Positions 1 through 64,000 of a DNA stretch of 64,000 nt are shown one piece after another. The position numbers were made by a program, and so were the translations under genes. Source of the stretch: Variovorax sp. PBL-E5 (GTDB lineage: Bacteria; Pseudomonadota; Gammaproteobacteria; Burkholderiales; Burkholderiaceae_C); NCBI RefSeq assembly GCF_901827185.1, contig NZ_LR594671.1, positions 4,428,001 to 4,492,000 on the forward strand, given 5' to 3'. How positions within the stretch are numbered: position 1 is the stretch's first letter; each line of letters starts with the position of its first letter. The notes under the pieces were generated by a model. The model made no database searches. It worked only from the letters and a program-made list of their open reading frames with translations, and was not told where the DNA came from.

Positions 1-1459
1 CGGCCGTGGTCGCCTGCACCTCGCGCAGGTTGTTGCGCAGCGAATCGAAGGTCTCGCCATAGACCTTGCGCACGTTGAGTTTGATGCCAGGTCGCTTGAG
101 CGCTGCCGCCAGCCGGCCCATGTCGGCCTTGAGCGCGGTGCTGCCGAGCACGGCATACACCTCGCGCAGCAGCTTGCCCTGCACCGAGCGCAAGGCCAGG
201 ATGCGGGTGTTGCTGCCCTCGAACTCCGCCTGTTCCTGCTCGATGCGGGCCCGCATGTGGCGGATGACCGAGACATTCTTGCCGCGCAGCCCCTGGAGCT
301 CCAGCGCCTGTTCGGAGAGGTCGCGCTGGCGCACGTTGAGAATGCGCGCGGCTTCGGTCTGCAAAGCGGTGATCCCGCCATCCACCGCCAGCCGCAGCAT
401 CCGCTCGCGCTTGCCGAGCAGGCCCTGGCCGAGCACCGCTTCCAGCGCGGGAAGGCGGCTTGCCTGCAACAGCGGCACGTCGCGCCGGATCTTGGCCTGC
501 AAGCCCTTCTGGGCGGACACTGGCAGCACCTGCGACAGCGGGACGCCCAGCGTGTCGGCGGCGCCCTGGCGCTGCCGCTGGATCTGCAGTTCGATCTGCG
601 CGGGCGCGCTGAGCGTGTCCCACATGGTGTCGATTTTGTTGAGCACCACGATGCGGGTTTCAGCCGTGGCGTCGGCCTCGGTGACCAGGTGTTCGCGCCA
701 GATGGCGAGATCGGACCGCGTCACGCCGGTGTCGGCGCCCAGGATGAAGACGACCGCGTGCGCCTGCGGAATCAGGCTCACGGTCAGTTCGGGCTCGGCG
801 CCGATCGCGTTCAGGCCCGGGGTGTCCAGGATCACCAGGCCTTGTTCCAGGAGCGGGTGCGGCATGTTGAGCAGCGCATGCCGCCAGCGTGGAATCTCGA
901 CGCGGCCTTCGGCATCGGGCACCGGGCTTTCGCCCGGCTCGTCGTCGCTCCAGAATCCGAGGGCGCGGGCCTCCGCAAGCGGCACCCAGCGAACCTCGGC
1001 CACCTTGCTCATGATCTGCGAAAGCTCCTCGGCGTTCTCTACGTCGATCGGCAGCTCGGTCCAGCGCTCCGGCTCGTCGCGCCAGTGCGCGAGCGAATGC
1101 GGCTCGAGCCGCGTTTCGATGGGCAGCAGGCGAAGACAGGGAAGATAGGCCGCGTCATAGCCCAGTTCGGTCGGGCACATGGTCGTGCGGCCCGCGCTGG
1201 CCGGCATGATGCGGCGGCCGTAGGCAGCGAAGAAGATGGCGTTGATCAGCTCGGACTTGCCGCGCGAGAACTCCGCGACGAAGGCGACCATGACCTTGCT
1301 GCTGCGCATCTGCGATTCGAGGTCGCGCAGCCGTTCGGCAACGGCCTGGTTTAGCAGTTCGTTTTCGTTCAGCCAGCGGGCGAGCCATTTGAGGCGATGC
1401 GCGAAATTGCGCCGCCAGGCGCCGTGCTGGTCGAATTGCTGATTGAAGGATCGTGCCAA
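1..1459 (-). CDS. dynamin family GTPase, partial (C-terminus beyond window)
   Basis: Bacterial dynamin-like large GTPase, expected to bind and remodel membranes. The minus-strand frame is open from a possible TTG start at 1459 to the window edge. Motifs read on the complement: P-loop EFSRGKSELINA, switch II DTPGLN and G4 LNKID, in the correct order. No good ribosome binding site precedes the TTG, and the first in-frame ATG lies inside a segment that looks conserved, so the start is uncertain. It lies downstream of mutM on the same strand with a 71-base gap and may be cotranscribed. The 3' part and stop codon are outside the window. Confidence 0.85.
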   Translation of the reverse strand, partial: MARSFNQQFDQHGAWRRNFAHRLKWLARWLNENELLNQAVAERLRDLESQMRSSKVMVAFVAEFSRGKSELINAIFFAAYGRRIMPASAGRTTMCPTELGYDAAYLPCLRLLPIETRLEPHSLAHWRDEPERWTELPIDVENAEELSQIMSKVAEVRWVPLAEARALGFWSDDEPGESPVPDAEGRVEIPRWRHALLNMPHPLLEQGLVILDTPGLNAIGAEPELTVSLIPQAHAVVFILGADTGVTRSDLAIWREHLVTEADATAETRIVVLNKIDTMWDTLSAPAQIELQIQRQRQGAADTLGVPLSQVLPVSAQKGLQAKIRRDVPLLQASRLPALEAVLGQGLLGKRERMLRLAVDGGITALQTEAARILNVRQRDLSEQALELQGLRGKNVSVIRHMRARIEQEQAEFEGSNTRILALRSVQGKLLREVYAVLGSTALKADMGRLAAALKRPGIKLNVRKVYGETFDSLRNNLREVQATTA

Positions 1460-1530
1460 GGGGAGTGTTGCGGGTGACTTACAAAATATAGCATCGGCAT
1501 GCTGCTCCCAAGCGATCCTCCTTCACGCTT

Positions 1531-2346
1531 TCAGGACTTTTGACAGCTTGGGCAGAAATAAGTGGAGCGCTGCCCCTGGCGTATCTGCCGGATCGGCGTC
1601 GCGCACACGCGGCAGGGCTCCCCGGCCCGCCCGTAGACCGTGGCCTCCAGCTGGAAGTATCCGCTTTGTCCGTCGACGTTCGAGAAGTCGCGCAGCGTGC
1701 TGCCGCCGCGCTCGACGGCGCGGGCCAGGACGTCGCGCACGGCCGCATGCAGGCGCGCGGCCCGCGGCCGGCTGATGCGCGACGCCGACATGGTGGGCCG
1801 GATGCCCGCCAGAAAAAGCGCCTCCGAGGCATAGATGTTGCCCACCCCGACGACGACGACGCCTGCCAGCAGCACCTGCTTGATCGGCGCCCGCCGGCGC
1901 CGCAGGCCCGCATGAAAGGCATCGAAGGCGAAGGCATCGCCGAGCGGTTCCATGCCGAGGCCGCCCAGCAGTTTGACCGCTAGCGGAGCCGCCTCGTCCT
2001 CGGCATAGACCACCGCACCGAAGCGGCGGGGATCGTTCAGGCGCAGGGTGCCGCGGCTGGTCACCAGATCGAAGTGGTCGTGTGTACCCGCCTCGGGCAG
2101 CGCGGCGTCGAAGCGCAAGCTGCCCGACATGCCCAGATGCAGCAGCAACACGCCGACATCGAGATCGACCAGGAGGTATTTGCCGCGCCGGCGCACGGCC
2201 CGCACGGTGCGTCCGACCAGCGCGTCGGGCTCGATGGCCAGCGCCCAGCGCAGCGGCTTGCCCACGCGCACCGCATCGATGCGGCCGCCCGCAATGCGCT
2301 CGGCAAAACCGAGTCGGGTCACTTCAACTTCCGGGAGTTCTGGCAT
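1531..2346 (-). CDS. mutM: formamidopyrimidine-DNA glycosylase (Fpg/MutM)
   Basis: Bifunctional DNA glycosylase/AP lyase that removes 8-oxoguanine and FaPy lesions in base excision repair. The 271-residue protein has the usual family length. It begins MPELPEVE, giving catalytic Pro2 and Glu3, with the conserved Lys56 in RRRGKYLL. The C-terminal zinc finger is intact, with cysteine pairs CRVC (245-248) and CPSC (265-268). It is transcribed divergently from the TPR gene (82 bp between starts). All catalytic elements are visible, so the assignment is firm. Confidence 0.97.
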
Positions 2347-2428
2347 GGGGCGAAGGCTGACATGAAAACGCGCCAGGCCGAAGCCCCCGCGCAGTGGTCA
2401 TGCAAAAGGCTTGGATTATTATGGTTCG

Positions 2429-4258
2429 ATGACCCTATCGCCCCGCCGATCCCGCCTCGCGGCGGCCGCGTTTTCTGCCCTGATCGCGATCGCAGCGCAA
2501 GCTCAGACCGATCCGCCGCCACCTGCGGCGCCGACCAGTCCCGCGCCGCTCATCGGGCCCGCGCCCCCGCCTGGTGCGCCTGCGGTTGCCCCTCAAAGCA
2601 ACGACGACAAGACGCCCGCACAGCCTTCGGCCATGACGGCCGAGATGTTTTACGAAGTTCTCGTCGGCGAGTTGACGGCGCGTTCGGGCGAACCGGGCGA
2701 TGGCTTCGCGCTGCTGCTCGACGCGGCGCGCAAGGCGCGCGACGGCAAGCTCTTCCAGCGCGCGGTCGAGGTCGCGCTGCAAGCGCGCTCGGGCGATGCC
2801 GCCCTGACCGCGGTGCGCGCCTGGAAGGAGGCCATTCCCCAATCGCGCGAAGCACGGCGCTTCGAGCTGCAGATTCTGATCGCGTTGAATCGCATCGGCG
2901 AAACGACCGAGCTGCTGCGCGCGGAAGTGGCCGCCACGCCGGAGGTGGAACGCCCCTTCCTGATGGCACTGATCGCACGCAACTATGGACGCGCCACCGA
3001 CAAGAAGCTCGCGGCCTCGGTCGTCGAGCAGGCGCTGTCCGACGATCTCAAGAAGCCTGGGACCGGTGGCGCGGCATGGGCAGCGGTCGGCCGGCTTCGC
3101 CTGGCGGCGGGTGATTCCTCGGGCGCGCTCGAAGCAGCCCGGCAAGGCCAGGAGATGGACCCCTCCTCGGAAGGCCCGGCCTTGCTGGCGCTCGAGCTGA
3201 TCGATCCCGCGCAACCGCTGGCCGAGCCCATCGTGAAGCGCTATCTGGCCAGCCCGAAGGCGCTGCCCGAAATGAGCATGGCCTACGCGCGCGTCCTGGT
3301 CGAGGGACACCGCTATGCCGACGCCAGCGAGACGCTTTCCGCGCTCACCACGAGCCACCCCGAACTGGCCGAACCGTGGCTGCTGCTCGGCAGCCTGCAA
3401 GGCCAGGCCCGCCAGGACGCGGCCGCCGAGGCCTCGCTCAAGCGCTACCTGTCGCTCGCCAGCACGCAGCGCGACCCCGAGGCGCGCGACCGCGGCCAGA
3501 CACAGGCCTATCTGCTGCTGTCCCAGCTGGCCGAGCGGCGCAAGGATTTCACGGCCGCCGACAGCTGGCTCGCGCGCATCGACAACCCGGAGGATCTGTT
3601 CGCTGCGCAGGCGCGCCGAGCGGCGCTGCTGGCGCGTCAGGGCAAGATGCCGCAAGCGCGCGAACTTGTTCGAAGCCTCCCCGAACGCACCCCGGACGAG
3701 AAGAAGCTGAAATTCCAGGCCGAGGTGCAGCTGCTGCGCGACGCCAAGCAGTACCAGGCCGCCTACGACATGCTGGTCCAGGCCGAGCTCGCCACGCCCA
3801 ACGATCCGGACCTGATCTACGACCAGGCGATGATGGCCGAGAAGCTGAACCGCCTCGACGAAATGGAGCGCCTGCTGCGCCGCCTGATCGAACTCAAGCC
3901 GGACAACCAGAACGCCTACAACGCGCTCGGCTATTCCTTCGCCGATCGCAAGGTGCGTCTGGACGAAGCGCGCACGTTGATCCAGAAGGCGGTGCAGCTG
4001 GCGCCCGAGGATCCGTTCATTGCCGACAGCCTCGGCTGGGTCGAATTCCGGCTCGGCAACATGCCCGAAGCCACGCGCATCCTGGAGACCGCCTACAAGA
4101 GCCGGCCCGATCCCGAGATCGGCGCGCACCTGGGCGAAGTCCTGTGGACCGCGGGCGAGCGCGAGCGCGCGATTTCCATCTGGAAGGAAGCATCCCTGGC
4201 GGATGCCAACAACGAGACGTTGCAGGAAACGCTCAAGCGCCTGCGCGTGAAGCCTTGA
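2429..4258 (+). CDS. secreted tetratricopeptide repeat protein
   Basis: A 609-residue protein beginning MTLSPRRSRLAAAAFSAL with a Sec-type signal peptide ending near AQAQT, then a Pro/Ala-rich linker (about 25-65) and an array of helical TPR-like repeats to the C-terminus. The clearest repeats are in the last third (for example NAYNALGYSFADRK and DPFIADSLGWVEFRLG). Probably a periplasmic or outer-membrane-associated scaffold. An in-frame TTG six codons upstream (2411) is less likely than this ATG because the signal peptide fits the ATG. The stop overlaps the lolB start, so the two are probably translationally coupled. The exact function is not known. Confidence 0.88.
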   Translation: MTLSPRRSRLAAAAFSALIAIAAQAQTDPPPPAAPTSPAPLIGPAPPPGAPAVAPQSNDDKTPAQPSAMTAEMFYEVLVGELTARSGEPGDGFALLLDAARKARDGKLFQRAVEVALQARSGDAALTAVRAWKEAIPQSREARRFELQILIALNRIGETTELLRAEVAATPEVERPFLMALIARNYGRATDKKLAASVVEQALSDDLKKPGTGGAAWAAVGRLRLAAGDSSGALEAARQGQEMDPSSEGPALLALELIDPAQPLAEPIVKRYLASPKALPEMSMAYARVLVEGHRYADASETLSALTTSHPELAEPWLLLGSLQGQARQDAAAEASLKRYLSLASTQRDPEARDRGQTQAYLLLSQLAERRKDFTAADSWLARIDNPEDLFAAQARRAALLARQGKMPQARELVRSLPERTPDEKKLKFQAEVQLLRDAKQYQAAYDMLVQAELATPNDPDLIYDQAMMAEKLNRLDEMERLLRRLIELKPDNQNAYNALGYSFADRKVRLDEARTLIQKAVQLAPEDPFIADSLGWVEFRLGNMPEATRILETAYKSRPDPEIGAHLGEVLWTAGERERAISIWKEASLADANNETLQETLKRLRVKP

Positions 4259-4779
4259 GCCTGCCGGCCACCACCGACCTGTCGCGACGCGGTGCCGCGC
4301 TGCTCCTGGGTGGGTTCGTGCTCGCCGCGATCTCCGGCTGTGCCGGTCCTGCAGCCCTGCGCAAGGCCGGCATCAGCGCTGAGGAGGCATGGAGCGGCAG
4401 GCTCTCGCTGCGCGTCGACAGCGAGCCTGCGCAGACCTTCTCCGCGTCTTTCGACCTGCGCGGCGGTCCGCAAGCCGGCGAACTCACACTCACCAACCCG
4501 ATCGGCAGCACCTTGGCCCGGCTCCACTGGGCCCCGGGCGAGGCGCTGCTCGAGAACGGCAGCCAGACGCGGCGTTTCGATTCAGTCGATGCATTGAGCG
4601 CGGCCGCAACCGGCGCGGCGATCCCCGTGGGCGCGCTCTTCGCCTGGCTCGCGGGCCGAAACGAAACGGTGCCCGGCTGGCGTCCGGATCTGTCGCAGGT
4701 GTCGGCCGGGCGCCTTCAGGCCACCCGCGAGTCGCCGCAGCCCCGGGCCGACCTGCGCATCGTGTTCGAGCGCGCATGA
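4255..4779 (+). CDS. lolB: outer membrane lipoprotein insertion protein LolB
   Basis: LolB accepts lipoproteins from LolA and inserts them into the inner leaflet of the outer membrane. The start is a TTG that overlaps the upstream TGA (TTGA). It gives a signal peptide with lipobox AISGC, making Cys29 the lipidated residue. The mature part carries features typical of LolB: WSGRLSLRVD, the LTNPIGSTLARL segment and a RPDLSQ tail. At 174 residues it is shorter than the E. coli protein (about 207). Position between the TPR gene and ispE is the usual betaproteobacterial arrangement. There is no ATG that would keep the signal peptide. Confidence 0.88.
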   Translation: MSLPATTDLSRRGAALLLGGFVLAAISGCAGPAALRKAGISAEEAWSGRLSLRVDSEPAQTFSASFDLRGGPQAGELTLTNPIGSTLARLHWAPGEALLENGSQTRRFDSVDALSAAATGAAIPVGALFAWLAGRNETVPGWRPDLSQVSAGRLQATRESPQPRADLRIVFERA

Positions 4780-5633
4780 ACGCGCTCTACGATCTTCCCG
4801 CGCCGGCCAAGCTCAATCTCTTTCTGCACATCACCGGCCGGCGTGCCGACGGCTACCACCTGCTGCAGTCGGTGTTCATGCTGATCGACTGGTGCGACAC
4901 GCTGCACGTCGAACGACGCAGCGACGGCCTGATCACCCGCGAAGACCTGACGACACCGCTGCCCGCCGACGATCTGATCCTGCGCGCGGCGCGGGCGCTG
5001 CAGTCGGCTTCGCAAACGGCAGCAGGCGCACACATCGGCATCGCCAAGCAAGTTCCGGCACAGGCGGGGATGGGCGGCGGCTCGTCGGATGCGGCCACCT
5101 GCCTTCTCGCCCTGAATCATCTGTGGGGCCTGCATCTGCCGCTATGGAAGCTGGAGCAGATCGGCCTCGCCCTGGGCGCCGACGTGCCTTTCTTCCTGCG
5201 CGGACGCAACGCGTGGGTCGAAGGAATCGGCGAAGAAATCACGCCGATCGCCTTGCCGCCAGGACGCTTCGCCGTGGTCAAGCCGGCCGTCGGTCTCGAC
5301 ACGCGTCTCATTTTTGCAGCGCCTGACCTCCAGCGCGCCACACCCGCTGCTATAATCTCGGGCTTTGCTGCACACAGCGGAGCCGAAGCATCCTTTGGCT
5401 TTGATTTCGGTCATAACGACCTGCAGCCGGTTGCGCAACGGCTTTGCCCGGCAGTCACCGAAGCCATCGAATGGCTCGGTCACCAGGGGCTCGAGGCCCG
5501 CATGACCGGTTCAGGAAGTTCGGTGTTCGCAGCGATGCCGCATGACACGAACCTGGTCGAAGCGCCCTCGGGCTGGCAGGTTCGCAAGTGCAGCAACTTG
5601 GCCGTTCATCCCCTGGTGGGCTGGGCGGTCTAG
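4776..5633 (+). CDS. ispE: 4-diphosphocytidyl-2-C-methyl-D-erythritol kinase
   Basis: GHMP kinase of the non-mevalonate (MEP) isoprenoid pathway; phosphorylates the 2-hydroxyl of CDP-methylerythritol. The protein is 285 residues with N-terminal PAPAKLNLFLHITGRR and ATP-binding motif PAQAGMGGGSSDA (residues 94-106). The ATG overlaps the lolB stop (ATGA), so it is the third member of a tightly coupled operon with the TPR gene and lolB. The 3' third of the gene contains a good extended -10 sequence that may drive the downstream tRNA and prs. Confidence 0.97.
   Translation: MNALYDLPAPAKLNLFLHITGRRADGYHLLQSVFMLIDWCDTLHVERRSDGLITREDLTTPLPADDLILRAARALQSASQTAAGAHIGIAKQVPAQAGMGGGSSDAATCLLALNHLWGLHLPLWKLEQIGLALGADVPFFLRGRNAWVEGIGEEITPIALPPGRFAVVKPAVGLDTRLIFAAPDLQRATPAAIISGFAAHSGAEASFGFDFGHNDLQPVAQRLCPAVTEAIEWLGHQGLEARMTGSGSSVFAAMPHDTNLVEAPSGWQVRKCSNLAVHPLVGWAV
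5348..5356 (+). promoter_or_regulatory. candidate extended -10 promoter inside ispE
   Basis: TGCTATAAT is a consensus TATAAT with a TGn extension, inside the ispE coding region about 350 bases upstream of tRNA-Gln. No good -35 hexamer is seen at 16-18 bp spacing, as can be the case for extended -10 promoters. It would serve tRNA-Gln and prs independently of the lolB-ispE operon. Prediction only. Confidence 0.4.
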
Positions 5634-5674
5634 ACAATCAGGTCGCTTTTTTGCGATCTGGTGCGACATATATC

Positions 5675-5698
5675 GGTTGACGACGCAAGTCGTCGACC
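5675..5698 (+). other. stem-loop with GCAA tetraloop before tRNA-Gln
   Basis: Ten-base stem (GGTTGACGAC / GTCGTCGACC, one G-U pair) closed by a GCAA tetraloop, ending five bases before the mature 5' end of tRNA-Gln. There is no U-tract, so it is not a classic terminator. It could mark the 5' leader for processing or stabilise the transcript. Confidence 0.45.
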
Positions 5699-5703
5699 CG
5701 TGT

Positions 5704-5780
5704 AGGGGAGTCGCCAAGCTGGTTAAGGCACTGGATTTTGATTCCAGCATGCAAAGGTTCGAATCCTTTCTCCCCTGCCA
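5704..5780 (+). tRNA. tRNA-Gln (anticodon UUG)
   Basis: Full cloverleaf with encoded CCA. The acceptor stem AGGGGAG pairs perfectly with CTCCCCT, followed by discriminator G and CCA. The D-arm contains GCCAAGCTGG. The anticodon stem CTGGA/TCCAG encloses loop TTTTGAT, giving anticodon TTG. The T-arm AAAGG/CCTTT encloses TTCGAAT. The body closely matches E. coli tRNA-Gln. It lies between ispE and prs, a common position in beta- and gammaproteobacteria. Confidence 0.97.
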
Positions 5781-5857
5781 AATCTTCATTCGTGAGAATA
5801 TTGGCGGCTCCTTCAAGAGCCATTTCGCATTGCCGGATGCATTTTGCCGGGACGCTC

Positions 5858-6832
5858 ATGCAGGCTCACCACCCTGATTTCATGGTTTTCACCGGCAACG
5901 CCAATCCAGGCCTTGCCGCAGAAATAGCGCAGCATCTGGGCACGTCGCTGGGCGCAGCCCGCGTCGGCCGCTTCTCCGACGGCGAAGTCACCGTCGAGAT
6001 CAACCAGAACGTGCGGGCACGCGACGTGTTCGTGGTCCAGTCGACCTGCGCGCCGACCAACGAAAACCTGATGGAACTGCTCATCATGGTCGACGCGCTC
6101 AAGCGCGCTTCGGCCGAGCGCATCAGTGCCGTCATTCCCTATTACGGCTACGCCCGCCAGGACCGCCGTCCGCGCTCGAGCCGGGTCCCGATCTCGGCCA
6201 AGGTGGTGGCCAACCTGCTCGAAACGGTGGGCGTGGCCCGCGTGCTGACCATGGACCTGCACGCCGACCAGATCCAGGGCTTCTTCGACATCCCGGTCGA
6301 CAACATCTATGCCTCGCCGGTCCTGCTCGGCGACCTGCGCCAGAAAAACTACGAAGACCTGATCGTGGTCTCGCCCGACGTCGGCGGCGTGGTCCGCGCG
6401 CGCGCGCTGGCCAAGCAATTGAACTGCGACCTCGCGATCATCGACAAGCGCCGTCCGCGCGCCAACGTGAGCGAAGTCATGCACGTGATCGGCGAGATCG
6501 ACGGCCGCAACTGCGTGATCATGGACGACATGATCGACACCGCCGGCACGCTGGTCAAAGCCGCCGAAGTCCTCAAGGAGCGCGGCGCCAAGAAGGTGTA
6601 CGCCTACTGCACGCACCCGATCTTCTCGGGTCCCGCCATCGAGCGCATCGCCCAGGGTTCGGCGCTCGACGAGGTGGTCGTCACCAACACCATTCCCCTC
6701 ACCGATGGCGCGGGGGCTTGCACCAAGATTCGCCAACTCTCCGTGGCGCCGCTGATCGCCGAAACGATCCAGCGCATCGCCAAGGGAGAGTCGGTCATGA
6801 GTTTGTTCTCGGATCAGGAAACCCTGTTCTGA
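5858..6832 (+). CDS. prs: ribose-phosphate pyrophosphokinase (PRPP synthetase)
   Basis: Makes PRPP from ribose 5-phosphate and ATP for purine, pyrimidine, histidine, tryptophan and NAD synthesis. The chosen ATG gives 324 residues beginning [17 protein letters not shown]; the next ATG (5882) starts at MVFTGNANP and is the main alternative. Family landmarks: [14 protein letters not shown] segment ([12 protein letters not shown], 96-107), [17 protein letters not shown] (133-149), [13 protein letters not shown] (170-182) and the PRPP-binding loop [13 protein letters not shown] (220-232). It follows tRNA-Gln by 77 bases. Confidence 0.97.
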
Positions 6833-6913
6833 GCAAAGAGCCGGGCTCTGTTCGCAGGGCCCATGTCGAAACCGGAGTCGCACTGGTCGCGGTCGACTTC
6901 CACAGGAGCAGTT

Positions 6914-7618
6914 ATGAAATTCGTCGCTTTTGAGCGCGCAAAGCAGGGCACGGGTGCGAGCCGCCGTCTCCGCATCTCGGGCAAGACGCCCGGTATCGTC
7001 TACGGTGGCGAAGGCCAGCCCCAGCTGATCGAGCTCGATCACAACGCGCTGTGGCACGCCCTCAAGAAGGAAGCCTTCCACTCGTCGATCCTCGAAATGG
7101 AACTCGCCGGCGCCACCAGCAAGGTGCTGCTGCGCGACGTGCAATACCACCCCTTCCGCCAGCTCGTGCAGCACATCGACTTCCAGCGCGTCGATGCCCG
7201 CACCCGCATGACCGTCAAGGTGCCGCTGCACTACAAGGGCGAGGAAGAATCGTCGGCCGTCAAGCTCGACCACAACCTCGTGAACCACGTGATGACCGAA
7301 CTCGAGGTGAGCTGCCTGCCGGCCGACCTGCCCGAGTTCATCGAGGTCGACCTGTCCGGCCTCACCAAGAACGCGACGCTGCACGTCAACGACGTCAAGC
7401 TGCCCCGCGGCGTGAAGTTCGTGAGCCACGGCAAGAACAACCCGGTGCTGGTCTCGGCCGTGCCGCCGCTGGTCGCCGAAGAAGCCGATGCCCCTGCCGA
7501 AGGCGCCGCAGCACCCGAAGCCGCTGCCGCACCGGCTGCCGGCAAGGCCGCAGCAGGCAAGGCCGCCGCTCCGGCTGCCAAGACCCCCGCTGCAAAGGCA
7601 CCCGCCGCGAAGAAGTAA
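6914..7618 (+). CDS. rplY: 50S ribosomal protein L25/Ctc
   Basis: Binds 5S rRNA in the large ribosomal subunit. This is the long CTC form: 234 residues, with an N-terminal L25 domain ([20 protein letters not shown]), a central beta domain, and a C-terminal low-complexity tail rich in Ala, Pro and Lys from about residue 190. The start is set by an AGGAG site seven bases upstream of the ATG. It lies between prs and pth, the standard order, and is followed by a strong hairpin terminator. Confidence 0.96.
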
Positions 7619-7647
7619 TTCGCCAAGACCCAGCTCAGTCTCTGCCA

Positions 7648-7675
7648 AACGGCCCGCCCACGCGGGCCGTTCCTT
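7648..7675 (+). terminator. intrinsic terminator after rplY
   Basis: Perfect ten-base stem AACGGCCCGC / GCGGGCCGTT with a CCAC loop, followed by the short pyrimidine stretch CCTT. It lies 30 bases past the rplY stop and would end the prs-rplY transcript before pth. Confidence 0.75.
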
Positions 7676-7679
7676 CGTG

Positions 7680-7775
7680 AGGGCCGCCGCGCCCGCCCTG
7701 CGGAAGCGGCCGGCCCGCCCCCGGCAGGGGGGGTTGGCGGCTACACGAAGTGAGCAAGCCTGGGGGCGAGCAACA
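7680..7775. repeat. GC-rich dispersed intergenic repeat
   Basis: The rplY-pth gap is filled by C- and G-run sequence containing CCCCCGGCAGGGGGGG and, on the complement, CACTTCGTGTAGCCGCC. The same CACTTCGTGT...CGC...CCCCCC pattern is found in the opposite orientation at 26120-26200. This type of element is familiar from Comamonadaceae intergenic regions. Its function is unknown. Confidence 0.45.
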
Positions 7776-7777
7776 AT

Positions 7778-8410
7778 ATGATCAAGCTGTTCGTCGGCCT
7801 CGGTAATCCCGGCCCGGAATACGAAGCCACCCGGCACAACGCCGGCTTCTGGTGGGTCGATGCGCTCGCGCGCGATCTGAAGCTCGTGCTGCAACCCGAG
7901 CGCGGCTATCACGGCTTCGTCGCACGGGGCCAGGTCGGCGGCCAAACCGTGTGGCTGCTCGAACCGCAGACCTTCATGAACCTCTCCGGCAAGTCGGTCG
8001 CCGCATTGGCCCGCTTCTACAAGATCGAGCCGCAGGAGATCCTCGTCATCCACGACGAACTCGACGTGGTGCCCGGTGAGGCCAAGCTGAAGCTCGGCGG
8101 CAGCCACGCCGGCCACAACGGCCTGCGCGACATCCATGCGCAACTCGGCACCGGCGACTACTGGCGGCTGCGTCTCGGCATCGGCCATCCGGGCGTGAAA
8201 TCCGAAGTCATCCACTGGGTGCTCAAGAAGCCCTTGAAGGAACAACGCGAAGCGATCGAGAATGCGATCGCCCGCACGCTGCATGCCGTGCCCGCGCTGG
8301 TGGCCGGCGAGATGGACAAGGCGACGATGCTCATCCACACGAGCAAGCCGCCGCGCCCCAAACCGCCGCGGCGCGAGCCCGGCGAAGGCGGGGCACCCGC
8401 TGCGGGTTAG
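7778..8410 (+). CDS. pth: peptidyl-tRNA hydrolase
   Basis: Releases peptides from peptidyl-tRNAs that dropped off ribosomes. It is 210 residues. [21 protein letters not shown] gives Asn10 and catalytic His20, and [10 protein letters not shown] (92-101) gives catalytic Asp93. The [17 protein letters not shown] segment is also typical. The last 25 or so residues ([14 protein letters not shown]...) are a Pro/Arg-rich extension beyond the usual family end. Position after rplY is conserved. Confidence 0.97.
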
Positions 8411-8449
8411 CGCAAGCAGAGAAGAGAGAAGAATGGAAAGGGAGAAAAA

Positions 8450-9249
<800 letters not shown>

Positions 9250-9285
9250 TCATTGCGTCTGTCGGGTTATGCTGCGCCCCGGCCC

Positions 9286-10236
9286 ATGAATCTCTTTCTC
9301 TTCAAGCGCTTCGTGACGCTGATCGCCACCCTGATCGGCGCTTCGATCATCGTGTTCCTCGTGCTCGAGATCCTGCCCGGCAATGCGGCGCAGATACTCA
9401 TGGGGCCGGACGCATCGCCCGATGCGGTGGCCGCGCTGGCCGTCAAGCTCGGGCTCGACCAGCCGGCCTGGACCCGCTACTGGCACTGGATCGGCGGCCT
9501 CCTCACCGGCAATCTCGGCGACAGCTACGCCTACAGCTCGCCGGTGCTCGACCTCATCCTCGAACGCCTCGCACTGACCGTGCCGCTCGCGCTGCTCGCG
9601 ATGGTCTTCACCACCGTGCTCGCGCTGCTGGTCGGCGTGACCGCCGCGGCGCGCCACAACAAGCTCGGCGACGTCGGCCTGATGGGCCTGACGCAGATCG
9701 GCATCGCAATCCCGAATTTCTGGTTCGCGATCCTGCTGATCCTGGTCTTTTCGGTGCAGCTCCAGTGGTTCTCGGCCGGTGGCTTCGACGGCTGGGGCGA
9801 CGGCATCTTCGCGGGGCTGAAGGCGCTGCTGCTGCCCGCGCTGTCGCTCGCCGTGGTGCAGGCCGCGATCCTTGCGCGCTTCACGCGCTCGGCGGTGCTC
9901 GAAGTGATGCGCGAGGACTTCGTGCGCACCGCGCGCGCCAAGGGCGTCTCGCAGCGCGCCGTGCTCTGGCGCCACGTGCTGCGCAACGCGCTGATCCCGG
10001 TGATCACCGTGATGGGCATGCAGTTCTCGGAGCTGCTCGCGGGCACCATCGTGGTGGAGAACGTGTTCTACCTGCCCGGCCTCGGCCGGCTGATCTTCCA
10101 GGCCATCAGCAACCGCGACCTGATCGTGGTGCGCAACTGCGTGATGCTGCTGGCCGCGATGGTTGTCATCGTCAACTTTGTCGTCGATGTGCTGTACGCC
10201 GTCATCGACCCCCGCATCAAAGCCAGCGACATATGA
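9286..10236 (+). CDS. ABC transporter permease, OppB/DppB type
   Basis: First membrane subunit of a peptide/nickel/Opp-family (PepT) importer. The 316-residue protein has an N-terminal TM with MNLFLFKRFVTLIATLIG, the family segment ILPGNAAQILMGPDA, about six TM helices and the cytoplasmic EAA-type loop near VRTARAKGVSQRAVLWRHVLRNAL, which contacts the ATPases. It ends in DVLYAVIDPRI, as is usual for OppB. The stop overlaps the next ATG, starting a chain of overlapping genes: permease, permease, ATPase, ATPase, then the binding protein and an amidase. Confidence 0.93.
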   Translation: MNLFLFKRFVTLIATLIGASIIVFLVLEILPGNAAQILMGPDASPDAVAALAVKLGLDQPAWTRYWHWIGGLLTGNLGDSYAYSSPVLDLILERLALTVPLALLAMVFTTVLALLVGVTAAARHNKLGDVGLMGLTQIGIAIPNFWFAILLILVFSVQLQWFSAGGFDGWGDGIFAGLKALLLPALSLAVVQAAILARFTRSAVLEVMREDFVRTARAKGVSQRAVLWRHVLRNALIPVITVMGMQFSELLAGTIVVENVFYLPGLGRLIFQAISNRDLIVVRNCVMLLAAMVVIVNFVVDVLYAVIDPRIKASDI

Positions 10237-11114
10237 GCGCCCTTCCCACCACGGTGCCGAGCGCAGCCGCCTTCAAGGTCCCGGGCTTCTGGCGCCGCGC
10301 GCTGCACCACCGCAGCTTCACGATCGGCGCCGTGCTCACGCTGGCGCTGTTGCTGGCAGCCGGCATCTCGCTGGTCTGGACGCCCTGGTCGCCCTACGAG
10401 ATGGACATGGCCCACAAGCTGCTGCGGCCCAACGGCGCGCACTGGCTCGGCACCGACACCTATGGACGCGACGTCGCCTCGCTGCTCCTGGTCGGCGCAC
10501 GCGCGTCGATCCTGGTCGGCGTGATCGCGGTCGGCATCGGCCTCACGGTCGGCACGGCCCTCGGCCTGCTCGCCGCCGCGCGGCGCGGCTGGGTCGAGGA
10601 AGCCATCATGCGCTTCGCCGATTTCTCGATGGCCTTTCCGGCGATCCTGTCGGCCATCATGCTGACGGCGGTGTTCGGCGCCGGCATCGTCAACGCGATC
10701 ATCGCGATCGGCATCTACAACATCCCGACCTTCGCGCGCATCACGCGCGCATCGGCCAACGCGATCTGGTCGCGCGAGTACATCGCGGCCGCGCGTGCCT
10801 GCGGCAAGGGCCCGTTCGCGATCACGATGCAGCACGTGCTGCCCAACATCTCGGCGGTACTGATCGTGCAGATCACGATCCGCTTCGCGATCGCGATCCT
10901 GGCCGAGGCCGCGCTCTCCTACCTCGGCCTCGGCACGCAGCCGCCGCAGCCCTCCTGGGGCCGCATGCTCGCCGAGGCGCAGACCATGATGTTCCAGGCG
11001 CCGCTGCTCGCGGTGTTTCCCGGACTCGCCATTGCGCTCGCGGTGCTGGGCCTCAACCTCCTGGGCGATGGCTTGCGCGACCTGCTGGACCCGCGCCTCG
11101 CACGCGCCCGCTGA
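10233..11114 (+). CDS. ABC transporter permease, OppC/DppC type
   Basis: Second membrane subunit, 293 residues. Characteristic elements are HWLGTDTYGRDVASLLLVGAR (near residues 70-90), the SMAFPAILSAIML helix and the EAA loop AAARACGKGPFAITMQHVLPN. It ends in DGLRDLLDPRLAR, a standard OppC terminus. It starts with ATGA overlap on the upstream permease. The ligand cannot be told from the permeases; the amidase downstream suggests short peptides or amides. Confidence 0.93.
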   Translation: MSALPTTVPSAAAFKVPGFWRRALHHRSFTIGAVLTLALLLAAGISLVWTPWSPYEMDMAHKLLRPNGAHWLGTDTYGRDVASLLLVGARASILVGVIAVGIGLTVGTALGLLAAARRGWVEEAIMRFADFSMAFPAILSAIMLTAVFGAGIVNAIIAIGIYNIPTFARITRASANAIWSREYIAAARACGKGPFAITMQHVLPNISAVLIVQITIRFAIAILAEAALSYLGLGTQPPQPSWGRMLAEAQTMMFQAPLLAVFPGLAIALAVLGLNLLGDGLRDLLDPRLARAR

Positions 11115-11122
11115 ACCCCGAC

Positions 11123-12102
<980 letters not shown>

Positions 12103-12106
<4 letters not shown>

Positions 12107-12933
12107 CCGATCGCTTCGACCCTGATCCGACCTCCGTTCCCTTGCTCGAGGTCACCGACCTCGTGCGCCACTACACCCTGCCGCGCGAGCGCCTGTTCGG
12201 CCCACCGCCGACCGTCAAGGCGCTCAACGGCGTGAGCTTCAGCGTGCGCCCGGGCCAGAGCCTGGGCATCGTCGGCGAGTCGGGGTCGGGCAAGTCGACC
12301 ATCGCGCGGCTGGTGATGGCGCTCGATGTGCCGACCTCCGGCCGCATCCGCCTGCTCGGCCGCGACCTGAACGCCTTGCCGAAGGACGAACTGCGCCAGG
12401 CGCGGCGCGACGTGCAGATGGTGTTCCAGGACCCCTACGGCTCGCTCGACCCGCGCCAGCGCGTGGCGCGTGTGGTCGCCGAGCCGCTCGAGGCGCTGGC
12501 CGAGACCAGCCGCGCCGAACAGCGCGAGCGCGCGGCCGAATCGCTGGCCGCGGTGGGCCTGCGCAGCAGCGACCTCGACAAGTACCCGCACGAATTCTCC
12601 GGTGGCCAGCGCCAGCGCATCGCGATCGCGCGCGCGCTCATCACGCGGCCGAAGCTGATCGTGGCCGACGAGCCCGTGAGCGCGCTCGACGTCTCGGTGC
12701 AGGCCCAGGTGCTGAACCTGATGCAGGACCTGCAGCAGCAGTTCGGCATCAGCTACCTCTTGATCAGCCACGACCTCGCGGTGGTGAACCACCTGTGCGA
12801 CGAGGTCTGCGTGCTGCACCGCGGCCTGGTGGTCGAGCGCGGCGCGCCGCAGCGGCTCTTCGCGCATGCCGAGCATCCCTACACGCAGGCCCTGCTCGCG
12901 GCGGTGCCCCGCGCCGAGCCCCTGTCGGCGTGA
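12103..12933 (+). CDS. ABC transporter ATP-binding protein, OppF/DppF type
   Basis: Second ATPase, 276 residues, with Walker A GESGSGKS, Q-loop FQDPYGSLDP, signature FSGGQRQR, Walker B IVADEPVSALD and H-loop ISHDLAV. The N-terminal LVRHYTLPRERLFG and PPPTVKALNGVSF region is characteristic of OppF. At 276 residues it is shorter than many OppF proteins and lacks a long C-terminal cysteine region. Coupled to the OppD-type gene by ATGA overlap; the binding protein follows after 104 bases. Confidence 0.93.
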
Positions 12934-13037
12934 ACGCGGCGGACCGGTCCTCAGCAAATGCCCGGGGACGCATCCGACCCCGCATGATGTAACGTCCTGT
13001 TCCTACTCAAACACAGCCTTTCCCTGGAGCCCTGACC

Positions 13038-14531
13038 ATGTTGAAACGCCGCACCCTTCTGACCACCGCCGCACTGGCCACCGTGCCGCTCGCACTGCCG
13101 CACGCCGCGCTCGCGCAGGGCCGCAAGGACTCGATCGTGATCGGGATGGCGCTCGAACCGCCGGGCCTGGACCCGACCGCAGGCGCGGCGTCCGCCATCG
13201 CCGAGATCGTGCAGTACAACATCCTCGAGACGCTGACCAAGATCAACGCGGACGGCAAGGTCACGCCGCTGCTGGCCGAGAGCTGGGAGGTCTCGCCCGA
13301 CCTGCGCACCTACACCTTCAAGCTGCGACGCGGCGTCAAGTTCCAGAACGGCGAGCCCTTCAATGCGCAGACCGTGAAGTTCTCCTTCGACCGCGCCGGC
13401 GGCGACAAGAGCACCAACAAGGACAAGCGCACCTTCGCCAACATGAGCACCCAGGTGGTCGATGACAACACGGTGGTGGTCATCAACAAGGAGATCGATC
13501 CCGACCTGCTGTTCCTGCTGGGCCAGGCCACCGCGGTCATCGTCGAGCCGAAGAGCGCCGACGGCAATGCCACCAAGCCGATCGGCACCGGGCCCTACAA
13601 GCTCGACAGCTGGGCCAAGGGCTCCTCGCTGGTGCTCAGCCGGTGGGAGGGCTTTCGCAGCCCGGGCACGGCGAAGATCAACAAGGTCACCTTCCGCTTC
13701 ATCTCCGACCCGGCCGCCCAGGCTGCCGCCGTGCTGGCCGGCGACGTCGATGCCTTCCCGCGCATCGCGACGCGCGTCGTGCCGCAGTTCAGGAACAACC
13801 CGCAGTTCCAGGTCATCCTCAGCGGCTCGCTGGCCAAGACCATCCTGGCCATCAACAACAAGCACAAGCCGCTGGACGACGTGCGCGTGCGGCGCGCCAT
13901 CCTCGCGGCGATCGACCGCAAGGCGGTGATCGAAGGCGCGGTCGACGGCTTCGGCGTGCCGATCGGCAGCCACTACGTGCCCGGCGCGACCGGCTATGTG
14001 GACACCACCGGCATCAATCCGTTCAACATCGAGAAGGCCAAGCAACTGTTGGCCGAAGCCGGCGTGAAGACGCCGCTCGAGCTCACCATGACGCTGCCGC
14101 CGCCGCCCTACGCGCGCCAGGGCGGCGAGGTGATCGCGGCGGAGCTCGCCAAGATCGGCATCAACGTCAAGGTGCAGAACGTCGAGTGGGCGCAGTGGCT
14201 GAGCAACACCTACGGCGGCCCGCACAACTACGACCTCACGATCGTCTCGCACGTCGAGCCCTTCGACCTCGGCAACTACGCCAAGGCCGACTACTACTGG
14301 GGCTACCAGTCGAAGGCCTTCGACACGGTGTACGACAAGATCAAGACCACCGGCAACGCAGCCGAGCGGGCCAAGCTGCTCGGCGATGCGCAGAAGATCC
14401 TCGCGACCGATGCCGCCAACGGCTTCCTGTTCCAGCCCCAGTGGCCCACCGTCGCCAAGAAGAACGTCAAGGGCCTCTGGAAGGACATGCCGATCTTCGT
14501 CAACGACCTGGCGGCGTTGTCGTGGGCATGA
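13038..14531 (+). CDS. extracellular solute-binding protein, family 5
   Basis: Periplasmic binding protein for the upstream transporter, 497 residues. The N-terminus MLKRRTLLTTAALATV has a signal peptide ending at ALAQG, with a paired arginine that may allow Tat export. Family 5 landmarks: PPGLDPTAGAASA, ETLTKINADGKVTPLLAESW, and LRRGVKFQNGEPFNA. The family binds di- and oligopeptides, nickel or other small ligands; the particular ligand is not readable. Its separate position after a 104-base gap may allow its own promoter and higher expression. Confidence 0.92.
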   Translation: MLKRRTLLTTAALATVPLALPHAALAQGRKDSIVIGMALEPPGLDPTAGAASAIAEIVQYNILETLTKINADGKVTPLLAESWEVSPDLRTYTFKLRRGVKFQNGEPFNAQTVKFSFDRAGGDKSTNKDKRTFANMSTQVVDDNTVVVINKEIDPDLLFLLGQATAVIVEPKSADGNATKPIGTGPYKLDSWAKGSSLVLSRWEGFRSPGTAKINKVTFRFISDPAAQAAAVLAGDVDAFPRIATRVVPQFRNNPQFQVILSGSLAKTILAINNKHKPLDDVRVRRAILAAIDRKAVIEGAVDGFGVPIGSHYVPGATGYVDTTGINPFNIEKAKQLLAEAGVKTPLELTMTLPPPPYARQGGEVIAAELAKIGINVKVQNVEWAQWLSNTYGGPHNYDLTIVSHVEPFDLGNYAKADYYWGYQSKAFDTVYDKIKTTGNAAERAKLLGDAQKILATDAANGFLFQPQWPTVAKKNVKGLWKDMPIFVNDLAALSWA

Positions 14532-14540
14532 GCGCCGCGC

Positions 14541-14580
14541 CGGGCCGCCCCAAGCAAGCTCGCTCCCGCCTGGCGGGAAG
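14541..14580. repeat. short intercistronic GC-rich repeat with hairpin
   Basis: The SBP-amidase gap carries GCCCCAAGCAAGCTCGCT followed by a hairpin TCCCGC-CTG-GCGGGA (14564-14578). It resembles the CCCC..GGCTTGCTC part of the element at 7680-7775 on the complement. It may attenuate amidase transcription. The relation is by eye only. Confidence 0.3.
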
Positions 14581-14604
14581 GCGCGGAGCGCCAAGGGTGC
14601 GCCA

Positions 14605-16011
14605 ATGACCGGCGCTCTGTACGACCTGTCGGCGCAGGAACTCGTCGCCGCCTACCGCGAAGGCAAGCTCTCTCCGGTCGAGGTCACGCGCTCGGTGCTC
14701 GACCACGTCGAGCGCTGGGAGCCGCATCTGCGCGCCACCTGGCTGCTGCGGCCGGACGCCGCGCTCGAACAGGCGCGCGCCTCCGAAGCGCGCTGGCGCC
14801 GCGGCGAGCCGGCCGGCCCGCTCGACGGTGTGCCGACCACCATCAAGGAGAACATCGCGACCCGCGGCGATCCGATGCCCTCCGGCACGGCTGCCGTCGA
14901 TCTGCGGCCCGCGGCCGCCGATGCACCGCCGGCCGCGCGGCTGAAGGAAGCCGGCGCGGTGATCGTGAGCAAGACCACCATGCCCGACTACGGCATGCTG
15001 TCGTCGGGCCTGTCGAGCTTCCACACGCTGGCGCGCAATCCCTGGGACCTGGCGAAGACGCCGGGCGGATCGAGCGCCGGTGCCGGCGCCGCGGCTGCGG
15101 CCGGCTATGGCCCGCTGCACATCGGCACCGACATCGGCGGATCGCTGCGGCTGCCGGCCGGCTGGTGCGGGATCTTCACGCTCAAGCCCAGCCTCGGCCG
15201 CATCCCGATCGACCCGCCCTACATGGGCCGCGCCGCCGGGCCGATGACGCGCACCGTGGGCGATGCCGCATTGATGATGCAGGTGCTGGCGCAGCCCGAC
15301 GCGCGCGACAGCATGAGCCTGCCCGCGCAGGACATCGCGTGGTCGTCCTTCGATGTCGCGGCCGACCACCTGCGCGGCCTTCGCATCGGCCTCTTGCTCG
15401 ACGCCGGCTGCGGCCTCGCGGTCGAGCCCGAGATCCGCGCGGCCGTCGAGCAGGCGGCGCGCCTCTTCGAGCGCGCCGGCGCCATCGTCGAGCCGATGCA
15501 GCCTTTCATGTCGCAGGCGATGCTCGACGGCATGGACCACCTGTGGCGCATGCGCTCGCGGGTCGACATGAATGCGCTCAGGCCCGAGCAACGCGCCAAG
15601 GTGCTGCCCTACATCCGCGAATGGGCCGACAGCGCGGAGCGCTTCAGCGGCGAGCACGTGTTCCGCGCCTTCAGCCAGTTCCACACGACGCGCGTCGCGA
15701 CGGTGGCCGCCTGCGCGGCATACGACTACGTGATCTCGCCGACCGCGCCCAATCCGCCCGCCGCAGCCGAAGCGCCCTCGCCCACCAACGACCCGCTGCG
15801 GCCGCTCGAACACATCGGCTTCACCGTGCCGTACAACATGTCCGAGCAGCCGGCGTCGTCGATCAATTGCGGCTACACCGCCAGCGGCCTGCCGATCGGG
15901 CTGCAGATCGCGGGGCAGCGCTTCGACGATCTCGGCGTGCTCAAGGTCTCGCGCGCCTTCGAGCTGATCCGCGAAACGCAGCGGCCCTGGCCGCAGCCGC
16001 CGCGCAGCTGA
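14605..16011 (+). CDS. amidase (amidase signature family)
   Basis: Hydrolase of 468 residues with the Ser-cisSer-Lys triad: Lys81 in GVPTTIKENIA, the cis-serine in PGGSSAGAGAAAAAG (Ser156/157) and nucleophile Ser180 in TDIGGSLRLPA. Members act on aryl or aliphatic amides, peptide amides or carbamates; substrate cannot be set from sequence. There is no signal peptide, so it is cytoplasmic. It lies 73 bases after the binding protein, suggesting that the imported compound is an amide cleaved by this enzyme. Confidence 0.92.
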   Translation: MTGALYDLSAQELVAAYREGKLSPVEVTRSVLDHVERWEPHLRATWLLRPDAALEQARASEARWRRGEPAGPLDGVPTTIKENIATRGDPMPSGTAAVDLRPAAADAPPAARLKEAGAVIVSKTTMPDYGMLSSGLSSFHTLARNPWDLAKTPGGSSAGAGAAAAAGYGPLHIGTDIGGSLRLPAGWCGIFTLKPSLGRIPIDPPYMGRAAGPMTRTVGDAALMMQVLAQPDARDSMSLPAQDIAWSSFDVAADHLRGLRIGLLLDAGCGLAVEPEIRAAVEQAARLFERAGAIVEPMQPFMSQAMLDGMDHLWRMRSRVDMNALRPEQRAKVLPYIREWADSAERFSGEHVFRAFSQFHTTRVATVAACAAYDYVISPTAPNPPAAAEAPSPTNDPLRPLEHIGFTVPYNMSEQPASSINCGYTASGLPIGLQIAGQRFDDLGVLKVSRAFELIRETQRPWPQPPRS

Positions 16012-16047
16012 GTCCGGCCCGGGCCGCCCGCCGCGCGGCCCGGTGCC

Positions 16048-16608
16048 TCAGGCTTGCGGCCTCGCGGTCATCGCATCGAGGGCCCGCAGGAACTGCTGCA
16101 TCTTGTCCTCGAAGACGGCACAGGCCGCGACCCGCACGAGCCCAGGATGATCAGTCCACAGCGCCAGGATGCGCGCCGCGATGCGCGAGGACTCCTCGGC
16201 CGTCTCCGACCTCACCGCGTCGCCGACGAAGTGCGCGGGCGCGCCTTCCATGAAGATGACGCCGTCGTAGCGCTGCAGTTCGAGCGCCTGCGAACTGCCC
16301 ACCGTGCGCCAGAAGTCCTGCGCGCCTTCGGGCCAGTAGGCGGCTGCATCGAGCGTGCCACGATCGGTGAGCACGATGTCGCAACGCCGCGCAGCGGACT
16401 CGCGCCGCAATTGCTCGGCATGGATGCGCAGCTGCAAGGCCCGGCGTTCGGCGGCCGGCATGCCGTCCTGGCAGACCGGCTGCTCGCGCAGCAGATCCGC
16501 GGCCACTTCGGTCACGACATCGATCCGTGCAGGATCGCGCAGCCGCGCTCGCTGGACCGCCGTCGTCTTGCCGCTGCACGAGCCGCCGGTGACCGCGATC
16601 CGCATCAT
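16048..16608 (-). CDS. small P-loop ATPase/kinase-like protein (AAA_28 / NadR-kinase-like)
   Basis: A 186-residue protein starting MMRIAVTGGSCSGKTTAVQR, with a Walker A at 8-16. A Walker B-like DIVLTDRGTLDAAAYWP and helical lid-like region follow. It resembles the stand-alone P-loop ATPases related to the NadR ribosylnicotinamide kinase domain, which phosphorylate small molecules. It is the last gene of a four-gene operon; its start codon overlaps the stop of the aminotransferase gene (ATGA). It may phosphorylate the pathway product. The substrate is unknown and an NAD link is not shown. Confidence 0.75.
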   Translation of the reverse strand: MMRIAVTGGSCSGKTTAVQRARLRDPARIDVVTEVAADLLREQPVCQDGMPAAERRALQLRIHAEQLRRESAARRCDIVLTDRGTLDAAAYWPEGAQDFWRTVGSSQALELQRYDGVIFMEGAPAHFVGDAVRSETAEESSRIAARILALWTDHPGLVRVAACAVFEDKMQQFLRALDAMTARPQA

Positions 16609-17825
16609 GCGCTGACGCGTCGCAACGCATCGGCCAGCTCGCCGGCCGCGAGCGCGTCGCGACAGGCAGCGAGCCATGCGTCCACGTCCGCCGCGGTGTG
16701 GGACAGCGACAGGTAGTTCATGTGATTCGGCAGCCAGACCATCCGGCGCTCGAGCAGCGCATGGCTGAAGCGCCTGGACAGTTCCGCTGCCGCGAGCCGG
16801 TCGCCGGAGATGAAATCGACGTGCGGCATTGCCGGCCATCGGTACGGCATCGCCTTCACGGCAAACGACACGCCCACCGCTGCAGCCACGCGATTGAAGC
16901 CTTCGATCATCCGCGTGCCGAGGCCGGCCAGGCGACCTGCGAAGTCCGGCGCCGAACGCAGCACGTCGAGGGTCGCGAGCGCCGCGGCGATCGAGCAGGC
17001 TTCACCGTTGTAGGTGCCCTTGATCCGGCACTCGGCGGTATGCCGCAGCACCGGCTCGGCCGCCAGCACGGCCGACAGCGGAAAGCCGTTGCCCAGCGCC
17101 TTGCCCACCACCGTGAGGTCCGCGGCCACGCCCAGCAGCGCCTGCGCGCCGCCGAGTCCCAGGCGCAGCGAGGTCTTGGTCTCGTCGAAGATCAGGAGCG
17201 CGCCCAGCCGGCGTGCCGCCTGCAGACAGGCCATGGCCGACGCCTGCAGCGGCTCGCGCAGCTGCACCGGATCGATCACGATCGCGGCCACGCCGCGTCG
17301 ATCCTGCCGCGCCATGTCGAACAAGGCATCGAGGTCACACCCATCCCAGGGCCAGACGTCCTGCGCGACCGCCGCGGGCACACCCGGCACGCGTTCGAAC
17401 GGCTGCGCGCCGGCATCATGGTCGTGGTCGTGCCATTTGCGATGCGGCGCGATCGAGGCATCGTGCCAGCCGGTGAAGCCCGAGCGCACGATGCGATCGC
17501 GGCCGGTGAAGGCGCGCGCGAGCCGGATGGCGGCACTGACGGCCTCGGACCCCGTCTTGAAGAACAGGCAGCCATCGGCGTGCGGAAAGAACGAAACCAG
17601 CGCCTCCTGCAAGCTGTCGACACAAGGCGGCGCGTAAGGAAAGAGCACGCCGCGCGCCATCTGCTCGGCGACGGCTGCGTTGACCCGCGCATCCGCATGG
17701 CCGAGCAGGATCGGGCCGTAGCTGCAGGTGAAATCCAGGTAGCCGTTGCCCGATTCGTCGAACAGCGTCGCGCCCGCGCCGCGCACGAAGCGGATGCCTT
17801 CCAGCTTCTTGACGTTGTCCGGCAT
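16605..17825 (-). CDS. class III PLP-dependent aminotransferase (glutamate-1-semialdehyde mutase-like)
   Basis: A fold-type I PLP enzyme of 406 residues. The PLP-anchoring lysine is Lys242 in VVGKALGNGFPLSAV and the pyridine-nitrogen aspartate is Asp214 in IFDETKT. FFKTGSEAVSAAIRLARA (88-105) and SGFTGWHD (115-122) are characteristic of the glutamate-1-semialdehyde aminomutase branch. A true HemL is unlikely: the protein is in a non-heme operon and the GNG replaces the usual GGG. It probably installs or moves an amino group in a small-molecule pathway. It is coupled to both neighbours by overlaps. Confidence 0.88.
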   Translation of the reverse strand: MPDNVKKLEGIRFVRGAGATLFDESGNGYLDFTCSYGPILLGHADARVNAAVAEQMARGVLFPYAPPCVDSLQEALVSFFPHADGCLFFKTGSEAVSAAIRLARAFTGRDRIVRSGFTGWHDASIAPHRKWHDHDHDAGAQPFERVPGVPAAVAQDVWPWDGCDLDALFDMARQDRRGVAAIVIDPVQLREPLQASAMACLQAARRLGALLIFDETKTSLRLGLGGAQALLGVAADLTVVGKALGNGFPLSAVLAAEPVLRHTAECRIKGTYNGEACSIAAALATLDVLRSAPDFAGRLAGLGTRMIEGFNRVAAAVGVSFAVKAMPYRWPAMPHVDFISGDRLAAAELSRRFSHALLERRMVWLPNHMNYLSLSHTAADVDAWLAACRDALAAGELADALRRVSA

Positions 17826-18853
17826 CAGCCTGCACTGGCAGTGACGCCGGCCCGCTCGACGATGGCATCCAGCACGGTGTAGACCGGCACGGCCTCGCGC
17901 AGCGTCGGCGACGATGCGGGCCCGCCGGCCACGGCGGAGAGAAAGCACTGCAACTCGTGCACATAGCCTGCCAGGTCGAGCGCGTCGTCGAGCGCGCCCG
18001 GCTGCCATGCGGCCGCGGTATCGCGCGCCTCGCCGGGCGACACGATGCGCAGTGCGCTGAAATTCTCCGTGCGGATGGCATCGCCGCCGTCGCCGAAGAC
18101 CGAGAGATCCAGGCCGAAGCGGGGCGCGCCGTTCGTCATCTGGAGCCGGGTGCGCAGGCCGGCGGCGTGCTGCGCGTCCATCGTGATGAGCACGCCGCCG
18201 GAATCCGGATCGTGCTCGATGCGGGACTCGACATCGTGCATCGGCCCGAACAGGAAGCTCACGAGATCGATCAGGTGCGCGCCGTGCGTGAGCAGGAAGG
18301 ACTTCGCGACCGATCCGGAATTCCAGCGATCCTCGCGCGGCCAGCGGGCGACATAGTTGCCGACGCACAGCGCGGGCGAGCGCAGCGGGTGGCGCGCGAG
18401 ATGCTCCCGCAGCCGCCGGAAGATCGGCGCATGCCTGAAGTTGTGCCCGACCTGGGTGTGAAGGCCGAGGCGCTCCGCGAGCGCGGCATTCTCGGCGAGC
18501 ACGCGATGGCTGGATGCAGGCGGTTTCTCGACGAAGACATGCACGCCCGCTTCGAGCAGGCGCCGGGTCAGGTCCTGATGCGCCGACGGGGTGGCGCAAA
18601 GGAACGCGCCATCGAGCTCGCAGCGCAGCAGCGCATCGACATCGGCCAGCGCCAGCGCGACGCGGTGCCTGCGCGCGAGCGCGGACGCCGCCGCGATGTC
18701 CGCATCGCACAGCGCGACCAGTTCGAAAGCCGGCGCATGCACTCTTTGCAATGCGGGCAGCAGGGTGTTCGTCGCATGCTCGCCGCAGCCGATGAGCGCC
18801 ACCCGCAGCGGCCGCCCGCTGCGAGGATCGAGAGGCCGCGGCTCAACGGACAT
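17825..18853 (-). CDS. Gfo/Idh/MocA family NAD(P)-dependent oxidoreductase
   Basis: A 342-residue dehydrogenase. The Rossmann motif GCGEHA (22-27) is followed by acidic residues after beta-2 (CDAD, 49-52), the conserved EKPPASS (109-115) and the HNFRH motif (137-141) expected near the substrate. The family oxidises or reduces sugars, inositols, UDP-sugars or similar polyols. Its last base is the first base of the aminotransferase start, which suggests an oxidation/transamination sequence in the same route (keto group, then amine). The substrate is not known. Confidence 0.9.
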   Translation of the reverse strand: MSVEPRPLDPRSGRPLRVALIGCGEHATNTLLPALQRVHAPAFELVALCDADIAAASALARRHRVALALADVDALLRCELDGAFLCATPSAHQDLTRRLLEAGVHVFVEKPPASSHRVLAENAALAERLGLHTQVGHNFRHAPIFRRLREHLARHPLRSPALCVGNYVARWPREDRWNSGSVAKSFLLTHGAHLIDLVSFLFGPMHDVESRIEHDPDSGGVLITMDAQHAAGLRTRLQMTNGAPRFGLDLSVFGDGGDAIRTENFSALRIVSPGEARDTAAAWQPGALDDALDLAGYVHELQCFLSAVAGGPASSPTLREAVPVYTVLDAIVERAGVTASAG

Positions 18854-20411
18854 CCGTGCGCTCGAAGTAGGGCACGTTGCCGTAACGCGCCCGGTAGGCC
18901 GAGAACGCGCGCACGGTCGAAGCGCTCAGACTGCCTTCGGCCGCCTCCTCGATCTGCTGCAGCGTGAAGAAGTCCAGCGACCGGGTCAGCCCCGGCCGCA
19001 TGATGCGCGGCGCGCCCGACACCAGGCGGCCGAGGTAGGAGACCACGTACCACGATTGCCGGTCGTGGCCCCGTTCGAGAAAGGTGATCGGCCGCACCTC
19101 GAGCAGCTTGTCGATCTCGACCGAGACCTCCGGACCGAGCTTGTCGGCGATCTCTTCCCTCAGCGCCGCGAGCAGGTCCGTGCGCAGCCCGAGCTCGCCG
19201 CCGATGCCTTCGTGGCGGTCGACCTCGTCGCGTGCCAGCTCGCCCCGGCGCTGCAGCAGCACACGGCCCTGCGCATCGAAGAGATGCGCCTCGACGGCAA
19301 TGCGATGGCCGTCGAGCGAATAGTTCTCCGCGGCCAGATGCCGCTTGAGTTCGGCCAGCGTGCCGATCAAGGCCGACGCATCGCCGCCCGCAGGGGCCGC
19401 CGGCCGAAAGGCGACGGCGTACTCGGTCGAACGTTCGAGCGCATTCTTTTGCCACACCGGATAGGGCTCCCACGGATCCTTGGCGCTGCGCCGGAAGCGC
19501 GGCACCAGCGTCGCGCGCTGCGGCGTGACCCGGATCAGGTTGTACGACCAGGGCGTGGCCAGCGGCAGTTCGCGCGCGCTGGCGGCGAGGCTGCCGGCGC
19601 CCATCACGTGCAGCACCCGTCCATCGTCGGCCAGTTCGTAGAGCAGCCGCTGGGTCCGCACCTCGTGCGTGTGGCCGTGCAGCGCGAGCCCGAAACCGAT
19701 CTGCGCCAGGCGCCGGGCAAAGGCGGCATCGCGGATGCGGTCGTCGCCATGGCTGTCGAGCGGATGGTGCCAGACGGCGATCTTGTTGAGCTCGCGGTAG
19801 CGCGGCGTGCGCACCAGTTGCTTGATGGCGCGGTCGAAGCCGTTCGCATGGATGCCGGCATCCTTGTCCTGCACGTGGTTCAGGTTCCAGGCCGAGTTCA
19901 GGGTCAGCACCAGCAGGCCGGCATCCTCGAGCACGTGGATGTGGAACTGGTCTTCGTACGCGAGCGGAAAGGCCACGCCCGAGACGGCCAGCTGGAATGC
20001 CGCATAGGCGGTGAAACGTTCGCGGTAGGCCACCTCGTCCGCGCGATAGCGGAAGGCGGCATTCTGCGGATCGGGAAAGAACAGGCCCGCGGCGCTGCGC
20101 CGGCTGGCCCGCTGCCGCGTCAATGCGGCCTTCGACGCCGCCCAGGACACATCGTGGTTGCCCGGCGCCACGACCATGCCGTCGTCGGGCACCTCGAACG
20201 CGGCGCGCAGTTCGCTCAGCAGGTCCAGCGCGAGCGCATATTGCGCGTCGGTCGCATGGTTGGTGACGTCGCCGCTGACGATGATGGCCCGCAGGCGCTC
20301 GCAGGCCAGGTCGTGCCTGAGGTCGACTTCCAGGGTGCCGAGCAGTCCGTCGACCTGCTCTCGCGACTCGACGTGCAGGTCGGATATGTGCAGGACATCA
20401 TGGGACACCAT
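18843..20411 (-). CDS. metallophosphoesterase with C-terminal Nudix-like domain
   Basis: A 522-residue, apparently two-domain protein. Residues 5-250 form a calcineurin-like phosphoesterase with its five metal motifs: DLH (11-13), GDVTNH (47-52), GNHD (84-87), HHP and GHTHE. From about 360, HRIAVEAHLFDAQGRVLLQRRGE looks like the core of a Nudix fold, with a Nudix-box-like segment GGELGLRTDLLAALREEIAD ending near 423. The box has extra spacing (REEIADKLG), so hydrolase activity is unsure. No signal peptide. First gene of the four-gene operon, overlapping the oxidoreductase by 11 bases. Candidate substrates are nucleotide-linked or phosphorylated metabolites; this is inference. Confidence 0.82.
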   Translation of the reverse strand: MVSHDVLHISDLHVESREQVDGLLGTLEVDLRHDLACERLRAIIVSGDVTNHATDAQYALALDLLSELRAAFEVPDDGMVVAPGNHDVSWAASKAALTRQRASRRSAAGLFFPDPQNAAFRYRADEVAYRERFTAYAAFQLAVSGVAFPLAYEDQFHIHVLEDAGLLVLTLNSAWNLNHVQDKDAGIHANGFDRAIKQLVRTPRYRELNKIAVWHHPLDSHGDDRIRDAAFARRLAQIGFGLALHGHTHEVRTQRLLYELADDGRVLHVMGAGSLAASARELPLATPWSYNLIRVTPQRATLVPRFRRSAKDPWEPYPVWQKNALERSTEYAVAFRPAAPAGGDASALIGTLAELKRHLAAENYSLDGHRIAVEAHLFDAQGRVLLQRRGELARDEVDRHEGIGGELGLRTDLLAALREEIADKLGPEVSVEIDKLLEVRPITFLERGHDRQSWYVVSYLGRLVSGAPRIMRPGLTRSLDFFTLQQIEEAAEGSLSASTVRAFSAYRARYGNVPYFERTDVR

Positions 20412-20465
20412 GGCGCCGAAGTGTCTCCCGCTGCGACCTCGAAAGCAAGCGGGCCGGCCCGGGAT

Positions 20466-21326
20466 TCAGACGAGATGCGAGGCCAGCAGCTCGCGTGCGC
20501 GCGTCACGAAATCGCTTTCGCCGCGCCGTGCCGGAAGGAAGTGGAAAGCCACGCGCGGCAGCGCTGGCAAGCCATGCGGCGGCGCCAGCCGCGCCACGCC
20601 TTCGCTGAGGGCCGACTCGTTGAGGCAGGCCACGCCCAACCCCGCGGCCAGCGCCGACTGCAGCCCCGCCACGCCCGACGCCACGTGGGCGATGGAGAAA
20701 GGCAGCTGCCGGCGACGCAGCAGCCGGACGGTGAACTGGTGCAGCGAACAGGTATCGGGCAGCACCAGGAGGCGCAGCGGCTCGCCGCGCGCGATGCGCA
20801 TGCCCGTCGCGCCCATCCAGGCCAGCGACTCGCGCCGCAGCACCGCCATGCCCGGCTTCGCAGGGCCGATGCCGACGATGCGCATCGACAGCCCGACATC
20901 GAAATCGCCGCCTGCGTAGCCGGCCTCGATGGCGCCGCTCTTGAGCACGCTCACATGCAGGCGCACCCGGGGATAGTTCTCGCCGAGACGGCCCAGCAGG
21001 CGCGCCAGATCGCCGGGCCGGAAATAGTCGGTGACCGCGAGGCGGAGTTCGCCCTGCAGCGTCTCGCCGCGCAGGTCGCGCCAGGCCTCGTCGCTCATCG
21101 CCAGGATCCGCCGCGCATGCGCGATGAGCCGCGTCCCGGCGGAGGTCGGCGCCACGCCGGCCTTGCTGCGCGTGAGCAGCGGATGGCCGGCCCGCGCCTC
21201 GAGCTTGCGCATCTGCTCGCTCACCGCGGACTGCGAGAGGAAGACTTGCGGCGCCGCGGCGGTGAGGCTGCCGGCATCGACCACGGCGACGAGGGTCTTC
21301 AGCTGATCGAGATCGAATGCCTGCAT
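20466..21326 (-). CDS. LysR family transcriptional regulator
   Basis: A 286-residue LTTR. The N-terminal winged HTH (about 4-62) is clear: FDLDQLKTLVAVVDAGSLTAAA and LSQSAVSEQMRKLE. A LysR substrate-binding domain follows (about 88-286, starting GELRLAVTDYF). It is divergent from the tautomerase gene with a 109-base intergenic region and ends 54 bases before the four-gene metallophosphoesterase operon on the same strand. Targets are probably its own gene and the tautomerase. Effector unknown. Confidence 0.93.
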   Translation of the reverse strand: MQAFDLDQLKTLVAVVDAGSLTAAAPQVFLSQSAVSEQMRKLEARAGHPLLTRSKAGVAPTSAGTRLIAHARRILAMSDEAWRDLRGETLQGELRLAVTDYFRPGDLARLLGRLGENYPRVRLHVSVLKSGAIEAGYAGGDFDVGLSMRIVGIGPAKPGMAVLRRESLAWMGATGMRIARGEPLRLLVLPDTCSLHQFTVRLLRRRQLPFSIAHVASGVAGLQSALAAGLGVACLNESALSEGVARLAPPHGLPALPRVAFHFLPARRGESDFVTRARELLASHLV

Positions 21327-21350
21327 GTGCTATCCATTCGTGAAACCGAT

Positions 21351-21384
21351 GACATCCATCATATCTTCCCGCTTTTCAGATGTC
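21351..21384. promoter_or_regulatory. possible LysR-type operator between LysR and tautomerase genes
   Basis: Inverted repeat GACATC-N22-GATGTC in the divergent intergenic region, surrounded by AT-richer sequence than its neighbourhood. LysR proteins often bind interrupted dyads in such positions. The half-sites are short, so chance occurrence is possible. Confidence 0.25.
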
Positions 21385-21435
21385 TTTGGCAACCCAACAA
21401 TGAAGCCACGTTCATTCATCTCCAAGGACAGCACC

Positions 21436-21834
21436 ATGCCGCACATCGTCATCCATCTCTCCGGCCAGCCCGACGCGCAGCTCACCCGCAAGGTCGTCGA
21501 CCGCGTGACCGAACTCACGCGGACCGTGCTCGACAAGAAGTTGCCGGTGATCGCGATCACCGTGCAGTACATCGCGGCCGATGCCTGGTTCGTCGGCGGC
21601 CAATCGCTGGCGGAGCTCGGCAAGTCGGCCTTCCACCTCGACATCAGCATCAGCGACGAGACCAACACCAAGGCCGAGAAGGCGCGCTACCTGCACGAGG
21701 TCTACGACGCGATGGCCGCGCTGCGCGGCAATCTGCACGAGGTGTCGTACATCCACGTGATCGACGTCCGCGCCACCGCCTACGGCTACGGCGGCCGGAC
21801 GCAGGAATACCGGCACCAGCAAGCGGGCGTCTGA
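21436..21834 (+). CDS. tautomerase superfamily protein
   Basis: A 132-residue protein starting Met-Pro (MPHIVIHLSGQPD). Removal of Met would expose the catalytic Pro1 of the 4-oxalocrotonate tautomerase fold. The length is about twice that of the 62-residue 4-OT subunit and closer to the trimeric MIF/CHMI-like members. RRTQEY-like residues near the end (GGRTQEYRH) could bind carboxylate. It is divergent from and probably controlled by the adjacent LysR protein. Reaction and substrate cannot be told. Confidence 0.82.
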   Translation: MPHIVIHLSGQPDAQLTRKVVDRVTELTRTVLDKKLPVIAITVQYIAADAWFVGGQSLAELGKSAFHLDISISDETNTKAEKARYLHEVYDAMAALRGNLHEVSYIHVIDVRATAYGYGGRTQEYRHQQAGV

Positions 21835-21894
21835 GCCAGCGGCGGCCGGGCGTGGCACCATGAAGGGGTTTCGAACTCCGACCCGGGAACCGCC

Positions 21895-23262
21895 TTGCGT
21901 TCAGCGCCCTCCGCCACCGACAGCCTCGGCAATCCGGTCACGCTCGCCGACACCGCGAGCCTGCCGCGCATCGATGATTTCGTCGAGGGCTTCATTTCCT
22001 GCGAAGCGCGCGCGGCCGAGGTGCTCGCCGCCGCCGAGGACCCGAGCCCGATCGTGCAGGCTTACTGCGCGACGCTGCACCTGTTCGCCGAATCGCGCGA
22101 TGCCGTGGCCGACGCGCGGCCCTTCCTCGCGCGCGCACGCGCCGGCGCCGCGCAGGCCACCAGCCGCGAACAGCGCTACATCGCCGCCATCGAGGCCTGG
22201 GCCGAGGGCGACATCGCGCGCGCCATCGCGCTGCACCACGCGCAGGCGCGCGAGCATCCGCGCGATCTCGCCTCGCTCAAGCTGGGCCAGTACCACTGCT
22301 TCAACACCGGCGACTGCCCCGGCATGCTGCGGCTCGCGCTGGCCGCGCTGCCGGCCGCGGCCGACGTGCCCTACCTGCACGGCATGCTGGCCTTCGGCTA
22401 CGAGCAATGCCACCTGATGCGCGAGGCCGAGGCCAGCGCGCGGCGTGCGATCGCGATGGAACGCAAGGAGCCCTGGGCCCATCATGCGCTGGGCCACGTG
22501 ATGCTCACCGAAGGCCGCCTGAGCGAAGGCCTGGACTTCATGCAGGGCGTCAGCGACACCTGGGTCGGCCTCAACTCCTTCATGGTGACGCACAACTGGT
22601 GGCACGTGGCGCTGTTCCTGATCGACCTGGGCCGCGATGCCGAGGCGCTCGCGGTCTACGACGAACGGGTGTGGGGGGTGGTCAAGGACTATTCGCAGGA
22701 CCAGATCGGCGCGGTGTCGCTGCTCGCGCGCTTCGAACTGGCGGGCATCGACGTCGGCACGCGCTGGCAGGACCTGGGCGGCTATCTGGCGCAGCGGCTC
22801 GATGACCACGTGTTGCCCTTTCTCGATCTGCAGTATCTCTACGGACTCGCGCGGGCCGGCCGGCCCGAGGCCGACATGCTGCTGCGCCACATCGACGCCT
22901 TCGCACCGCAGGCGCCGGCATCGACGCGCGCCGCATGGACGCGTGTCTGCGTGCCCGCCGCGCACGGCCTGCTCGCGCATGCGCGCGGCGACTTCGCAGC
23001 GGCAGCGGAAGGCCTGGGGATCGCGCTGCCGCGGCTGGTCGAGATCGGCGGCAGCCATGCGCAGCGCGACCTGTTCGAGCAGGTCTACCTCGATGCGCTG
23101 ATCCGCATCGGCAGCGAATCGGCCCTGGCCGGGGCGCAGGGCATTCTTCAGCAGCAGGTCAACGGCCAGGCCGAATCGCTTCGCCTGCGCCGCCAGGCCG
23201 ACGCGGTGCACGCGCGGCTCGGCCTGCCGGCCTTCAGCGCAGGTAGGCCTGCACCAGCGTGA
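21895..23262 (+). CDS. TTC38-like tetratricopeptide repeat protein
   Basis: A 455-residue helical-repeat protein with no signal peptide. The central THNWWHVALFLIDLGR segment and the repeat layout resemble the tetratricopeptide repeat protein 38 family, found in bacteria and animals with no settled function. The start is a TTG at 21895 (MRSAPSATDSLGNP); no ATG is nearby upstream. It follows the tautomerase by 60 bases in the same direction and its 3' end overlaps the convergent M20 gene by 29 bases. Confidence 0.82.
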   Translation: MRSAPSATDSLGNPVTLADTASLPRIDDFVEGFISCEARAAEVLAAAEDPSPIVQAYCATLHLFAESRDAVADARPFLARARAGAAQATSREQRYIAAIEAWAEGDIARAIALHHAQAREHPRDLASLKLGQYHCFNTGDCPGMLRLALAALPAAADVPYLHGMLAFGYEQCHLMREAEASARRAIAMERKEPWAHHALGHVMLTEGRLSEGLDFMQGVSDTWVGLNSFMVTHNWWHVALFLIDLGRDAEALAVYDERVWGVVKDYSQDQIGAVSLLARFELAGIDVGTRWQDLGGYLAQRLDDHVLPFLDLQYLYGLARAGRPEADMLLRHIDAFAPQAPASTRAAWTRVCVPAAHGLLAHARGDFAAAAEGLGIALPRLVEIGGSHAQRDLFEQVYLDALIRIGSESALAGAQGILQQQVNGQAESLRLRRQADAVHARLGLPAFSAGRPAPA

Positions 23263-24418
23263 CCCAGAAGCTGGCGGTGCCCGGCAGGATCTCGTCGTTG
23301 AAGTCGTAGCCGGTGTTGTGCACCATGCAGCCCGGGCCGCCGCCCGGCGTGCCGTCGCCGTTGCCGACGATGAAGTAGCTGCCCGGCACGACGTTGAGCA
23401 TGAACGCGAAGTCGTCGCTGGCCTGCAGCGGCGCCATGCCGGCGATCAGCGCCTTCGGCCCCATCGATTCGAGTGCCACCTGCCGCACGAACGCGGTCGC
23501 GGCCTCGTCGTTGATGCAGGGCGGCGTGCGCCATTCGTAGGCCACCTTCGCGCTCGCGCCATGCACCGCCGCCTGGGCCTGCGCCATCGCCGTGATCCGC
23601 TTGCGCAGGAAGGCCCGCACCTCGGGCCGGCGCGCGCGCACGGTGAGCTTGAGCTCGGCGCCGGCCGGAATCACGTTGGGCGCGTGGCCGGCGTGCATCG
23701 CGCCGACGGTGACGACGGCCATGTCGTTCGGATCGACCTCGCGCGAGACCAGCGTCTGCAGCGCCAGGATCAGGTGCGCCGCGACCATGATCGGATCGAC
23801 CGTGGTGTGCGGCATCGCGCCATGGCCGCCCTTGCCTTCGATGGTGATGACCGCGGTGTCCGAGGAGCTGTAGATCGGCCCCGGCAGAAAGCCGAATTGC
23901 CCCGCGGGAAAGCCCGGCTCGTTGTGGAAGGCATAGATCGCGTCGCAGGGGAAGCGCTCGAACAGGCCGTCGTCGACCATCTTCTGCGCGCCCTGCAGGC
24001 CTTCCTCGGCCGGCTGGAAGATCAGGTTCAGCGTGCCGTCGAAGCCTTTGGCAGCGGCCAGCACCTGCGCGGCCGCGAGCAGGGTCGCGGTGTGGCCGTC
24101 GTGGCCGCAGGCATGCATGCGGCCCGGCCGCCGGCTGGCCCAGCCAAGCCCGGTGGTCTCGGTCATCGGCAAGGCATCCATGTCGGCGCGCAGGCCCAGC
24201 CGCCGGGTGCCGCTGCCGAGCTTGAGCGTGCCGACCACGCCGGTGCCGCCCAGGCCGCGGTGCACCGCATAGCCCCAGCGCGCAAGGCGTTCGGCCACCA
24301 GCGCACCGGTCTCGAACTCCTCGTAGCCGAGCTCGGGGTTGGCATGGATCCGGCGGCGCAGCCCGATCATCTCCTCGGTGGAAGCCTGGATGCCGGGATG
24401 CACGGGAACGGGAATCAT
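23234..24418 (-). CDS. M20 family amidohydrolase (carboxypeptidase Ss1/hippurate hydrolase type)
   Basis: Cytosolic metal-dependent amidohydrolase of 394 residues. Metal and catalytic residues appear as MHACGHDGH (Cys104, His106) and QPAEEG (Glu138-Glu139), followed by the dimerisation domain and GGHGAMPHTTVDP. This branch removes acyl groups from N-acyl amino acids (hippurate, N-acetyl amino acids, IAA conjugates). It is divergent (92 bases) from a peptide-type binding protein and transporter, so it probably processes an imported N-acyl amino acid or peptide. The true substrate is unknown. Confidence 0.93.
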   Translation of the reverse strand: MIPVPVHPGIQASTEEMIGLRRRIHANPELGYEEFETGALVAERLARWGYAVHRGLGGTGVVGTLKLGSGTRRLGLRADMDALPMTETTGLGWASRRPGRMHACGHDGHTATLLAAAQVLAAAKGFDGTLNLIFQPAEEGLQGAQKMVDDGLFERFPCDAIYAFHNEPGFPAGQFGFLPGPIYSSSDTAVITIEGKGGHGAMPHTTVDPIMVAAHLILALQTLVSREVDPNDMAVVTVGAMHAGHAPNVIPAGAELKLTVRARRPEVRAFLRKRITAMAQAQAAVHGASAKVAYEWRTPPCINDEAATAFVRQVALESMGPKALIAGMAPLQASDDFAFMLNVVPGSYFIVGNGDGTPGGGPGCMVHNTGYDFNDEILPGTASFWVTLVQAYLR

Positions 24419-24510
24419 GGGATCGTATTTTCCACGCCAATAATGGCGGCTGCTGCAATGGCCTCGAAATTGCTTCGTGAAAAGAGACTGCCAGCGATGG
24501 CGCCCCGACA

Positions 24511-26115
24511 ATGACCGACCCCACCACGCCCTCCCCGATCCCCCACCTCACGCGGCGCCAGCTCGGCCTCGGCGCGCTCGCCCTGGCCGGCGGGCTCGCC
24601 ACCACGCGCCATGCCCGCGCCGCCACCGGCAAGGGCACGGCCGTGCTGGCCATCGATGCCGATCCGCCGACGCTCAACCTCGGCACCACCACCGACTTCG
24701 CGGCCGGCGACGTCTCGGCCAAGATCCTCGAGGGCCTGGTCTGGCTCGACCCGCAGTACGAGCCCCGGCCTTCGCTCGCCACCCAGTGGACCGTCTCGCC
24801 CGACGGCAAGAACTACCGCTTCACGCTGCGCAAGGGCGTCAAGTGGCACGACGGCCGAGACTTCACGAGCGCCGACGTCAAGTACACGCTGCTGGAGATC
24901 GTGGGCAAGCTGCATCCGCGCGCGGCGCCGGTGTTCAAGAGCCTGGGCATCGAGGTCGACACGCCCGACCCGGGCACCGTGGTGATCCGCCTGCAGAAGG
25001 CCTATGCGCCTTTCCTGTCGCAGATGACGGTGTTCGATGCGCCGATCCTGCCGCGCCACGTCTACGAGGGCAGCAACGTCGGCACCAATCCGGCGAACCA
25101 GAAGCCGGTGGGCACCGGGCCCTTCAAGTTCGCCGAATGGAAACGCGGCGCCAGCATCCGGCTCGTGCGCAACGATCAGTACTGGGACGGCGACAAGCCC
25201 TACCTCGAATCCATCATCTTCCAGATCATCCCGCAGGCCGCCAACCGCGTGCCCGCATTGCAGACCGGCGAGGTCGACGAGCTGCTCGACTTCTACACGC
25301 CCAAGCCCGAGGTGCCGCGCATCCTGGCCGACAAGAACCTGAATCCGCGCCGCGGCGTGAACATCCCGGCGCTCTACTTCCTGATGTTCAACACGCAGTT
25401 GCCGCTGTTCGCGAAGAAGGAAGCGCGCCACGCACTGGCCTTCGCGATCGACCGCCAGCGGCTGGTCAAGCAAGTGATGAACGGCATCGCGCGGCCCGGC
25501 GCGGGTGCCTTCGGCGACGGCTTCAAGTGGCTCTTCAACGACGAGGTCGCCTACGCGAAGAAATACCCGCTCGATCCCGCGCGCGCCAAGGCGCTGCTCG
25601 AGAAGGCCGGCTTCAAGCCCGGCGGCGCCGCGGTGCGCATGCCCTTCGACGCCAGCCGCGCGCAGATGCGTTCGTTGTCGCAGATCATCCAGGACAACCT
25701 GCGCCAGATCGGCCTCGAGGTGAAGCTCGAACCGCTCGAGCGTTCGGTGTACTACGACCGCGTGTTCGCCAAGCGCGATTTCGAGCTGACGCTGGCCTCG
25801 TATTTCTCGGCGGGCGATCCGGCCATCGGCTACACGCGTCTGTACACCACCTACACCGGCACTGCGCCCAACACCAACGCGAGCGGCTACTCGAATCCCA
25901 AGGTCGATGCGCTGCTCGGCCAGGCCGCGACGGCCACCGAGCGCGCCGAACGCGCGAAGCTCTACAAGGAGCTGCAGGTGATCCTCAACGAAGACCTTCC
26001 CTCGTTGATCCTGTACGACGAAGAGACCGTGGACACGGCGACGAAGAAGCTCACGGGCATGTTCCCTGCGCTCGATGCGCGCGATCAGTGGGCCGGCGTG
26101 CGGCGCACGGACTGA
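24511..26115 (+). CDS. extracellular solute-binding protein, family 5 (second transporter)
   Basis: Periplasmic binding protein of 534 residues. The N-terminus has a twin-arginine-like LTRRQLGLGALALAG and cleavage near RHARAA, so Tat export is likely. Family features include PPTLNLGTTTDFAAG, LEGLVWLDPQYEPRPSLA and LRKGVKWHDGRDFT. It is the first gene of the second Opp-type operon (SBP, B, C, D, F, phosphoribosyltransferase) and is divergent from the M20 amidohydrolase. Ligand not known; neighbours suggest peptides, N-acyl amino acids or nucleoside-like molecules. Confidence 0.92.
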   Translation: MTDPTTPSPIPHLTRRQLGLGALALAGGLATTRHARAATGKGTAVLAIDADPPTLNLGTTTDFAAGDVSAKILEGLVWLDPQYEPRPSLATQWTVSPDGKNYRFTLRKGVKWHDGRDFTSADVKYTLLEIVGKLHPRAAPVFKSLGIEVDTPDPGTVVIRLQKAYAPFLSQMTVFDAPILPRHVYEGSNVGTNPANQKPVGTGPFKFAEWKRGASIRLVRNDQYWDGDKPYLESIIFQIIPQAANRVPALQTGEVDELLDFYTPKPEVPRILADKNLNPRRGVNIPALYFLMFNTQLPLFAKKEARHALAFAIDRQRLVKQVMNGIARPGAGAFGDGFKWLFNDEVAYAKKYPLDPARAKALLEKAGFKPGGAAVRMPFDASRAQMRSLSQIIQDNLRQIGLEVKLEPLERSVYYDRVFAKRDFELTLASYFSAGDPAIGYTRLYTTYTGTAPNTNASGYSNPKVDALLGQAATATERAERAKLYKELQVILNEDLPSLILYDEETVDTATKKLTGMFPALDARDQWAGVRRTD

Positions 26116-26119
26116 TGGC

Positions 26120-26200
26120 CTCCACGCTCCGCACTTCGTGTCGTCGCTGCCCCCCGAGGGGACCGCAGGCCGCCTTGGGGCGGCCCGGCGCCGGCCTGGT
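26120..26200. repeat. GC-rich dispersed repeat between SBP and permease genes
   Basis: The 91-base gap contains CACTTCGTGTCGTCGC, then a CCCCCCGAGGGG palindrome and GCCGCCTTGGGGCGGCCC. It matches in pattern the element at 7680-7775 read on the complement. A location inside a transporter operon could give a stem-loop that lowers expression of the permeases relative to the binding protein. Confidence 0.4.
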
Positions 26201-26206
26201 CCGCTG

Positions 26207-27184
26207 ATGCCCGCCTTCATCCTGCGCCGCCTGCTGCATGCGGTCCCGCTGCTGCTGGCGGTGGTGGTGCTCAACTTCCTGCTGATCGCCTTCACGCCCG
26301 GCGACCCGGTCACGCTGCTGGTCGGCGACTTTCCGGCGCCGCCCGAATACCTCGCGCAGATGCGCCACGAGTACGGGCTCGACCAGCCGATCTGGGTCCA
26401 GCTGCTGCGCTACCTCGGCAAGGTGGTGCAGGGCGACTTCGGCTACTCGTTCGCCAACCAGCAGCCGGTGGCGGGGCTGATCCTCGACCGCCTCGGCGCC
26501 ACGCTCGAACTCACGATGACCGCGCTCGCCTTCGCCAGCGTGATGGGCATCGTGTTCGGCGTGGTCGCGGCGCGCTCGGCCGCGCGCTCTCATCGCGGCG
26601 TGCTCGATTCGGCGATCCAGGGCGCCTCGTCGGCCGGCTATGCGATCCCGGATTTCTGGCTCGGCCAGCTGCTGATCCTGGTGTTCGCGATCTGGCTCGG
26701 CTGGCTGCCTTCGCAGGGCAACGCCTCAGTGCGCGGCAGCGCGCCGGGCTTCGCCGGCTTCGTGCAGCATCTGAGCTACCTCGTGCTGCCGGCCTTCGCG
26801 CTGTCGCTGCGCTACCTGACGCTGATCACGCGCATCACGCGCGCCGCGATGCTGGAGGTGATGAACGCCGACTTCATCCTCGCTGCGCGCTCGCGCGGCG
26901 CGACCGAGTGGACCGTGGTGGTGGTGCATGCGCTGCGCAATGCGGCGGCGCCGGTGATCACCGTGATTGGCTACAACGTCGGCTTCGTGCTCGCGGGCTC
27001 GGCACTGATCGAGGCCGTGTTCGCCTGGCCCGGCATCGGCCGGCTGCTCTATGAATCGATCTCCAAGCGCGACTACCCGGTGATGCTCGCGATCCTGCTG
27101 ATGGTGTCGGTCACGGTGGTGCTCGCCAACCTCGTCACCGACATCGTTCATCGGCTGATCGATCCGCGGATCGAACGCGCATGA
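26207..27184 (+). CDS. ABC transporter permease, OppB/DppB type (second transporter)
   Basis: Membrane subunit of 325 residues, starting MPAFILRRLLHAVPLLLAVV with the segment FTPGDPVTLLVGD and about six TM helices. The EAA-type loop FILAARSRGATEWTVVVVHA is present, and the C-terminus IVHRLIDPRIERA is standard for OppB. It follows the binding protein after a repeat-filled gap and overlaps the next permease by ATGA. Confidence 0.93.
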   Translation: MPAFILRRLLHAVPLLLAVVVLNFLLIAFTPGDPVTLLVGDFPAPPEYLAQMRHEYGLDQPIWVQLLRYLGKVVQGDFGYSFANQQPVAGLILDRLGATLELTMTALAFASVMGIVFGVVAARSAARSHRGVLDSAIQGASSAGYAIPDFWLGQLLILVFAIWLGWLPSQGNASVRGSAPGFAGFVQHLSYLVLPAFALSLRYLTLITRITRAAMLEVMNADFILAARSRGATEWTVVVVHALRNAAAPVITVIGYNVGFVLAGSALIEAVFAWPGIGRLLYESISKRDYPVMLAILLMVSVTVVLANLVTDIVHRLIDPRIERA

Positions 27185-28068
27185 GCGATCTTCCATTGAC
27201 GCCCATCGCAGTGCCTGCCGCTGGCACGCCGTTGCGCAAGGCCGGCTTCCGGAAGCGGCTGCTGCGCCGCCCGACGACGGTGCTCGCGCTGGCCTTCGTC
27301 GCGCTGCTGTTCGCGCTGGCGGTGCTCGCGCCGCTGGTCAGCGGCTACGACCCGCTGGGCGGCGGCGACAGCTCGCTGCTCGCGCCGCTGTCGCCCGGCC
27401 ACTGGCTGGGCACCGACGACCTGGGCCGCGACATCTGGGCGCGCGTGGTCTACGGCACGCGCATCTCGCTCACGGTCGGCGTGGCGAGCGCGCTGTTCGC
27501 GGTCATTGTCGGCGTGATCGTCGGCGCGCTGGCGGGCTACTTCGGCGGCTGGCTGGACACGCTCTTGATGCGCATCGCCGAGTTCTTCCAGACGCTGCCG
27601 CGCTTCGTGGTGGCGCTGATCGTCATCGCGCTGTTCGGCACCAGCGTGTTCAAGATGATCGTGGTGATCGCCGCGCTCTCGTGGCCGCAGCTCGCGCGGG
27701 TGGTGCGGGCCTCGGTCGCGACGCTGGCGCAATCGCAGTTCGTCGATGCGGCGCGCGTGGCCGGCATGGGCGACGGCGCGATCATCGTGCGCGAGATCCT
27801 GCCCAACGTGGCGGCGCCGATCACCGTGCTGGGCTCGCTGGACATCGCGATGGCGATCCTGATCGAGGCCAGCCTGAGCTTCTTCGGCCTCGGCGATCCG
27901 AACCAGGTGTCCTGGGGTGCGATGCTCAACGACGCGCAGCAGTACCTGCGCGACGCCTGGTGGATGTCGGCCTTTCCGGGCCTGGCGATCGCGCTGACGG
28001 TGCTCAGCTTCAACCTGCTGGGCGATGCGCTCAACGATGCGCTGAACCCGCGCGCGAGTTCGCGATGA
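27181..28068 (+). CDS. ABC transporter permease, OppC/DppC type (second transporter)
   Basis: A 295-residue membrane subunit with HWLGTDDLGRDIWARVVYG, the characteristic periplasmic-entry motif, an EAA loop FVDAARVAGMGDGAIIVREI and the end DALNDALNPRASS. Overlaps the neighbouring permease and ATPase genes by four bases each, so stoichiometric expression is likely. Confidence 0.93.
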   Translation: MSDLPLTPIAVPAAGTPLRKAGFRKRLLRRPTTVLALAFVALLFALAVLAPLVSGYDPLGGGDSSLLAPLSPGHWLGTDDLGRDIWARVVYGTRISLTVGVASALFAVIVGVIVGALAGYFGGWLDTLLMRIAEFFQTLPRFVVALIVIALFGTSVFKMIVVIAALSWPQLARVVRASVATLAQSQFVDAARVAGMGDGAIIVREILPNVAAPITVLGSLDIAMAILIEASLSFFGLGDPNQVSWGAMLNDAQQYLRDAWWMSAFPGLAIALTVLSFNLLGDALNDALNPRASSR

Positions 28069-29114
28069 GCGCCGATCTGCTGCTCGACGTGCGCGGCCTC
28101 TCGGTCGACATCCGCCAGGGTGCATCGGCGCCGCTGCGGGTGGTGAACGATGTTTCGCTGTCGGTGCGCCGCGGCGAGGCCGTGGGGCTGGTCGGCGAAT
28201 CGGGCTCGGGCAAGTCGATGACGGCCTTTGCGATCATGAACCTCTTTCCCTCGCCGCTCGCGCGCGTGGCGGCGGGGCAGGTCCTGCTCGAAGGCAAGGA
28301 TCTCGCGCAGTTGCCCGGCGCCGCGCTGCGCACGATGCGCGGCGCGCGCGTGGGGATGGTGTTCCAGGATCCGACGAGCTACCTCGATCCGCTGATGCCG
28401 GTGGGCCGGCAGATCGCCGAGGCGCTGCGCGCGCACGGGCGCACCGACGGGCTCGATGCGCGCGTGCTCGAACTCATCGACCTGATGGAGCTGCCGAATG
28501 CGGCACAGATCGCGCGCAAGTACCCGCACGAACTCTCGGGCGGCATGCGCCAGCGCATCCTGATCGCGGCCGCGCTGGCCATGCGGCCCGCGCTGCTGAT
28601 CGCCGACGAGCCGACGACCGCGCTCGACGTCACGGTGCAGGCCGGCATCCTGAAGCTGCTGATGCGCCTGCGCCGCGAACTCGATCTCGGCATCCTGCTG
28701 ATCACGCACGATCTCGCGGTGGTGGCCGAGACCTGCCAGCGCGTCAACGTGATGTACGCGGGCCAGATCGTCGAAAGCAGCGAGGTCGGGCCGCTGTTCG
28801 CCGCGCCGCGCCATCCGTACACGCAGGGGCTGCTGGCCAGCATCCTCAACCCGGCCTCGCGCGCGCATTCGCTGTTCTCGATTCCGGGCGGCGTGCCGAT
28901 CGCGGGGCACTGGCCTGCGGGCTGCCGCTTTCATCCGCGCTGCCCGATCGCGCGCGAGGGGCTGTGCGATGTCGTGGAGCCTGGGTTGAAGACGCGCGGG
29001 GGCGGGGCGGATCGTTGTCATCTGAGTGACGAAGCGATGGCCGCGCGCACTTGGGAGGCTGCAGGCCCCTCACCCCAACCCTCTCCCCAGAGGGGAGAGG
29101 GAGCCACGCCATGA
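28065..29114 (+). CDS. ABC transporter ATP-binding protein, OppD/DppD type (second transporter)
   Basis: A 349-residue ATPase. Walker A GESGSGKS, Q-loop FQDPTSYLDP, signature LSGGMRQR, Walker [14 protein letters not shown]-loop ITHDLAV, and the C-terminal CRFHPRCPIAREGLC motif of OppD are all present. The last residues, reading PSPQPSPQRGEGATP, are not family sequence: they are encoded by a palindromic repeat at 29065-29104. The stop still overlaps the next ATG. The extra tail may be harmless or may alter the C-terminus. Confidence 0.93.
   Translation: MSADLLLDVRGLSVDIRQGASAPLRVVNDVSLSVRRGEAVGLVGESGSGKSMTAFAIMNLFPSPLARVAAGQVLLEGKDLAQLPGAALRTMRGARVGMVFQDPTSYLDPLMPVGRQIAEALRAHGRTDGLDARVLELIDLMELPNAAQIARKYPHELSGGMRQRILIAAALAMRPALLIADEPTTALDVTVQAGILKLLMRLRRELDLGILLITHDLAVVAETCQRVNVMYAGQIVESSEVGPLFAAPRHPYTQGLLASILNPASRAHSLFSIPGGVPIAGHWPAGCRFHPRCPIAREGLCDVVEPGLKTRGGGADRCHLSDEAMAARTWEAAGPSPQPSPQRGEGATP
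29065..29104 (+). repeat. REP-like palindromic repeat inside the 3' end of the oppD-type gene
   Basis: CCTCACCCCAACCCTCTCC-type element. A perfect ten-base stem CCCTCTCCCC / GGGGAGAGGG (29079-29101) encloses an AGA loop. The same unit, flank included, occurs in reverse orientation at 63356-63387. This sequence pattern is a widespread dispersed repeat in GC-rich Proteobacteria. Here it is translated and sits at the coupling point of two ATPase genes. Confidence 0.75.
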
Positions 29115-29941
29115 CCATAGGCAACGAGGCGCCCTTGCTCGAAGCTCGCGAGGTGAGCCGGCTGTTCCCGGTGCGTGCGAGCGGCGGGCTGTTCCGCGCG
29201 CGGCAGATGCAGCGCGCGGTCGATCGCGTGTCGGTGTCGATTCGGCCCGGCGAGGTGCTGGCGCTGGTCGGCGAAAGCGGCAGCGGCAAGACCACGCTCG
29301 GGCGCATGCTGCTCGGCCTCACGGCGCCGAGCGAAGGCGCGATCCTCTACAAGGGACAGGACATCGCCGCGCGCTCGGGCGCGGCCGCACGCGATTTCCG
29401 GCGCGCGGTGCAGGTGGTGTTCCAGGACACGGGCGGCTCGCTGAATCCGCGTCGCAGCATCGGCCAGAGCGTCGCGCTGCCGCTGGTGCATCACCGTGGC
29501 CTCGACGCGCGTGCGGCCGCGATCGAAGTCGATGCGCTGCTCGAACAGGTGGGCCTGCCCGCCGCGCATTTCCGCCATCGCCTGCCGCACGAGCTGTCGG
29601 GCGGCCAGCGGCAGCGCGTCGGCATCGCGCGTGCGATGGCCTCGAACCCGGCCGTGATCATTGCCGACGAGCCGGTGTCCGCGCTCGATGTTTCGGTGCG
29701 CGCGCAGATCCTCAAGCTGATGGCCGAGTTGCAGCGGCAGAAGAACCTGGCCTACCTCTTCATCACGCACGACCTCGGCGTGGTGCGCGCGATGGCGGAC
29801 CGCGTGATGGTGATGCACCAGGGCCGCGTGGTCGAGAGCGGCGATGCCGACGCGGTGCTCGATGCGCCGCAGCACGACTACACGCGCCGGCTGCTGGCGG
29901 CCACGCCGGTGCCCGATCCGTCGCGCCAGCTGCAGGATTGA
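29111..29941 (+). CDS. ABC transporter ATP-binding protein, OppF/DppF type (second transporter)
   Basis: A 276-residue ATPase. Walker A GESGSGKT, Q-loop FQDTGGSLNP, signature LSGGQRQR, Walker B IIADEPVSALD and H-loop ITHDLGV are intact. The N-terminal REVSRLFPVRASGGLFRARQ is the usual OppF leader. The ATG overlaps the stop of the OppD-type gene. The phosphoribosyltransferase begins nine bases after its stop, so it is very probably in the same transcript. Confidence 0.93.
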   Translation: MTIGNEAPLLEAREVSRLFPVRASGGLFRARQMQRAVDRVSVSIRPGEVLALVGESGSGKTTLGRMLLGLTAPSEGAILYKGQDIAARSGAAARDFRRAVQVVFQDTGGSLNPRRSIGQSVALPLVHHRGLDARAAAIEVDALLEQVGLPAAHFRHRLPHELSGGQRQRVGIARAMASNPAVIIADEPVSALDVSVRAQILKLMAELQRQKNLAYLFITHDLGVVRAMADRVMVMHQGRVVESGDADAVLDAPQHDYTRRLLAATPVPDPSRQLQD

Positions 29942-29950
29942 GGTCGCACG

Positions 29951-30691
29951 ATGACGCGCCATTTCACCGAAGCGACCACCGGCTACTGGCAGCGCATCGC
30001 CGAGGCCGACGAGCTCGCACAGCCGGGGCCGCCGTGGCGCTTCGGCTACCCGGCACGCCTGCCCGATGGCCGCATGCTGATGCTGCCGATACGGCAGCTG
30101 GCGAACGAACCCCGGCATGCGGTGGCCTCGCTGCTGGTCAACCATGCGGCGCTCGACGTGGTCGACACGCTGGGCACGCTGCTGGCACACCGGCTCGCGC
30201 CGCTGTCTCCCGAGCTGGTGATCGGACTGCCGACCCTGGGCCTCGCGCTCGCGCCGCTGGTCGCCCGCGCGCTGGGCCACGCGCGCTATCTGCCGCTCGG
30301 CTACTCGCGCAAGTTCTGGTACGACGATGCGCTCTCGGCGCCGGTGCATTCGATCACCTCGCCGGTGCCGGGCAAGCGCATCTACCTCGATCCGAACCTG
30401 CGGCCGCTGATCGAGGGCCGGCGCCTCGTGCTGGTGGACGATGCGGTCAGCACCGGCACCACGCTGCGGGCCGCGTGGGAACTGATCGAATCGCTGGGCG
30501 GCGAGGTCGTCGCCTGTGGCGTGGCGATGCTTCAGGGCACGCAATGGGCCAACAAGCTCGGCACCGAACGCGCCGCGCGCGTGGTGGGCGTGTTCGAGAG
30601 CCCGCTGCTTCAGGCGGTGCCCGAGGGGTGGGTGCTGCGCGACGAGGCACTCCCAATGCTGCCGGCCTGCAGCCCGAACAGCTTGCCGTAG
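29951..30691 (+). CDS. phosphoribosyltransferase domain protein
   Basis: A type I PRTase-fold protein of 246 residues with the PRPP-binding loop VLVDDAVSTGTTL (160-172) and hydrophobic strands VIGLPTLGLALAPLVARAL upstream. The 80-residue N-terminal part (WRFGYPARLPDGRMLMLPIR) is unlike the common Hpt, Apt or Gpt enzymes. A role in purine base salvage is suggested by the nucleoside hydrolase and deaminase nearby. It is the last gene of the second transporter operon. The 3' end overlaps the convergent GntR gene by 82 bases. Confidence 0.85.
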   Translation: MTRHFTEATTGYWQRIAEADELAQPGPPWRFGYPARLPDGRMLMLPIRQLANEPRHAVASLLVNHAALDVVDTLGTLLAHRLAPLSPELVIGLPTLGLALAPLVARALGHARYLPLGYSRKFWYDDALSAPVHSITSPVPGKRIYLDPNLRPLIEGRRLVLVDDAVSTGTTLRAAWELIESLGGEVVACGVAMLQGTQWANKLGTERAARVVGVFESPLLQAVPEGWVLRDEALPMLPACSPNSLP

Positions 30692-31365
30692 CGCAGCCCG
30701 ATGTAGGCATGCTCGCGCATCAGCATCTCGACGCGCGCGGACTCGCGCTGCTCCAGCGCCTCGAAGACCAGCTGGTGCTGCAGCTGGGCAAAGCGCAGCT
30801 TCTCGTACTCGCGGTCCAGTGACGCCGGGTCGATGATGATCGAATCGGCCGACGCGAAAGGCAGATGGTTGTTGCGCGCGATCGCGTCGGCGATGACCGA
30901 GCTCTCGATCGATTCGACGATCGCGCGGTGGAAGCGGTTGTTGAGCCGGCTCCAGGCGCCCACGTCCTCCTGCGTCAGATGGCCCTTGGCGAGCAGCCGG
31001 CCGCCCTCGTCGACACAGCCCTGCAATGTCTGGCGCACCGCGTCGGGCATGCCGCGCTCGGCAAGACGCCGTGCCGCCAGGCCTTCGAGCACGCCACGCA
31101 CTTCGAGCGCGCATTGCACGTCATGGTCCGAGAACTCGCGCACGACGAAGCCCCGCTTGCCCGCCGGCTGCAGCAGGCCTTCCTGCTCCAGCGTGCGGAA
31201 GGCGATGCGCACCGGCGTGCGCGAGACGCCCAAGGCCTCGGCGACCGCGATTTCCGCCACGCGCGAGCCGGCCGCGTAATGCCCTTCGATGATCAGCTTG
31301 CGCAGCGTCGCGACCACGCTGCCGCTGTCTTCGGCGCGCGGGCTTGAATCCTGTTTTTGACTCAT
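30610..31365 (-). CDS. GntR family regulator, FCD (FadR/VanR) subfamily
   Basis: A 251-residue repressor-type protein starting MSQKQDSSPRAEDSG. The winged HTH is at about 20-80 (RVAEIAVAEALGVSRTPVR) and a helical FCD ligand domain follows, with metal-ligand candidates in WSRLNNRFHRAIV and the later His residues. It is divergent from the Rieske oxygenase gene (85 bases). A palindrome lies right next to its start codon and another near the Rieske gene, so it probably represses both itself and the oxygenase and is released by the oxygenase substrate. Confidence 0.92.
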   Translation of the reverse strand: MSQKQDSSPRAEDSGSVVATLRKLIIEGHYAAGSRVAEIAVAEALGVSRTPVRIAFRTLEQEGLLQPAGKRGFVVREFSDHDVQCALEVRGVLEGLAARRLAERGMPDAVRQTLQGCVDEGGRLLAKGHLTQEDVGAWSRLNNRFHRAIVESIESSVIADAIARNNHLPFASADSIIIDPASLDREYEKLRFAQLQHQLVFEALEQRESARVEMLMREHAYIGLRYGKLFGLQAGSIGSASSRSTHPSGTA

Positions 31366-31377
31366 ATGGGATCCATT
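31366..31377. promoter_or_regulatory. candidate GntR operator, site 1
   Basis: ATGGGATCCATT, an imperfect palindrome immediately upstream of the GntR ATG. It fits the pattern ATnGGATCCAnT shared with site 2. Position would block the GntR ribosome binding or promoter region and give autoregulation. Confidence 0.55.
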
Positions 31378-31417
31378 CAGTCGAATTTTTTCGGTTGAAA
31401 TCTTATTTTCCTTCATA

Positions 31418-31429
31418 ATTGGATCCAGT
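31418..31429. promoter_or_regulatory. candidate GntR operator, site 2
   Basis: ATTGGATCCAGT, a palindrome centred 52 bases from site 1 (about five helical turns, so on the same face of the DNA) and 22 bases upstream of the Rieske gene start. The surrounding 60 bases are AT-rich for this genome, as expected for two divergent promoters. Confidence 0.6.
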
Positions 31430-31450
31430 AATTGCGATGACGGAGAAAAC

Positions 31451-32509
31451 ATGTTCCTCAAGAATGCCTGGTACGTGGCCTGCACGCCCAACGAGATCGA
31501 CGACCGGCCGCTCGGCCGCAAGATCTGCAACGAGCAGATCGTGTTCTACCGCGGCCCCGACGGCGCGGTCGCCGCGCTGGAGGATTTCTGCCCGCACCGC
31601 GGCGCGCCGCTGTCGCTCGGCCAGGTGGTCGAGGGCAAGCTGGTCTGCGGCTACCACGGCCTGGAGATGGGCTGCGACGGCAAGACGGTCGCGATGCCCG
31701 GTCAGCGCGTGCGCGGCTTCCCGGCGATCCGGACCTACCCGGTGGTCGAACGCCATGGCTTCATCTGGGTCTGGCCGGGCGACGCGGCGCAAGCCGATGC
31801 CGACAAGATCCACCACCTCGCATGGGCCGAGAATCCCGAGTGGGCGCACGGCGGCGGCATGTTCCACATCGCCTGCGACTACCGGCTGATGATCGACAAC
31901 CTGATGGACCTCACGCACGAGACCTACGTGCACGCGAGCAGCATCGGCCAGAAGGAAATCGACGAGGCGCCACCGGCCACGAAGGCCGAGGGCGACGAGG
32001 TCATCACCAGCCGTTTCATGGAGAACATCATGGCGCCGCCGTTCTGGAAGATGGCGCTGCGCGGCAACCACCTGCCCGACGACCAGCCGGTCGACCGCTG
32101 GCAGATCTGCCGCTTCACGCCGCCCAGCCACGTGATGATCGAGGTCGGCGTGGCGCTGGCCGGCAAGGGCGGCTACGAGGCCGAGCCGCAGTACAAGGCC
32201 TCGAGCATCGTGGTCGACTTCATCACGCCCGAAACCGACACCTCGATCTGGTATTTCTGGGGCATGGCGCGCAACTTCAATCCGAAGGACAAGGCGCTCA
32301 CGGCCAGCATCCGCGAAGGCCAGGGCAAGATCTTCAGCGAAGACCTGGAGATGCTGGAGCGCCAGCAGAAGAACCTGCTGGCCTGGCCCGGGCGCAACGT
32401 GCTCAAGCTCAACATCGATGCCGGCGGCGTGCAGTCGCGGCGCGTGCTCGACCGCATCATCGCGGCCGAGCAGGGGCCGGCCGCGGAGGCATCGCCAGCG
32501 GCCGCCTGA
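31451..32509 (+). CDS. Rieske non-heme iron oxygenase, alpha subunit (VanA-like)
   Basis: A 352-residue oxygenase. The Rieske 2Fe-2S ligands are CPHRGAPLS (Cys47, His49) and CGYHG (Cys66, His69). The mononuclear iron site is in DNLMDLTHETYVH (Asp153, His156, His161). It is close in layout to vanillate O-demethylase VanA and other O- or N-demethylases. No ferredoxin reductase (VanB) gene is adjacent, so the electron donor is encoded elsewhere. GGAG precedes the ATG. The divergent GntR/FCD gene is the likely regulator. Substrate not known; aromatic or heteroaromatic methyl compounds are typical. Confidence 0.92.
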   Translation: MFLKNAWYVACTPNEIDDRPLGRKICNEQIVFYRGPDGAVAALEDFCPHRGAPLSLGQVVEGKLVCGYHGLEMGCDGKTVAMPGQRVRGFPAIRTYPVVERHGFIWVWPGDAAQADADKIHHLAWAENPEWAHGGGMFHIACDYRLMIDNLMDLTHETYVHASSIGQKEIDEAPPATKAEGDEVITSRFMENIMAPPFWKMALRGNHLPDDQPVDRWQICRFTPPSHVMIEVGVALAGKGGYEAEPQYKASSIVVDFITPETDTSIWYFWGMARNFNPKDKALTASIREGQGKIFSEDLEMLERQQKNLLAWPGRNVLKLNIDAGGVQSRRVLDRIIAAEQGPAAEASPAAA

Positions 32510-32576
32510 GCGCGCGGCGGCCGTCGCGTCAGCTTGCTGCCCTATAGTCGCGGCTCTCACAGGGAGCCGCGCATCC

Positions 32577-33182
32577 ATGGACATCGACCCGAAAGACATC
32601 ATCGAGAGCGCCAAGGCCGCCAATGAAATCCAGGCCGCACGCAAGGCCCGGCTGAACGCGCTGGTCGCGATCACGGTCGCCGTGCTGGCGACTTTCATGG
32701 GCATCTGCAAGGTCAAGGACGACAACATCGTCCAGGGCATGCAGCAGGCCCAGGCGGACAAGATCGATCACTGGGCCTACTACCAGGCACGAACGATCCG
32801 TCAGGACATCGCGGAGGCGACCGCGGTGCAGCTCGAAGTGGCGCAGCCGCCGTCGACCGCGGCCTCGGGCGCCCGCAATGCCGCCGTCGCCAGATACCGC
32901 GCGATCGCGGCCGACCAGCGCGACAAGCGCGAGCAACTGCGCGCCGCGGCCGAGCAGGACCAGAAGAACTACGACGCCCTGAACTACCGCGACGACCAGT
33001 TCGACCTGTCCGACGCACTGCTCGCCATTGCGATCGCGATGCTGGCCGTCACAGCGCTGACCGGGCTCTGGCCGCTGTACTGGGCCGCGCTCGTGCCGAC
33101 GGCGTTCGGCGTGCTGATGGGCGTTGCCGGCCTGGCCGGATTGCCGATCCATCCGGATGCGCTGGTGAAGCTGCTGTCCTAG
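32577..33182 (+). CDS. DUF4337-type membrane protein
   Basis: A 201-residue protein with a TM helix near 28-45 (LVAITVAVLATFMGI), a long charged helical segment (about 55-130) and two or three C-terminal TM helices (DALLAIAIAMLAVTAL and WAALVPTAFGVLMG). This layout and the start MDIDPKDIIESA fit the DUF4337 family, whose function is unknown. It starts 67 bases after the Rieske gene but has an AGGGAG site and may have its own promoter. The stop overlaps the convergent PhyH gene by four bases. Confidence 0.75.
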   Translation: MDIDPKDIIESAKAANEIQAARKARLNALVAITVAVLATFMGICKVKDDNIVQGMQQAQADKIDHWAYYQARTIRQDIAEATAVQLEVAQPPSTAASGARNAAVARYRAIAADQRDKREQLRAAAEQDQKNYDALNYRDDQFDLSDALLAIAIAMLAVTALTGLWPLYWAALVPTAFGVLMGVAGLAGLPIHPDALVKLLS

Positions 33183-34012
33183 CGAACACCGGTCGCGCCG
33201 GCATCCGCCGCGCGGCGATGGCCGACTTCGAAATCGTTGCGCCCGCTGCGGTCCACGCCCCTGAGCAGCCACAGCGGTCTCTCGGCGAAGTTCACCGCCA
33301 CGCCGGTCTTGCCGTCGGCCGGCCGCAGGCTGCGCTCGAAGACCGAGGTCGATGGCATGTAGCGCAGCGCGACACCGGTGCGGCGCTTGCGCGAGCCGTT
33401 GGCCCTGGCGCCATGGATCATGTAGACGTCATGCAGCGACATCTGGCCCGGCTGCAGTTCGAGGTCGACCGCTTCGGCCTCGTCGAAGCTGCCGGCCGCC
33501 ATGCGCTGGTTCAGCGTCAGGTCGTCGCGGTCTTCGTGCAGATGCGGGTGCAGCGCGTGGTCGCGGTGAGAGCGCGGGATCACGCGCAGGCAGCCGTTCT
33601 CGGCCACCGATTCTTCCAGTGCGACCCACACGGTGCAGTTGGCCAGCGGACGGATCGGCCAGTAGTGGCCGTCCTGGTGCCACGGCGTTTCATAGCCCTC
33701 GGCGGGCGGCTTGCAGAACACGTGGCAGCCCCAGAGGATCACGTCGTCGCCGATCACGCCGGACACCAGCTCGACGATCTCCGGGTCCTTCGCGAGTTCG
33801 AGGAAGTCGCTGCGGCCGCGCACGCCTTCGCCGTTGTCGCCTTCGATGTGCGCCGAGACCAGCTTCTCGGGCCGCACGCCGGGGTTGTCGCGGATCAGCG
33901 CGTCGAGCGCATCGCGCATCGCCGCGACGCGCGCGGGCGGCAGCCGGAACTGCGGAATCACCCAGCCTTCGGACTGGTAGTGCTCGATCTCCTGCGTGGA
34001 CAGCCGTGCCAT
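33179..34012 (-). CDS. phytanoyl-CoA dioxygenase (PhyH) family protein
   Basis: An Fe(II)/2-oxoglutarate-type oxygenase of 277 residues. The iron triad is visible as HQD (His112, Asp114) and a distal His at 194 or 200 (LHDVYMIHGARANGS); a basic residue after it (Arg203) suits 2-oxoglutarate binding. Bacterial PhyH proteins act on many small molecules, not only phytanoyl-CoA. It is the last gene of a minus-strand set with adenosine deaminase-like, nucleoside hydrolase and phosphatase genes (11 bases after the deaminase), so a modified nucleoside or related compound is a reasonable guess. Confidence 0.88.
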   Translation of the reverse strand: MARLSTQEIEHYQSEGWVIPQFRLPPARVAAMRDALDALIRDNPGVRPEKLVSAHIEGDNGEGVRGRSDFLELAKDPEIVELVSGVIGDDVILWGCHVFCKPPAEGYETPWHQDGHYWPIRPLANCTVWVALEESVAENGCLRVIPRSHRDHALHPHLHEDRDDLTLNQRMAAGSFDEAEAVDLELQPGQMSLHDVYMIHGARANGSRKRRTGVALRYMPSTSVFERSLRPADGKTGVAVNFAERPLWLLRGVDRSGRNDFEVGHRRAADAGATGVR

Positions 34013-34023
34013 GGATGCACCTC

Positions 34024-35088
34024 TCAAATGCAAGCCTTGCCGTCGAGGCCACCCCGCGCCAGCGCATCGAAGGCCTGCGTGAATTCGCCGCGCCACTGCT
34101 TGCGCGTGCCGTCGTCGATCCATGCCGAATCGAGCCCGTTCAGCATGAAGCCGCGCAGGTCGGCGATCGAGAAGCCGAAATCGTCGACCATCTTCTGCCA
34201 CGCCTGCGTCGGCGTCACGAGGTGCAGCGTCGGGTCGTCGGTGTTGGGATGGATGCGCAGACCCAGGCCCGGCATCCTGCGGATCGGATGGTCGAGCGCC
34301 CAGCGCTCGCGCGGCAGGGTGCGCAGATAGTAGGAGTTGGTCGGCACCACGGTGAACACGATGCCGCGCTCGGCGCATTCGCGTGCGTACTCGGGCGCAT
34401 CGACGATCGTGTAGCCGTGGTCGATGCGGTCGACCTGCAGCAACTCGACGGCAGTCTTCACGTTGGTCCATGGCATGCCGAACTCGCCGGCATGCGCCGT
34501 GGTCTTCAGGCCGGCACGGCGCGCGGCCGTGTAGGCATCGACGAAGTGTTCGGGCGGATGATCGATCTCGCTGTAGTCGATGCCGATGCCGACCACCTCC
34601 TCGCGCCGATGGGCCGCGACCCACTGCACCATCTCCAGCGCGGCCTCGGGCGAAGCCTCGCGGTCGATGGCAGGCACGAGGCGGCCGACGATGCCATGGT
34701 CGGTTTGCGCATCGTGGATGGCGCGCACGATCGCGTCCTGCGCGCTCGCGTAGGGGATGCCGGATTGCCGTGCGGTGCCGGTCGGATTCCAGAAGAACTC
34801 GGCATAGCGCACCCGGTGCGCAGCCGCATCCTGCAGGTATTCGTAGCTGATGCGATGCAGGTCGTCCGGCGTCTTGAGCAGGTGCGCGTCGAGCGCGCGC
34901 AGCGCCTTGAGCACGCCGATCGGCTTCTCGCCGCGGATGTAGAAGGCGTCGATCTCTTCATCGCTCAGTGACGCCTTGGCACGGTGCGCGAGCGCCTTGA
35001 AGGTCGCATGGCGAACCGTGCCGAGCAGGTGGCAATGAAGCTCGACCTTGGGGATCGCGCGGCAGAAGTCTGAAAGTTGGAAGCTCAC
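34024..35088 (-). CDS. adenosine deaminase-like amidohydrolase
   Basis: A metal-dependent deaminase-fold enzyme of 354 residues. HCH (His18, His20), HAGE (199-202), DHGY (223-226) and NTDDP (282-286) correspond to the Zn ligands and catalytic residues of adenosine deaminase. The HCHLLGT segment differs from the usual HxHLDG(A/S). A GTG start at 35088 (VSFQLSDF) is used because no ATG precedes the conserved KVELHCH. It starts 20 bases after the nucleoside hydrolase stop. Substrate could be adenosine, a methylated adenosine or a related aminopurine. Confidence 0.88.
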   Translation of the reverse strand: MSFQLSDFCRAIPKVELHCHLLGTVRHATFKALAHRAKASLSDEEIDAFYIRGEKPIGVLKALRALDAHLLKTPDDLHRISYEYLQDAAAHRVRYAEFFWNPTGTARQSGIPYASAQDAIVRAIHDAQTDHGIVGRLVPAIDREASPEAALEMVQWVAAHRREEVVGIGIDYSEIDHPPEHFVDAYTAARRAGLKTTAHAGEFGMPWTNVKTAVELLQVDRIDHGYTIVDAPEYARECAERGIVFTVVPTNSYYLRTLPRERWALDHPIRRMPGLGLRIHPNTDDPTLHLVTPTQAWQKMVDDFGFSIADLRGFMLNGLDSAWIDDGTRKQWRGEFTQAFDALARGGLDGKACI

Positions 35089-35108
35089 GCAGCGATCGTA
35101 CGCGCGCT

Positions 35109-36047
35109 TCAGGCCGCGCGCGCGGCCTGCGCCAGGGCGTCCAGCACGACGCGGCGCAGCAGGGCCTCGTCGGCCACGCTGGCGACCTGGGCATTGGCCG
35201 CCGCGCGGCGCGGCACGCGCCACTCCACCACCGTCATGCCGCGCGTGTGCTCGCCCTGGCATTCCGCCACCACGTGCGCGGGCCGCAAGCGCATGCAGCC
35301 GGGCGCGACCAGCGCGGCGGCGGCGCTCGGATCGTAGAGCGCCATCGGCAGGCTGCCGTCGGAACTGGCGATGCGCACGTAGCCGAGCAGCAGGTCGGCC
35401 AGCACCTCGGCCTTGTCGGTGCCGAGGGCGCGCAGCGCGTCGGCATCGGCGGCGTGCACGCGCACCTGGCGGCAGGCATCGAGGCCCACCATCTGCAGCG
35501 GCACACCGGCGTCGAGCACGGCGTTGATCGCCTCCGGATCGACGGCCGCGTTGAACTCGGCCGCCGCCGTGTGATTGCCCGGCCCCGCGCTGCCGCCCAT
35601 CCACATCAGCGGTGTGATCCGCGCTGCGAGCTCGGGGCGTTGCCGCAGCAGGGTCGCGATGTTGGTGAGCGGCCCGAGTGCCAGCAGCGCGACCGGTTCG
35701 CCCGCCGCGGCCAGGTAGCGGCCCAGCGCACCGACCGCATCGACGTCAGTCAAGGCGGCGCGCGCGGGCGGCAGGCTGCGGCCGGCGGAGCCCATGGCAT
35801 CGGCGCCGAGGATGTTCTGCGCCGTGACGAGTTCGCCGGCGAGCGGCCGTGCGCAGCCGGCATGGATCGGAAAGTCCCAGCCGAAGTACGCCGCCGAGCG
35901 CAAGGCGTTGTCGATCACGACCTCGAGCGGCGCATTGCCGGCGACCAGCGACAGGCCATCGATGCGCCAACCCGGCGTCTGCGCAACCGTCAGCACGGCC
36001 GCGAGATCGTCGAAGCCCATGTCGGTGTCGATCCAGACGCGCTTCAT
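35109..36047 (-). CDS. nucleoside hydrolase (inosine-uridine preferring type)
   Basis: Splits the N-glycosidic bond of ribonucleosides to ribose and base. The 312-residue protein begins MKRVWIDTDMGFDD, with the Ca-binding aspartate cluster DTDMGFDD at 7-14. Other family parts: LVAGNAPLEVVIDNA, ALGPLTNIATLL, MGGSAGPGNHTAAAEFNA and DPEA. It overlaps the upstream phosphatase gene by ATGA and precedes the deaminase, giving an apparent route from nucleoside to base. Base preference is not readable. Confidence 0.93.
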   Translation of the reverse strand: MKRVWIDTDMGFDDLAAVLTVAQTPGWRIDGLSLVAGNAPLEVVIDNALRSAAYFGWDFPIHAGCARPLAGELVTAQNILGADAMGSAGRSLPPARAALTDVDAVGALGRYLAAAGEPVALLALGPLTNIATLLRQRPELAARITPLMWMGGSAGPGNHTAAAEFNAAVDPEAINAVLDAGVPLQMVGLDACRQVRVHAADADALRALGTDKAEVLADLLLGYVRIASSDGSLPMALYDPSAAAALVAPGCMRLRPAHVVAECQGEHTRGMTVVEWRVPRRAAANAQVASVADEALLRRVVLDALAQAARAA

Positions 36048-36715
36048 TTCTTCAGATGGCGGCTCTGGTCGTAGGTGGGTTGCGGCGGCAGGTCGGCCAG
36101 GTGCCGCGTGTCGGCCCAGTCGACGATCTCGATCTGCTCGGGCTTGGCCGAGTCGGCGATGCGGATGCGATTGAAGCCGGCGTTGGGAATCTCGCTCTGG
36201 CGCGGCCCGTTCAGCCCCAGGCCGCGCGCGGTGCGCCAGACCATGTCGAGCACGCCGCCATGCGTCACCACCAGCACGTTCTGGCCGGCATGCGCCGTGG
36301 CGATGCGGCCCAGCGCGTCCATGATGCGCGCATGGAACTGGCGTGCCGATTCGCCCTCCGGCATCGCATGGTCCTCGCGGAACTGGAGCCAGTCTTCCCA
36401 GGCGCGCGGATGCAGGTTCTGGATCTCCTCGGCGCGCATGCCTTCGACGATGCCGAAGTGCTGCTCGCGCAGCGCCGCCTGGGTGACGATCGGCAGTTCG
36501 AGCAGGCGCGCGGCCGGCGCCGCAGTCTGCTGCGCGCGCATGAGGTCGCTGCTGATCAGTTGCTGCACCGCTTCGCCCGCGAGCCGAAGGCCGAGGCGGC
36601 GTGCCTGCTCGTGGCCGGCGTCGTTGAGGGGAACGTCGACATGGCCCTGGAAGCGCAGTTCACGGTTCCAGTCGGTCTCGCCGTGACGGATCAGGATGAG
36701 TTCGGTGGTGGGCAT
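36044..36715 (-). CDS. histidine phosphatase family protein
   Basis: A 223-residue member of the phosphoglycerate mutase-like superfamily. The catalytic motif is LIRHGETDWN (His11), followed by SSDLMRAQQTA, EQHFGIVEGM and THGGVLDMVW with the second His. Such proteins dephosphorylate small metabolites (alpha-ribazole phosphate, sugar or nucleotide phosphates). First gene of the nucleoside hydrolase / deaminase / PhyH operon, so the substrate could be a nucleoside monophosphate; that is inference. Confidence 0.92.
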   Translation of the reverse strand: MPTTELILIRHGETDWNRELRFQGHVDVPLNDAGHEQARRLGLRLAGEAVQQLISSDLMRAQQTAAPAARLLELPIVTQAALREQHFGIVEGMRAEEIQNLHPRAWEDWLQFREDHAMPEGESARQFHARIMDALGRIATAHAGQNVLVVTHGGVLDMVWRTARGLGLNGPRQSEIPNAGFNRIRIADSAKPEQIEIVDWADTRHLADLPPQPTYDQSRHLKK

Positions 36716-36786
36716 AGGATGGTGTCTATTGTCCGCGCACCGGGTGACCTCGTGATGTCGGCGATCCGATCGCGGAGAATTCGTGC

Positions 36787-37494
36787 ATGCCGACCCTTGT
36801 TCTCCTGCCCGGCCTTGCCTGCGACGAGCGCCTGTGGGAAGCCCAGCTTCCCGCCCTGCCCTCCGCCTTCGACGTCCACGTGAGCGACGTCCACATGCAC
36901 CACGACCGCATCGAAACCATGGCCGCCGCCGTGCTGCGCGAGCACGCAGGGCCGCTCGTCCTGTGCGGCGCCTCGATGGGGGGCATGGTCGCGATGGAAG
37001 TCGCGCGCCAGGCGCCCGAACGCATCGCCGGGCTCGCGCTGCTCGGCACCAATGCACGGCCCGAGACGCCCGAGATGGTCCAGCTGCGCGAGTCGGCCAT
37101 CGAGCTGTTCGAGCGCGGCGAGGCGCGCGACGTGATCGAGCTCAATGCCGGCTTCGCCTTTCATCCACTCCAAGCCGCGGATGCGGCGCTGACCCGGCGC
37201 TATGTCGACCTGATCCTCGATGCAGGCGTCGCCCAGCTGGTGCGCCAGAACCGCGCACTGATGGAGCGTCCCGATGCGCGTCCCCATCTGCCACAGCTGC
37301 ACTGCCCGGTGCTCGTGGTGTGCGGCGACGGCGACCGGTTGACGCCGCCCGAGTGCTCGCGCGAGATCGCCGCACTGGTGCCGCATGCGGAGCTGGTGTG
37401 GGTGGCGCAATGCGGCCACATGCTCACGATGGAAAAGCCTGCGCCGGTCAATGCGGCGCTCGGTGCCTGGCTGCAACGCCTGCTGACGGCCTGA
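36787..37494 (+). CDS. alpha/beta hydrolase
   Basis: A 235-residue serine hydrolase fold protein. The nucleophile elbow is CGASMGG (Ser63), the acid is in VVCGDGDRLTPP and the base in QCGHMLTMEKP. Oxyanion motif LPGLACD occurs at 7-13. No signal peptide, so cytoplasmic. Divergent from the histidine phosphatase operon and convergent with pxpA. The substrate (ester, lactone or thioester) is not known. Confidence 0.9.
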   Translation: MPTLVLLPGLACDERLWEAQLPALPSAFDVHVSDVHMHHDRIETMAAAVLREHAGPLVLCGASMGGMVAMEVARQAPERIAGLALLGTNARPETPEMVQLRESAIELFERGEARDVIELNAGFAFHPLQAADAALTRRYVDLILDAGVAQLVRQNRALMERPDARPHLPQLHCPVLVVCGDGDRLTPPECSREIAALVPHAELVWVAQCGHMLTMEKPAPVNAALGAWLQRLLTA

Positions 37495-37509
37495 AGGCGC
37501 GCGCCGCGC

Positions 37510-38250
37510 TCAGCCCAGCGCGGCGACCTCGATGCCTTCGGCCGCCAGGCGCGCGCGGATGCGGCGCGCGAAGGCCAGCGCATGCGCGCCGTCGCCATGC
37601 AGGCAGACGGTCTGGGCATTGACGGCCACCATGCTGCCGTCGATCGCCTTCACGCGGTGGTCGCGCACCAGCGACAGCGTCTGGGCCAGCGACTGTTCCT
37701 CGTCGTCGATCAGCGCGCCGGGCTGGCTGCGCGGCACCAGGCTGCCGTCGGGCCGATAGCCGCGATCGGCAAAGACTTCCTCCACCGGCCGCAGACCCGC
37801 GCGCTCGGCGGCGCCGATCATGCCGCTGCCTGCGAGCCCGAAGAAGCGCAGGCCGGGATCGAAGCGCCGCACCGCCTCGCACAGCGCATCGGCCAGCACG
37901 GGGTCCTTCACGGCCTGGTTGTAGAGCGCGCCGTGCGCCTTGACGTGGGACAGGCTGCCGCCCTCGGCCTTGACGATCGCGGCGAGCGCGCCGACCTGGT
38001 AGAGCACGCCGGCCACGACCTCGTCGGGCGCAAGCTGCATCTCGCTGCGGCCGAAGTTCTCACGGTCCGGAAAGCTCGGATGCGCGCCGATCGCGACACC
38101 GCGGTCGATGGCCCATCGCACGCACTGCCGCATGGTGCGCGCGTCGCCGGCATGCCAACCGCAGGCGATGTTGGCCGAACTCACGAGGTCGAGCAGTGCT
38201 TCGTCGTTGCCGCAGCCTTCGCCGAGGTCGGCGTTGAGATCAATCTGCAT
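37510..38250 (-). CDS. pxpA: 5-oxoprolinase subunit PxpA (LamB/YcsF family)
   Basis: Subunit of the ATP-dependent prokaryotic 5-oxoprolinase, which converts 5-oxoproline to glutamate. The 246 residues include the family start [53 protein letters not shown] and VCLHGDGA near the C-terminus. It is the last gene of a pxpB-pxpC-pxpA set on the minus strand, with an 11-base overlap with pxpC. Confidence 0.95.
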
Positions 38251-39283
38251 CGCGTTCTCCTTCCCGCGGATTGTGGGCCGGCGGGGTCCAGCCTGCAGAC
38301 GCGAGGCCTTGCGCGACCTGCGCCAGGTAGCGCTGCTGCGCGTCCCACGCCGCCAGCGCGGCGGCGGCATCGACCTGCACCAGCCGCAGGCGGCCGTTGA
38401 GCGGCGCCTGCGCGAGCTTCCAGAGGTCGGCGCGGATGACGACGCCGATGCGCGGATAGCCGCCGGTGGTCTGCGCATCGCCCATCAGGATGATCGGCTG
38501 GCCCGAAGGCGGGACCTGGACAGTGCCGGGAATGACCGCCGAGGACAGCATGTCGACGCTGCGCTTGCGCTTGAGTTCCGGGCCTTCGAGCCGGCTGCCC
38601 ATGCGGTTGCTGCGCGGCGTGATGCGCCAGGCCTCGCGCCACAGCAGATCGCGCGAGGCCACCGTGAATTGCTCGAACTCGGGACCGGGCATCACGCGCA
38701 GCGCGATCATGCCGGTGTCGGCGTCGAAACCGCCCTCGGGCGCGCGCACACCGAAGGCGCGGCGCGCCATGCGGGCTGCATCCAGGGCCGGCTTGCCCAG
38801 CGGCAGCAGGTCGCCCTTGCGCAGCACGCGGCCTTCGTGGCCGCCGAACCCCGCCTTCAGGTCGGTGCTGCGCGAGCCGAGCACCAGCGGCACGTCGATG
38901 CCGCCCGCCACAGCCAGCCAGCTGCGCAGGCCCTTCTTGGCACGCCATCGGTTCGCGCTCGCGAGCTTGAGAACCTGGCCGGCCGCGACCGGCACGCTCC
39001 AGCAGGGCCAGAGCGGCGCGCCGTCGAGCCGGGCATCGAAATCGTCGCCGGCGAGCGCGATGCGGGTCGCGGTGTCGAAGCGAAGCTCGCAGGCACCCAT
39101 CGTGAGTTCGAGCCCGGCCGCGCCGTCCGCATTGCCGACCAGCCGGTTGGCCAGCGTGAGCGCCAGGGTGTCGAGGGCGCCGCCCGGACAGATGCCCAGC
39201 TGGCGATGGCCGTGCCGGCCCAGGTCCTGCACCGAGGCCATCATGCCGGGACGCAGAACGGCGATGCCCGCGGTCGGCGCCAT
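38240..39283 (-). CDS. pxpC: 5-oxoprolinase subunit PxpC (biotin-dependent carboxyltransferase-like)
   Basis: A 347-residue PxpC/KipA-type protein. Typical parts are [20 protein letters not shown] near the N-terminus, [25 protein letters not shown]-like [10 protein letters not shown] and the late [13 protein letters not shown]. It works with PxpA and PxpB in 5-oxoproline cleavage. Its start overlaps the pxpB stop, and the gene ends inside the pxpA start region. Confidence 0.94.
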
Positions 39284-39942
39284 CACGCCTCGAAGCTCTC
39301 GACGACGAAGCGCACGCGATCGCCGGGCCGCAGCAACGTGGGTTCGGCTGCGAGCGGATCGAACAGCGCGAGCGGCGTGCGCCCGATCAGTTGCCAGCCG
39401 CCCGGAGAGACCAGCGGATAGATGCCGGTCTGCTCGCCGCCGATGCCGACCGAGCGGGCCGGCACCGCCATCCGCGGCTCGGCACGCCGCGGCGTCGCGA
39501 GCTCGGGCGCGAGGCCGCCCATGAACGCGAAGCCCGGCAGGAAGCCGAGCAGGTACACCACGTACGATCCCTCGCTGTGACGCCGCACGACCTCGGCCGG
39601 CGTCAGGCCCGTGTGCGCGGCCACATCGGCCAGGTCGGGTCCGGCTTCGCCGCCGTAGGCGACAGGGATCTCGATCTCGCGGCCCTCGATCGACGCCGAG
39701 GCCAGTTGCGGCCAGGCCGACAGGACCTGCATCTCGAGTTCGACGCCATCGATCTGGCCCGGGTCGAACAACAGGCTGAGGTTGTTCATGCCGGGCAGGA
39801 CTTCGCGGACGCCGCGCCACTGCACGGCCTCCTGCGCGAGCGCCCAGATCCGCTGCTGCTGCGCCAGTGTCGCCGGCGGCGGCAGTTCGCACAGCAGGGC
39901 CGCCTCGCCCAGAGGATGCAGGCGCAGCGCCGGCAGACTCAT
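39283..39942 (-). CDS. pxpB: 5-oxoprolinase subunit PxpB (KipI-like)
   Basis: A 219-residue allophanate hydrolase subunit 1/KipI-like protein. Landmarks: the early GEAALLCEL, LLFDPGQID, IPVAYGGEAGPDL, YLLGFLPGFAFMGGL, TPRRAEPRMAVPARSVG and QTGIYPLVSPGGWQLIGRT. Partner of PxpC and PxpA. Its start lies in the last bases of coaD (39942 versus 39939), so the pxp genes may be cotranscribed with coaD. Confidence 0.94.
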   Translation of the reverse strand: MSLPALRLHPLGEAALLCELPPPATLAQQQRIWALAQEAVQWRGVREVLPGMNNLSLLFDPGQIDGVELEMQVLSAWPQLASASIEGREIEIPVAYGGEAGPDLADVAAHTGLTPAEVVRRHSEGSYVVYLLGFLPGFAFMGGLAPELATPRRAEPRMAVPARSVGIGGEQTGIYPLVSPGGWQLIGRTPLALFDPLAAEPTLLRPGDRVRFVVESFEA

Positions 39943-40442
39943 TCGCGCGCGATGCTGCGCACCTTGGCGAGCAGGCTTTCCTGGACGATCGGCGATACGA
40001 ACTTGTCGACCTCGCCGCCCAACATCGCGATCTCGCGGACGAAGGTGCTGGAGATGAACTGGTACTTGTCGCTCGGTGTCAGGAACACGGTCTCGACCTC
40101 CGGCATCAGCGAGCGGTTCATGCCGGCGAGCTGGAATTCGTAGTCGAAGTCGGTCACGGCGCGCAGGCCGCGCACCATCGCCTTGCCGCCGCGCGCGACG
40201 ACGAAATCGCGCAAGAGGCCGGAGAAACTCTCGACCGTGACCTGGTCGCTGAAGGGCCGCACGGCCTGGCGCGCCATGTCGATGCGCTCCTGCAGCGAGA
40301 ACAGCGCCTTCTTGTGGTGGCCCGCCGCGACGGCGACGATGACCTTGGAGAACAACTGGGTCGCGCGGCGCACCACGTCCTCATGGCCCAGGGTCATGGG
40401 GTCGAAAGTGCCGGGGTATACCGCGATCACGTTGCTGGACAT
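39939..40442 (-). CDS. coaD: phosphopantetheine adenylyltransferase
   Basis: Fourth step of coenzyme A synthesis: 4'-phosphopantetheine plus ATP gives dephospho-CoA. It is 167 residues, the normal size. It has the nucleotidyltransferase motif GTFDPMTLGHEDVV (11-24) and the ISSTFVREI motif near the C-terminus. The position next to rsmD is conserved across many bacteria. Confidence 0.97.
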   Translation of the reverse strand: MSSNVIAVYPGTFDPMTLGHEDVVRRATQLFSKVIVAVAAGHHKKALFSLQERIDMARQAVRPFSDQVTVESFSGLLRDFVVARGGKAMVRGLRAVTDFDYEFQLAGMNRSLMPEVETVFLTPSDKYQFISSTFVREIAMLGGEVDKFVSPIVQESLLAKVRSIARE

Positions 40443-40487
40443 GGTGGCTTCCTCCTCGTTCAGCCGATGCGGCCTGGATTCGGCGGA

Positions 40488-41138
40488 TTATGCAGCCGTA
40501 TCCGCGGTGCTTTGGAGAAGGTGGGCATGCACCGCGCCTGCCTTCAAATGGCGCAAGACGGCCAGACCCAGCGCGGCCAGCTCCTCATCGGCCCAGCGGC
40601 GAGCCGCCTCGAGGTAGATCACGCCCTCGGGGCGCAGCGCACGCGCGGCGGCGCGCAAGGCCGGCGCGTACAGCGCCTCGTTCTCGAAGGGCGGATCGAG
40701 GAAGACCGCGTGCAGGCTGCCGGCCACCGCGCGCTCCAGCGCGGTGACGCCGTTGCCGCGCTCGATGCGCACCGCTTCGGCGGCGAGCTTGGCCTTCTGC
40801 GTCTGCAACTGCGCGACCAGCGCGGCGTCCTGCTCGCACAGCAGCACCGAGGCGGCACCGCGCGATGCCGCTTCGAGCCCGAGCGCGCCCGTGCCTGCGA
40901 AGGCATCGACGCAATGCCAGCCCGGCAGTTCGCCGCCGCCGGCGCCTGCCAGGCTGGCGAGCCAGTTGAAGAGCGTTTCGCGCACCCGGTCCGGCGTGGG
41001 GCGCAATCCGGGCTTGTCGGCGACGGCGAGGCGCGTGCGCTTCCATTGGCCGCCGATGATGCGGACGAAATGCGGCGCCTTGGCCAGCTTGGAAGGCGTG
41101 GCAGGTGCGGCGGCGGGTGTTCTGGGCTTCGGTTTCAC
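40488..41138 (-). CDS. rsmD: 16S rRNA (guanine(966)-N(2))-methyltransferase RsmD
   Basis: Methylates G966 of 16S rRNA using SAM. The 216 residues contain VRIIGGQWKRTRLAV, the RPTPDRVRETLFNWL segment, SAM motif VDAFAGTGALGLEAASRGA and catalytic DPPF. The first 22 residues are a Pro/Ala/Lys extension before the domain. It lies 46 bases upstream of coaD and downstream of the M16 peptidase pair. Confidence 0.96.
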   Translation of the reverse strand: MKPKPRTPAAAPATPSKLAKAPHFVRIIGGQWKRTRLAVADKPGLRPTPDRVRETLFNWLASLAGAGGGELPGWHCVDAFAGTGALGLEAASRGAASVLLCEQDAALVAQLQTQKAKLAAEAVRIERGNGVTALERAVAGSLHAVFLDPPFENEALYAPALRAAARALRPEGVIYLEAARRWADEELAALGLAVLRHLKAGAVHAHLLQSTADTAA

Positions 41139-41179
41139 GCGTACAGCTTAACGCCACGCGCGCGGCGCGCGCCGCCGGT

Positions 41180-42529
41180 TCAAGGCTTGGCGCCGACGAT
41201 GACCGTCACCATCCGATCGGGCTGCAGCTTGCGCTGGAACGCGGCCTTGATGTCGGCCACGGTGACGGCGTTCATGCGATCGATCCAGGTGTCGAGGTAG
41301 TCGAGCGGCAGGTCGTTCCAGGCGATGTTGGCGATGTTGCCGAGCAGCTTGCGGTTGCTGTCGAGCAGAAGCGGGAAGCCGCCGATCAGGTTGTCCTTGG
41401 CAGCCTTGAGCTCGGCCTCGGTCGGTCCGTCGGCAACGAACTTCGCCAGCACTTCGCGCGACACCTTCACCGCTTCGTCCACCTGGTCGGGCCGGGTCTG
41501 GAAGGCGATGCGGAACGCGCCCGCATGAAGGCCGGGCGAGAAGGTGCTGTAGACGCTGTAGGTCAGGCCGCGCTTCTCGCGCACCTGGTCGGTCAGGCGC
41601 GACACGAAGCCGCCGCCGCCGAGGATGTAGTTGCCGACCGTGAGCGCGAAATGGTCCGGATCGGTGCGCTTGTAGCCGGGCTCGCCGATGAGCACGTGCG
41701 TCTGCGCCGAATCGAAGGGAATGCGCTCTTCCTTGGGTGCGGTGAGCGGGGCCACTTCGGGCACGGCGGGCAACGCCGCGCAGGCAGTGGCGTCCGCGGG
41801 CGGCAGGCGCGACAGCAGCGTGGTCGCGATGTCCTCGGCCTGCTGCCGCGTGACCGCGCCGACGATGCTGAGCTTGGCGCGGCACGGCACGATCAATCGC
41901 TGGTAGCGCTGGCGCATCGCGTCGACGTCGATCCGCGCCAGCGTTTCCTCGGTGGTGTCGAAGCCGTAGGGATGCGTGCCGTAGATGGCCTGCGAGAAGG
42001 CGCGGCCGGCGATGGTCGCGGGCTTGGTGTTGGCCTCCTTGATGGCGGCATCCAGGCGCTCGCGCTCGCGCGCCCACACATCGGCCGGGAATGCCGGCTC
42101 GCCGATCTCGCGCGCGGCGAGCTGCACCGCCTTGCCGAGCAGCGCCGGGTCGGACAAGCTGCGCAAGGTGAAGCTCGTGCGGTCGGCACCGGCGCCGACG
42201 TCGAAATTCGCGCCCAGATCGGCCCAGGCCTCGCCCAGCGCGTTCTGGTCCATCGCGGGATCGCTGCCGCGGGCCAGCACGCCTTTCTCGACCATTTCGG
42301 CGCTCACTTCGGCCAGGCCGGACTGCGCTGCCGGATCGCGCCGGCTGCCGGCATCGAAGTCGAGTTCCACGTCGACGATCGGCAGGACGCGGGTGGCGGC
42401 CAGGTAGATCTTCGCGCCGTTGGGCAGCGTCCAGTGCTGGATCGGGATGGCGGCCTGGGCGCCCGCGCCAAGAACCGTCGCAGCACCGGCGAACGCCACG
42501 CGAAGCACGAGTTGTCTGGGAGTGAACAT
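41180..42529 (-). CDS. M16 family peptidase-like protein, inactive partner
   Basis: A 449-residue secreted protein with a signal peptide ending GAGAQAA. It has the two-lobe M16 (pitrilysin/MPP) layout, with the C-terminal RLTDQVREKRGLTYSVYS segment well conserved. The zinc motif HxxEH is absent: the matching segment reads EVSAEMVEKG. This fits the alpha-type, non-catalytic half of a periplasmic M16 pair. The active half is encoded just upstream (42544-44001), 14 bases away, so the two probably form a heterodimer. Confidence 0.9.
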   Translation of the reverse strand: MFTPRQLVLRVAFAGAATVLGAGAQAAIPIQHWTLPNGAKIYLAATRVLPIVDVELDFDAGSRRDPAAQSGLAEVSAEMVEKGVLARGSDPAMDQNALGEAWADLGANFDVGAGADRTSFTLRSLSDPALLGKAVQLAAREIGEPAFPADVWARERERLDAAIKEANTKPATIAGRAFSQAIYGTHPYGFDTTEETLARIDVDAMRQRYQRLIVPCRAKLSIVGAVTRQQAEDIATTLLSRLPPADATACAALPAVPEVAPLTAPKEERIPFDSAQTHVLIGEPGYKRTDPDHFALTVGNYILGGGGFVSRLTDQVREKRGLTYSVYSTFSPGLHAGAFRIAFQTRPDQVDEAVKVSREVLAKFVADGPTEAELKAAKDNLIGGFPLLLDSNRKLLGNIANIAWNDLPLDYLDTWIDRMNAVTVADIKAAFQRKLQPDRMVTVIVGAKP

Positions 42530-42543
42530 GAAGAAGCGGCCTT

Positions 42544-44001
42544 TCAGCGCAGATCGCCGGCCGGCGCTGCGAAACCGCGCGGGCGGCGATGAGGATCGGG
42601 CGGCAGCGGCCGCAGTATGGCGACCGTCAGCTGGTCGTCGCCGAAGTACTTCGCGGCCACGGCCTGCACCTGCTCGGCCGTGACGGCCTGCAGTTTCGCG
42701 ATGATGCGCGTGCTGGCATCGAGCGGCAGGCCCTCCACCCAGTTGCTGCCGAGTTCGCGCGCCTGGGCCATGACCGAGTCGAGCTTGTAGGTTTCGCTGG
42801 CAACCCATTGCGTTTTCACACGCGCCAGCTCGGCGGCGCCGACACCTTCGCGCGCGATGCGCGCCACCTGGGCGCGCAGCGCGGCCTCGACGGCCTCGGG
42901 GCTCTTGCCGGCGGCTGGCACGCCATCGAGAACGAAGAGCTGCGGGCCGCGGCCGACGAAGCCGGAATACGCACCGGCCGAATCGGCGACGCGATCAGGG
43001 CCCTGCGTCAGCGCGCGGTCGAGCCGCGCACCGGCATAGCCGTCGAGCACGGCGGACAGCACCACCAGCGCATAGGCGTCGCTGTCGCCGTCGAAGGCCT
43101 GGCCGCCCGCGATCTGCGGCACGCGGAACGCGAGCGACACGTAGGCCTGCTCGGCCGGCGCCTTGAACTCGACACGGCGGATGCCGCGCTGCACGGGTTC
43201 GGTACGCGGCTTGCGCTCGGGCAGCGCGCGGGCCGGGATGCGGCCGTAATACTTCTCGGCCATGGCGCGGACCTGCGCCACGTCGACATCGCCAGCAACG
43301 ACGAGGGCTGCGTTGGCCGGCACGTACCAGCGCCGGAAAAAATCGCGAACATCATCCGGCTTCATCGCCTCGAGGTCGCTCATCCAGCCGACGACGGGAC
43401 GGTGATAGGGCGAGGCGTTGAAGACGGCGGCGTTCTGCTGTTCGTTGAGCAATGCGCGCGGCTGGTCGTCGGTGCGCATGCGGCGCTCTTCCTTGACCAC
43501 CTCGATCTCGCGCCTGAATTCGTCGTCCTGCCACTGGTTGTTCGCGAAGCGGTCGGATTCCAGCTTCATGATCTGCTCCAGCTTGCCGGTCGGGATCTGC
43601 TGGTAGAAGCCGGTGTAGTCGCGCGTGGTGAAGGCGTTCTCGCGGCCACCCAGCGCAGCGACGCGGCGGGAGAACTCGCCGACCTTCAGATCCTTCGTGC
43701 CCTTGAACATCATGTGCTCGAGGGCGTGCGCGACGCCGGAGGTTCCGTCGACCTCGTCGACGGAACCGACGCGGACCCAGACCATCTGCACCGCGGTCGG
43801 CGCGCGCCGGTCGGGCTTCACGATCAGGGTCATGCCATTGGCCAGCGTGAACTGCTGGGCGGGAACCGGCGCGATGGCGGCCGGTGATGCAACATTGGCG
43901 GGCGGAAGATTTTGCGCAAGCGCAGGCAAGGCCCAGAGCGCCATCAGCACCGAGGCCAGCACCGCACCAGACGCAGCGCGGCGTGGCGAAGGGTGTTTCA
44001 T
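42544..44001 (-). CDS. M16 family zinc metallopeptidase, active subunit
   Basis: A 485-residue secreted peptidase, with a signal peptide ending ALPALAQN. The inverted zinc motif is HALEH (His92, Glu95, His96) and a downstream glutamate in EVVKEERRM (about 167-172) completes the site. Probably degrades peptides in the periplasm. It is cotranscribed with its inactive partner and divergent from ftsY with only 29 bases between starts. Confidence 0.94.
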   Translation of the reverse strand: MKHPSPRRAASGAVLASVLMALWALPALAQNLPPANVASPAAIAPVPAQQFTLANGMTLIVKPDRRAPTAVQMVWVRVGSVDEVDGTSGVAHALEHMMFKGTKDLKVGEFSRRVAALGGRENAFTTRDYTGFYQQIPTGKLEQIMKLESDRFANNQWQDDEFRREIEVVKEERRMRTDDQPRALLNEQQNAAVFNASPYHRPVVGWMSDLEAMKPDDVRDFFRRWYVPANAALVVAGDVDVAQVRAMAEKYYGRIPARALPERKPRTEPVQRGIRRVEFKAPAEQAYVSLAFRVPQIAGGQAFDGDSDAYALVVLSAVLDGYAGARLDRALTQGPDRVADSAGAYSGFVGRGPQLFVLDGVPAAGKSPEAVEAALRAQVARIAREGVGAAELARVKTQWVASETYKLDSVMAQARELGSNWVEGLPLDASTRIIAKLQAVTAEQVQAVAAKYFGDDQLTVAILRPLPPDPHRRPRGFAAPAGDLR

Positions 44002-44030
44002 AGAATGGGTCGGATTGTAAAAAGCTTCCG

Positions 44031-45203
44031 ATGTTCAGTTTCTTCAAGAAAAAACCCCCAGCCGAAGTTGCCGCAACGCCGCAGCCCGAGCCCGCACCGG
44101 CACCTGCGCCGACCGAGGCTCGCGTCGAGCCGCCGGCGCCCGCCAAGTCGGTTTTTTCACCGTCCAGCTGGTTCGGGGGCAAGCCGGCACCGACCGAGCC
44201 GGTGGTGGCGTCGCCGCCCGCACCCGCACCCGAACCCGAACCTGTCTTTGTTGCACCGCCCGCGCCGCAGGCGCCAGTCGCCGCTGCACCCGAGCCCGAA
44301 CCCGAGCGCAGCGGCTGGCTCGGCAAGCTCAGGACCGGCCTGCGCAAGACCGGCAGCACCATCACCGCCGCCTTCGTCAATGCGCAGATCGACGACGCGC
44401 TGTACGAAGAGCTCGAAGAGGCGCTGCTGATGGCCGATACCGGGGTCAAGGCCACGGAACACCTGCTCGAAGACTTGCGGCGCCGAGTCCGAAGCAACAT
44501 GGCGACCGAGGCTTCCCAGGTGAAAGGGCTGCTCGCCGATGCGATCACGGATCTGCTGCGGCCGCTGGAAAAGGCATTGGTCATCGGCGAGCACACGCCG
44601 ACCGTGATCATGGTGGCTGGCGTCAACGGTGCCGGCAAGACCACGTCCATCGGCAAGCTCACCAAGCATCTGGCCAACGAAGGCGCGTCGGTGCTGCTGG
44701 CCGCGGCCGATACCTTCCGCGCGGCGGCGCGCGAGCAGTTGCTGGTCTGGGCCGATCGCAACACCGTGGAGATCGTGAGCCAGGAAGGCGGCGATCCCGC
44801 GGCAGTGAGCTTCGATGCGGTCAACGCGGGCAAGGCGCGCGGCAAGGACGTGGTGCTGGTCGATACGGCCGGCCGGCTGCCGACCCAGCTCCATCTGATG
44901 GACGAGCTGAAGAAGATCAAGCGCGTGGTCAACAAGGCCGACGCCACGGCGCCACATGAAGTCCTGCTGGTGATTGACGGCAATACCGGCCAGAACGCGC
45001 TGGCGCAGGTCAGGGCCTTCGACGAGACCCTGGGCCTGACGGGCCTGGTCGTCACCAAGCTCGATGGCACGGCCAAGGGCGGTGTCCTGTGCGCCATCGC
45101 CCGCGAACGGCCGATCCCGGTCTATTTCATCGGCGTGGGCGAGAAGCTGGAAGACCTCGAGACCTTCAAGGCGCGGGAGTTCGCCCAGGCGCTGCTGGGG
45201 TAG
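44031..45203 (+). CDS. ftsY: signal recognition particle receptor FtsY
   Basis: SRP-receptor GTPase that docks ribosome-SRP complexes at the SecYEG membrane. The 390 residues comprise a short basic N-terminus (MFSFFKKK), a Pro/Ala/Glu-rich linker (about 10-92), the N domain, and the G domain with G1 GVNGAGKTTSIGKL (197-210), DTAGRLPTQ and TKLDG motifs. Divergent from the M16 pair and convergent with the FHA gene. Confidence 0.97.
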   Translation: MFSFFKKKPPAEVAATPQPEPAPAPAPTEARVEPPAPAKSVFSPSSWFGGKPAPTEPVVASPPAPAPEPEPVFVAPPAPQAPVAAAPEPEPERSGWLGKLRTGLRKTGSTITAAFVNAQIDDALYEELEEALLMADTGVKATEHLLEDLRRRVRSNMATEASQVKGLLADAITDLLRPLEKALVIGEHTPTVIMVAGVNGAGKTTSIGKLTKHLANEGASVLLAAADTFRAAAREQLLVWADRNTVEIVSQEGGDPAAVSFDAVNAGKARGKDVVLVDTAGRLPTQLHLMDELKKIKRVVNKADATAPHEVLLVIDGNTGQNALAQVRAFDETLGLTGLVVTKLDGTAKGGVLCAIARERPIPVYFIGVGEKLEDLETFKAREFAQALLG

Positions 45204-45214
45204 AGGCGAGCGCC

Positions 45215-45541
45215 TCAGCCGACCAGGCCGAGCACGCCGGGCCGGCTCTTCACCGGCGCGTCCAGGTAGCGCAGCTCGCAGTCGCCGATGCGGATCGTGT
45301 CGTGGTGACGCAGCAGATGGCGATGGATCCGCTCGCCGTTCACGAAGGTGCCGTTGCGACTGTCGAGATCGCAGATGGAAAAGCCGCCTCCTTCGACGGC
45401 GGACAGCGCGGCGTGGATGCGGCTGAGCAAGGGCCGGTCGATGACCAGATCGCACTTCGAGGAACGCCCGATGGTCAGCCTGGGGCCGCTCAGATCGATG
45501 AGCTTCACGCCACGGGCGGTAATCAGGACCAACTTCGCCAT
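45215..45541 (-). CDS. FHA domain protein
   Basis: A 108-residue single FHA domain that binds phosphothreonine peptides. The fold residues are all there: TIGRSSKCDL (Gly25, Arg26), LSRIHAAL (Ser40, Arg41, His43), DLDSRNGTFVNG (Asn63, Asn68). No other domain, kinase or secretion gene is next to it. The ATG gives the natural domain start MAKLVLITARG. Its end lies in a small hairpin (45203-45216) right after the ftsY stop. Confidence 0.93.
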   Translation of the reverse strand: MAKLVLITARGVKLIDLSGPRLTIGRSSKCDLVIDRPLLSRIHAALSAVEGGGFSICDLDSRNGTFVNGERIHRHLLRHHDTIRIGDCELRYLDAPVKSRPGVLGLVG

Positions 45542-45634
45542 CCTCTTCTCCGTTGACTGTTGAAATGCCGCCCATCTGCGACAGGCCTTGGTATGAGGGT
45601 GAATGTGCCGCAAGAGTCAGCGCAGGCGTTAGTA

Positions 45635-45650
45635 AAAAGTTAACACTTTT
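45635..45650. promoter_or_regulatory. AT-rich palindrome in the FHA/Mpo1 divergent region
   Basis: AAAAGTTAACACTTTT: inverted six-base arms AAAAGT/ACTTTT around TAAC, in a 205-base intergenic stretch between divergent genes. It is a strong local AT island in GC-rich DNA. It may be an operator or an UP-like element. No match to a known site is claimed. Confidence 0.3.
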
Positions 45651-45746
45651 GACCTCAAGTGCTCAGCACCACCGTCCATGCGGCTTTGCCCCGGTGCGCA
45701 GGGTCTGGCATCATCTTTCGGTTCGCCAGACCGGCCGAGGAGCCCC

Positions 45747-46208
45747 ATGGAAGCAGCCGCCACGCAGCCAGCCGGGATCGGCCGGAAGATCGATCGCCTG
45801 CTCGCCCACTATGGCGAAAGCCACCGCAATCCGACCAATGAAGTCATTCACATGGTCGCCATTCCGGCGATCATGCTGAGCCTCGTGGGCCTGCTGTTCG
45901 CGCTCCATCCCTGGGCGGCCTATCTTTTCGTGGCGGCGAGCCTCGTCTACTACGCGACGCTGCGCTCGCCGGCCTTCCTGATCGCCATGCTGGGCGGCAC
46001 GGTGCTTCTGTTGGCTGCGGTGCACGCGATGGGAGGTCTTGCACTGCCCATTTCCGCCACCATCTTCGTCATTGCATGGATCTTTCAATTCATCGGGCAC
46101 AGGATCGAAGGCAGGAAACCTTCGTTCTTCGAGGACATCCAATACCTCTGGGTCGGGCCGCTGTTCGTGCTTTCCCGCATATTCCAGCACCTCGGCCTGC
46201 GCTGGTAG
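45747..46208 (+). CDS. Mpo1-like (DUF962) membrane protein
   Basis: A 153-residue protein with about four TM helices. The first part carries the Mpo1 metal motif HYGESHRNPTNEVIH (21-35; His21, His26, His35), and a later His in FQFIGHRIEGRKPS. Yeast Mpo1 is an Fe-dependent dioxygenase in alpha-oxidation of 2-hydroxy fatty acids; bacterial members are little studied. A purine-rich GAGGAG precedes the ATG. rpoH follows after 136 bases. Confidence 0.85.
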   Translation: MEAAATQPAGIGRKIDRLLAHYGESHRNPTNEVIHMVAIPAIMLSLVGLLFALHPWAAYLFVAASLVYYATLRSPAFLIAMLGGTVLLLAAVHAMGGLALPISATIFVIAWIFQFIGHRIEGRKPSFFEDIQYLWVGPLFVLSRIFQHLGLRW

Positions 46209-46289
46209 GCGCTCATCCGCGCCGCGTCGGCTTCTTTCCCGACAGTCTCAGGCTATCGCCTCGATTGAATAGGGGCAGGAACCCCTGGC

Positions 46290-46316
46290 TTAGCACTCTC
46301 TCCAACCGAGTGCTAA
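46290..46316 (+). promoter_or_regulatory. CIRCE element (HrcA operator) upstream of rpoH
   Basis: Perfect inverted repeat TTAGCACTC-N9-GAGTGCTAA, identical to the CIRCE consensus including the nine-base spacer. It lies 28 bases upstream of the selected rpoH ATG, within the expected promoter/leader region. This strongly predicts repression of rpoH by HrcA. Confidence 0.95.
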
Positions 46317-46330
46317 TATGAGCATGAACG

Positions 46331-46336
46331 AAGGAG
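46331..46336 (+). promoter_or_regulatory. ribosome binding site deciding the rpoH start
   Basis: AAGGAG eight bases before the ATG at 46345. Two earlier in-frame ATG codons (46318, 46324) lie directly after the CIRCE repeat and have no Shine-Dalgarno sequence, so they are disfavoured. Confidence 0.7.
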
Positions 46337-46344
46337 TTTCCCCA

Positions 46345-47286
46345 ATGACAACAGTGTCTGGAGCCTCTGCCAACCAGCTCGCGGTCGCCAATCCCTGGTC
46401 GATGGTGCCTCCGCTGGGTAACTTGGACGCCTACATTTCGGCAGCCAACCGCCTCCCCCTGCTGACGCTCGAAGAAGAGCAGGGCTTCGCGCGCCGGCTG
46501 CGCGACGACAACGACCTCGAAGCGGCCGGTGCGCTCATCCTTTCGCACCTGCGCCTCGTGGTTTCCATTTCCCGCCAATACCTGGGCTACGGGCTGCCGC
46601 ACGGCGACCTGATCCAGGAAGGCAACGTCGGTCTCATGAAGGCCGTGAAGCGCTTCGACCCGGACCAGGGCGTGCGGCTGGTGAGCTATGCCATGCACTG
46701 GATCAAGGCCGAGATCCACGAGTACATCCTGAAGAACTGGCGCATGGTCAAGGTCGCGACGACCAAGGCCCAGCGCAAGCTGTTCTTCAATCTGCGCTCG
46801 ATGAAGCAGAGCTTCAAGGCCGATTCGGCCGCAGCCGACGGCGGCACGCACCGCGACACACTGAGTCCCGACGAAGTGTCGCAAATGGCCACCCGGCTGA
46901 ACGTGAAGCCCGAGGAAGTGCTCGAGATGGAAACGCGCCTGTCCGGCGGCGACGTGCTGCTCGACCCGAGCCCTTCGGATGACGGCGAGGAAGGCTTCGG
47001 CCCGATCGCCTATCTGGCCGACGCCACACAGGAACCGACGGCTCAGCTCGAATCGCGCCAGCGCGATCGCCTGTCGACCGACGGCATCTCGACCGCGCTC
47101 GAAACGCTGGACGACCGCAGCCGCCGGATCGTGGAAGAGCGCTGGCTGAAGGTCAACGACGACGGCTCGGGCGGCATGACGCTGCACGACCTGGCTGCCG
47201 TGTACGGCGTCAGCGCCGAGCGCATCCGCCAGATCGAAGTGGCCGCGATGAAGAAGATGAAGAAGGCGCTGGTCGAATACGCGTAA
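46345..47286 (+). CDS. rpoH: RNA polymerase heat-shock sigma factor RpoH (sigma-32)
   Basis: Sigma-32, 313 residues from the chosen ATG. Region 2 reads NLDAYISAANRLPLLT, then SHLRLVVSISRQYLGYGLPHGDLIQEGN; the sigma-32-specific RpoH box QRKLFFNLR is intact; region 4 ends with SAERIRQIEVAAMKKMKKAL. It directs transcription of chaperone and protease genes. The upstream CIRCE element predicts additional HrcA repression, coupling the two heat-shock systems. A bidirectional terminator separates it from SCO. Confidence 0.97.
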   Translation: MTTVSGASANQLAVANPWSMVPPLGNLDAYISAANRLPLLTLEEEQGFARRLRDDNDLEAAGALILSHLRLVVSISRQYLGYGLPHGDLIQEGNVGLMKAVKRFDPDQGVRLVSYAMHWIKAEIHEYILKNWRMVKVATTKAQRKLFFNLRSMKQSFKADSAAADGGTHRDTLSPDEVSQMATRLNVKPEEVLEMETRLSGGDVLLDPSPSDDGEEGFGPIAYLADATQEPTAQLESRQRDRLSTDGISTALETLDDRSRRIVEERWLKVNDDGSGGMTLHDLAAVYGVSAERIRQIEVAAMKKMKKALVEYA

Positions 47287-47308
47287 GACGCGCCCGCTCC
47301 CCGACGAC

Positions 47309-47337
47309 AAGCCCGGCTCACGCCGGGCTTTTTCTTT
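47309..47337. terminator. terminator between rpoH and SCO genes
   Basis: Nine-base stem AAGCCCGGC / GCCGGGCTT with a TCAC loop, followed by TTTTCTTT on the plus strand. It lies 22 bases past the rpoH stop and directly after the SCO stop on the other strand, so it may end both transcripts. Confidence 0.85.
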
Positions 47338-47338
47338 G

Positions 47339-47959
47339 TCAGGACGCGGCGAGCAGCGTCTTCACGTCCGCCACCATGGCCGGTACGCCCGCGCCGTAGC
47401 GCGTATAGAGGCGCAGGCGCCCCTTCGTGTCGTAGACGAAGCTCGCGGCCGAGTGATCCATCGAGTAGCTCGTCGGCGTCTTGCCCTCGACCTTCTTGTA
47501 GTAGACCTTGAAGTCCTTCGTCGTCGCGGCCAGTTGCTCGGGCGTGGGGATCAGTGCCACGAAGGTCGGATCGAAAGCGCCCATGTACGCCTTCATGACC
47601 TGCGGGGTGTCGCGCGCCGGATCGACCGTGACGAACAGCACCTGCAGCTTGTCGCCGTCGGCACCGAGCTGCTGCTTGACCTGGGCCATCTCGGTCATCG
47701 TCGTCGGACAGACGTCGGGGCACTGCGCATAGCCAAAGAACAGCACGACCACCTTGCCCTTGAAGTCGGCCAGCGTGCGCGGCTTGCCGTCGGCATCGGT
47801 CAGGGCAAAGTCCTTGGCATAGTCGGCGCCCGTGATGTCGACGGCGTTGAAGCTCGGCTTGGCCTCGCTGCAGGCGGCGAGATTCCCGCCCAGCACGGCC
47901 GCGGCGCCCGCCCAGGCTGCCGTCCTGGCGATCCATCGAAGTGCGTCCCGCTTGTTCAT
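47339..47959 (-). CDS. SCO1/SenC family copper chaperone lipoprotein
   Basis: Delivers copper to the CuA site of cytochrome c oxidase. The 206 residues start with a signal peptide and lipobox NLAAC (Cys30). The thioredoxin fold has the copper ligands CPDVC (Cys80, Cys84) and His169 in MDHSAAS. It is the last gene of the SURF1-ctaA-ctaB-SCO string on the minus strand, starting eight bases after ctaB. Confidence 0.95.
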   Translation of the reverse strand: MNKRDALRWIARTAAWAGAAAVLGGNLAACSEAKPSFNAVDITGADYAKDFALTDADGKPRTLADFKGKVVVLFFGYAQCPDVCPTTMTEMAQVKQQLGADGDKLQVLFVTVDPARDTPQVMKAYMGAFDPTFVALIPTPEQLAATTKDFKVYYKKVEGKTPTSYSMDHSAASFVYDTKGRLRLYTRYGAGVPAMVADVKTLLAAS

Positions 47960-47966
47960 CTGTGTG

Positions 47967-48872
47967 TTACCGGAGATAGTGATCGACCAGCAGCGCCGCG
48001 AAAAGAACGCTGAGATGGATCAGTGAAAAGCGAAAGGTCTTGCGCGCGAGCGCATCGGAATAGTTGCGCCACAGTGCGAAGGCGTAGCCGCTGAAGCCGA
48101 TGCTCACCGCGACTGCGACCGCGAGGTAGAGCCAGCCGCTCATGCCATAGATGAAGGGCATCAGGCAGGCGGCGAACAGGACGAAGGTGTAGAGCAGGAT
48201 CTGCAGGCGCGTGAATTCGTTGCCATGGGTCACCGGCAGCATCGGCAGGCCGGCCTTGCGGTAGTCCTCGACCCGGTACAGCGCGAGCGCCCAGAAATGC
48301 GGCGGCGTCCACAGGAAGATGATGAGAAAAAGGATCAGCGCCTCCGGGCCGACGTCGCCCGTCATGGCGGCCCAGCCCAGCACCGGCGGCATCGCACCCG
48401 AGGCGCCGCCGATCACGATGTTCTGCGGCGTGAGCGGCTTCAGGATCACCGTGTAGACCACGGCATAGCCGACGAAGGTGGCGAAGGTCAGCCACATCGT
48501 CAGCGGATTCACGCTGAACCACAGCAGCGCCGAGCCCGCCGCACACAGTGCGGCCGAGAAGATCAGCGCCTGCCGGTCGCTCAGCTGCCCGCGGGCGGTC
48601 GGCCGCCACGCAGTGCGCTTCATCTTGGCATCGATGCCCTTCTCGACCAGGCAGTTGAACGCCGCCGCCGCGCCGGCCACCAGCCAGATGCCGATGCACG
48701 CCAGCAAGCCATGCTGCAGGTCGGCCAGCGTCGGCACGCCAGGCACGGCCAGCACCATGCCGATCAGCGCGCAGAACACGATCAGCTGCACCACGCGCGG
48801 CTTGGTGAGGGCGTAGAACTGGCGCAGCACACCGGCCGTCGTCACGTGATGGGTCGAAGCCGGTGCACTCAT
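47967..48872 (-). CDS. ctaB: protoheme IX farnesyltransferase
   Basis: Heme O synthase (CtaB/CyoE): transfers a farnesyl group to heme B in heme A synthesis. It is 301 residues with about nine TM helices. The prenyl-diphosphate motifs are [16 protein letters not shown] (the first Asp of the common NxxxDxxxD is Glu here), and [12 protein letters not shown]. Overlaps the ctaA stop by four bases, so the two heme-modifying steps are coupled. Confidence 0.95.
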
Positions 48873-50056
48873 GCGATTTCCATGTCGCCGCGACGGGCGC
48901 GAGGCGCACTGGCAGTTGCGGCCGTGTGCTCGCGACGGCTTTCGCAAACCGTCCAGGTCAGCACCACCGCGAGCGCGGCTGCACCGCCGGTATGAAGGAC
49001 GGCGGCGGCGAGCGGCCAACCCAGCAGCACGTTGCCCAGTCCGGTTGCGAGCTGCAACAACGCGAGGCCGGCAAGCCAGCTTGCCTGCGTGCGCAGTGGC
49101 GCGACGCGGCGCAAGCGCCACGCGAGCACGCCGATGACGACGAACACGGCATAGGCCATCAGGCGATGCACGTAGTGGATCGCGGTCAGGGCGGAGAAGT
49201 CGATCGGCGTGCCGCCGGAAGTTTCACCGAGCGAGCGCCAGATCTCGAAGCCCTGGGCGAAATTCATCGGCGGCCACCAGCTGTTCTGGCAGGTCGGGAA
49301 CTGCGTGCATGCGAGCACCGCATAGTTGGTGCTGACCCAACCGCCGAGTGCGATCTGCACCGCCAGCATCGCAGCCGCAATGATCAGCAGACCGCGCAAT
49401 GCCGACGGCATGGGCGTCGGCAGGCGTTGTGCCGCAGCCTGCTGGTAGCGCACCGCCTGGATGCACAGCAGGGCCAGCAGGACGACCGCGCCGATCAGAT
49501 GGAGCGTGACGATGGCGGGATAGAGCCGCCAGGTCACGGTCATGGCGCCGAAGGCGCCCTGCAGGCACACCCACGCCAGCGTTGCCGCCGGCCACCATGC
49601 ACTGAGCGCGCGCTCGTGCGCATGCTCGGCCAGCCGCTGACGCCGCCGCGCGACCCAGGTCGCGATGGCCAGCACGAGGATCAGCACGCCCACGCCCGTG
49701 GCCAGGTAGCGATGGACCATCTCAACCCAGGCCTTGCCGTGCGTCACCGGCCCGGTCGGCTGCGCCGCCTGCGCCGCCGCGATCTCGTGCCGGGCGCCCA
49801 CGGGGCTCGCATTGCCATAGCAACCGGGCCAGTCGGGGCAGCCGAGGCCCGAATCGGTCAGGCGCGTGAAGGCACCGAACAGGGTGAGATCGAAGGTGAG
49901 AAACAAGGTCAGCACGGTCAGCGCGTGAAGCCGCCGTGCCGAGCGGCTACCGGCATTGCGCCGCCATACCCAGAACAGCGGGCCCAGCGCGACCAGTACG
50001 CCCATCGCCATGAGCCAGGCGATCGGTGTGAGGTCGTAGAGCGAGGTCGTGTTCAT
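48869..50056 (-). CDS. ctaA: heme A synthase (COX15/CtaA)
   Basis: Oxidises heme O to heme A for the aa3 oxidase. It is 395 residues with eight predicted TM helices in two related halves. Conserved heme-site histidines occur in [11 protein letters not shown] and [11 protein letters not shown], with further His in TLHLIGAV and [22 protein letters not shown] carries the paired cysteines. Located between the small SURF1-adjacent gene and ctaB, as in related genomes. Confidence 0.95.
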
Positions 50057-50058
50057 GA

Positions 50059-50781
50059 TCAACGGCCCGGTTCGTCCCAGGATGCGGAGGCGCGCAGCAG
50101 GCGGTCGAGGTCGCGCTTGGCACGGCCGGCGCCGGCCGCATCCATGCGGGCGGGAAAGCGCATCATCCAATTGCCCATCGGATCGACCACATAGAGATGT
50201 TCCGACAGCGCATGGCCTGGCGCCGGGGTCAGCCAACGCGCCAGCTCGGCGGCCGGTACGCGCAGCACGGTCGCGCCATGCAGACCGTTGGCGAGGCGCT
50301 CGGGCAGCGGTGCCGAATCGCTGACCAGCCAGACGCGGTCGAGCCGCTCCTTCTCGCGCCCCAGGCTTTCGCGCAGCTGGCGCTCCAGATAGAGCTGCTG
50401 CTCGCACAGCGCGTCGCATGCCGCGTCGGCCACCGCGATCAGGAGCCACTGGCCCTTGAGCGTCGGCAAATGGACCTGGGTGCCGTCGGGCGCGGTCGCC
50501 ACCAGCTCGGGCAACGGACGCTGCGGATCGATCAGTTCGCCGTACGCATGCCCGCCTTCGGGCCGAACCACGTAGTAGGTGAAGTAGGAGGCGATCACCG
50601 GCGCGGCGCAGCACAGCCCCACGATGATCATCTTCCATCGCCCGAGCACGGTGCGCCGCTCGACGCCGTCGAGCGCCTGGCGCGGCGACGGCATCGAGTG
50701 CACGGTCAGGCCGAGCGGCTCGTCAGCGGCGGCGTGCACGGCGTGCGCTGCGGTAGGGGGCGATGAATTGGAACCAGACAT
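50059..50781 (-). CDS. membrane-anchored thioredoxin-fold-like protein of the cytochrome oxidase cluster
   Basis: A 240-residue protein from the ATG at 50781, with one TM helix near residue 55-75 (IIVGLCCAAPVIASYFTYYVV) and a periplasmic part that may have a thioredoxin-like fold related to SCO: LKGQWLLIAVADAACDALCEQQ has a CDALC pair. It is often mislabelled as a cytochrome oxidase subunit. It sits between SURF1 and ctaA, so a role in oxidase maturation is likely. A later ATG (50694) would avoid the 59-base overlap with SURF1 but remove the EPLGLTVHSMP segment that looks conserved. Confidence 0.7.
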   Translation of the reverse strand: MSGSNSSPPTAAHAVHAAADEPLGLTVHSMPSPRQALDGVERRTVLGRWKMIIVGLCCAAPVIASYFTYYVVRPEGGHAYGELIDPQRPLPELVATAPDGTQVHLPTLKGQWLLIAVADAACDALCEQQLYLERQLRESLGREKERLDRVWLVSDSAPLPERLANGLHGATVLRVPAAELARWLTPAPGHALSEHLYVVDPMGNWMMRFPARMDAAGAGRAKRDLDRLLRASASWDEPGR

Positions 50782-51517
50782 AGAGGAATACGACGAGGCC
50801 CGCGAGCCCGAACCACTGGAAAGCATAGCCATAGTGCCGCTCGATACCCAGCGCCGGGGCCGGCCAGTCGCGCTGCAAGCCTTCGGAGGCCGCACCGGTC
50901 TGCTGGAGCGAGACATCGGTTCGCAGCGGAAGACTGGTTTCGGCGCGGAACGCTTCGAGATCGAGATTCTGCCGGATCGGCGAAGACCCCACCCCCGCCT
51001 GCGTCGGCGCCGCTGCATCGGCCTTGCCCAGATCGAGCAGATGCGCGGGCGGTGGTGCGATCCTGCCGGTCACTTCGACCAGCCCCGACGGCGTCTCGAC
51101 CGGCTCCAGGTGGGTTCGGTCGTTGAAGTTGCGCTGGATCCAGCCGCGCTGCACCAGCACCGTCTGATCGCTGCCCTCGAGCGCGAGCGGCGTCAGCACG
51201 TAGAAGCCGGGCACGCCGTGCATCTGGCGATTGTCCAGATAGACGGTCTGTTCCTTGAGCCAGAGGCCGCGCAGCTGCACCGGCCGTTGCAGCGACGAAG
51301 CGGGCCGGTCAAGCGCAAGAAAGGCCTGCTGGTCGAGCGGCGGCAGGCTCTGCTGCGAGTCGATCTCCGCTTGGATGGCTTCTTTCTGCGCGGCGCGCGA
51401 GAGCTGCCAGCGGCCGAGCGAAACGGTGGCCGCGATGGTGAGCACGGCAGCCACGGTGACGAGCCAGAAACGGCCACCTCGCGAGGTGCGCGAAGCCGTC
51501 TGAAAGTCGGTGTTCAA
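50723..51517 (-). CDS. SURF1 family cytochrome oxidase assembly protein
   Basis: A 264-residue SURF1 protein that helps insert heme A into subunit I. TM helices are at both ends (FWLVTVAAVLTIAATVSLG and YAFQWFGLAGLVVFLYVWF), flanking a periplasmic domain. Diagnostic segments: LGRWQLSRAAQKE, VYLDNRQMHGVPGFYVLTPL, VLVQRGWIQRN and HYGYAFQWFGLA. Start is a TTG at 51517 (read as MNTDFQTASR). Divergent from the 73-residue twin-TM gene with 36 bases between. Confidence 0.92.
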   Translation of the reverse strand: MNTDFQTASRTSRGGRFWLVTVAAVLTIAATVSLGRWQLSRAAQKEAIQAEIDSQQSLPPLDQQAFLALDRPASSLQRPVQLRGLWLKEQTVYLDNRQMHGVPGFYVLTPLALEGSDQTVLVQRGWIQRNFNDRTHLEPVETPSGLVEVTGRIAPPPAHLLDLGKADAAAPTQAGVGSSPIRQNLDLEAFRAETSLPLRTDVSLQQTGAASEGLQRDWPAPALGIERHYGYAFQWFGLAGLVVFLYVWFQFIAPYRSARRARRR

Positions 51518-51553
51518 ACCATGGGGCGGCCCTGGCGGCCGATAATGTGGGTC

Positions 51554-51775
51554 ATGAAATATTTCGTCGCCCTCGCCTTCCTGGGCATCCTGGCGAGCCT
51601 CGGATTCGCGCTGTACTTCATGCTGAAGGACGGGCGCGATGGCCGCGCCAAGTCCGGCGGCATGGCGCGCGCGCTCACGGTTCGGATCGGCCTTTCGGTC
51701 GTTTTGTTCCTCTGCGTCCTCGTGGCCTGGAAACTCGGCTACATCCAGCCAAGGGGCCTGCCGCTCGGCAAGTAG
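51554..51775 (+). CDS. twin transmembrane protein (DUF2909 type)
   Basis: A 73-residue protein with two TM helices (FVALAFLGILASLGFALYFM and VRIGLSVVLFLCVLVAWKLG) joined by a charged loop DGRDGRAKSGGMARALT. This matches the DUF2909/twin transmembrane proteins found in cytochrome oxidase loci of Beta- and Gammaproteobacteria. An in-frame ATG three codons earlier (51545) is also possible. It is the only plus-strand gene in the oxidase locus; a bidirectional terminator follows. Confidence 0.85.
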   Translation: MKYFVALAFLGILASLGFALYFMLKDGRDGRAKSGGMARALTVRIGLSVVLFLCVLVAWKLGYIQPRGLPLGK

Positions 51776-51801
51776 GTTGTTCTCGTTCCACGAGAACCAT
51801 G

Positions 51802-51827
51802 AAAAAAGCGCCTTGCGGCGCTTTTTT
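51802..51827. terminator. bidirectional terminator between DUF2909 and ctaE genes
   Basis: Eleven-base stem AAAAAAGCGCC / GGCGCTTTTTT with TTGC loop. The A-tract and T-tract give U-runs in both directions, so it can end the plus-strand DUF2909 transcript and the minus-strand ctaCDGE transcript. Confidence 0.92.
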
Positions 51828-51846
51828 GTTTTGCCGTCCCGGATGC

Positions 51847-52728
51847 TCAAAGCCAATAGACCAGCATGTAGAGGCCGAGCCACACGACGTCGACGAAGTG
51901 CCAGTACCACGCGGCGCCCTCGAAGCCGAAATGGCGCTCCGGCGTGAAATGGCCGCTGCGCAGCCGCAGCGTGATGAACAGCAGCATCAGCATGCCGATG
52001 AACACATGCAGGCCATGGAAGCCGGTCAGCATGAAGAAGGTCGAGCCGTAGGCACCGGAGCTGAGCTTGAGGTTCATCTCGGTGTACAGGTGGTGGTATT
52101 CGTAGCCCTGCACGCACAGGAAGCTGAAGCCGAGCGCCACCGTGAGCCACATGAAGCGCACGGCCTGCGCGCGATGATCGGCACGCAAGGCATGGTGGGC
52201 GATGGTCAGCGTCACGCCGGAACTCAGCAGCAGCGCCGTGTTGATGGTCGGCAGCCAGAAGGGCCCGACCGTCTGGAAGGGCTCGACGATGTCGGCCGGC
52301 GAGCCGGTGGCACCGATCGCCATGGTGGGCCATACGGCCTTGAAATCGGGCCACAGCAAGGCGTTGTCCAGGCTGCCGAGCGCAGGCAACGCGTGCGTGC
52401 GGGTCCACCACAGCGCGGTGAAGAACGCGCCGAAGAACATCACCTCGGAGAAGATGAACCAGCTCATGCTCCAGCGGAACGAGAGATCGACCTTGTGGCC
52501 GTACTGGCCGCCTTCGCTTTCGGAGATCGAGCGGCGAAACCAGACGAACAGCGTGCTGAGCCACCACAGCATGCCGATCAGCAGCACCCAGGACCCCCAG
52601 TCGTTGCCGTTGACCCACTGGGCCGCGCCGAAGATCACGAAGAGCAGCCCGATCGCCGCCATGACCGGGTACGGCGATGGCGCGGGCACGAAGTAATAGG
52701 GCGTGGTGCCGTGGGTGGTTGAACTCAT
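51847..52728 (-). CDS. ctaE: cytochrome c oxidase subunit III
   Basis: CoxC/CtaE, 293 residues with seven TM helices. Landmarks: YYFVPAPSPYPVM, FRWSMSWFIFSEVMFFGAFF with the conserved Glu, QGYEYHHLY, FFMLTGFHGLHVFIG and the C-terminal YWHFVDVVWLGLYMLVYWL. Part of the aa3 terminal oxidase. Last gene of the ctaC-ctaD-small gene-ctaG-ctaE operon. The 96-base gap to ctaG is too short for a DUF2970 gene, which I recall sitting there in some relatives. Confidence 0.97.
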   Translation of the reverse strand: MSSTTHGTTPYYFVPAPSPYPVMAAIGLLFVIFGAAQWVNGNDWGSWVLLIGMLWWLSTLFVWFRRSISESEGGQYGHKVDLSFRWSMSWFIFSEVMFFGAFFTALWWTRTHALPALGSLDNALLWPDFKAVWPTMAIGATGSPADIVEPFQTVGPFWLPTINTALLLSSGVTLTIAHHALRADHRAQAVRFMWLTVALGFSFLCVQGYEYHHLYTEMNLKLSSGAYGSTFFMLTGFHGLHVFIGMLMLLFITLRLRSGHFTPERHFGFEGAAWYWHFVDVVWLGLYMLVYWL

Positions 52729-52824
52729 ATCAGGTCCTGGCTTTCTTCTCTCGATTCAATTCTGTGGGGATGCGTCTTCAGGGAGCGACAACCCATCGGA
52801 CCCGCCGACGCGCGGCGGCCGTGG

Positions 52825-53454
52825 TCACGACTTCGGCTCCGCCACGGCAGCATGGGTATCGACCGCCACGGGCGCTGGCGGCGTCTTGCTTCCGACCTCG
52901 AAAAAGGTGTATGACAAGGTGATCGTCTTCACGTCCTTGGAGATCTTCGGATCGATCACGAACGCGACCGGCCACTCCTTCTTCTCGCCGGGATCGAGCG
53001 TGTACTGGTTGAAGCAGAAGCACTGGATCTTGTTGAAGTACGGCGCAGCCTGCTGCGGCGCGTAGCTCGGAATGGCCTGCGCCGACATGCGGCGGTTCTG
53101 CACGTTCTGGAATTCGTACATCACGGTGTTGAGCTGCCCGGGATGCACCTGCATGGTGTTCAACGCCGGCTTGAAGTCCCACAGGCCGCGCACGTTCGAG
53201 TCGAACTCGACAGTGATCGTGCGGCTCATGTCGACCTGCGTGTTGTCCGGCAAACGCACGTCCGCACCGCCGCTGGCGCCCCCAGGCACCTCGAGTTCGG
53301 CCCGGGCCAGGATGTTGATCCCGGTCAGCTCGCAGATCGACCGGTAGACCGGCACCAGCGCATAGCCGAACGCGAACATGCCCGCGGCGACGACGACGAG
53401 CTTGCCGACCATGCGAAGGTTCTCGCGGCGGATGCGTTGACCGGCGGTAGCCAT
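52825..53454 (-). CDS. ctaG: cytochrome c oxidase assembly protein CtaG/Cox11
   Basis: Copper chaperone for CuB of subunit I. It is 209 residues with one N-terminal TM helix (VGKLVVVAAGMFAFGYAL). The periplasmic beta domain has the copper-binding IQCFCFNQ motif and YFNKIQ just before it. Lies between the 35-codon gene and ctaE. Confidence 0.96.
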   Translation of the reverse strand: MATAGQRIRRENLRMVGKLVVVAAGMFAFGYALVPVYRSICELTGINILARAELEVPGGASGGADVRLPDNTQVDMSRTITVEFDSNVRGLWDFKPALNTMQVHPGQLNTVMYEFQNVQNRRMSAQAIPSYAPQQAAPYFNKIQCFCFNQYTLDPGEKKEWPVAFVIDPKISKDVKTITLSYTFFEVGSKTPPAPVAVDTHAAVAEPKS

Positions 53455-53475
53455 GATGAATATCCTTCAGCAGCC

Positions 53476-53583
53476 TCAGTGGACCCAGGCCATCCGCACG
53501 ATGAAGCCGAGGAAGAAGATCAGCGCGATGGAGGCCAGCGTGAGCCCCATGCGCCGATTGCTTTTCTTTTGTTCAGGCGTCAT
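53476..53583 (-). CDS. cytochrome oxidase small assembly protein (35 residues)
   Basis: Short frame between ctaD and ctaG: MTPEQKKSNRRMGLTLASIA and LIFFLGFIVRMAWVH. A basic N-terminus followed by one TM helix ending in a Trp-Val-His tail; such proteins are annotated in this place in other Comamonadaceae and Burkholderiales. Twelve bases separate it from ctaD and 21 from ctaG, consistent with one transcript. Short but convincing by position and composition. Confidence 0.82.
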   Translation of the reverse strand: MTPEQKKSNRRMGLTLASIALIFFLGFIVRMAWVH

Positions 53584-53595
53584 TGCACGAACGGA

Positions 53596-55227
53596 TCAGC
53601 CGATGACCTTGGTCGCCGTCGGATCGAGGCGCGGCGGCGTCTCGAAGGTATGGAACGGTGCGGGCGAAGGCACTTCCCATTCGAGGCCCTCGGCAGCTTC
53701 CCACGGCTTCTGCGGCGCTTTCTCGCCCTTGCCCCTCATCGTCGGCAGCACGATGAACAGGAAGAAATAGACCTGCGCAAAACCGAAGAAGAACGCGCCG
53801 ATCGACACCACCGCATTGAAGTCGGCGAACTGCATCGGATAGTCGGCGTAGCGCCGCGGCATGCCGGCCAGCCCCAGGAAGTGCATCGGGAAGAAGGTGA
53901 CGTTGAACGAGATCAGCGACCACCAGAAATGGATCTTGCCGCGCGTTTCGTTGTACATCACGCCGGTCCACTTGGGCGACCAGTAGTAAAAGCCGGAGAA
54001 CATCGCAAACAGCGAACCGGCCACCAGCACGTAGTGGAAATGGGCCACCACGTAATAGGTGTCCTGCAGCTGTGTATCGATCGGGGCGACCGCAAGGATC
54101 AGGCCCGTGAAGCCGCCCATGGTGAACACGAAGATGAAGCCGACCGCGAACAGCATCGACGACTCGAAGGTCATCGAGCCCTGCCACATGGTGGCGATCC
54201 AGTTGAAGATCTTCACCGCCGTCGGCACCGCGATCAGCATCGTCGCGTACATGAAGAACAGCTGGCCGGTCAGCGGCATGCCGGTCGTGAACATGTGGTG
54301 CGCCCAGACGATGAACGACAGAATCGCGATCGACGAGGTCGCATAGACCATCGAGGCATAGCCGAACAGGCGCTTGCGCGAGAACGCGGGCACGACCTGG
54401 CTGATGATGCCGAAGGCCGGCAAGATCATGATGTAGACCTCGGGGTGGCCGAAGAACCAGAAGATGTGCTGGTACATCACCGGGTCGCCGCCGCCGGCGG
54501 GATTGAAGAAGCTGGTGCCGAAGTGGCGATCGGTCAGCGTCATGGTGATCGCGCCGGCGAGCACCGGCATCACGGCGATCAGCAGGTAGGCGGTGATGAG
54601 CCAGGTCCAGCAGAACATCGGCATCTTCATCAGCGTCATGCCGGGTGCGCGCATGTTCAGGATCGTCACGATGATATTGATCGAACCCATGATCGACGAC
54701 GCGCCCATGATGTGCATCGCGAAGATGCCGGCATCCATCGACGGGCCCATCTGCAGCGTGAGCGGCGCATAGAGCGTCCATCCCGCGGCCGGCGCACCGC
54801 CGGGCATGAAGAACGAGCCGACCAGCATCAGCGCCGCCGGGATCAGCAGCCAGAAGCTGAAGTTGTTCATCCGCGCGAAGGCCATGTCGGCCGCGCCGAT
54901 CTGCATCGGGATCATCCAGTTCGCGAAGCCCACGAACGCCGGCATGATCGCGCCGAACACCATGATCAGGCCGTGCATGGTCGTGAACTGGTTGAACAGC
55001 TCGGGATTGACCAGCTGCAGGCCGGGCTGGAACAGCTCGGCGCGGATCAGCAGCGCGAGCACCCCGCCCGCCATCAGCATCGTGAAGGAGAACAGCAGGT
55101 ACAGCGTGCCGATGTCCTTGTGGTTGGTCGCGAACACCCAGCGGCGCCAGCCGGTCGGTGCGCCGTGGTGGTCGTCGTGGGCATGGTCGCCGGGGGCGTG
55201 GCCGTGGGGATCGAGGACTGCGCTCAT
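53596..55227 (-). CDS. ctaD: cytochrome c oxidase subunit I
   Basis: CoxA/CtaD, the catalytic heme a/a3-CuB subunit, 543 residues with twelve TM helices. The heme and copper ligands are in FTTMHGLIMVFGAIMP, FFGHPEVYIMILP (His-Tyr pair), VWAHHMFTTG (CuB histidines) and VVAHFHYVL (heme a and a3 ligands). It reduces O2 at the end of the respiratory chain and pumps protons. Fifteen bases downstream of ctaC. Confidence 0.98.
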   Translation of the reverse strand: MSAVLDPHGHAPGDHAHDDHHGAPTGWRRWVFATNHKDIGTLYLLFSFTMLMAGGVLALLIRAELFQPGLQLVNPELFNQFTTMHGLIMVFGAIMPAFVGFANWMIPMQIGAADMAFARMNNFSFWLLIPAALMLVGSFFMPGGAPAAGWTLYAPLTLQMGPSMDAGIFAMHIMGASSIMGSINIIVTILNMRAPGMTLMKMPMFCWTWLITAYLLIAVMPVLAGAITMTLTDRHFGTSFFNPAGGGDPVMYQHIFWFFGHPEVYIMILPAFGIISQVVPAFSRKRLFGYASMVYATSSIAILSFIVWAHHMFTTGMPLTGQLFFMYATMLIAVPTAVKIFNWIATMWQGSMTFESSMLFAVGFIFVFTMGGFTGLILAVAPIDTQLQDTYYVVAHFHYVLVAGSLFAMFSGFYYWSPKWTGVMYNETRGKIHFWWSLISFNVTFFPMHFLGLAGMPRRYADYPMQFADFNAVVSIGAFFFGFAQVYFFLFIVLPTMRGKGEKAPQKPWEAAEGLEWEVPSPAPFHTFETPPRLDPTATKVIG

Positions 55228-55242
55228 GGGGAAATTCCTTGC

Positions 55243-56418
55243 TTACTTCAACTTGGCGCGTTCCGCCACGATTTCAGACGGCTGGATCAGTTGGCCGGTC
55301 TTGTTGGACCAGTTGTTCTTGGTGAAGCTGATCACGGCAGCGATGTCGGTGTCGCTGAGCGTCTTCCAGGACGGCATGCCCTTGTCGACGCGGCCGTTGA
55401 GCACGGTGTCGATCTGGTCGGCATGGTTGGCGTCCAGCACGACCGCCGAACCGTCGAGCGGCTTGATCGGGCCGCCGCCCTTGCCGTTCGCCTGGTGGCA
55501 GGCCGCGCAATTGGCCGCATAGACCTTTTCCCCGCGCGCCATGATGTCCGGCAGCGTCCAGACCTTGGTCGGGTCGTCCAGCTTGGCCGCCGCCTCCTTG
55601 CGCTTGGCGTCCACCCAGGTGGTGTAGTCGGCGGCCGAGACCACTTTCACGTGGATCGGCATGAAGGCGTGCTCCTTGCCGCAGAGTTCCTGGCACTCTC
55701 CATAGTAGTCGCCGATCTTCTCGGCGCGGAACCAGGTGTCGCGCACGAAGCCGGGGATCGCGTCCTGTTTGAGGCCGAACTGCGGCACAGCAAAGGCATG
55801 GATCACATCGACCGCCGTGGTGATGATCCGGACCTTCTTGTCGACCGGCACCACCATCGGGTTGTCGACCTCGAACAGGTAGTTGTCGGGCACGTTGCCC
55901 TTCGCGCCGCTGTTCGAGAATTCGCGATGCGACGGCAGCAGGGTCGAGATGAAGCCGATGCCCGCACCCTCGCCGGTGATGTAGTCGTAGCCCCACTTCC
56001 ACTGATAGCCCGTGGTCTTGATGGTGAGGTCGGCATTGGTGGTGTCCTTCTGGGCGACCAGCACCTTGGTGGCCGGCAGCGCCATGAGGATCACGATGAT
56101 GAAGGGCACGATGGTCCAGATCACTTCGACCACCACCGACTCGTGGAAGTTGGCCGCCTTGTGGCCGACCGACTTGCGGTGCTTCCAGATCGAATAGAAC
56201 ATGACCGCGAACACCGCGATGAAGATGACCGTGCACAGGATCATCATCCCGTTGTGCAGCAGGTACTGCTCTTGCGCGATCTTGGTGACGCCCACCGGCA
56301 GGTTCAACTGACGCACCATCGGGCCGCCCGGCAGGTCGTTGACTGCATGCGCAGCGCCACTGAACGCCGCGCCGGCCGCCAACAGCAGATTCGCCGGCTT
56401 GTACCAAATGCTCTTCAT
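55243..56418 (-). CDS. ctaC: cytochrome c oxidase subunit II with fused cytochrome c domain
   Basis: CoxB/CtaC, 391 residues. Signal peptide (ending GAAHAVN), two TM helices, the GYQWKWGYDY segment and the CuA site CQELCGKEHAFMPI. After the CuA domain comes an extra class I cytochrome c domain with AANCAACHQANGKGG and a methionine ligand in KGMPSWKTLSD. This caa3-like fusion lets it carry its own electron entry heme. The ATG at 56418 is preferred to a GTG three codons earlier. Confidence 0.96.
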   Translation of the reverse strand: MKSIWYKPANLLLAAGAAFSGAAHAVNDLPGGPMVRQLNLPVGVTKIAQEQYLLHNGMMILCTVIFIAVFAVMFYSIWKHRKSVGHKAANFHESVVVEVIWTIVPFIIVILMALPATKVLVAQKDTTNADLTIKTTGYQWKWGYDYITGEGAGIGFISTLLPSHREFSNSGAKGNVPDNYLFEVDNPMVVPVDKKVRIITTAVDVIHAFAVPQFGLKQDAIPGFVRDTWFRAEKIGDYYGECQELCGKEHAFMPIHVKVVSAADYTTWVDAKRKEAAAKLDDPTKVWTLPDIMARGEKVYAANCAACHQANGKGGGPIKPLDGSAVVLDANHADQIDTVLNGRVDKGMPSWKTLSDTDIAAVISFTKNNWSNKTGQLIQPSEIVAERAKLK

Positions 56419-56485
56419 CGTGTTCACTTCTTCATTTTCCAGTTAACCCACCGGCCCAGCCCGGGTGCCACATCGCCCAGCCGCC

Positions 56486-57007
56486 TCACGCGCTGCGCAG
56501 TGCCATGCGAATTTCGCGCGCCAGCGCCGCACGCAATTCCGGGCGCACATAGCGCCCCACCCTGACCGAACGACCTTGACCCGAGACCTCGATCAGCGAA
56601 CGATCGCTGTCATGAGGCTCGACCCGCACCTGGTGCGGCAAGAATTCCGTGCGCTCGTAGTGCCCACCGTTTTCGAGCTCGACCACAAGGCGGCCGCCCT
56701 GCAGCGCGATCTTTTCGCCGTCGGTCGCGTGCCGTGCGTACAGCAGGAACGCGAAACCCACGGCGGCCAGCTCGAGCCACGCGAACGGCAGCACGAGACG
56801 TGCGCCATGCCACCAGAACACGATTCCGATGCCAAGCGACAGCACGCACAGCGACGCGTACAGCCAGCCGAGCTGGCTCGGCGTCACCGAGCAGTTGCGC
56901 TTCAGGAACCAGTGGATGCTCTGGCCTGACACAGTGGCAAAACGAAACACGGAATTCGACACGGGCGAGTTCGGCAAATCGGTGCGTCGAAGCGTTGTCA
57001 AACCCAT
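56486..57007 (-). CDS. DUF2244 integral membrane protein
   Basis: A 173-residue protein with two TM helices near the middle (WLYASLCVLSLGIGIVFW and FAWLELAAVGFAFLLYA) and a C-terminal soluble part with RVEPHDSDRSLIEVSGQG and a final REIRMALRSA. This fits DUF2244 proteins, often found next to cytochrome oxidase subunit II. Function unknown. It is 67 bases upstream of ctaC on the same strand and may be the first gene of the oxidase operon. Confidence 0.82.
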   Translation of the reverse strand: MGLTTLRRTDLPNSPVSNSVFRFATVSGQSIHWFLKRNCSVTPSQLGWLYASLCVLSLGIGIVFWWHGARLVLPFAWLELAAVGFAFLLYARHATDGEKIALQGGRLVVELENGGHYERTEFLPHQVRVEPHDSDRSLIEVSGQGRSVRVGRYVRPELRAALAREIRMALRSA

Positions 57008-57084
57008 TCCTGACAGGCCTCGATCACGGGACAATACCCGGGAGTTCACGCAGCGCCGGATTGTAGCGGGTCGAAGAGCGGCGC

Positions 57085-57999
57085 TCAGGCGCCGGGTCGC
57101 CCGCGCTGCAGCATCGAGCGCATTTCGCGCAGGGACACGGCGCTTTCGGCCGCGAGCGCCACCCGCGGCGCGGGCTTGAACGCATGGCCGTAGATGATCT
57201 CGAAGGTCAGCGCGATGTGCCCGTTGCCTTCCGCCGCGGGCGCGAACCGGGGCAGCGCTTCGCACAGCGCCTGATGCCAGCGTCGGCCGCGCAATGCGCG
57301 AAAGCGCTGCGGATGGAGATTGCGTCCCAGCGTGCGCAGCTCGGCCAGTGCGCGTTCCGCGCTGGGCCAGGTCAGCACGATGTGCTCCATGTCCATCACG
57401 GGCTCGGCAAAGCCGGCACCCACCAGCATGTCGCCCCAGTCGTGCATATCGGTGAACTCGTGGCTGGGCGGCGGCCAGCCCGAAGCCTCGTGCAGCAGGC
57501 GCAGTTCGCGCAGAGTGTCGGGCCCCAGGCAGGAGAACATCAGGAAGCCGTCGGTCGCGACCAGACGGTGCCAGCGCGCAATCAGCGCCTGCGGGTCGGC
57601 CGCCATGTGCAGCGCCATGTTGGCCCATAGCACGTCCACGCCCTCCTCCGGCGGCGCCTCGAAGCGCGGCCGCGGGCCCTGCCAGCGGCGTGCGGTCCAC
57701 CAGGGCGCCGCCAGCGCCCGGCCGGTGGCCGGCACCAGCGGCGCCTCGGGCTCGATCACGAACGACTCGGCCGTGCGATAGCGACGTGACAGCAGCGCAT
57801 GCGCCTCGAGGCCGCCATGCAGCGGTGACCAGTCGGCCCAGCGCTTCGGCTGGGCCTTGATCCACTGCAGGCGATCCTCCATGCGGCGGCCGATTTCCTC
57901 GTGCAGCCAGGGCGAACCCGCTGCAGGCGCGAGCCGGCTCCAGCGCGCGGCCGCCGTGGCATCGATGGTCGGCGGACGCTGTGCGGGATCGGTGGTCAT
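57085..57999 (-). CDS. BioC-like methyltransferase with altered SAM-binding loop
   Basis: A 304-residue protein whose later parts look like a class I methyltransferase of the BioC type: DVLWANMALHMAADPQALI, FLMFSCLGPDTLRELR and a C-terminal EIIYGHAFKP. The place where a GxGxG SAM loop is expected reads LHGGLEAHALLSRRYR, which lacks a normal motif. It may be a diverged methyltransferase with a reduced or changed activity. Divergent from comF with 24 bases between starts. Confidence 0.75.
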   Translation of the reverse strand: MTTDPAQRPPTIDATAAARWSRLAPAAGSPWLHEEIGRRMEDRLQWIKAQPKRWADWSPLHGGLEAHALLSRRYRTAESFVIEPEAPLVPATGRALAAPWWTARRWQGPRPRFEAPPEEGVDVLWANMALHMAADPQALIARWHRLVATDGFLMFSCLGPDTLRELRLLHEASGWPPPSHEFTDMHDWGDMLVGAGFAEPVMDMEHIVLTWPSAERALAELRTLGRNLHPQRFRALRGRRWHQALCEALPRFAPAAEGNGHIALTFEIIYGHAFKPAPRVALAAESAVSLREMRSMLQRGRPGA

Positions 58000-58023
58000 C
58001 AGATCGGCCAGTATATTGAGGGC

Positions 58024-58740
58024 ATGTTCCACCGCGGGTCCGAACGGCCTTTTTCGTCCTTGCTCGAGCGCCTTCCGAGCCAGTGCGCAGTGTGCCGCGC
58101 CTGGCCCTCGCAGCCGGTGTGCGACGCCTGCGTGGCACGCTTCGCGCCGCCCACGCCGCGTTGCGCAACCTGCGCCCTGCCGGTGCCGGCGGGTGTGGCG
58201 CAATGCGGCGACTGCGTGCTGCATCCGCCGCCGCTCGATGCCTGTCTGGCCGCCTGCGCCTACGTCTGGCCATGGCCCGGGTGCCTTGCGCAGTTCAAGT
58301 TCCGCGGCGACGCCGGGCAGGCCGCGCCGCTCGCAACCCTGCTGCGCAGTGCACCCTGGGTGGAACCGGCACTCGAACAGGCCGATCTCGTGCTGCCGAT
58401 GCCGCTGGCGCCGGCGCGCCTGCGGCAGCGCGGCTTCAACCAGGCGCACGAACTGGCGCGCCGGCTGGCGCCGCGAAAAGCCGATGCCCGCCTGCTGTTG
58501 CGCATCCGGGAGACGACGGCCCAAAGCGGCCTCACGCGGGCCGAGCGGCTTCGGAACCTCAGCGGCGCGTTCGCGCTCGAGCCGCTTCGTGCGCAGGCCG
58601 TGCAGGGTCGGCGCATCGTGCTGGTCGACGACGTGATGACCAGCGGCGCGTCGCTGTTCGCCGCCGCGCAGGTTCTGCGCACGGGCGGCGCGCAGAACAT
58701 CACCGCAGTGGTGCTGGCGCGCACCGAACTCCCCGACTGA
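58024..58740 (+). CDS. comF: ComF family protein (phosphoribosyltransferase-like)
   Basis: ComF/GntX, 238 residues. The N-terminal zinc-finger region has CAVC, CDAC, CATC and CGDC. The C-terminal part is a PRTase fold with PLAPARLRQRGFNQAHELARR and the PRPP loop VLVDDVMTSGASL. Associated with DNA uptake and use in other bacteria. Start MFHRGSERPFSS. trmL follows after 28 bases. Confidence 0.93.
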   Translation: MFHRGSERPFSSLLERLPSQCAVCRAWPSQPVCDACVARFAPPTPRCATCALPVPAGVAQCGDCVLHPPPLDACLAACAYVWPWPGCLAQFKFRGDAGQAAPLATLLRSAPWVEPALEQADLVLPMPLAPARLRQRGFNQAHELARRLAPRKADARLLLRIRETTAQSGLTRAERLRNLSGAFALEPLRAQAVQGRRIVLVDDVMTSGASLFAAAQVLRTGGAQNITAVVLARTELPD

Positions 58741-58768
58741 ACGCCGGGGCCGACCGACAATCGGCGCC

Positions 58769-59233
58769 ATGTTCCACATCGTCCTGGTCGAACCCGAGAT
58801 CCCGCCCAACACCGGCAACGTGATCAGGCTCGCAGCCAACACCGGCTGCATGCTGCACCTGGTCGAGCCGCTGGGCTTCTCGATGGACGACAGGCTGCTG
58901 CGCCGCGCCGGCCTCGACTACCACGAGTACGCGGAGGTCAGGCGCCATGCCGACTGGCAGGCCCTGCTCGACAACGAGCAGCCCGCCCACGAGCGCATGT
59001 TCGCGCTGACCACGCGCGGCTCGCGCCCGGCCTTCGAGCTGCGCTTCGCGCCCGGCGACTGGCTGGTGTTCGGCTCCGAGACCCGCGGGCTGCCGCCCGC
59101 CTTGCGCGACGGCTTCTTCCCCGAAGCGCAGCGCCTGCGGCTGCCGATGCGCGCCGGCCAGCGCAGCCTGAACCTGTCGAACGCGGTGGCAGTGACGGTG
59201 TTCGAGGCCTGGCGCCAGAACGGCTTCGGCTGA
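58769..59233 (+). CDS. trmL: tRNA (cytidine/uridine(34)-2'-O)-methyltransferase TrmL
   Basis: A small SPOUT methyltransferase of 154 residues that methylates the wobble ribose in tRNA-Leu. Landmarks: IVLVEPEIPPNTGNVIRLAA near the N-terminus, HLVEPLGF, and the knot region with FGSETRGLP, RLPMRAGQRSLNLSNAVAV. Normal family length. Downstream of comF in the same direction. Confidence 0.96.
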   Translation: MFHIVLVEPEIPPNTGNVIRLAANTGCMLHLVEPLGFSMDDRLLRRAGLDYHEYAEVRRHADWQALLDNEQPAHERMFALTTRGSRPAFELRFAPGDWLVFGSETRGLPPALRDGFFPEAQRLRLPMRAGQRSLNLSNAVAVTVFEAWRQNGFG

Positions 59234-59385
59234 AGCACGGCATCACAAGGTCCCGGCACGAACAGGCGTGCAGGCCGCATGGTTCTGCATCCACCGTCCG
59301 CGCTCCGGCGTATCCATGGCATGCAGGTTCGAAACATCCGTTCGAGCCGGCATGCCACCCTTCAACGCATTTCAGGAGCCACGCC

Positions 59386-59676
59386 ATGAACACCCGAACG
59401 ATCACCTTCGCCGCGCTCGCCACCCTTGCCTTCGCCGGCGCCGCGCAAGCCTACCAAGGCGAACAGAGCCCGCTGCCGCCCGCCCCCTTCCAGTCGACGC
59501 TCACGCGTGCGCAGGTCCAGGTCGAAGCGCGCCAGCCGCTGCACATCAGCAACGGCGGCACCGGCGCGATGGGCCTGCGCACCGGCAACGTCGAGCGTGC
59601 CGGGGTGCGCGCGACCGCCGTGGAGGCCGCGCGCGAAGGCTCGGCCAACTACGGCAAGCTCGGCATGCCGATGTGA
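59386..59676 (+). CDS. small secreted DUF4148-like protein
   Basis: A 96-residue protein with a signal peptide (MNTRTITFAALATLAFAGAA) ending at AQAYQG. The mature part has the LTRAQVQVEARQPLHISNGG segment resembling DUF4148 proteins, which often occur in Burkholderiales. An AGGAG site lies upstream of the ATG. The 152-base gap before it holds nothing else recognised. Probably periplasmic; function unknown. Confidence 0.72.
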   Translation: MNTRTITFAALATLAFAGAAQAYQGEQSPLPPAPFQSTLTRAQVQVEARQPLHISNGGTGAMGLRTGNVERAGVRATAVEAAREGSANYGKLGMPM

Positions 59677-59689
59677 TGTGCGCGCCGGA

Positions 59690-60148
59690 TCAGGGGTAGC
59701 GCCGCACCACCGACTCCGCCACGCAGGCGGGCTTGGCGGCGCCCTCGATCTCGATGCTCGTTTCCCAGGTCATCTGCACGCCCTGGTCGGCAATGGGCTC
59801 GGCGCCGAGCAGCTTCATGCGCGCGCGCAGCCTGCTGCCGACCCGCACCGGCGACATGAAGCGCACCCGGTTGAGGCCGTAGTTGACGCCCATGCGCGAC
59901 TCGATCACCTCGATCGCCGACTCGAAGAACTTCGGCAGCAGCGACAGCGTCAGGAAGCCATGCGCGATGGGTGCGCCGAACGGCCCCGCCTTGGCGCGTT
60001 CGACGTCGACGTGGATCCACTGATGGTCGCCGGTCGCCTCTGCGAACTGATTGACCTGCTGCTGGGTGACGGTGAGCCAGTCGCTCACCGCGACCTCCTG
60101 GCCGACGCAGGCAGCAAGATCCTGAAGGGTCTGGAATGTCCTTTTCAT
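59690..60148 (-). CDS. MaoC family hot-dog dehydratase
   Basis: A 152-residue single hot-dog domain with the hydratase 2 motif FAEATGDHQWIHVD (36-48; catalytic Asp41 and His46) and PIAHGFLTLSLLPKF. It probably hydrates or dehydrates an enoyl-CoA type substrate, as in (R)-specific enoyl-CoA hydratases. It follows the ParA gene on the minus strand by eight bases, so the two appear to share a transcript. Confidence 0.92.
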   Translation of the reverse strand: MKRTFQTLQDLAACVGQEVAVSDWLTVTQQQVNQFAEATGDHQWIHVDVERAKAGPFGAPIAHGFLTLSLLPKFFESAIEVIESRMGVNYGLNRVRFMSPVRVGSRLRARMKLLGAEPIADQGVQMTWETSIEIEGAAKPACVAESVVRRYP

Positions 60149-60156
60149 GGTTTCAC

Positions 60157-60777
60157 TCAGGTATCGAGCCACTCGCACAAGGGCTGCCATTGCTCGAGGT
60201 CGCGCTGCGCGCGGCCCGGCGCGATGTCGAACAGCGTGAGCCCGCGCGCCGCGAGCTGCACGTAGATCTGCGCGTCGCGCAGCTCGCCCAGCACCGGCAC
60301 GCCGAGGCCGGCGACGAACTCGCGCAGCCGGTCGGCCGCCAGCGTGCGCGCATCCACGCGCATGCCGACGACGCCGATCCGAGTCTTCGCTGCATTGCGA
60401 TGGCTGAGCAGTTTGTCGAGGAAGTCGCGCGTGGCATAGATGTCGAAGATGCTGGGCTGCAGCGGCACCAGCACCTTGTCGGCCAGCGCCACCACCTCCT
60501 TGAAGCGCGAGCCATGCAGCCCGGCCGGCGTGTCGAGCACCGCATGCGTGGTGCCGCGCGGCGGCCGCACCACGCTGCTGTCGCCCGAAGCGTCCCAGGT
60601 CGTGATCGACCGCGCCTGCGGCGGCCGCAGGCCGAGCCACAGGCGCGCGGATTGCTGGCGATCGACATCGCCCAGCATCACCGCATGGCCGCGGCTCGCG
60701 AAATAGCCCGCAACCTGCGTTGCAAGCGTCGATTTGCCGACCCCTCCCTTGGGATTGGCGACCAGAACCACGGGCAT
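60157..60777 (-). CDS. ParA/MinD-like ATPase (orphan)
   Basis: A 206-residue ParA-type ATPase with deviant Walker A ANPKGGVGKST (7-17, signature Lys10), DVDRQQSARLW and VLDTPAGLHG (Walker B region). No parB partner or centromere-like repeat is adjacent. Small orphan ParA proteins position chemotaxis arrays, flagella or other cargoes. Cotranscription with a MaoC enzyme is unexplained. Divergent from the KefF-like gene with 63 bases between. Confidence 0.9.
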   Translation of the reverse strand: MPVVLVANPKGGVGKSTLATQVAGYFASRGHAVMLGDVDRQQSARLWLGLRPPQARSITTWDASGDSSVVRPPRGTTHAVLDTPAGLHGSRFKEVVALADKVLVPLQPSIFDIYATRDFLDKLLSHRNAAKTRIGVVGMRVDARTLAADRLREFVAGLGVPVLGELRDAQIYVQLAARGLTLFDIAPGRAQRDLEQWQPLCEWLDT

Positions 60778-60840
60778 GTGAAACTCCTCGCAGGCTGAAG
60801 ACAGGCGCCATGGTAGCCGCGCATGCGCTATGTTCGCGGC

Positions 60841-61479
60841 ATGCCTACGACCACCAGCCCGGGAAACGACCCTCGCATCTACCTGATCGCGGCGCATCCG
60901 CACTGGCGCGACTCGCGCGTCAACCTGCCATTGCTGAAGGCGGCGCAGGGTATACCCGGTGTCGACGTCAACGATCTCTACGAGAGCTATCCCGACTACC
61001 TGATCGACGTCGAGGCCGAGCAGGCCCGGCTGGCGCGCGCCGAGCTGCTGGTGCTGCTGCATCCGATCCAGTGGTATTCGATGCCGGCGCTGCAGAAGCT
61101 CTGGATCGACGAGGTGTTCGCCTACGGCTGGGCCTACGGTCCCGGCGGCAAGGCGCTCGAAGGCAAGGACTGCTGGCTGGTCGCGACCACCGGCGGCCCC
61201 GAGGCAAGCTACCACCCGCAAAGCTACAACCGCTATTTCTTCGACGCCTTCCTGCCGCCCTACGAGCAGACCGCCGCGCTCTGCGGCATGCGCTTTCTGC
61301 CACCGCTCCTGTTCCACGGCGCGCGCAGCGCACCCCGCAGCGAGGTGACGGCCCACGTCGAGGTCTTCCGGCAGCGCCTCGCGTCCTATCCCGACTGGCC
61401 CGAGCTGGAAGACCTCGAAGGCTGTCCCGCCTGCGTGGTGCCCGAGGCCGACCGCCCCGTCGAACGCGAGGAGGCCTGA
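60841..61479 (+). CDS. NAD(P)H oxidoreductase, KefF/KefG-like ancillary protein
   Basis: A flavodoxin-fold quinone reductase-type protein of 212 residues. Family segments: IYLIAAHPHWRDSRVNLPLL, LYESYPDYLIDVEAEQ, LVLLHPIQWYSMPALQKLW and FAYGWAYGPGGKALEGK. KefF and KefG bind and activate KefC/KefB potassium-efflux antiporters in response to electrophiles. The kefC-type gene follows within two bases, which strongly supports this role. Confidence 0.93.
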   Translation: MPTTTSPGNDPRIYLIAAHPHWRDSRVNLPLLKAAQGIPGVDVNDLYESYPDYLIDVEAEQARLARAELLVLLHPIQWYSMPALQKLWIDEVFAYGWAYGPGGKALEGKDCWLVATTGGPEASYHPQSYNRYFFDAFLPPYEQTAALCGMRFLPPLLFHGARSAPRSEVTAHVEVFRQRLASYPDWPELEDLEGCPACVVPEADRPVEREEA

Positions 61480-61481
61480 GC

Positions 61482-63341
61482 ATGGAGCACGCCCCGGCCT
61501 GGCTTGTCAATTCGCTGATCTACCTCGGCGCCGCCGTGCTGGTGGTGCCGCTGTCCAAGGCGCTCGGCCTCGGCTCGATCATCGGCTACCTCGCGGCCGG
61601 CATCGCGATCGGCCCCTGGGGCCTGGGGCTGGTCACCAACGTCGAGGACATCCTGCACTTCGCCGAGTTCGGCGTGGTGCTGATGCTGTTCCTGGTCGGG
61701 CTCGAACTCGAACCCAAGCGCCTGTGGAACCTGCGCCGCCCGATCTTCGGCTGGGGCTCGGGCCAGGTGCTGGCCTGCGCGGCCGTGCTGTTCCTGGCCG
61801 GCTGGGCCGGCGGCGCGAGCTGGCGCGTCGCGCTGGTCGCGGCACTGGGCCTGGCCCTGTCGTCGACCGCGATCGCGCTGCAAGTCTTCGGCGAGCGCAA
61901 CCTGCTGCGCACCGCGAGCGGACAGGCCGGCTTCTCGATCCTGCTGTTCCAGGACGTGGCCGCGATCCCGATCCTCGCGCTGCTGCCGGTGCTGGCGGTG
62001 GGGTCGGTCACCGGCTCGGCGATCACCGGCCTCGACCGCGCGCTCGAAACGCTGAAGATCGTCGCCGTCATCGGCGGCATCGTGCTCGGCGGCCGGCTGG
62101 CGCTGCGCCCGCTCCTGCGCTGGATCGCACGCAGCAACACGCCCGAGATCTTCACCGCCGCCTCGCTGTTGCTGGTGGTGGCGATCGCGGCGCTGATGCA
62201 GTTCATCGGTCTCTCGATGGCGCTGGGCGCCTTCCTCGCCGGCGTGCTGCTGGCCGAGAGCGAATACCGGCGCGAACTCGAAACCGACATCGAGCCCTTC
62301 AAGGGCTTGCTGCTCGGCCTCTTCTTCATCGCGGTCGGCATGAGCATCGACTTCGGTGTGCTGCTCCGGCAGCCGGGCCTGATGGTGATGGTGGTGATCG
62401 GCTTCATGCTGTTCAAGTTCGTCGTCATCTACGCCATCGCCAAGGTGATGGGCCTGCCCTACCAGGAGCGGCCGGTGTTCACGCTGCTGCTGGCGCAGGG
62501 CGGCGAGTTCGCCTTCGTCGTGTTCCAGGCCGCCGGCCCCGAGGTGCTGCCGCCCGGTGTCGCCTCGTTCCTGATCGGTGCGGTGGCGCTGTCGATGCTG
62601 GTCTCGCCGCTCTTGCTGGTGGTGATCGACAAATGGATCCTGCCGCACTACAGCGCGCACCATGTCGTGACGATGGAAGAGATCTCGGAGCAGCAGGACG
62701 CCAAGGTCGTGATCTGCGGTTTCGGCCGCTACGGCCAGATCGTCGGCCGCATGCTGGGCTCGCAAGGCATGCAGGTCACGGTGCTCGACCACGATCCGGA
62801 CACCATCGAGTCGCTGCGCGCATTCGGCTTTCGCGTGTTCTACGGCGATGCCACGCGGCTCGACCTGCTGCGCACCGCCGGCGCCGGCACGGCCAAGGTG
62901 CTGGTGGTCGCGGTCGACGACATCGAGCAGTCGCTGGCCATCGTCGACCTCGCGCGCGAGCATTTCCCCGACGCGAAGATCGTCGCGCGCGCACGCAATG
63001 TCGGGCACCTCTACCAGCTGCTCGACCGCAACGTGGAGTACGTCGAGCGCGAGCTGTTCGAATCCTCGTTGCGCAGCGCGCGCTCGGTGCTCGAGGTGCT
63101 GGGCTGGCCGGCGCACGAGGCGCGTCAGGCCGCGATGCGCTTTCGCGTGCGCAACATCCAGCTCATGCGCGAGATCTATCCGCACTACAAGGACCGCGCG
63201 AAGGTCATCGCGGTGGCCAAGGAAGGACGCCAGCAGTTCCAGGAGCAGATCTCGCGCGAGCGCGCGGAGCGCAAGGAGCGCGCGGGCCGCGACTGGGACC
63301 GGCTCGAGGAGGAGCGGATCGAGGAAGAGCAGATCCCCTGA
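61482..63341 (+). CDS. glutathione-regulated potassium/proton antiporter (KefB/KefC type)
   Basis: A 619-residue CPA2 antiporter. About twelve TM helices come first (through about 390), with LALSSTAIALQVFGERN and SILLFQDVAAIPILALLP, then a regulatory KTN/RCK domain with VICGFGRYGQIVGRMLG (NAD(P)-binding) and VLDHDPDTIESLRAFG. A charged tail rich in Arg and Glu ends the protein. It works with the KefF-like protein encoded just upstream. Probably opens when glutathione adducts form, acidifying the cytoplasm for protection. GAGGAGG precedes the ATG. Confidence 0.94.
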   Translation: MEHAPAWLVNSLIYLGAAVLVVPLSKALGLGSIIGYLAAGIAIGPWGLGLVTNVEDILHFAEFGVVLMLFLVGLELEPKRLWNLRRPIFGWGSGQVLACAAVLFLAGWAGGASWRVALVAALGLALSSTAIALQVFGERNLLRTASGQAGFSILLFQDVAAIPILALLPVLAVGSVTGSAITGLDRALETLKIVAVIGGIVLGGRLALRPLLRWIARSNTPEIFTAASLLLVVAIAALMQFIGLSMALGAFLAGVLLAESEYRRELETDIEPFKGLLLGLFFIAVGMSIDFGVLLRQPGLMVMVVIGFMLFKFVVIYAIAKVMGLPYQERPVFTLLLAQGGEFAFVVFQAAGPEVLPPGVASFLIGAVALSMLVSPLLLVVIDKWILPHYSAHHVVTMEEISEQQDAKVVICGFGRYGQIVGRMLGSQGMQVTVLDHDPDTIESLRAFGFRVFYGDATRLDLLRTAGAGTAKVLVVAVDDIEQSLAIVDLAREHFPDAKIVARARNVGHLYQLLDRNVEYVERELFESSLRSARSVLEVLGWPAHEARQAAMRFRVRNIQLMREIYPHYKDRAKVIAVAKEGRQQFQEQISRERAERKERAGRDWDRLEEERIEEEQIP

Positions 63342-63355
63342 GGCCTTGTCTTGCT

Positions 63356-63387
63356 CCCTCTCCCTCTGGGAGAGGGTTGGGGTGAGG
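63356..63387 (-). repeat. REP-like palindromic repeat after the kef genes
   Basis: Nine-base stem CCCTCTCCC / GGGAGAGGG with a TCT loop, flanked by TTGGGGTGAGG. It is the reverse-orientation copy of the element at 29065-29104. Fifteen bases after the kefC-type stop; it may act as a terminator-like or mRNA-stabilising hairpin. Confidence 0.7.
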
Positions 63388-63461
63388 GCGCCCGGGCCTT
63401 TGCCTTGCGCGTTGCGTTTGATCGAAGGCCGGAGCCGGGACTCGCCCCGGCGGGCGACTCA

Positions 63462-63485
63462 CTTCTTTTGTCTCGCCAAAAGAAG
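63462..63485. repeat. stem-loop CTTCTTTTG...CAAAAGAAG
   Basis: Nine-base perfect stem CTTCTTTTG / CAAAAGAAG with a TCTCGC loop, in the non-coding stretch between the kef genes and the DoxX-like gene. It resembles a dispersed hairpin common in Comamonadaceae intergenic DNA. Its stem is far more AT-rich than the surroundings. Confidence 0.5.
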
Positions 63486-63519
63486 CGACGCCGCCAGCGT
63501 GCCGGATGCAAGACAGCCT

Positions 63520-63903
63520 TTAGACGGCAGGAGTCGTGTCAGTCATCCCTGAGTCGGAGAGCCGCTTGCGCCAGGTAATCCAGCCGACGAAAATCGAAAG
63601 TGCCGCCGCGACGAAAGGGGGCGCCGCGTGCCCATATTCGCCGTGGATCGTGACGGTCCCGAGTGCCGCCAACATGACAGCGCAGCCGAGCGCGGAGCCC
63701 AGGAGGCGGCTCGGTGCCCTGGCCAGCAGAATGGCGGTAGTGAGTTCCAGTGACCCGGTCACAAAATGGAACCAATGCGGATATCCCCACCTCAGGTATT
63801 CCTCGTCGATAGATTGCGGGGCAAAAATATTACTGAGTGACCCCACGACGAAAAACGCGGCGAGAGCCAGGGGTAGGACTTGGCGCCAAGTAGTCTTAGA
63901 CAT
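63520..63903 (-). CDS. DoxX-like membrane protein
   Basis: A 127-residue protein with four predicted TM helices (for example VLPLALAAFFVVGSLSNIF and LLGSALGCAVMLAALGTVTI) and a WGYPHWFHFVTGSLELTTA segment that fits the DoxX/DoxD-like family. Function unknown; some members take part in thiol or stress responses. Base composition is visibly lower in GC than the rest of the window. Confidence 0.8.
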   Translation of the reverse strand: MSKTTWRQVLPLALAAFFVVGSLSNIFAPQSIDEEYLRWGYPHWFHFVTGSLELTTAILLARAPSRLLGSALGCAVMLAALGTVTIHGEYGHAAPPFVAAALSIFVGWITWRKRLSDSGMTDTTPAV

Positions 63904-63920
63904 TGATCGGTCCTTCGGAA

Positions 63921-64000
63921 CTACTTCGTGGTGGCGTTCTTTGCCGCCGCGAAGACATCGCCGGGTGATGTCGTGCCCGCGACGTGCTCCGTACCTTCGA
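63921..64000 (-). CDS. 3' end of an unidentified gene (partial)
   Basis: The frame from the window edge to a TAG at 63921-63923 is open and reads EGTEHVAGTTSPGDVFAAAK then NATTK. It lies 17 bases upstream of the DoxX-like gene on the same strand, so it may be the preceding gene of one operon. Too short to identify. Confidence 0.45.
   Translation of the reverse strand, partial: EGTEHVAGTTSPGDVFAAAKNATTK

Follow-up and report, generated by a model that had tools for sequence, protein, structure and literature searches.

According to excerpts of PMC9239236 and PMC11641026, Pur10, Pur4, Pur7 and Pur3 are an NAD-dependent ATP dehydrogenase, an aminotransferase, a Nudix hydrolase and a monophosphatase. 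The adg operon of Photorhabdus luminescens includes an MFS gene, adgA (PMC9239236, excerpt), and pur10, pur4, and a putative pur7 are reported from Bradyrhizobium (PMC4070871, excerpt). A different kind of described system is built around a metallophosphoesterase (MPE). In the anti-phage systems DS-8 (MPE-NACHT) and DS-9 (MPE and HAD), the metallophosphatase residues are required for defence (PMC13092281, excerpt). Calcineurin-type phosphoesterases are the commonest effector of one class of conflict systems (PMC7159879, eLife 2020, excerpt), a theme that recurs in an excerpt of PMC8195603. Here we describe a cassette of four genes that seems suited to making an amino-modified nucleotide, and to handling it with a defence-type phosphoesterase.

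The cassette lies in a 64 kb window (the whole stretch of DNA that was analysed) from a soil bacterium, Variovorax sp. PBL-E5. Reading the open reading frames of the window gave four consecutive, uninterrupted frames on the minus strand, from 20411 to 16048, with the features listed here.

16014..16023, plus strand: direct repeat of 10 bases, left copy, CCGGCCCGGG
16019..16043, either strand: inverted repeat, CCGGGCCGC-7-GCGGCCCGG, between the convergent ends of the amidase and kinase genes (read from the sequence)
16032..20452, either strand: cassette-specific interval (the relatives' homology ends at 16031 at most and restarts at 20453 at the earliest)
16048..16608, minus strand: gene 4, 186 amino acids, P-loop small-molecule-kinase-like protein (AAA_28)
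16605..17825, minus strand: gene 3, 406 amino acids, class III (glutamate-1-semialdehyde-aminomutase-like) aminotransferase of a distinct, rare clade
17825..18853, minus strand: gene 2, 342 amino acids, Gfo/Idh/MocA oxidoreductase
18843..20411, minus strand: gene 1, 522 amino acids, MPE joined to a Nudix-fold domain
18942..19307, minus strand: Nudix domain of gene 1 (Pfam stretch, residues 369-490), with a degenerate Nudix box
19452..20402, minus strand: MPE domain of gene 1 (residues 4-320)
20454..20463, plus strand: right copy of the direct repeat, 10 bases, CCGGCCCGGG
20466..21326, minus strand: gene for a LysR-type regulator, on the strand of the cassette and immediately upstream of it after a 54-base gap; common to relatives and outside the cassette

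The frames overlap by 11, 1 and 4 bases, in order, and the junctions of genes 2/3 and 3/4 read TGATG and ATGA. A first-pass annotation had given four minus-strand genes with these overlaps, which the coordinates reproduce exactly, and Pfam bears out its domain calls: Metallophos (45.2 bits) and NUDIX (23.2 bits, barely exceeding the cut-off of 21.1) in gene 1, the GFO_IDH_MocA N and C domains in gene 2, Aminotran_3 (134 bits) in gene 3, and AAA_28 (83.3 bits) in gene 4. The MPE, EKP, PLP-lysine and P-loop motifs are intact. The block is beyond chance because each frame encodes a full-length member of a protein family and because the homologous site lacks the block in all 20 aligned relatives.

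Judging from these alignments, the four genes are a discrete insertion, apparently one that arrived as a single cassette. Among the matches listed across 61 genomes of the genus, the cassette is in this genome alone. In 10 of the 20 relative loci fetched, the flanking amidase and LysR genes are at most 100 bases apart; nine others have a gap of 0.4-2.2 kb, and eight of these nine gaps contain the gene of a membrane-like protein, 208-209 residues long; and one (L142) is without the amidase. We also considered that the site might be an insertion hotspot, but given the ten tight flanks and the membrane-like gene in eight of nine gaps, this is not convincing. The word CCGGCCCGGG is found exactly twice in the window, at 16014 and 20454, and in a random control a word that long was common to 136 of 20,000 segment pairs of equal sizes. 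The direct repeat is possibly a trace of the cassette's entry; chance in GC-rich DNA could also explain it. The inverted repeat is a candidate for a shared transcript end of the amidase and kinase genes, and it was not among the results of a terminator scan that required a T run. The LysR-type regulator may drive the cassette; the sole promoter-like match of the stretch (21386-21358, with 0.3 expected by chance) precedes the LysR gene. The GC content of the cassette resembles its surroundings. A defence island or prophage setting is not supported: the neighbours are ordinary by eye (ABC-transporter, amidase, LysR and cytochrome oxidase genes), the GC content is unremarkable, and the phage, plasmid and viral collections searched contain no full-length MPE-Nudix.

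The MPE half of gene 1 is likely to be a metal-dependent enzyme, either a phosphodiesterase or a phosphatase, that acts on nucleotides. The 11 motif residues that were checked (D11, H13, D48, N85, H86, H215, H216, H245, G246, H247 and H249) are the same in all 17 proteins of the alignment, and comparing the AlphaFold model (mean pLDDT 85.1, pTM 0.67) to known structures matched the MPE fold to 9a6c_B (the YydD-YydB model), Rv0805, SMPDL3A and GpdQ. The Nudix half matched the MutT-type proteins 4dyw and 3ees, and residues R389-G390, R394-D395-E396, E401, G404-G405, W454 and S458-Y459-L460 are identical in 17/17. The Nudix box of hydrolases has the motif GX5EX7REUXEEXGU. Despite the fold match, the glutamate positions of this box read E, D and K in gene 1; they are complete (E/E/E) in 2 of the 17 proteins. 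The fold and Pfam match uphold the earlier label of Nudix; the full catalytic box is lacking. Nucleotide binding, as a sensor or specificity module, is more likely than hydrolysis, and the Nudix fold has seemingly turned into a binding domain. Both the degenerate box and the conflict-type MPE domain described next were missed by the first-pass annotation.

The MPE domain is of a type that is otherwise met in bacterial conflict or immune systems. Outside the MPE-Nudix family, its closest relatives have 34-39% identity over 60-64% of gene 1. Twenty proteins (P0023-P0042) carry an MPE domain close to that of gene 1. Seven of these were scanned with Pfam, and they include MPE with HEAT repeats, with EAD1, with EAD8, or with AAA and a sub-threshold EAD7; in others of the seven the MPE stands by itself or follows a long N-terminal region that Pfam does not match. 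Gene 1 also has distant matches to the models for DS-9 (76.5 bits) and DS-8 (40.2 bits) and weak matches in PADLOC (Effector, 35.9 bits; PDC-S60, 34.6; PDC-S10, 13.5). These matches, the patchy distribution of the cassette, its discrete insertion, and the phosphoesterase effectors described in the excerpts above are what we would expect of an anti-phage system, in which the Nudix domain would sense a small molecule made by the other three enzymes and the MPE would then destroy nucleic acids or the nucleotide pool upon infection. However, we find this doubtful. The scores are far under the cut-offs (420 for DS-9 and 790 for DS-8), the Pfam scan of the cassette revealed neither an NTPase nor an EAD nor anything recognisable as a sensor of invaders, the three partner enzymes match nothing in PADLOC at E ≤ 0.1, and no neighbour was recognised, by eye, as a defence gene. 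Conflict-system effectors and MPE-Nudix proteins do adjoin in the MPE tree, but its root is not settled. Furthermore, while the MPE is related to DS-8 and DS-9 at the profile level and has all of its motifs (17/17), it is fused to Nudix and encoded with biosynthetic enzymes, and there is no NACHT domain or HAD partner gene. The MPE-EAD/HEAT/NTPase proteins of conflict systems have an N-terminal adaptor; here there is a C-terminal Nudix domain and no EAD or HEAT.

The relatives of the oxidoreductase point towards nucleotides. In gene 2, E109-K110-P111 and H193/D196 are identical in 4/4 aligned proteins. A tblastn search of 72,556 plasmid records gave 62 at 1e-6, of which six are at E ≤ 1e-15 (90-118 bits, 25-31% identity) and come from three lineages (four Mycetohabitans, one Rhizobium, one Pantoea); among the matches listed, the other 54 score at most 71 bits. 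We examined one record from each lineage (L153-L155, from Mycetohabitans, Rhizobium sp. BT04 and Pantoea ananatis), and in all three, the genes for Gfo/Idh, a DegT aminotransferase and NUDIX adjoin, with a HAD hydrolase nearby. In the Rhizobium cluster there is, besides the HAD phosphatase, a protein that matches AAA_28 weakly (22.2 bits, under the cut-off of 27). We also examined six annotated records with weaker matches; within 3 kb, an aminotransferase is present in one of them, and in no case do an aminotransferase and a Nudix gene occur together. Like the cassette, these clusters have a related oxidoreductase beside aminotransferase and Nudix genes; unlike it, their aminotransferases are DegT, their Nudix proteins are separate, and no MPE is annotated. 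In a tree of 12 oxidoreductases, gene 2 (P0002) groups with the three cluster enzymes with moderate support (93/90). This group also includes a Kitasatospora oxidoreductase whose neighbours look like sugar enzymes.

Sugars are often the substrates of Gfo/Idh enzymes and of class III aminotransferases. So we also considered ordinary metabolism of an amino-sugar or amino-cyclitol, with the kinase and phosphoesterase in housekeeping roles and a product destined for catabolism or for a polymer of the cell surface. This would fit with the Kitasatospora gene, which adjoins a glycosyltransferase and a sugar-nucleotide dehydrogenase, with more distant relatives of gene 3 that are fused to nucleotidyltransferase domains (SpsF, as one source names them), and with the solved relative of gene 2, 3m2t, which is annotated only as a probable dehydrogenase. 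But the cassette has no glycosyltransferase, nucleotidyltransferase or transporter, a conflict-type MPE and a Nudix fold are unexpected for sugar catabolism, and the three plasmid lineages closest to the oxidoreductase are in clusters with Nudix. We consider this explanation unlikely.

Gene 3 has the features of the class III family, with a catalytic PLP lysine (K242) that is invariant in 39/39 aligned proteins. Members of its clade score 392-683 bits, all with profile A4. Aminotransferases from plasmids of Massilia (342 bits), Streptomyces (316), Methylomagnum (288) and Haloprofundus (268) were scored with profile A2, whose scale is not identical to that of A4; on these scores we judged them to be outside the clade, despite the differing scales. 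Gene 4 has the motifs GGSCSGKT (the loop) and DRGTLDAAAYWPEG, and its structure model has a mean pLDDT of 89.7. It had been called NadR-like: the AAA_28 match agrees, but this broad family is the sole basis for the label, and searches with sequence profiles brought up no clear match among solved structures.

We propose, with a probability of roughly 0.4, that the cassette encodes a small intracellular pathway for an amino-deoxy nucleotide or nucleoside, by the logic of the pathways for puromycin and 3'-amino-3'-deoxyguanosine. The Gfo/Idh enzyme would oxidise a hydroxyl of a nucleotide's sugar, and the resulting ketone would be converted to an amine by the class III aminotransferase; the kinase and MPE-Nudix would set the phosphorylation state of the substrate or product. 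As the cassette encodes no exporter, its product is likely to act within the cell, where it could plausibly be a defence metabolite or a signal that controls the MPE. The pathway's purpose is possibly phage defence. We infer the nucleotide substrate, the order of the reactions, and the roles as sensor and in defence from sequence comparisons. By their described activities, ADG (adgB-E) and pur10-pur4-pur7-pur3 likewise cluster a dehydrogenase, an aminotransferase, a Nudix and a phosphatase-type enzyme, and the MPE, with its intact motifs, could fill the monophosphatase step of Pur3. In contrast to those systems, the cassette has a degenerate Nudix (E, D, K) fused to an MPE, a class III aminotransferase, an additional P-loop kinase, and no exporter between the flanks. 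On these features, and with a Nudix domain not recognisably similar to those of the plasmid clusters and a score far under the DS-9 cut-off, it falls outside strict membership of both the pur/adg and the DS-8/DS-9 families.

Our proposal is supported by the six strongest plasmid matches of gene 2, which tie it to clusters of oxidoreductase, aminotransferase and Nudix, by the MPE fold matches to Rv0805, SMPDL3A and GpdQ, by the incomplete Nudix box, and by the linkage of the parts and the fusion described below. Of the products suggested earlier (an amino-polyol, an amino-sugar or a nucleotide-linked metabolite), these clusters favour the nucleotide option. Against our proposal, the class III aminotransferase of the cassette and the DegT aminotransferases of the clusters have no significant similarity, and neither does gene 1's Nudix domain to the Nudix proteins of the clusters (best E = 0.014, 5 bits, in a set of 16). 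We also count against it the moderate tree support with Kitasatospora inside the group, and two results on linkage given below (the unmatched MPE-Nudix relatives and the p value). An improbable extension is that the cassette is a mobile, new kind of chemical immunity, in which an amino-deoxy nucleotide (made in the cell by oxidation, transamination and phosphorylation) is coupled to an MPE effector via a non-catalytic Nudix domain repurposed as a sensor. The nucleotide would then be either the antiviral chain-stopper itself or a second messenger that gates the MPE. Alternatively, the cassette could make a secreted nucleoside antibiotic, or be a remnant of self-resistance, with the MPE dephosphorylating a product that leaves the cell. 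The gene logic of pur and adgB-E and an MPE in place of the monophosphatase would suit this, but the flanks enclose neither an exporter gene nor one for resistance, whereas the adg operon includes the MFS gene adgA, and a kinase at the operon's end argues against releasing a free nucleoside. This seems very improbable.

If our proposal is correct, then puromycin-type amino-nucleotide chemistry and a defence-type phosphoesterase are united in one operon, which would give a concrete chemical candidate for the substrates of metallophosphatase defence proteins such as DS-8 and DS-9. Even without a role in defence, the operon would be a short pathway, of four genes, for making an amino-modified small molecule, and the literature searched contained no description of it. 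That search found no paper combining anti-phage, phosphoesterase, Nudix and aminotransferase.

The full four-gene set appears to be very rare, though its parts co-occur elsewhere. On three metagenomic contigs, with co-occurrence taken from the equal size, MPE-Nudix appears to lie with the clade aminotransferase and the kinase (size 6039) or with the clade aminotransferase (sizes 38999 and 6227); shuffling the labels, with 79 background contig sizes, gave only p = 0.036 for the size match. P0087 is a Nudix-aminotransferase fusion (33% over 160 residues, E = 1e-28). However, 12 of the MPE-Nudix relatives lie on contigs that measure 6 kb or more, and nine of these 12 lack a size-matched clade aminotransferase (eight of the nine are in the subgroup P0014-P0022), so the four-gene set is not obligate. 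The earlier idea of one pathway gains from entry as a single cassette, the fusion, and the apparent linkage on distant contigs, and loses from the set not being obligate.

Relatives with MPE only were found at 70 loci in a genome scan, none of them aligned past residue 389, and tblastn at 75 loci around such relatives gave no match to the partner proteins or the Nudix domain. No full-length MPE-Nudix was found in the phage, plasmid and viral collections searched. The Nudix profile matched its own locus and two others at 37-38 bits in 398 genomes of its own phylum, had a single match at 38.6 bits in 235 genomes of the L052 phylum, and matched no viral contig. The gene 2 profile had no match in 246 genomes and its own match alone in 259, and phage records contained no relative at 1e-8. 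The clade profile for gene 3, run on eight genomes and on 386 from the phylum to which L010 (an Acaryochloris locus) belongs, reached 321 bits at best, which is in the background range. Negative results in these scans carry little weight where a positive control is lacking. By eye, a Microvirga relative of the oxidoreductase has no aminotransferase or Nudix nearby among ORFs of at least 150 residues, and a Photobacterium relative of the kinase has no partner enzyme among ORFs of at least 130 residues. One viral contig (L089) carries relatives of both the oxidoreductase (27%, partial) and the aminotransferase (31%), neither of them close.

Four minus-strand genes lie between positions 20411 and 16048 of the window. 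The overlaps reported in the first-pass annotation (11, 1 and 4 bases) were confirmed, and all four families are backed by Pfam matches.

Genes of the cassette, 20411 to 16048, with families from Pfam
Gene 1, minus strand, first of four: metallophosphoesterase (MPE)-Nudix protein, 522 amino acids
Gene 2, minus strand, second of four: Gfo/Idh oxidoreductase, 342 amino acids
Gene 3, minus strand, third of four: class III aminotransferase, 406 amino acids
Gene 4, minus strand, fourth of four: AAA_28 P-loop (kinase-like) protein, 186 amino acids

This cassette is real, rare and discrete. The host genome has 7.09 Mb in four contigs, with the window on contig C1. When window positions 13000–23300 were compared with 61 genomes of the genus (including its own), the cassette was present only in its own genome among the matches listed; a second copy would have stood high in the ranking. 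An amidase gene (plus strand) lies on one side and a LysR gene (minus strand) on the other. These flanks are at most 100 bases apart at 10 of 20 relatives' loci; the amidase is absent from one, and the other nine have a gap of 0.4–2.2 kb. In eight of the nine (L143–L150), the place of the cassette is taken by a gene encoding a small membrane-like protein of 208–209 residues, which we take to be YitT-like. At one relative's locus (L133), homology to the left flank ends at window position 16031, homology to the right flank begins at 20453, and the two matches share 10 bases in the relative. The window has exactly two copies of the 10-base sequence CCGGCCCGGG, one at each end of the cassette (16014 and 20454) and both facing the same way. 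This direct repeat may record the insertion or may be due to chance: among 20,000 random pairs of segments of equal size, 136 shared a word of at least that length.

The most economical reading of the cassette is an intracellular amino-nucleotide pathway. Oxidation and then transamination, plus adjustment of phosphates, would yield an amino-nucleotide inside the cell. The Nudix fold would serve as a binding module that hands the nucleotide to the MPE domain or gates it. We favor action inside the cell because there is a kinase and no exporter. Viperin-like chain terminators with associated kinases provide an analogy. In the 3'-aminonucleoside pathways, as outlined in PMC9239236 and PMC11641026, Pur10 is an NAD-dependent ATP dehydrogenase, Pur4 an aminotransferase, Pur7 a Nudix hydrolase, and Pur3 a monophosphatase. 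PMC9239236 gives GenBank X92429.1 for Pur10, Pur4 and Pur7. The likeness of these pathways, that of puromycin (pur) among them, to the cassette is clear at the level of gene logic.

Gene 1 was found in 1 of 399 genomes of the family, its own. A separate database entry, P0006, is 99% identical to gene 1, and its contig is equal in size to that of the kinase's closest named relative (93% identity, from Variovorax sp. SRS16). Besides P0006, a search of 5.8 billion proteins, in which the 8000 candidates with the most words in common were scored, gave 16 full-length MPE-Nudix relatives (33–60% identity). The kinase has six relatives at E ≤ 1e-5. The aminotransferase clade contains 40 further proteins that scored at least 392 bits (next best at most 334; 119 scored) with a clade profile built from 13 of them and the window's own aminotransferase.

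The protein database reports the longest contig for each entry, and we took equal sizes as a hint of a common contig. Putative common contigs are proposed because these sizes are identical: 6039 bases for MPE-Nudix protein P0007, aminotransferase P0057 and kinase P0052; 38999 bases for MPE-Nudix protein P0009 and aminotransferase P0059; and 6227 bases for MPE-Nudix protein P0013 and aminotransferase P0068. That is 3 of the 16 MPE-Nudix relatives, or 3 of 12 if only those with contigs of 6 kb or more are counted, versus 0 of 78 background aminotransferases compared (p = 0.036, label shuffle). The equal sizes suggest linkage on shared contigs. Independently, a natural fusion (P0087) links genes 1 and 3, as it joins the same type of Nudix domain as in gene 1 (33% identity over 160 residues, E = 1e-28) to a clade aminotransferase (542 bits). 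The other 9 of the 12 MPE-Nudix relatives have no size-matched clade aminotransferase (8 of these 9 belong to the P0014–P0022 subgroup), so the full gene set is not obligate. The co-occurrence in distant genomes that the first-pass annotation named as support seems to hold in part: three size matches, one of which includes the kinase, and the fusion, against nine relatives without a match. The first-pass annotation had also proposed one pathway for an amino-polyol, amino-sugar or nucleotide-linked metabolite. This proposal is borne out in part, with the nucleotide option now favored, and the cassette is probably a single functional unit, if not an obligate set.

The P0014–P0022 proteins lie on contigs of up to 316 kb without a size-matched clade aminotransferase, which suggests another partner set or a stand-alone form.

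In gene 1 and its relatives (17 proteins aligned), none of the 11 MPE motif residues examined varies. Conservation does not extend to the Nudix box: just 2 of the 17 have all three glutamates, and the window protein has E, D and K at those positions. Other Nudix-domain residues (RG, RDE, E, GG, W, SYL) are the same in every one of the 17. Structure prediction, proposed at first pass for the cassette proteins, has yielded models for gene 1 (AlphaFold; mean pLDDT 85.1, pTM 0.67) and for the kinase, whose predicted structure is confident (mean pLDDT 89.7). In Foldseek, the Nudix half of gene 1 matched MutT-type proteins. Its MPE half matched Rv0805, SMPDL3A and GpdQ, along with chain B of a YydD-YydB model.

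The closest MPE relatives outside the MPE-Nudix family are 20 proteins (P0023–P0042, 340–395 bits). In a tree whose root is not resolved, the 20 cluster together (96/97) next to the MPE-Nudix proteins, themselves split into at least two groups. A Pfam scan covered seven of the 20, as well as a more distant protein (P0050).

Pfam domains of MPE relatives of gene 1
P0023: HEAT
P0027: HEAT and EAD8
P0030: EAD1
P0042: EAD8
P0039: AAA domain and sub-threshold EAD7
P0031: MPE alone
P0035: 902 residues, no domain besides MPE
P0050, more distant MPE protein: NACHT

P0035–P0038, P0040 and P0041 (796–908 residues) have a C-terminal MPE domain after 466–578 residues without a listed Pfam domain (the Pfam rescan covered P0035 of these). 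These N-terminal stretches may represent an undescribed sensor.

Calcineurin-type phosphoesterases are described, in an eLife 2020 paper (PMC7159879), as the commonest effector of one class of conflict systems. In the anti-phage systems DS-8 and DS-9, metallophosphatase residues are reported to be required for defense, against a substrate given as unknown (PMC13092281). Gene 1 weakly matches DS-9 (76.5 bits, cut-off 420) and DS-8 (40.2 bits, cut-off 790) in NCBIfam, and Effector, PDC-S60 and PDC-S10 in PADLOC. The amino-nucleotide's action inside the cell may be phage defense. The MPE lineage and the patchy insertion fit this possible role; that the cassette has no sensor, NTPase or recognized defense neighbors does not. 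Because defining features were tested for and not found, we assign the cassette neither to the pur family or that of the 3'-amino-3'-deoxyguanosine (adg) operon, nor to the DS-8/DS-9 family.

A tblastn search of 72,556 plasmid records with gene 2 (P0002) gave 62 records at E ≤ 1e-6, 60 of them listed. Six are set apart at 90–118 bits (four Mycetohabitans, one Rhizobium, one Pantoea); the other 54 listed scored at most 71 bits. Gfo/Idh, DegT aminotransferase and NUDIX genes occur together at all three distinct loci opened, one from each genus. A HAD hydrolase is near all three clusters, and an mtnP phosphorylase is found in Mycetohabitans and Pantoea. Six annotated lower-ranking neighborhoods served as a control: in none of them do an aminotransferase gene and a Nudix gene both lie within 3 kb, and a DegT aminotransferase occurs in one (Kitasatospora). 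A profile of four oxidoreductases matched PDB 3m2t at 430 bits (next structure, 99 bits). In a tree of 12 proteins, a group (93/90) unites P0002, the three cluster enzymes and Kitasatospora; P0002 and the cluster enzymes alone formed one side of a branch in only 2% of bootstrap trees.

A long cluster common to the Mycetohabitans megaplasmid (L153, 7800–16284) and the Pantoea ananatis plasmid (L155, 7258–16768) encodes DegT aminotransferases, Gfo/Idh, NUDIX and HAD proteins, an FAD enzyme, a fatty acid desaturase and mtnP, and has the look of a nucleoside natural-product cluster. On the Rhizobium sp. BT04 plasmid (L154, 5854–16481), the cluster of Gfo/Idh, DegT, NUDIX, HAD and AAA_28-like genes adjoins genes annotated as RtcR and RtcB (RNA repair).

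Gene 3 is glutamate-1-semialdehyde-aminomutase-like and has no significant similarity to the DegT aminotransferases of these look-alike clusters. It scored far under the cut-off of every family among the best 25 of 67 NCBIfam families. The PLP lysine is conserved in 39 of 39 proteins. In the kinase the P-loop is intact, and there is an unusual motif, DRGTxDxAAYWPEG. Its sequence has no clear relative among solved structures; a distant, sub-threshold AAA_28 protein lies inside the Rhizobium cluster.

Distant relatives of the oxidoreductase and of the class III aminotransferase are near each other on a viral contig (L089, 5634–9236). A Streptomyces sp. NBC_01601 plasmid (L086, 1–15080) encodes a class III aminotransferase, methyltransferases, nucleotidyltransferases, Gfo/Idh, three NUDIX proteins, MazG and HIT proteins. 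And on a Massilia litorea plasmid (L085, 6884–10185), genes for a related class III aminotransferase, then a SAM methyltransferase and an ATP-grasp protein, make up a compact three-gene set.
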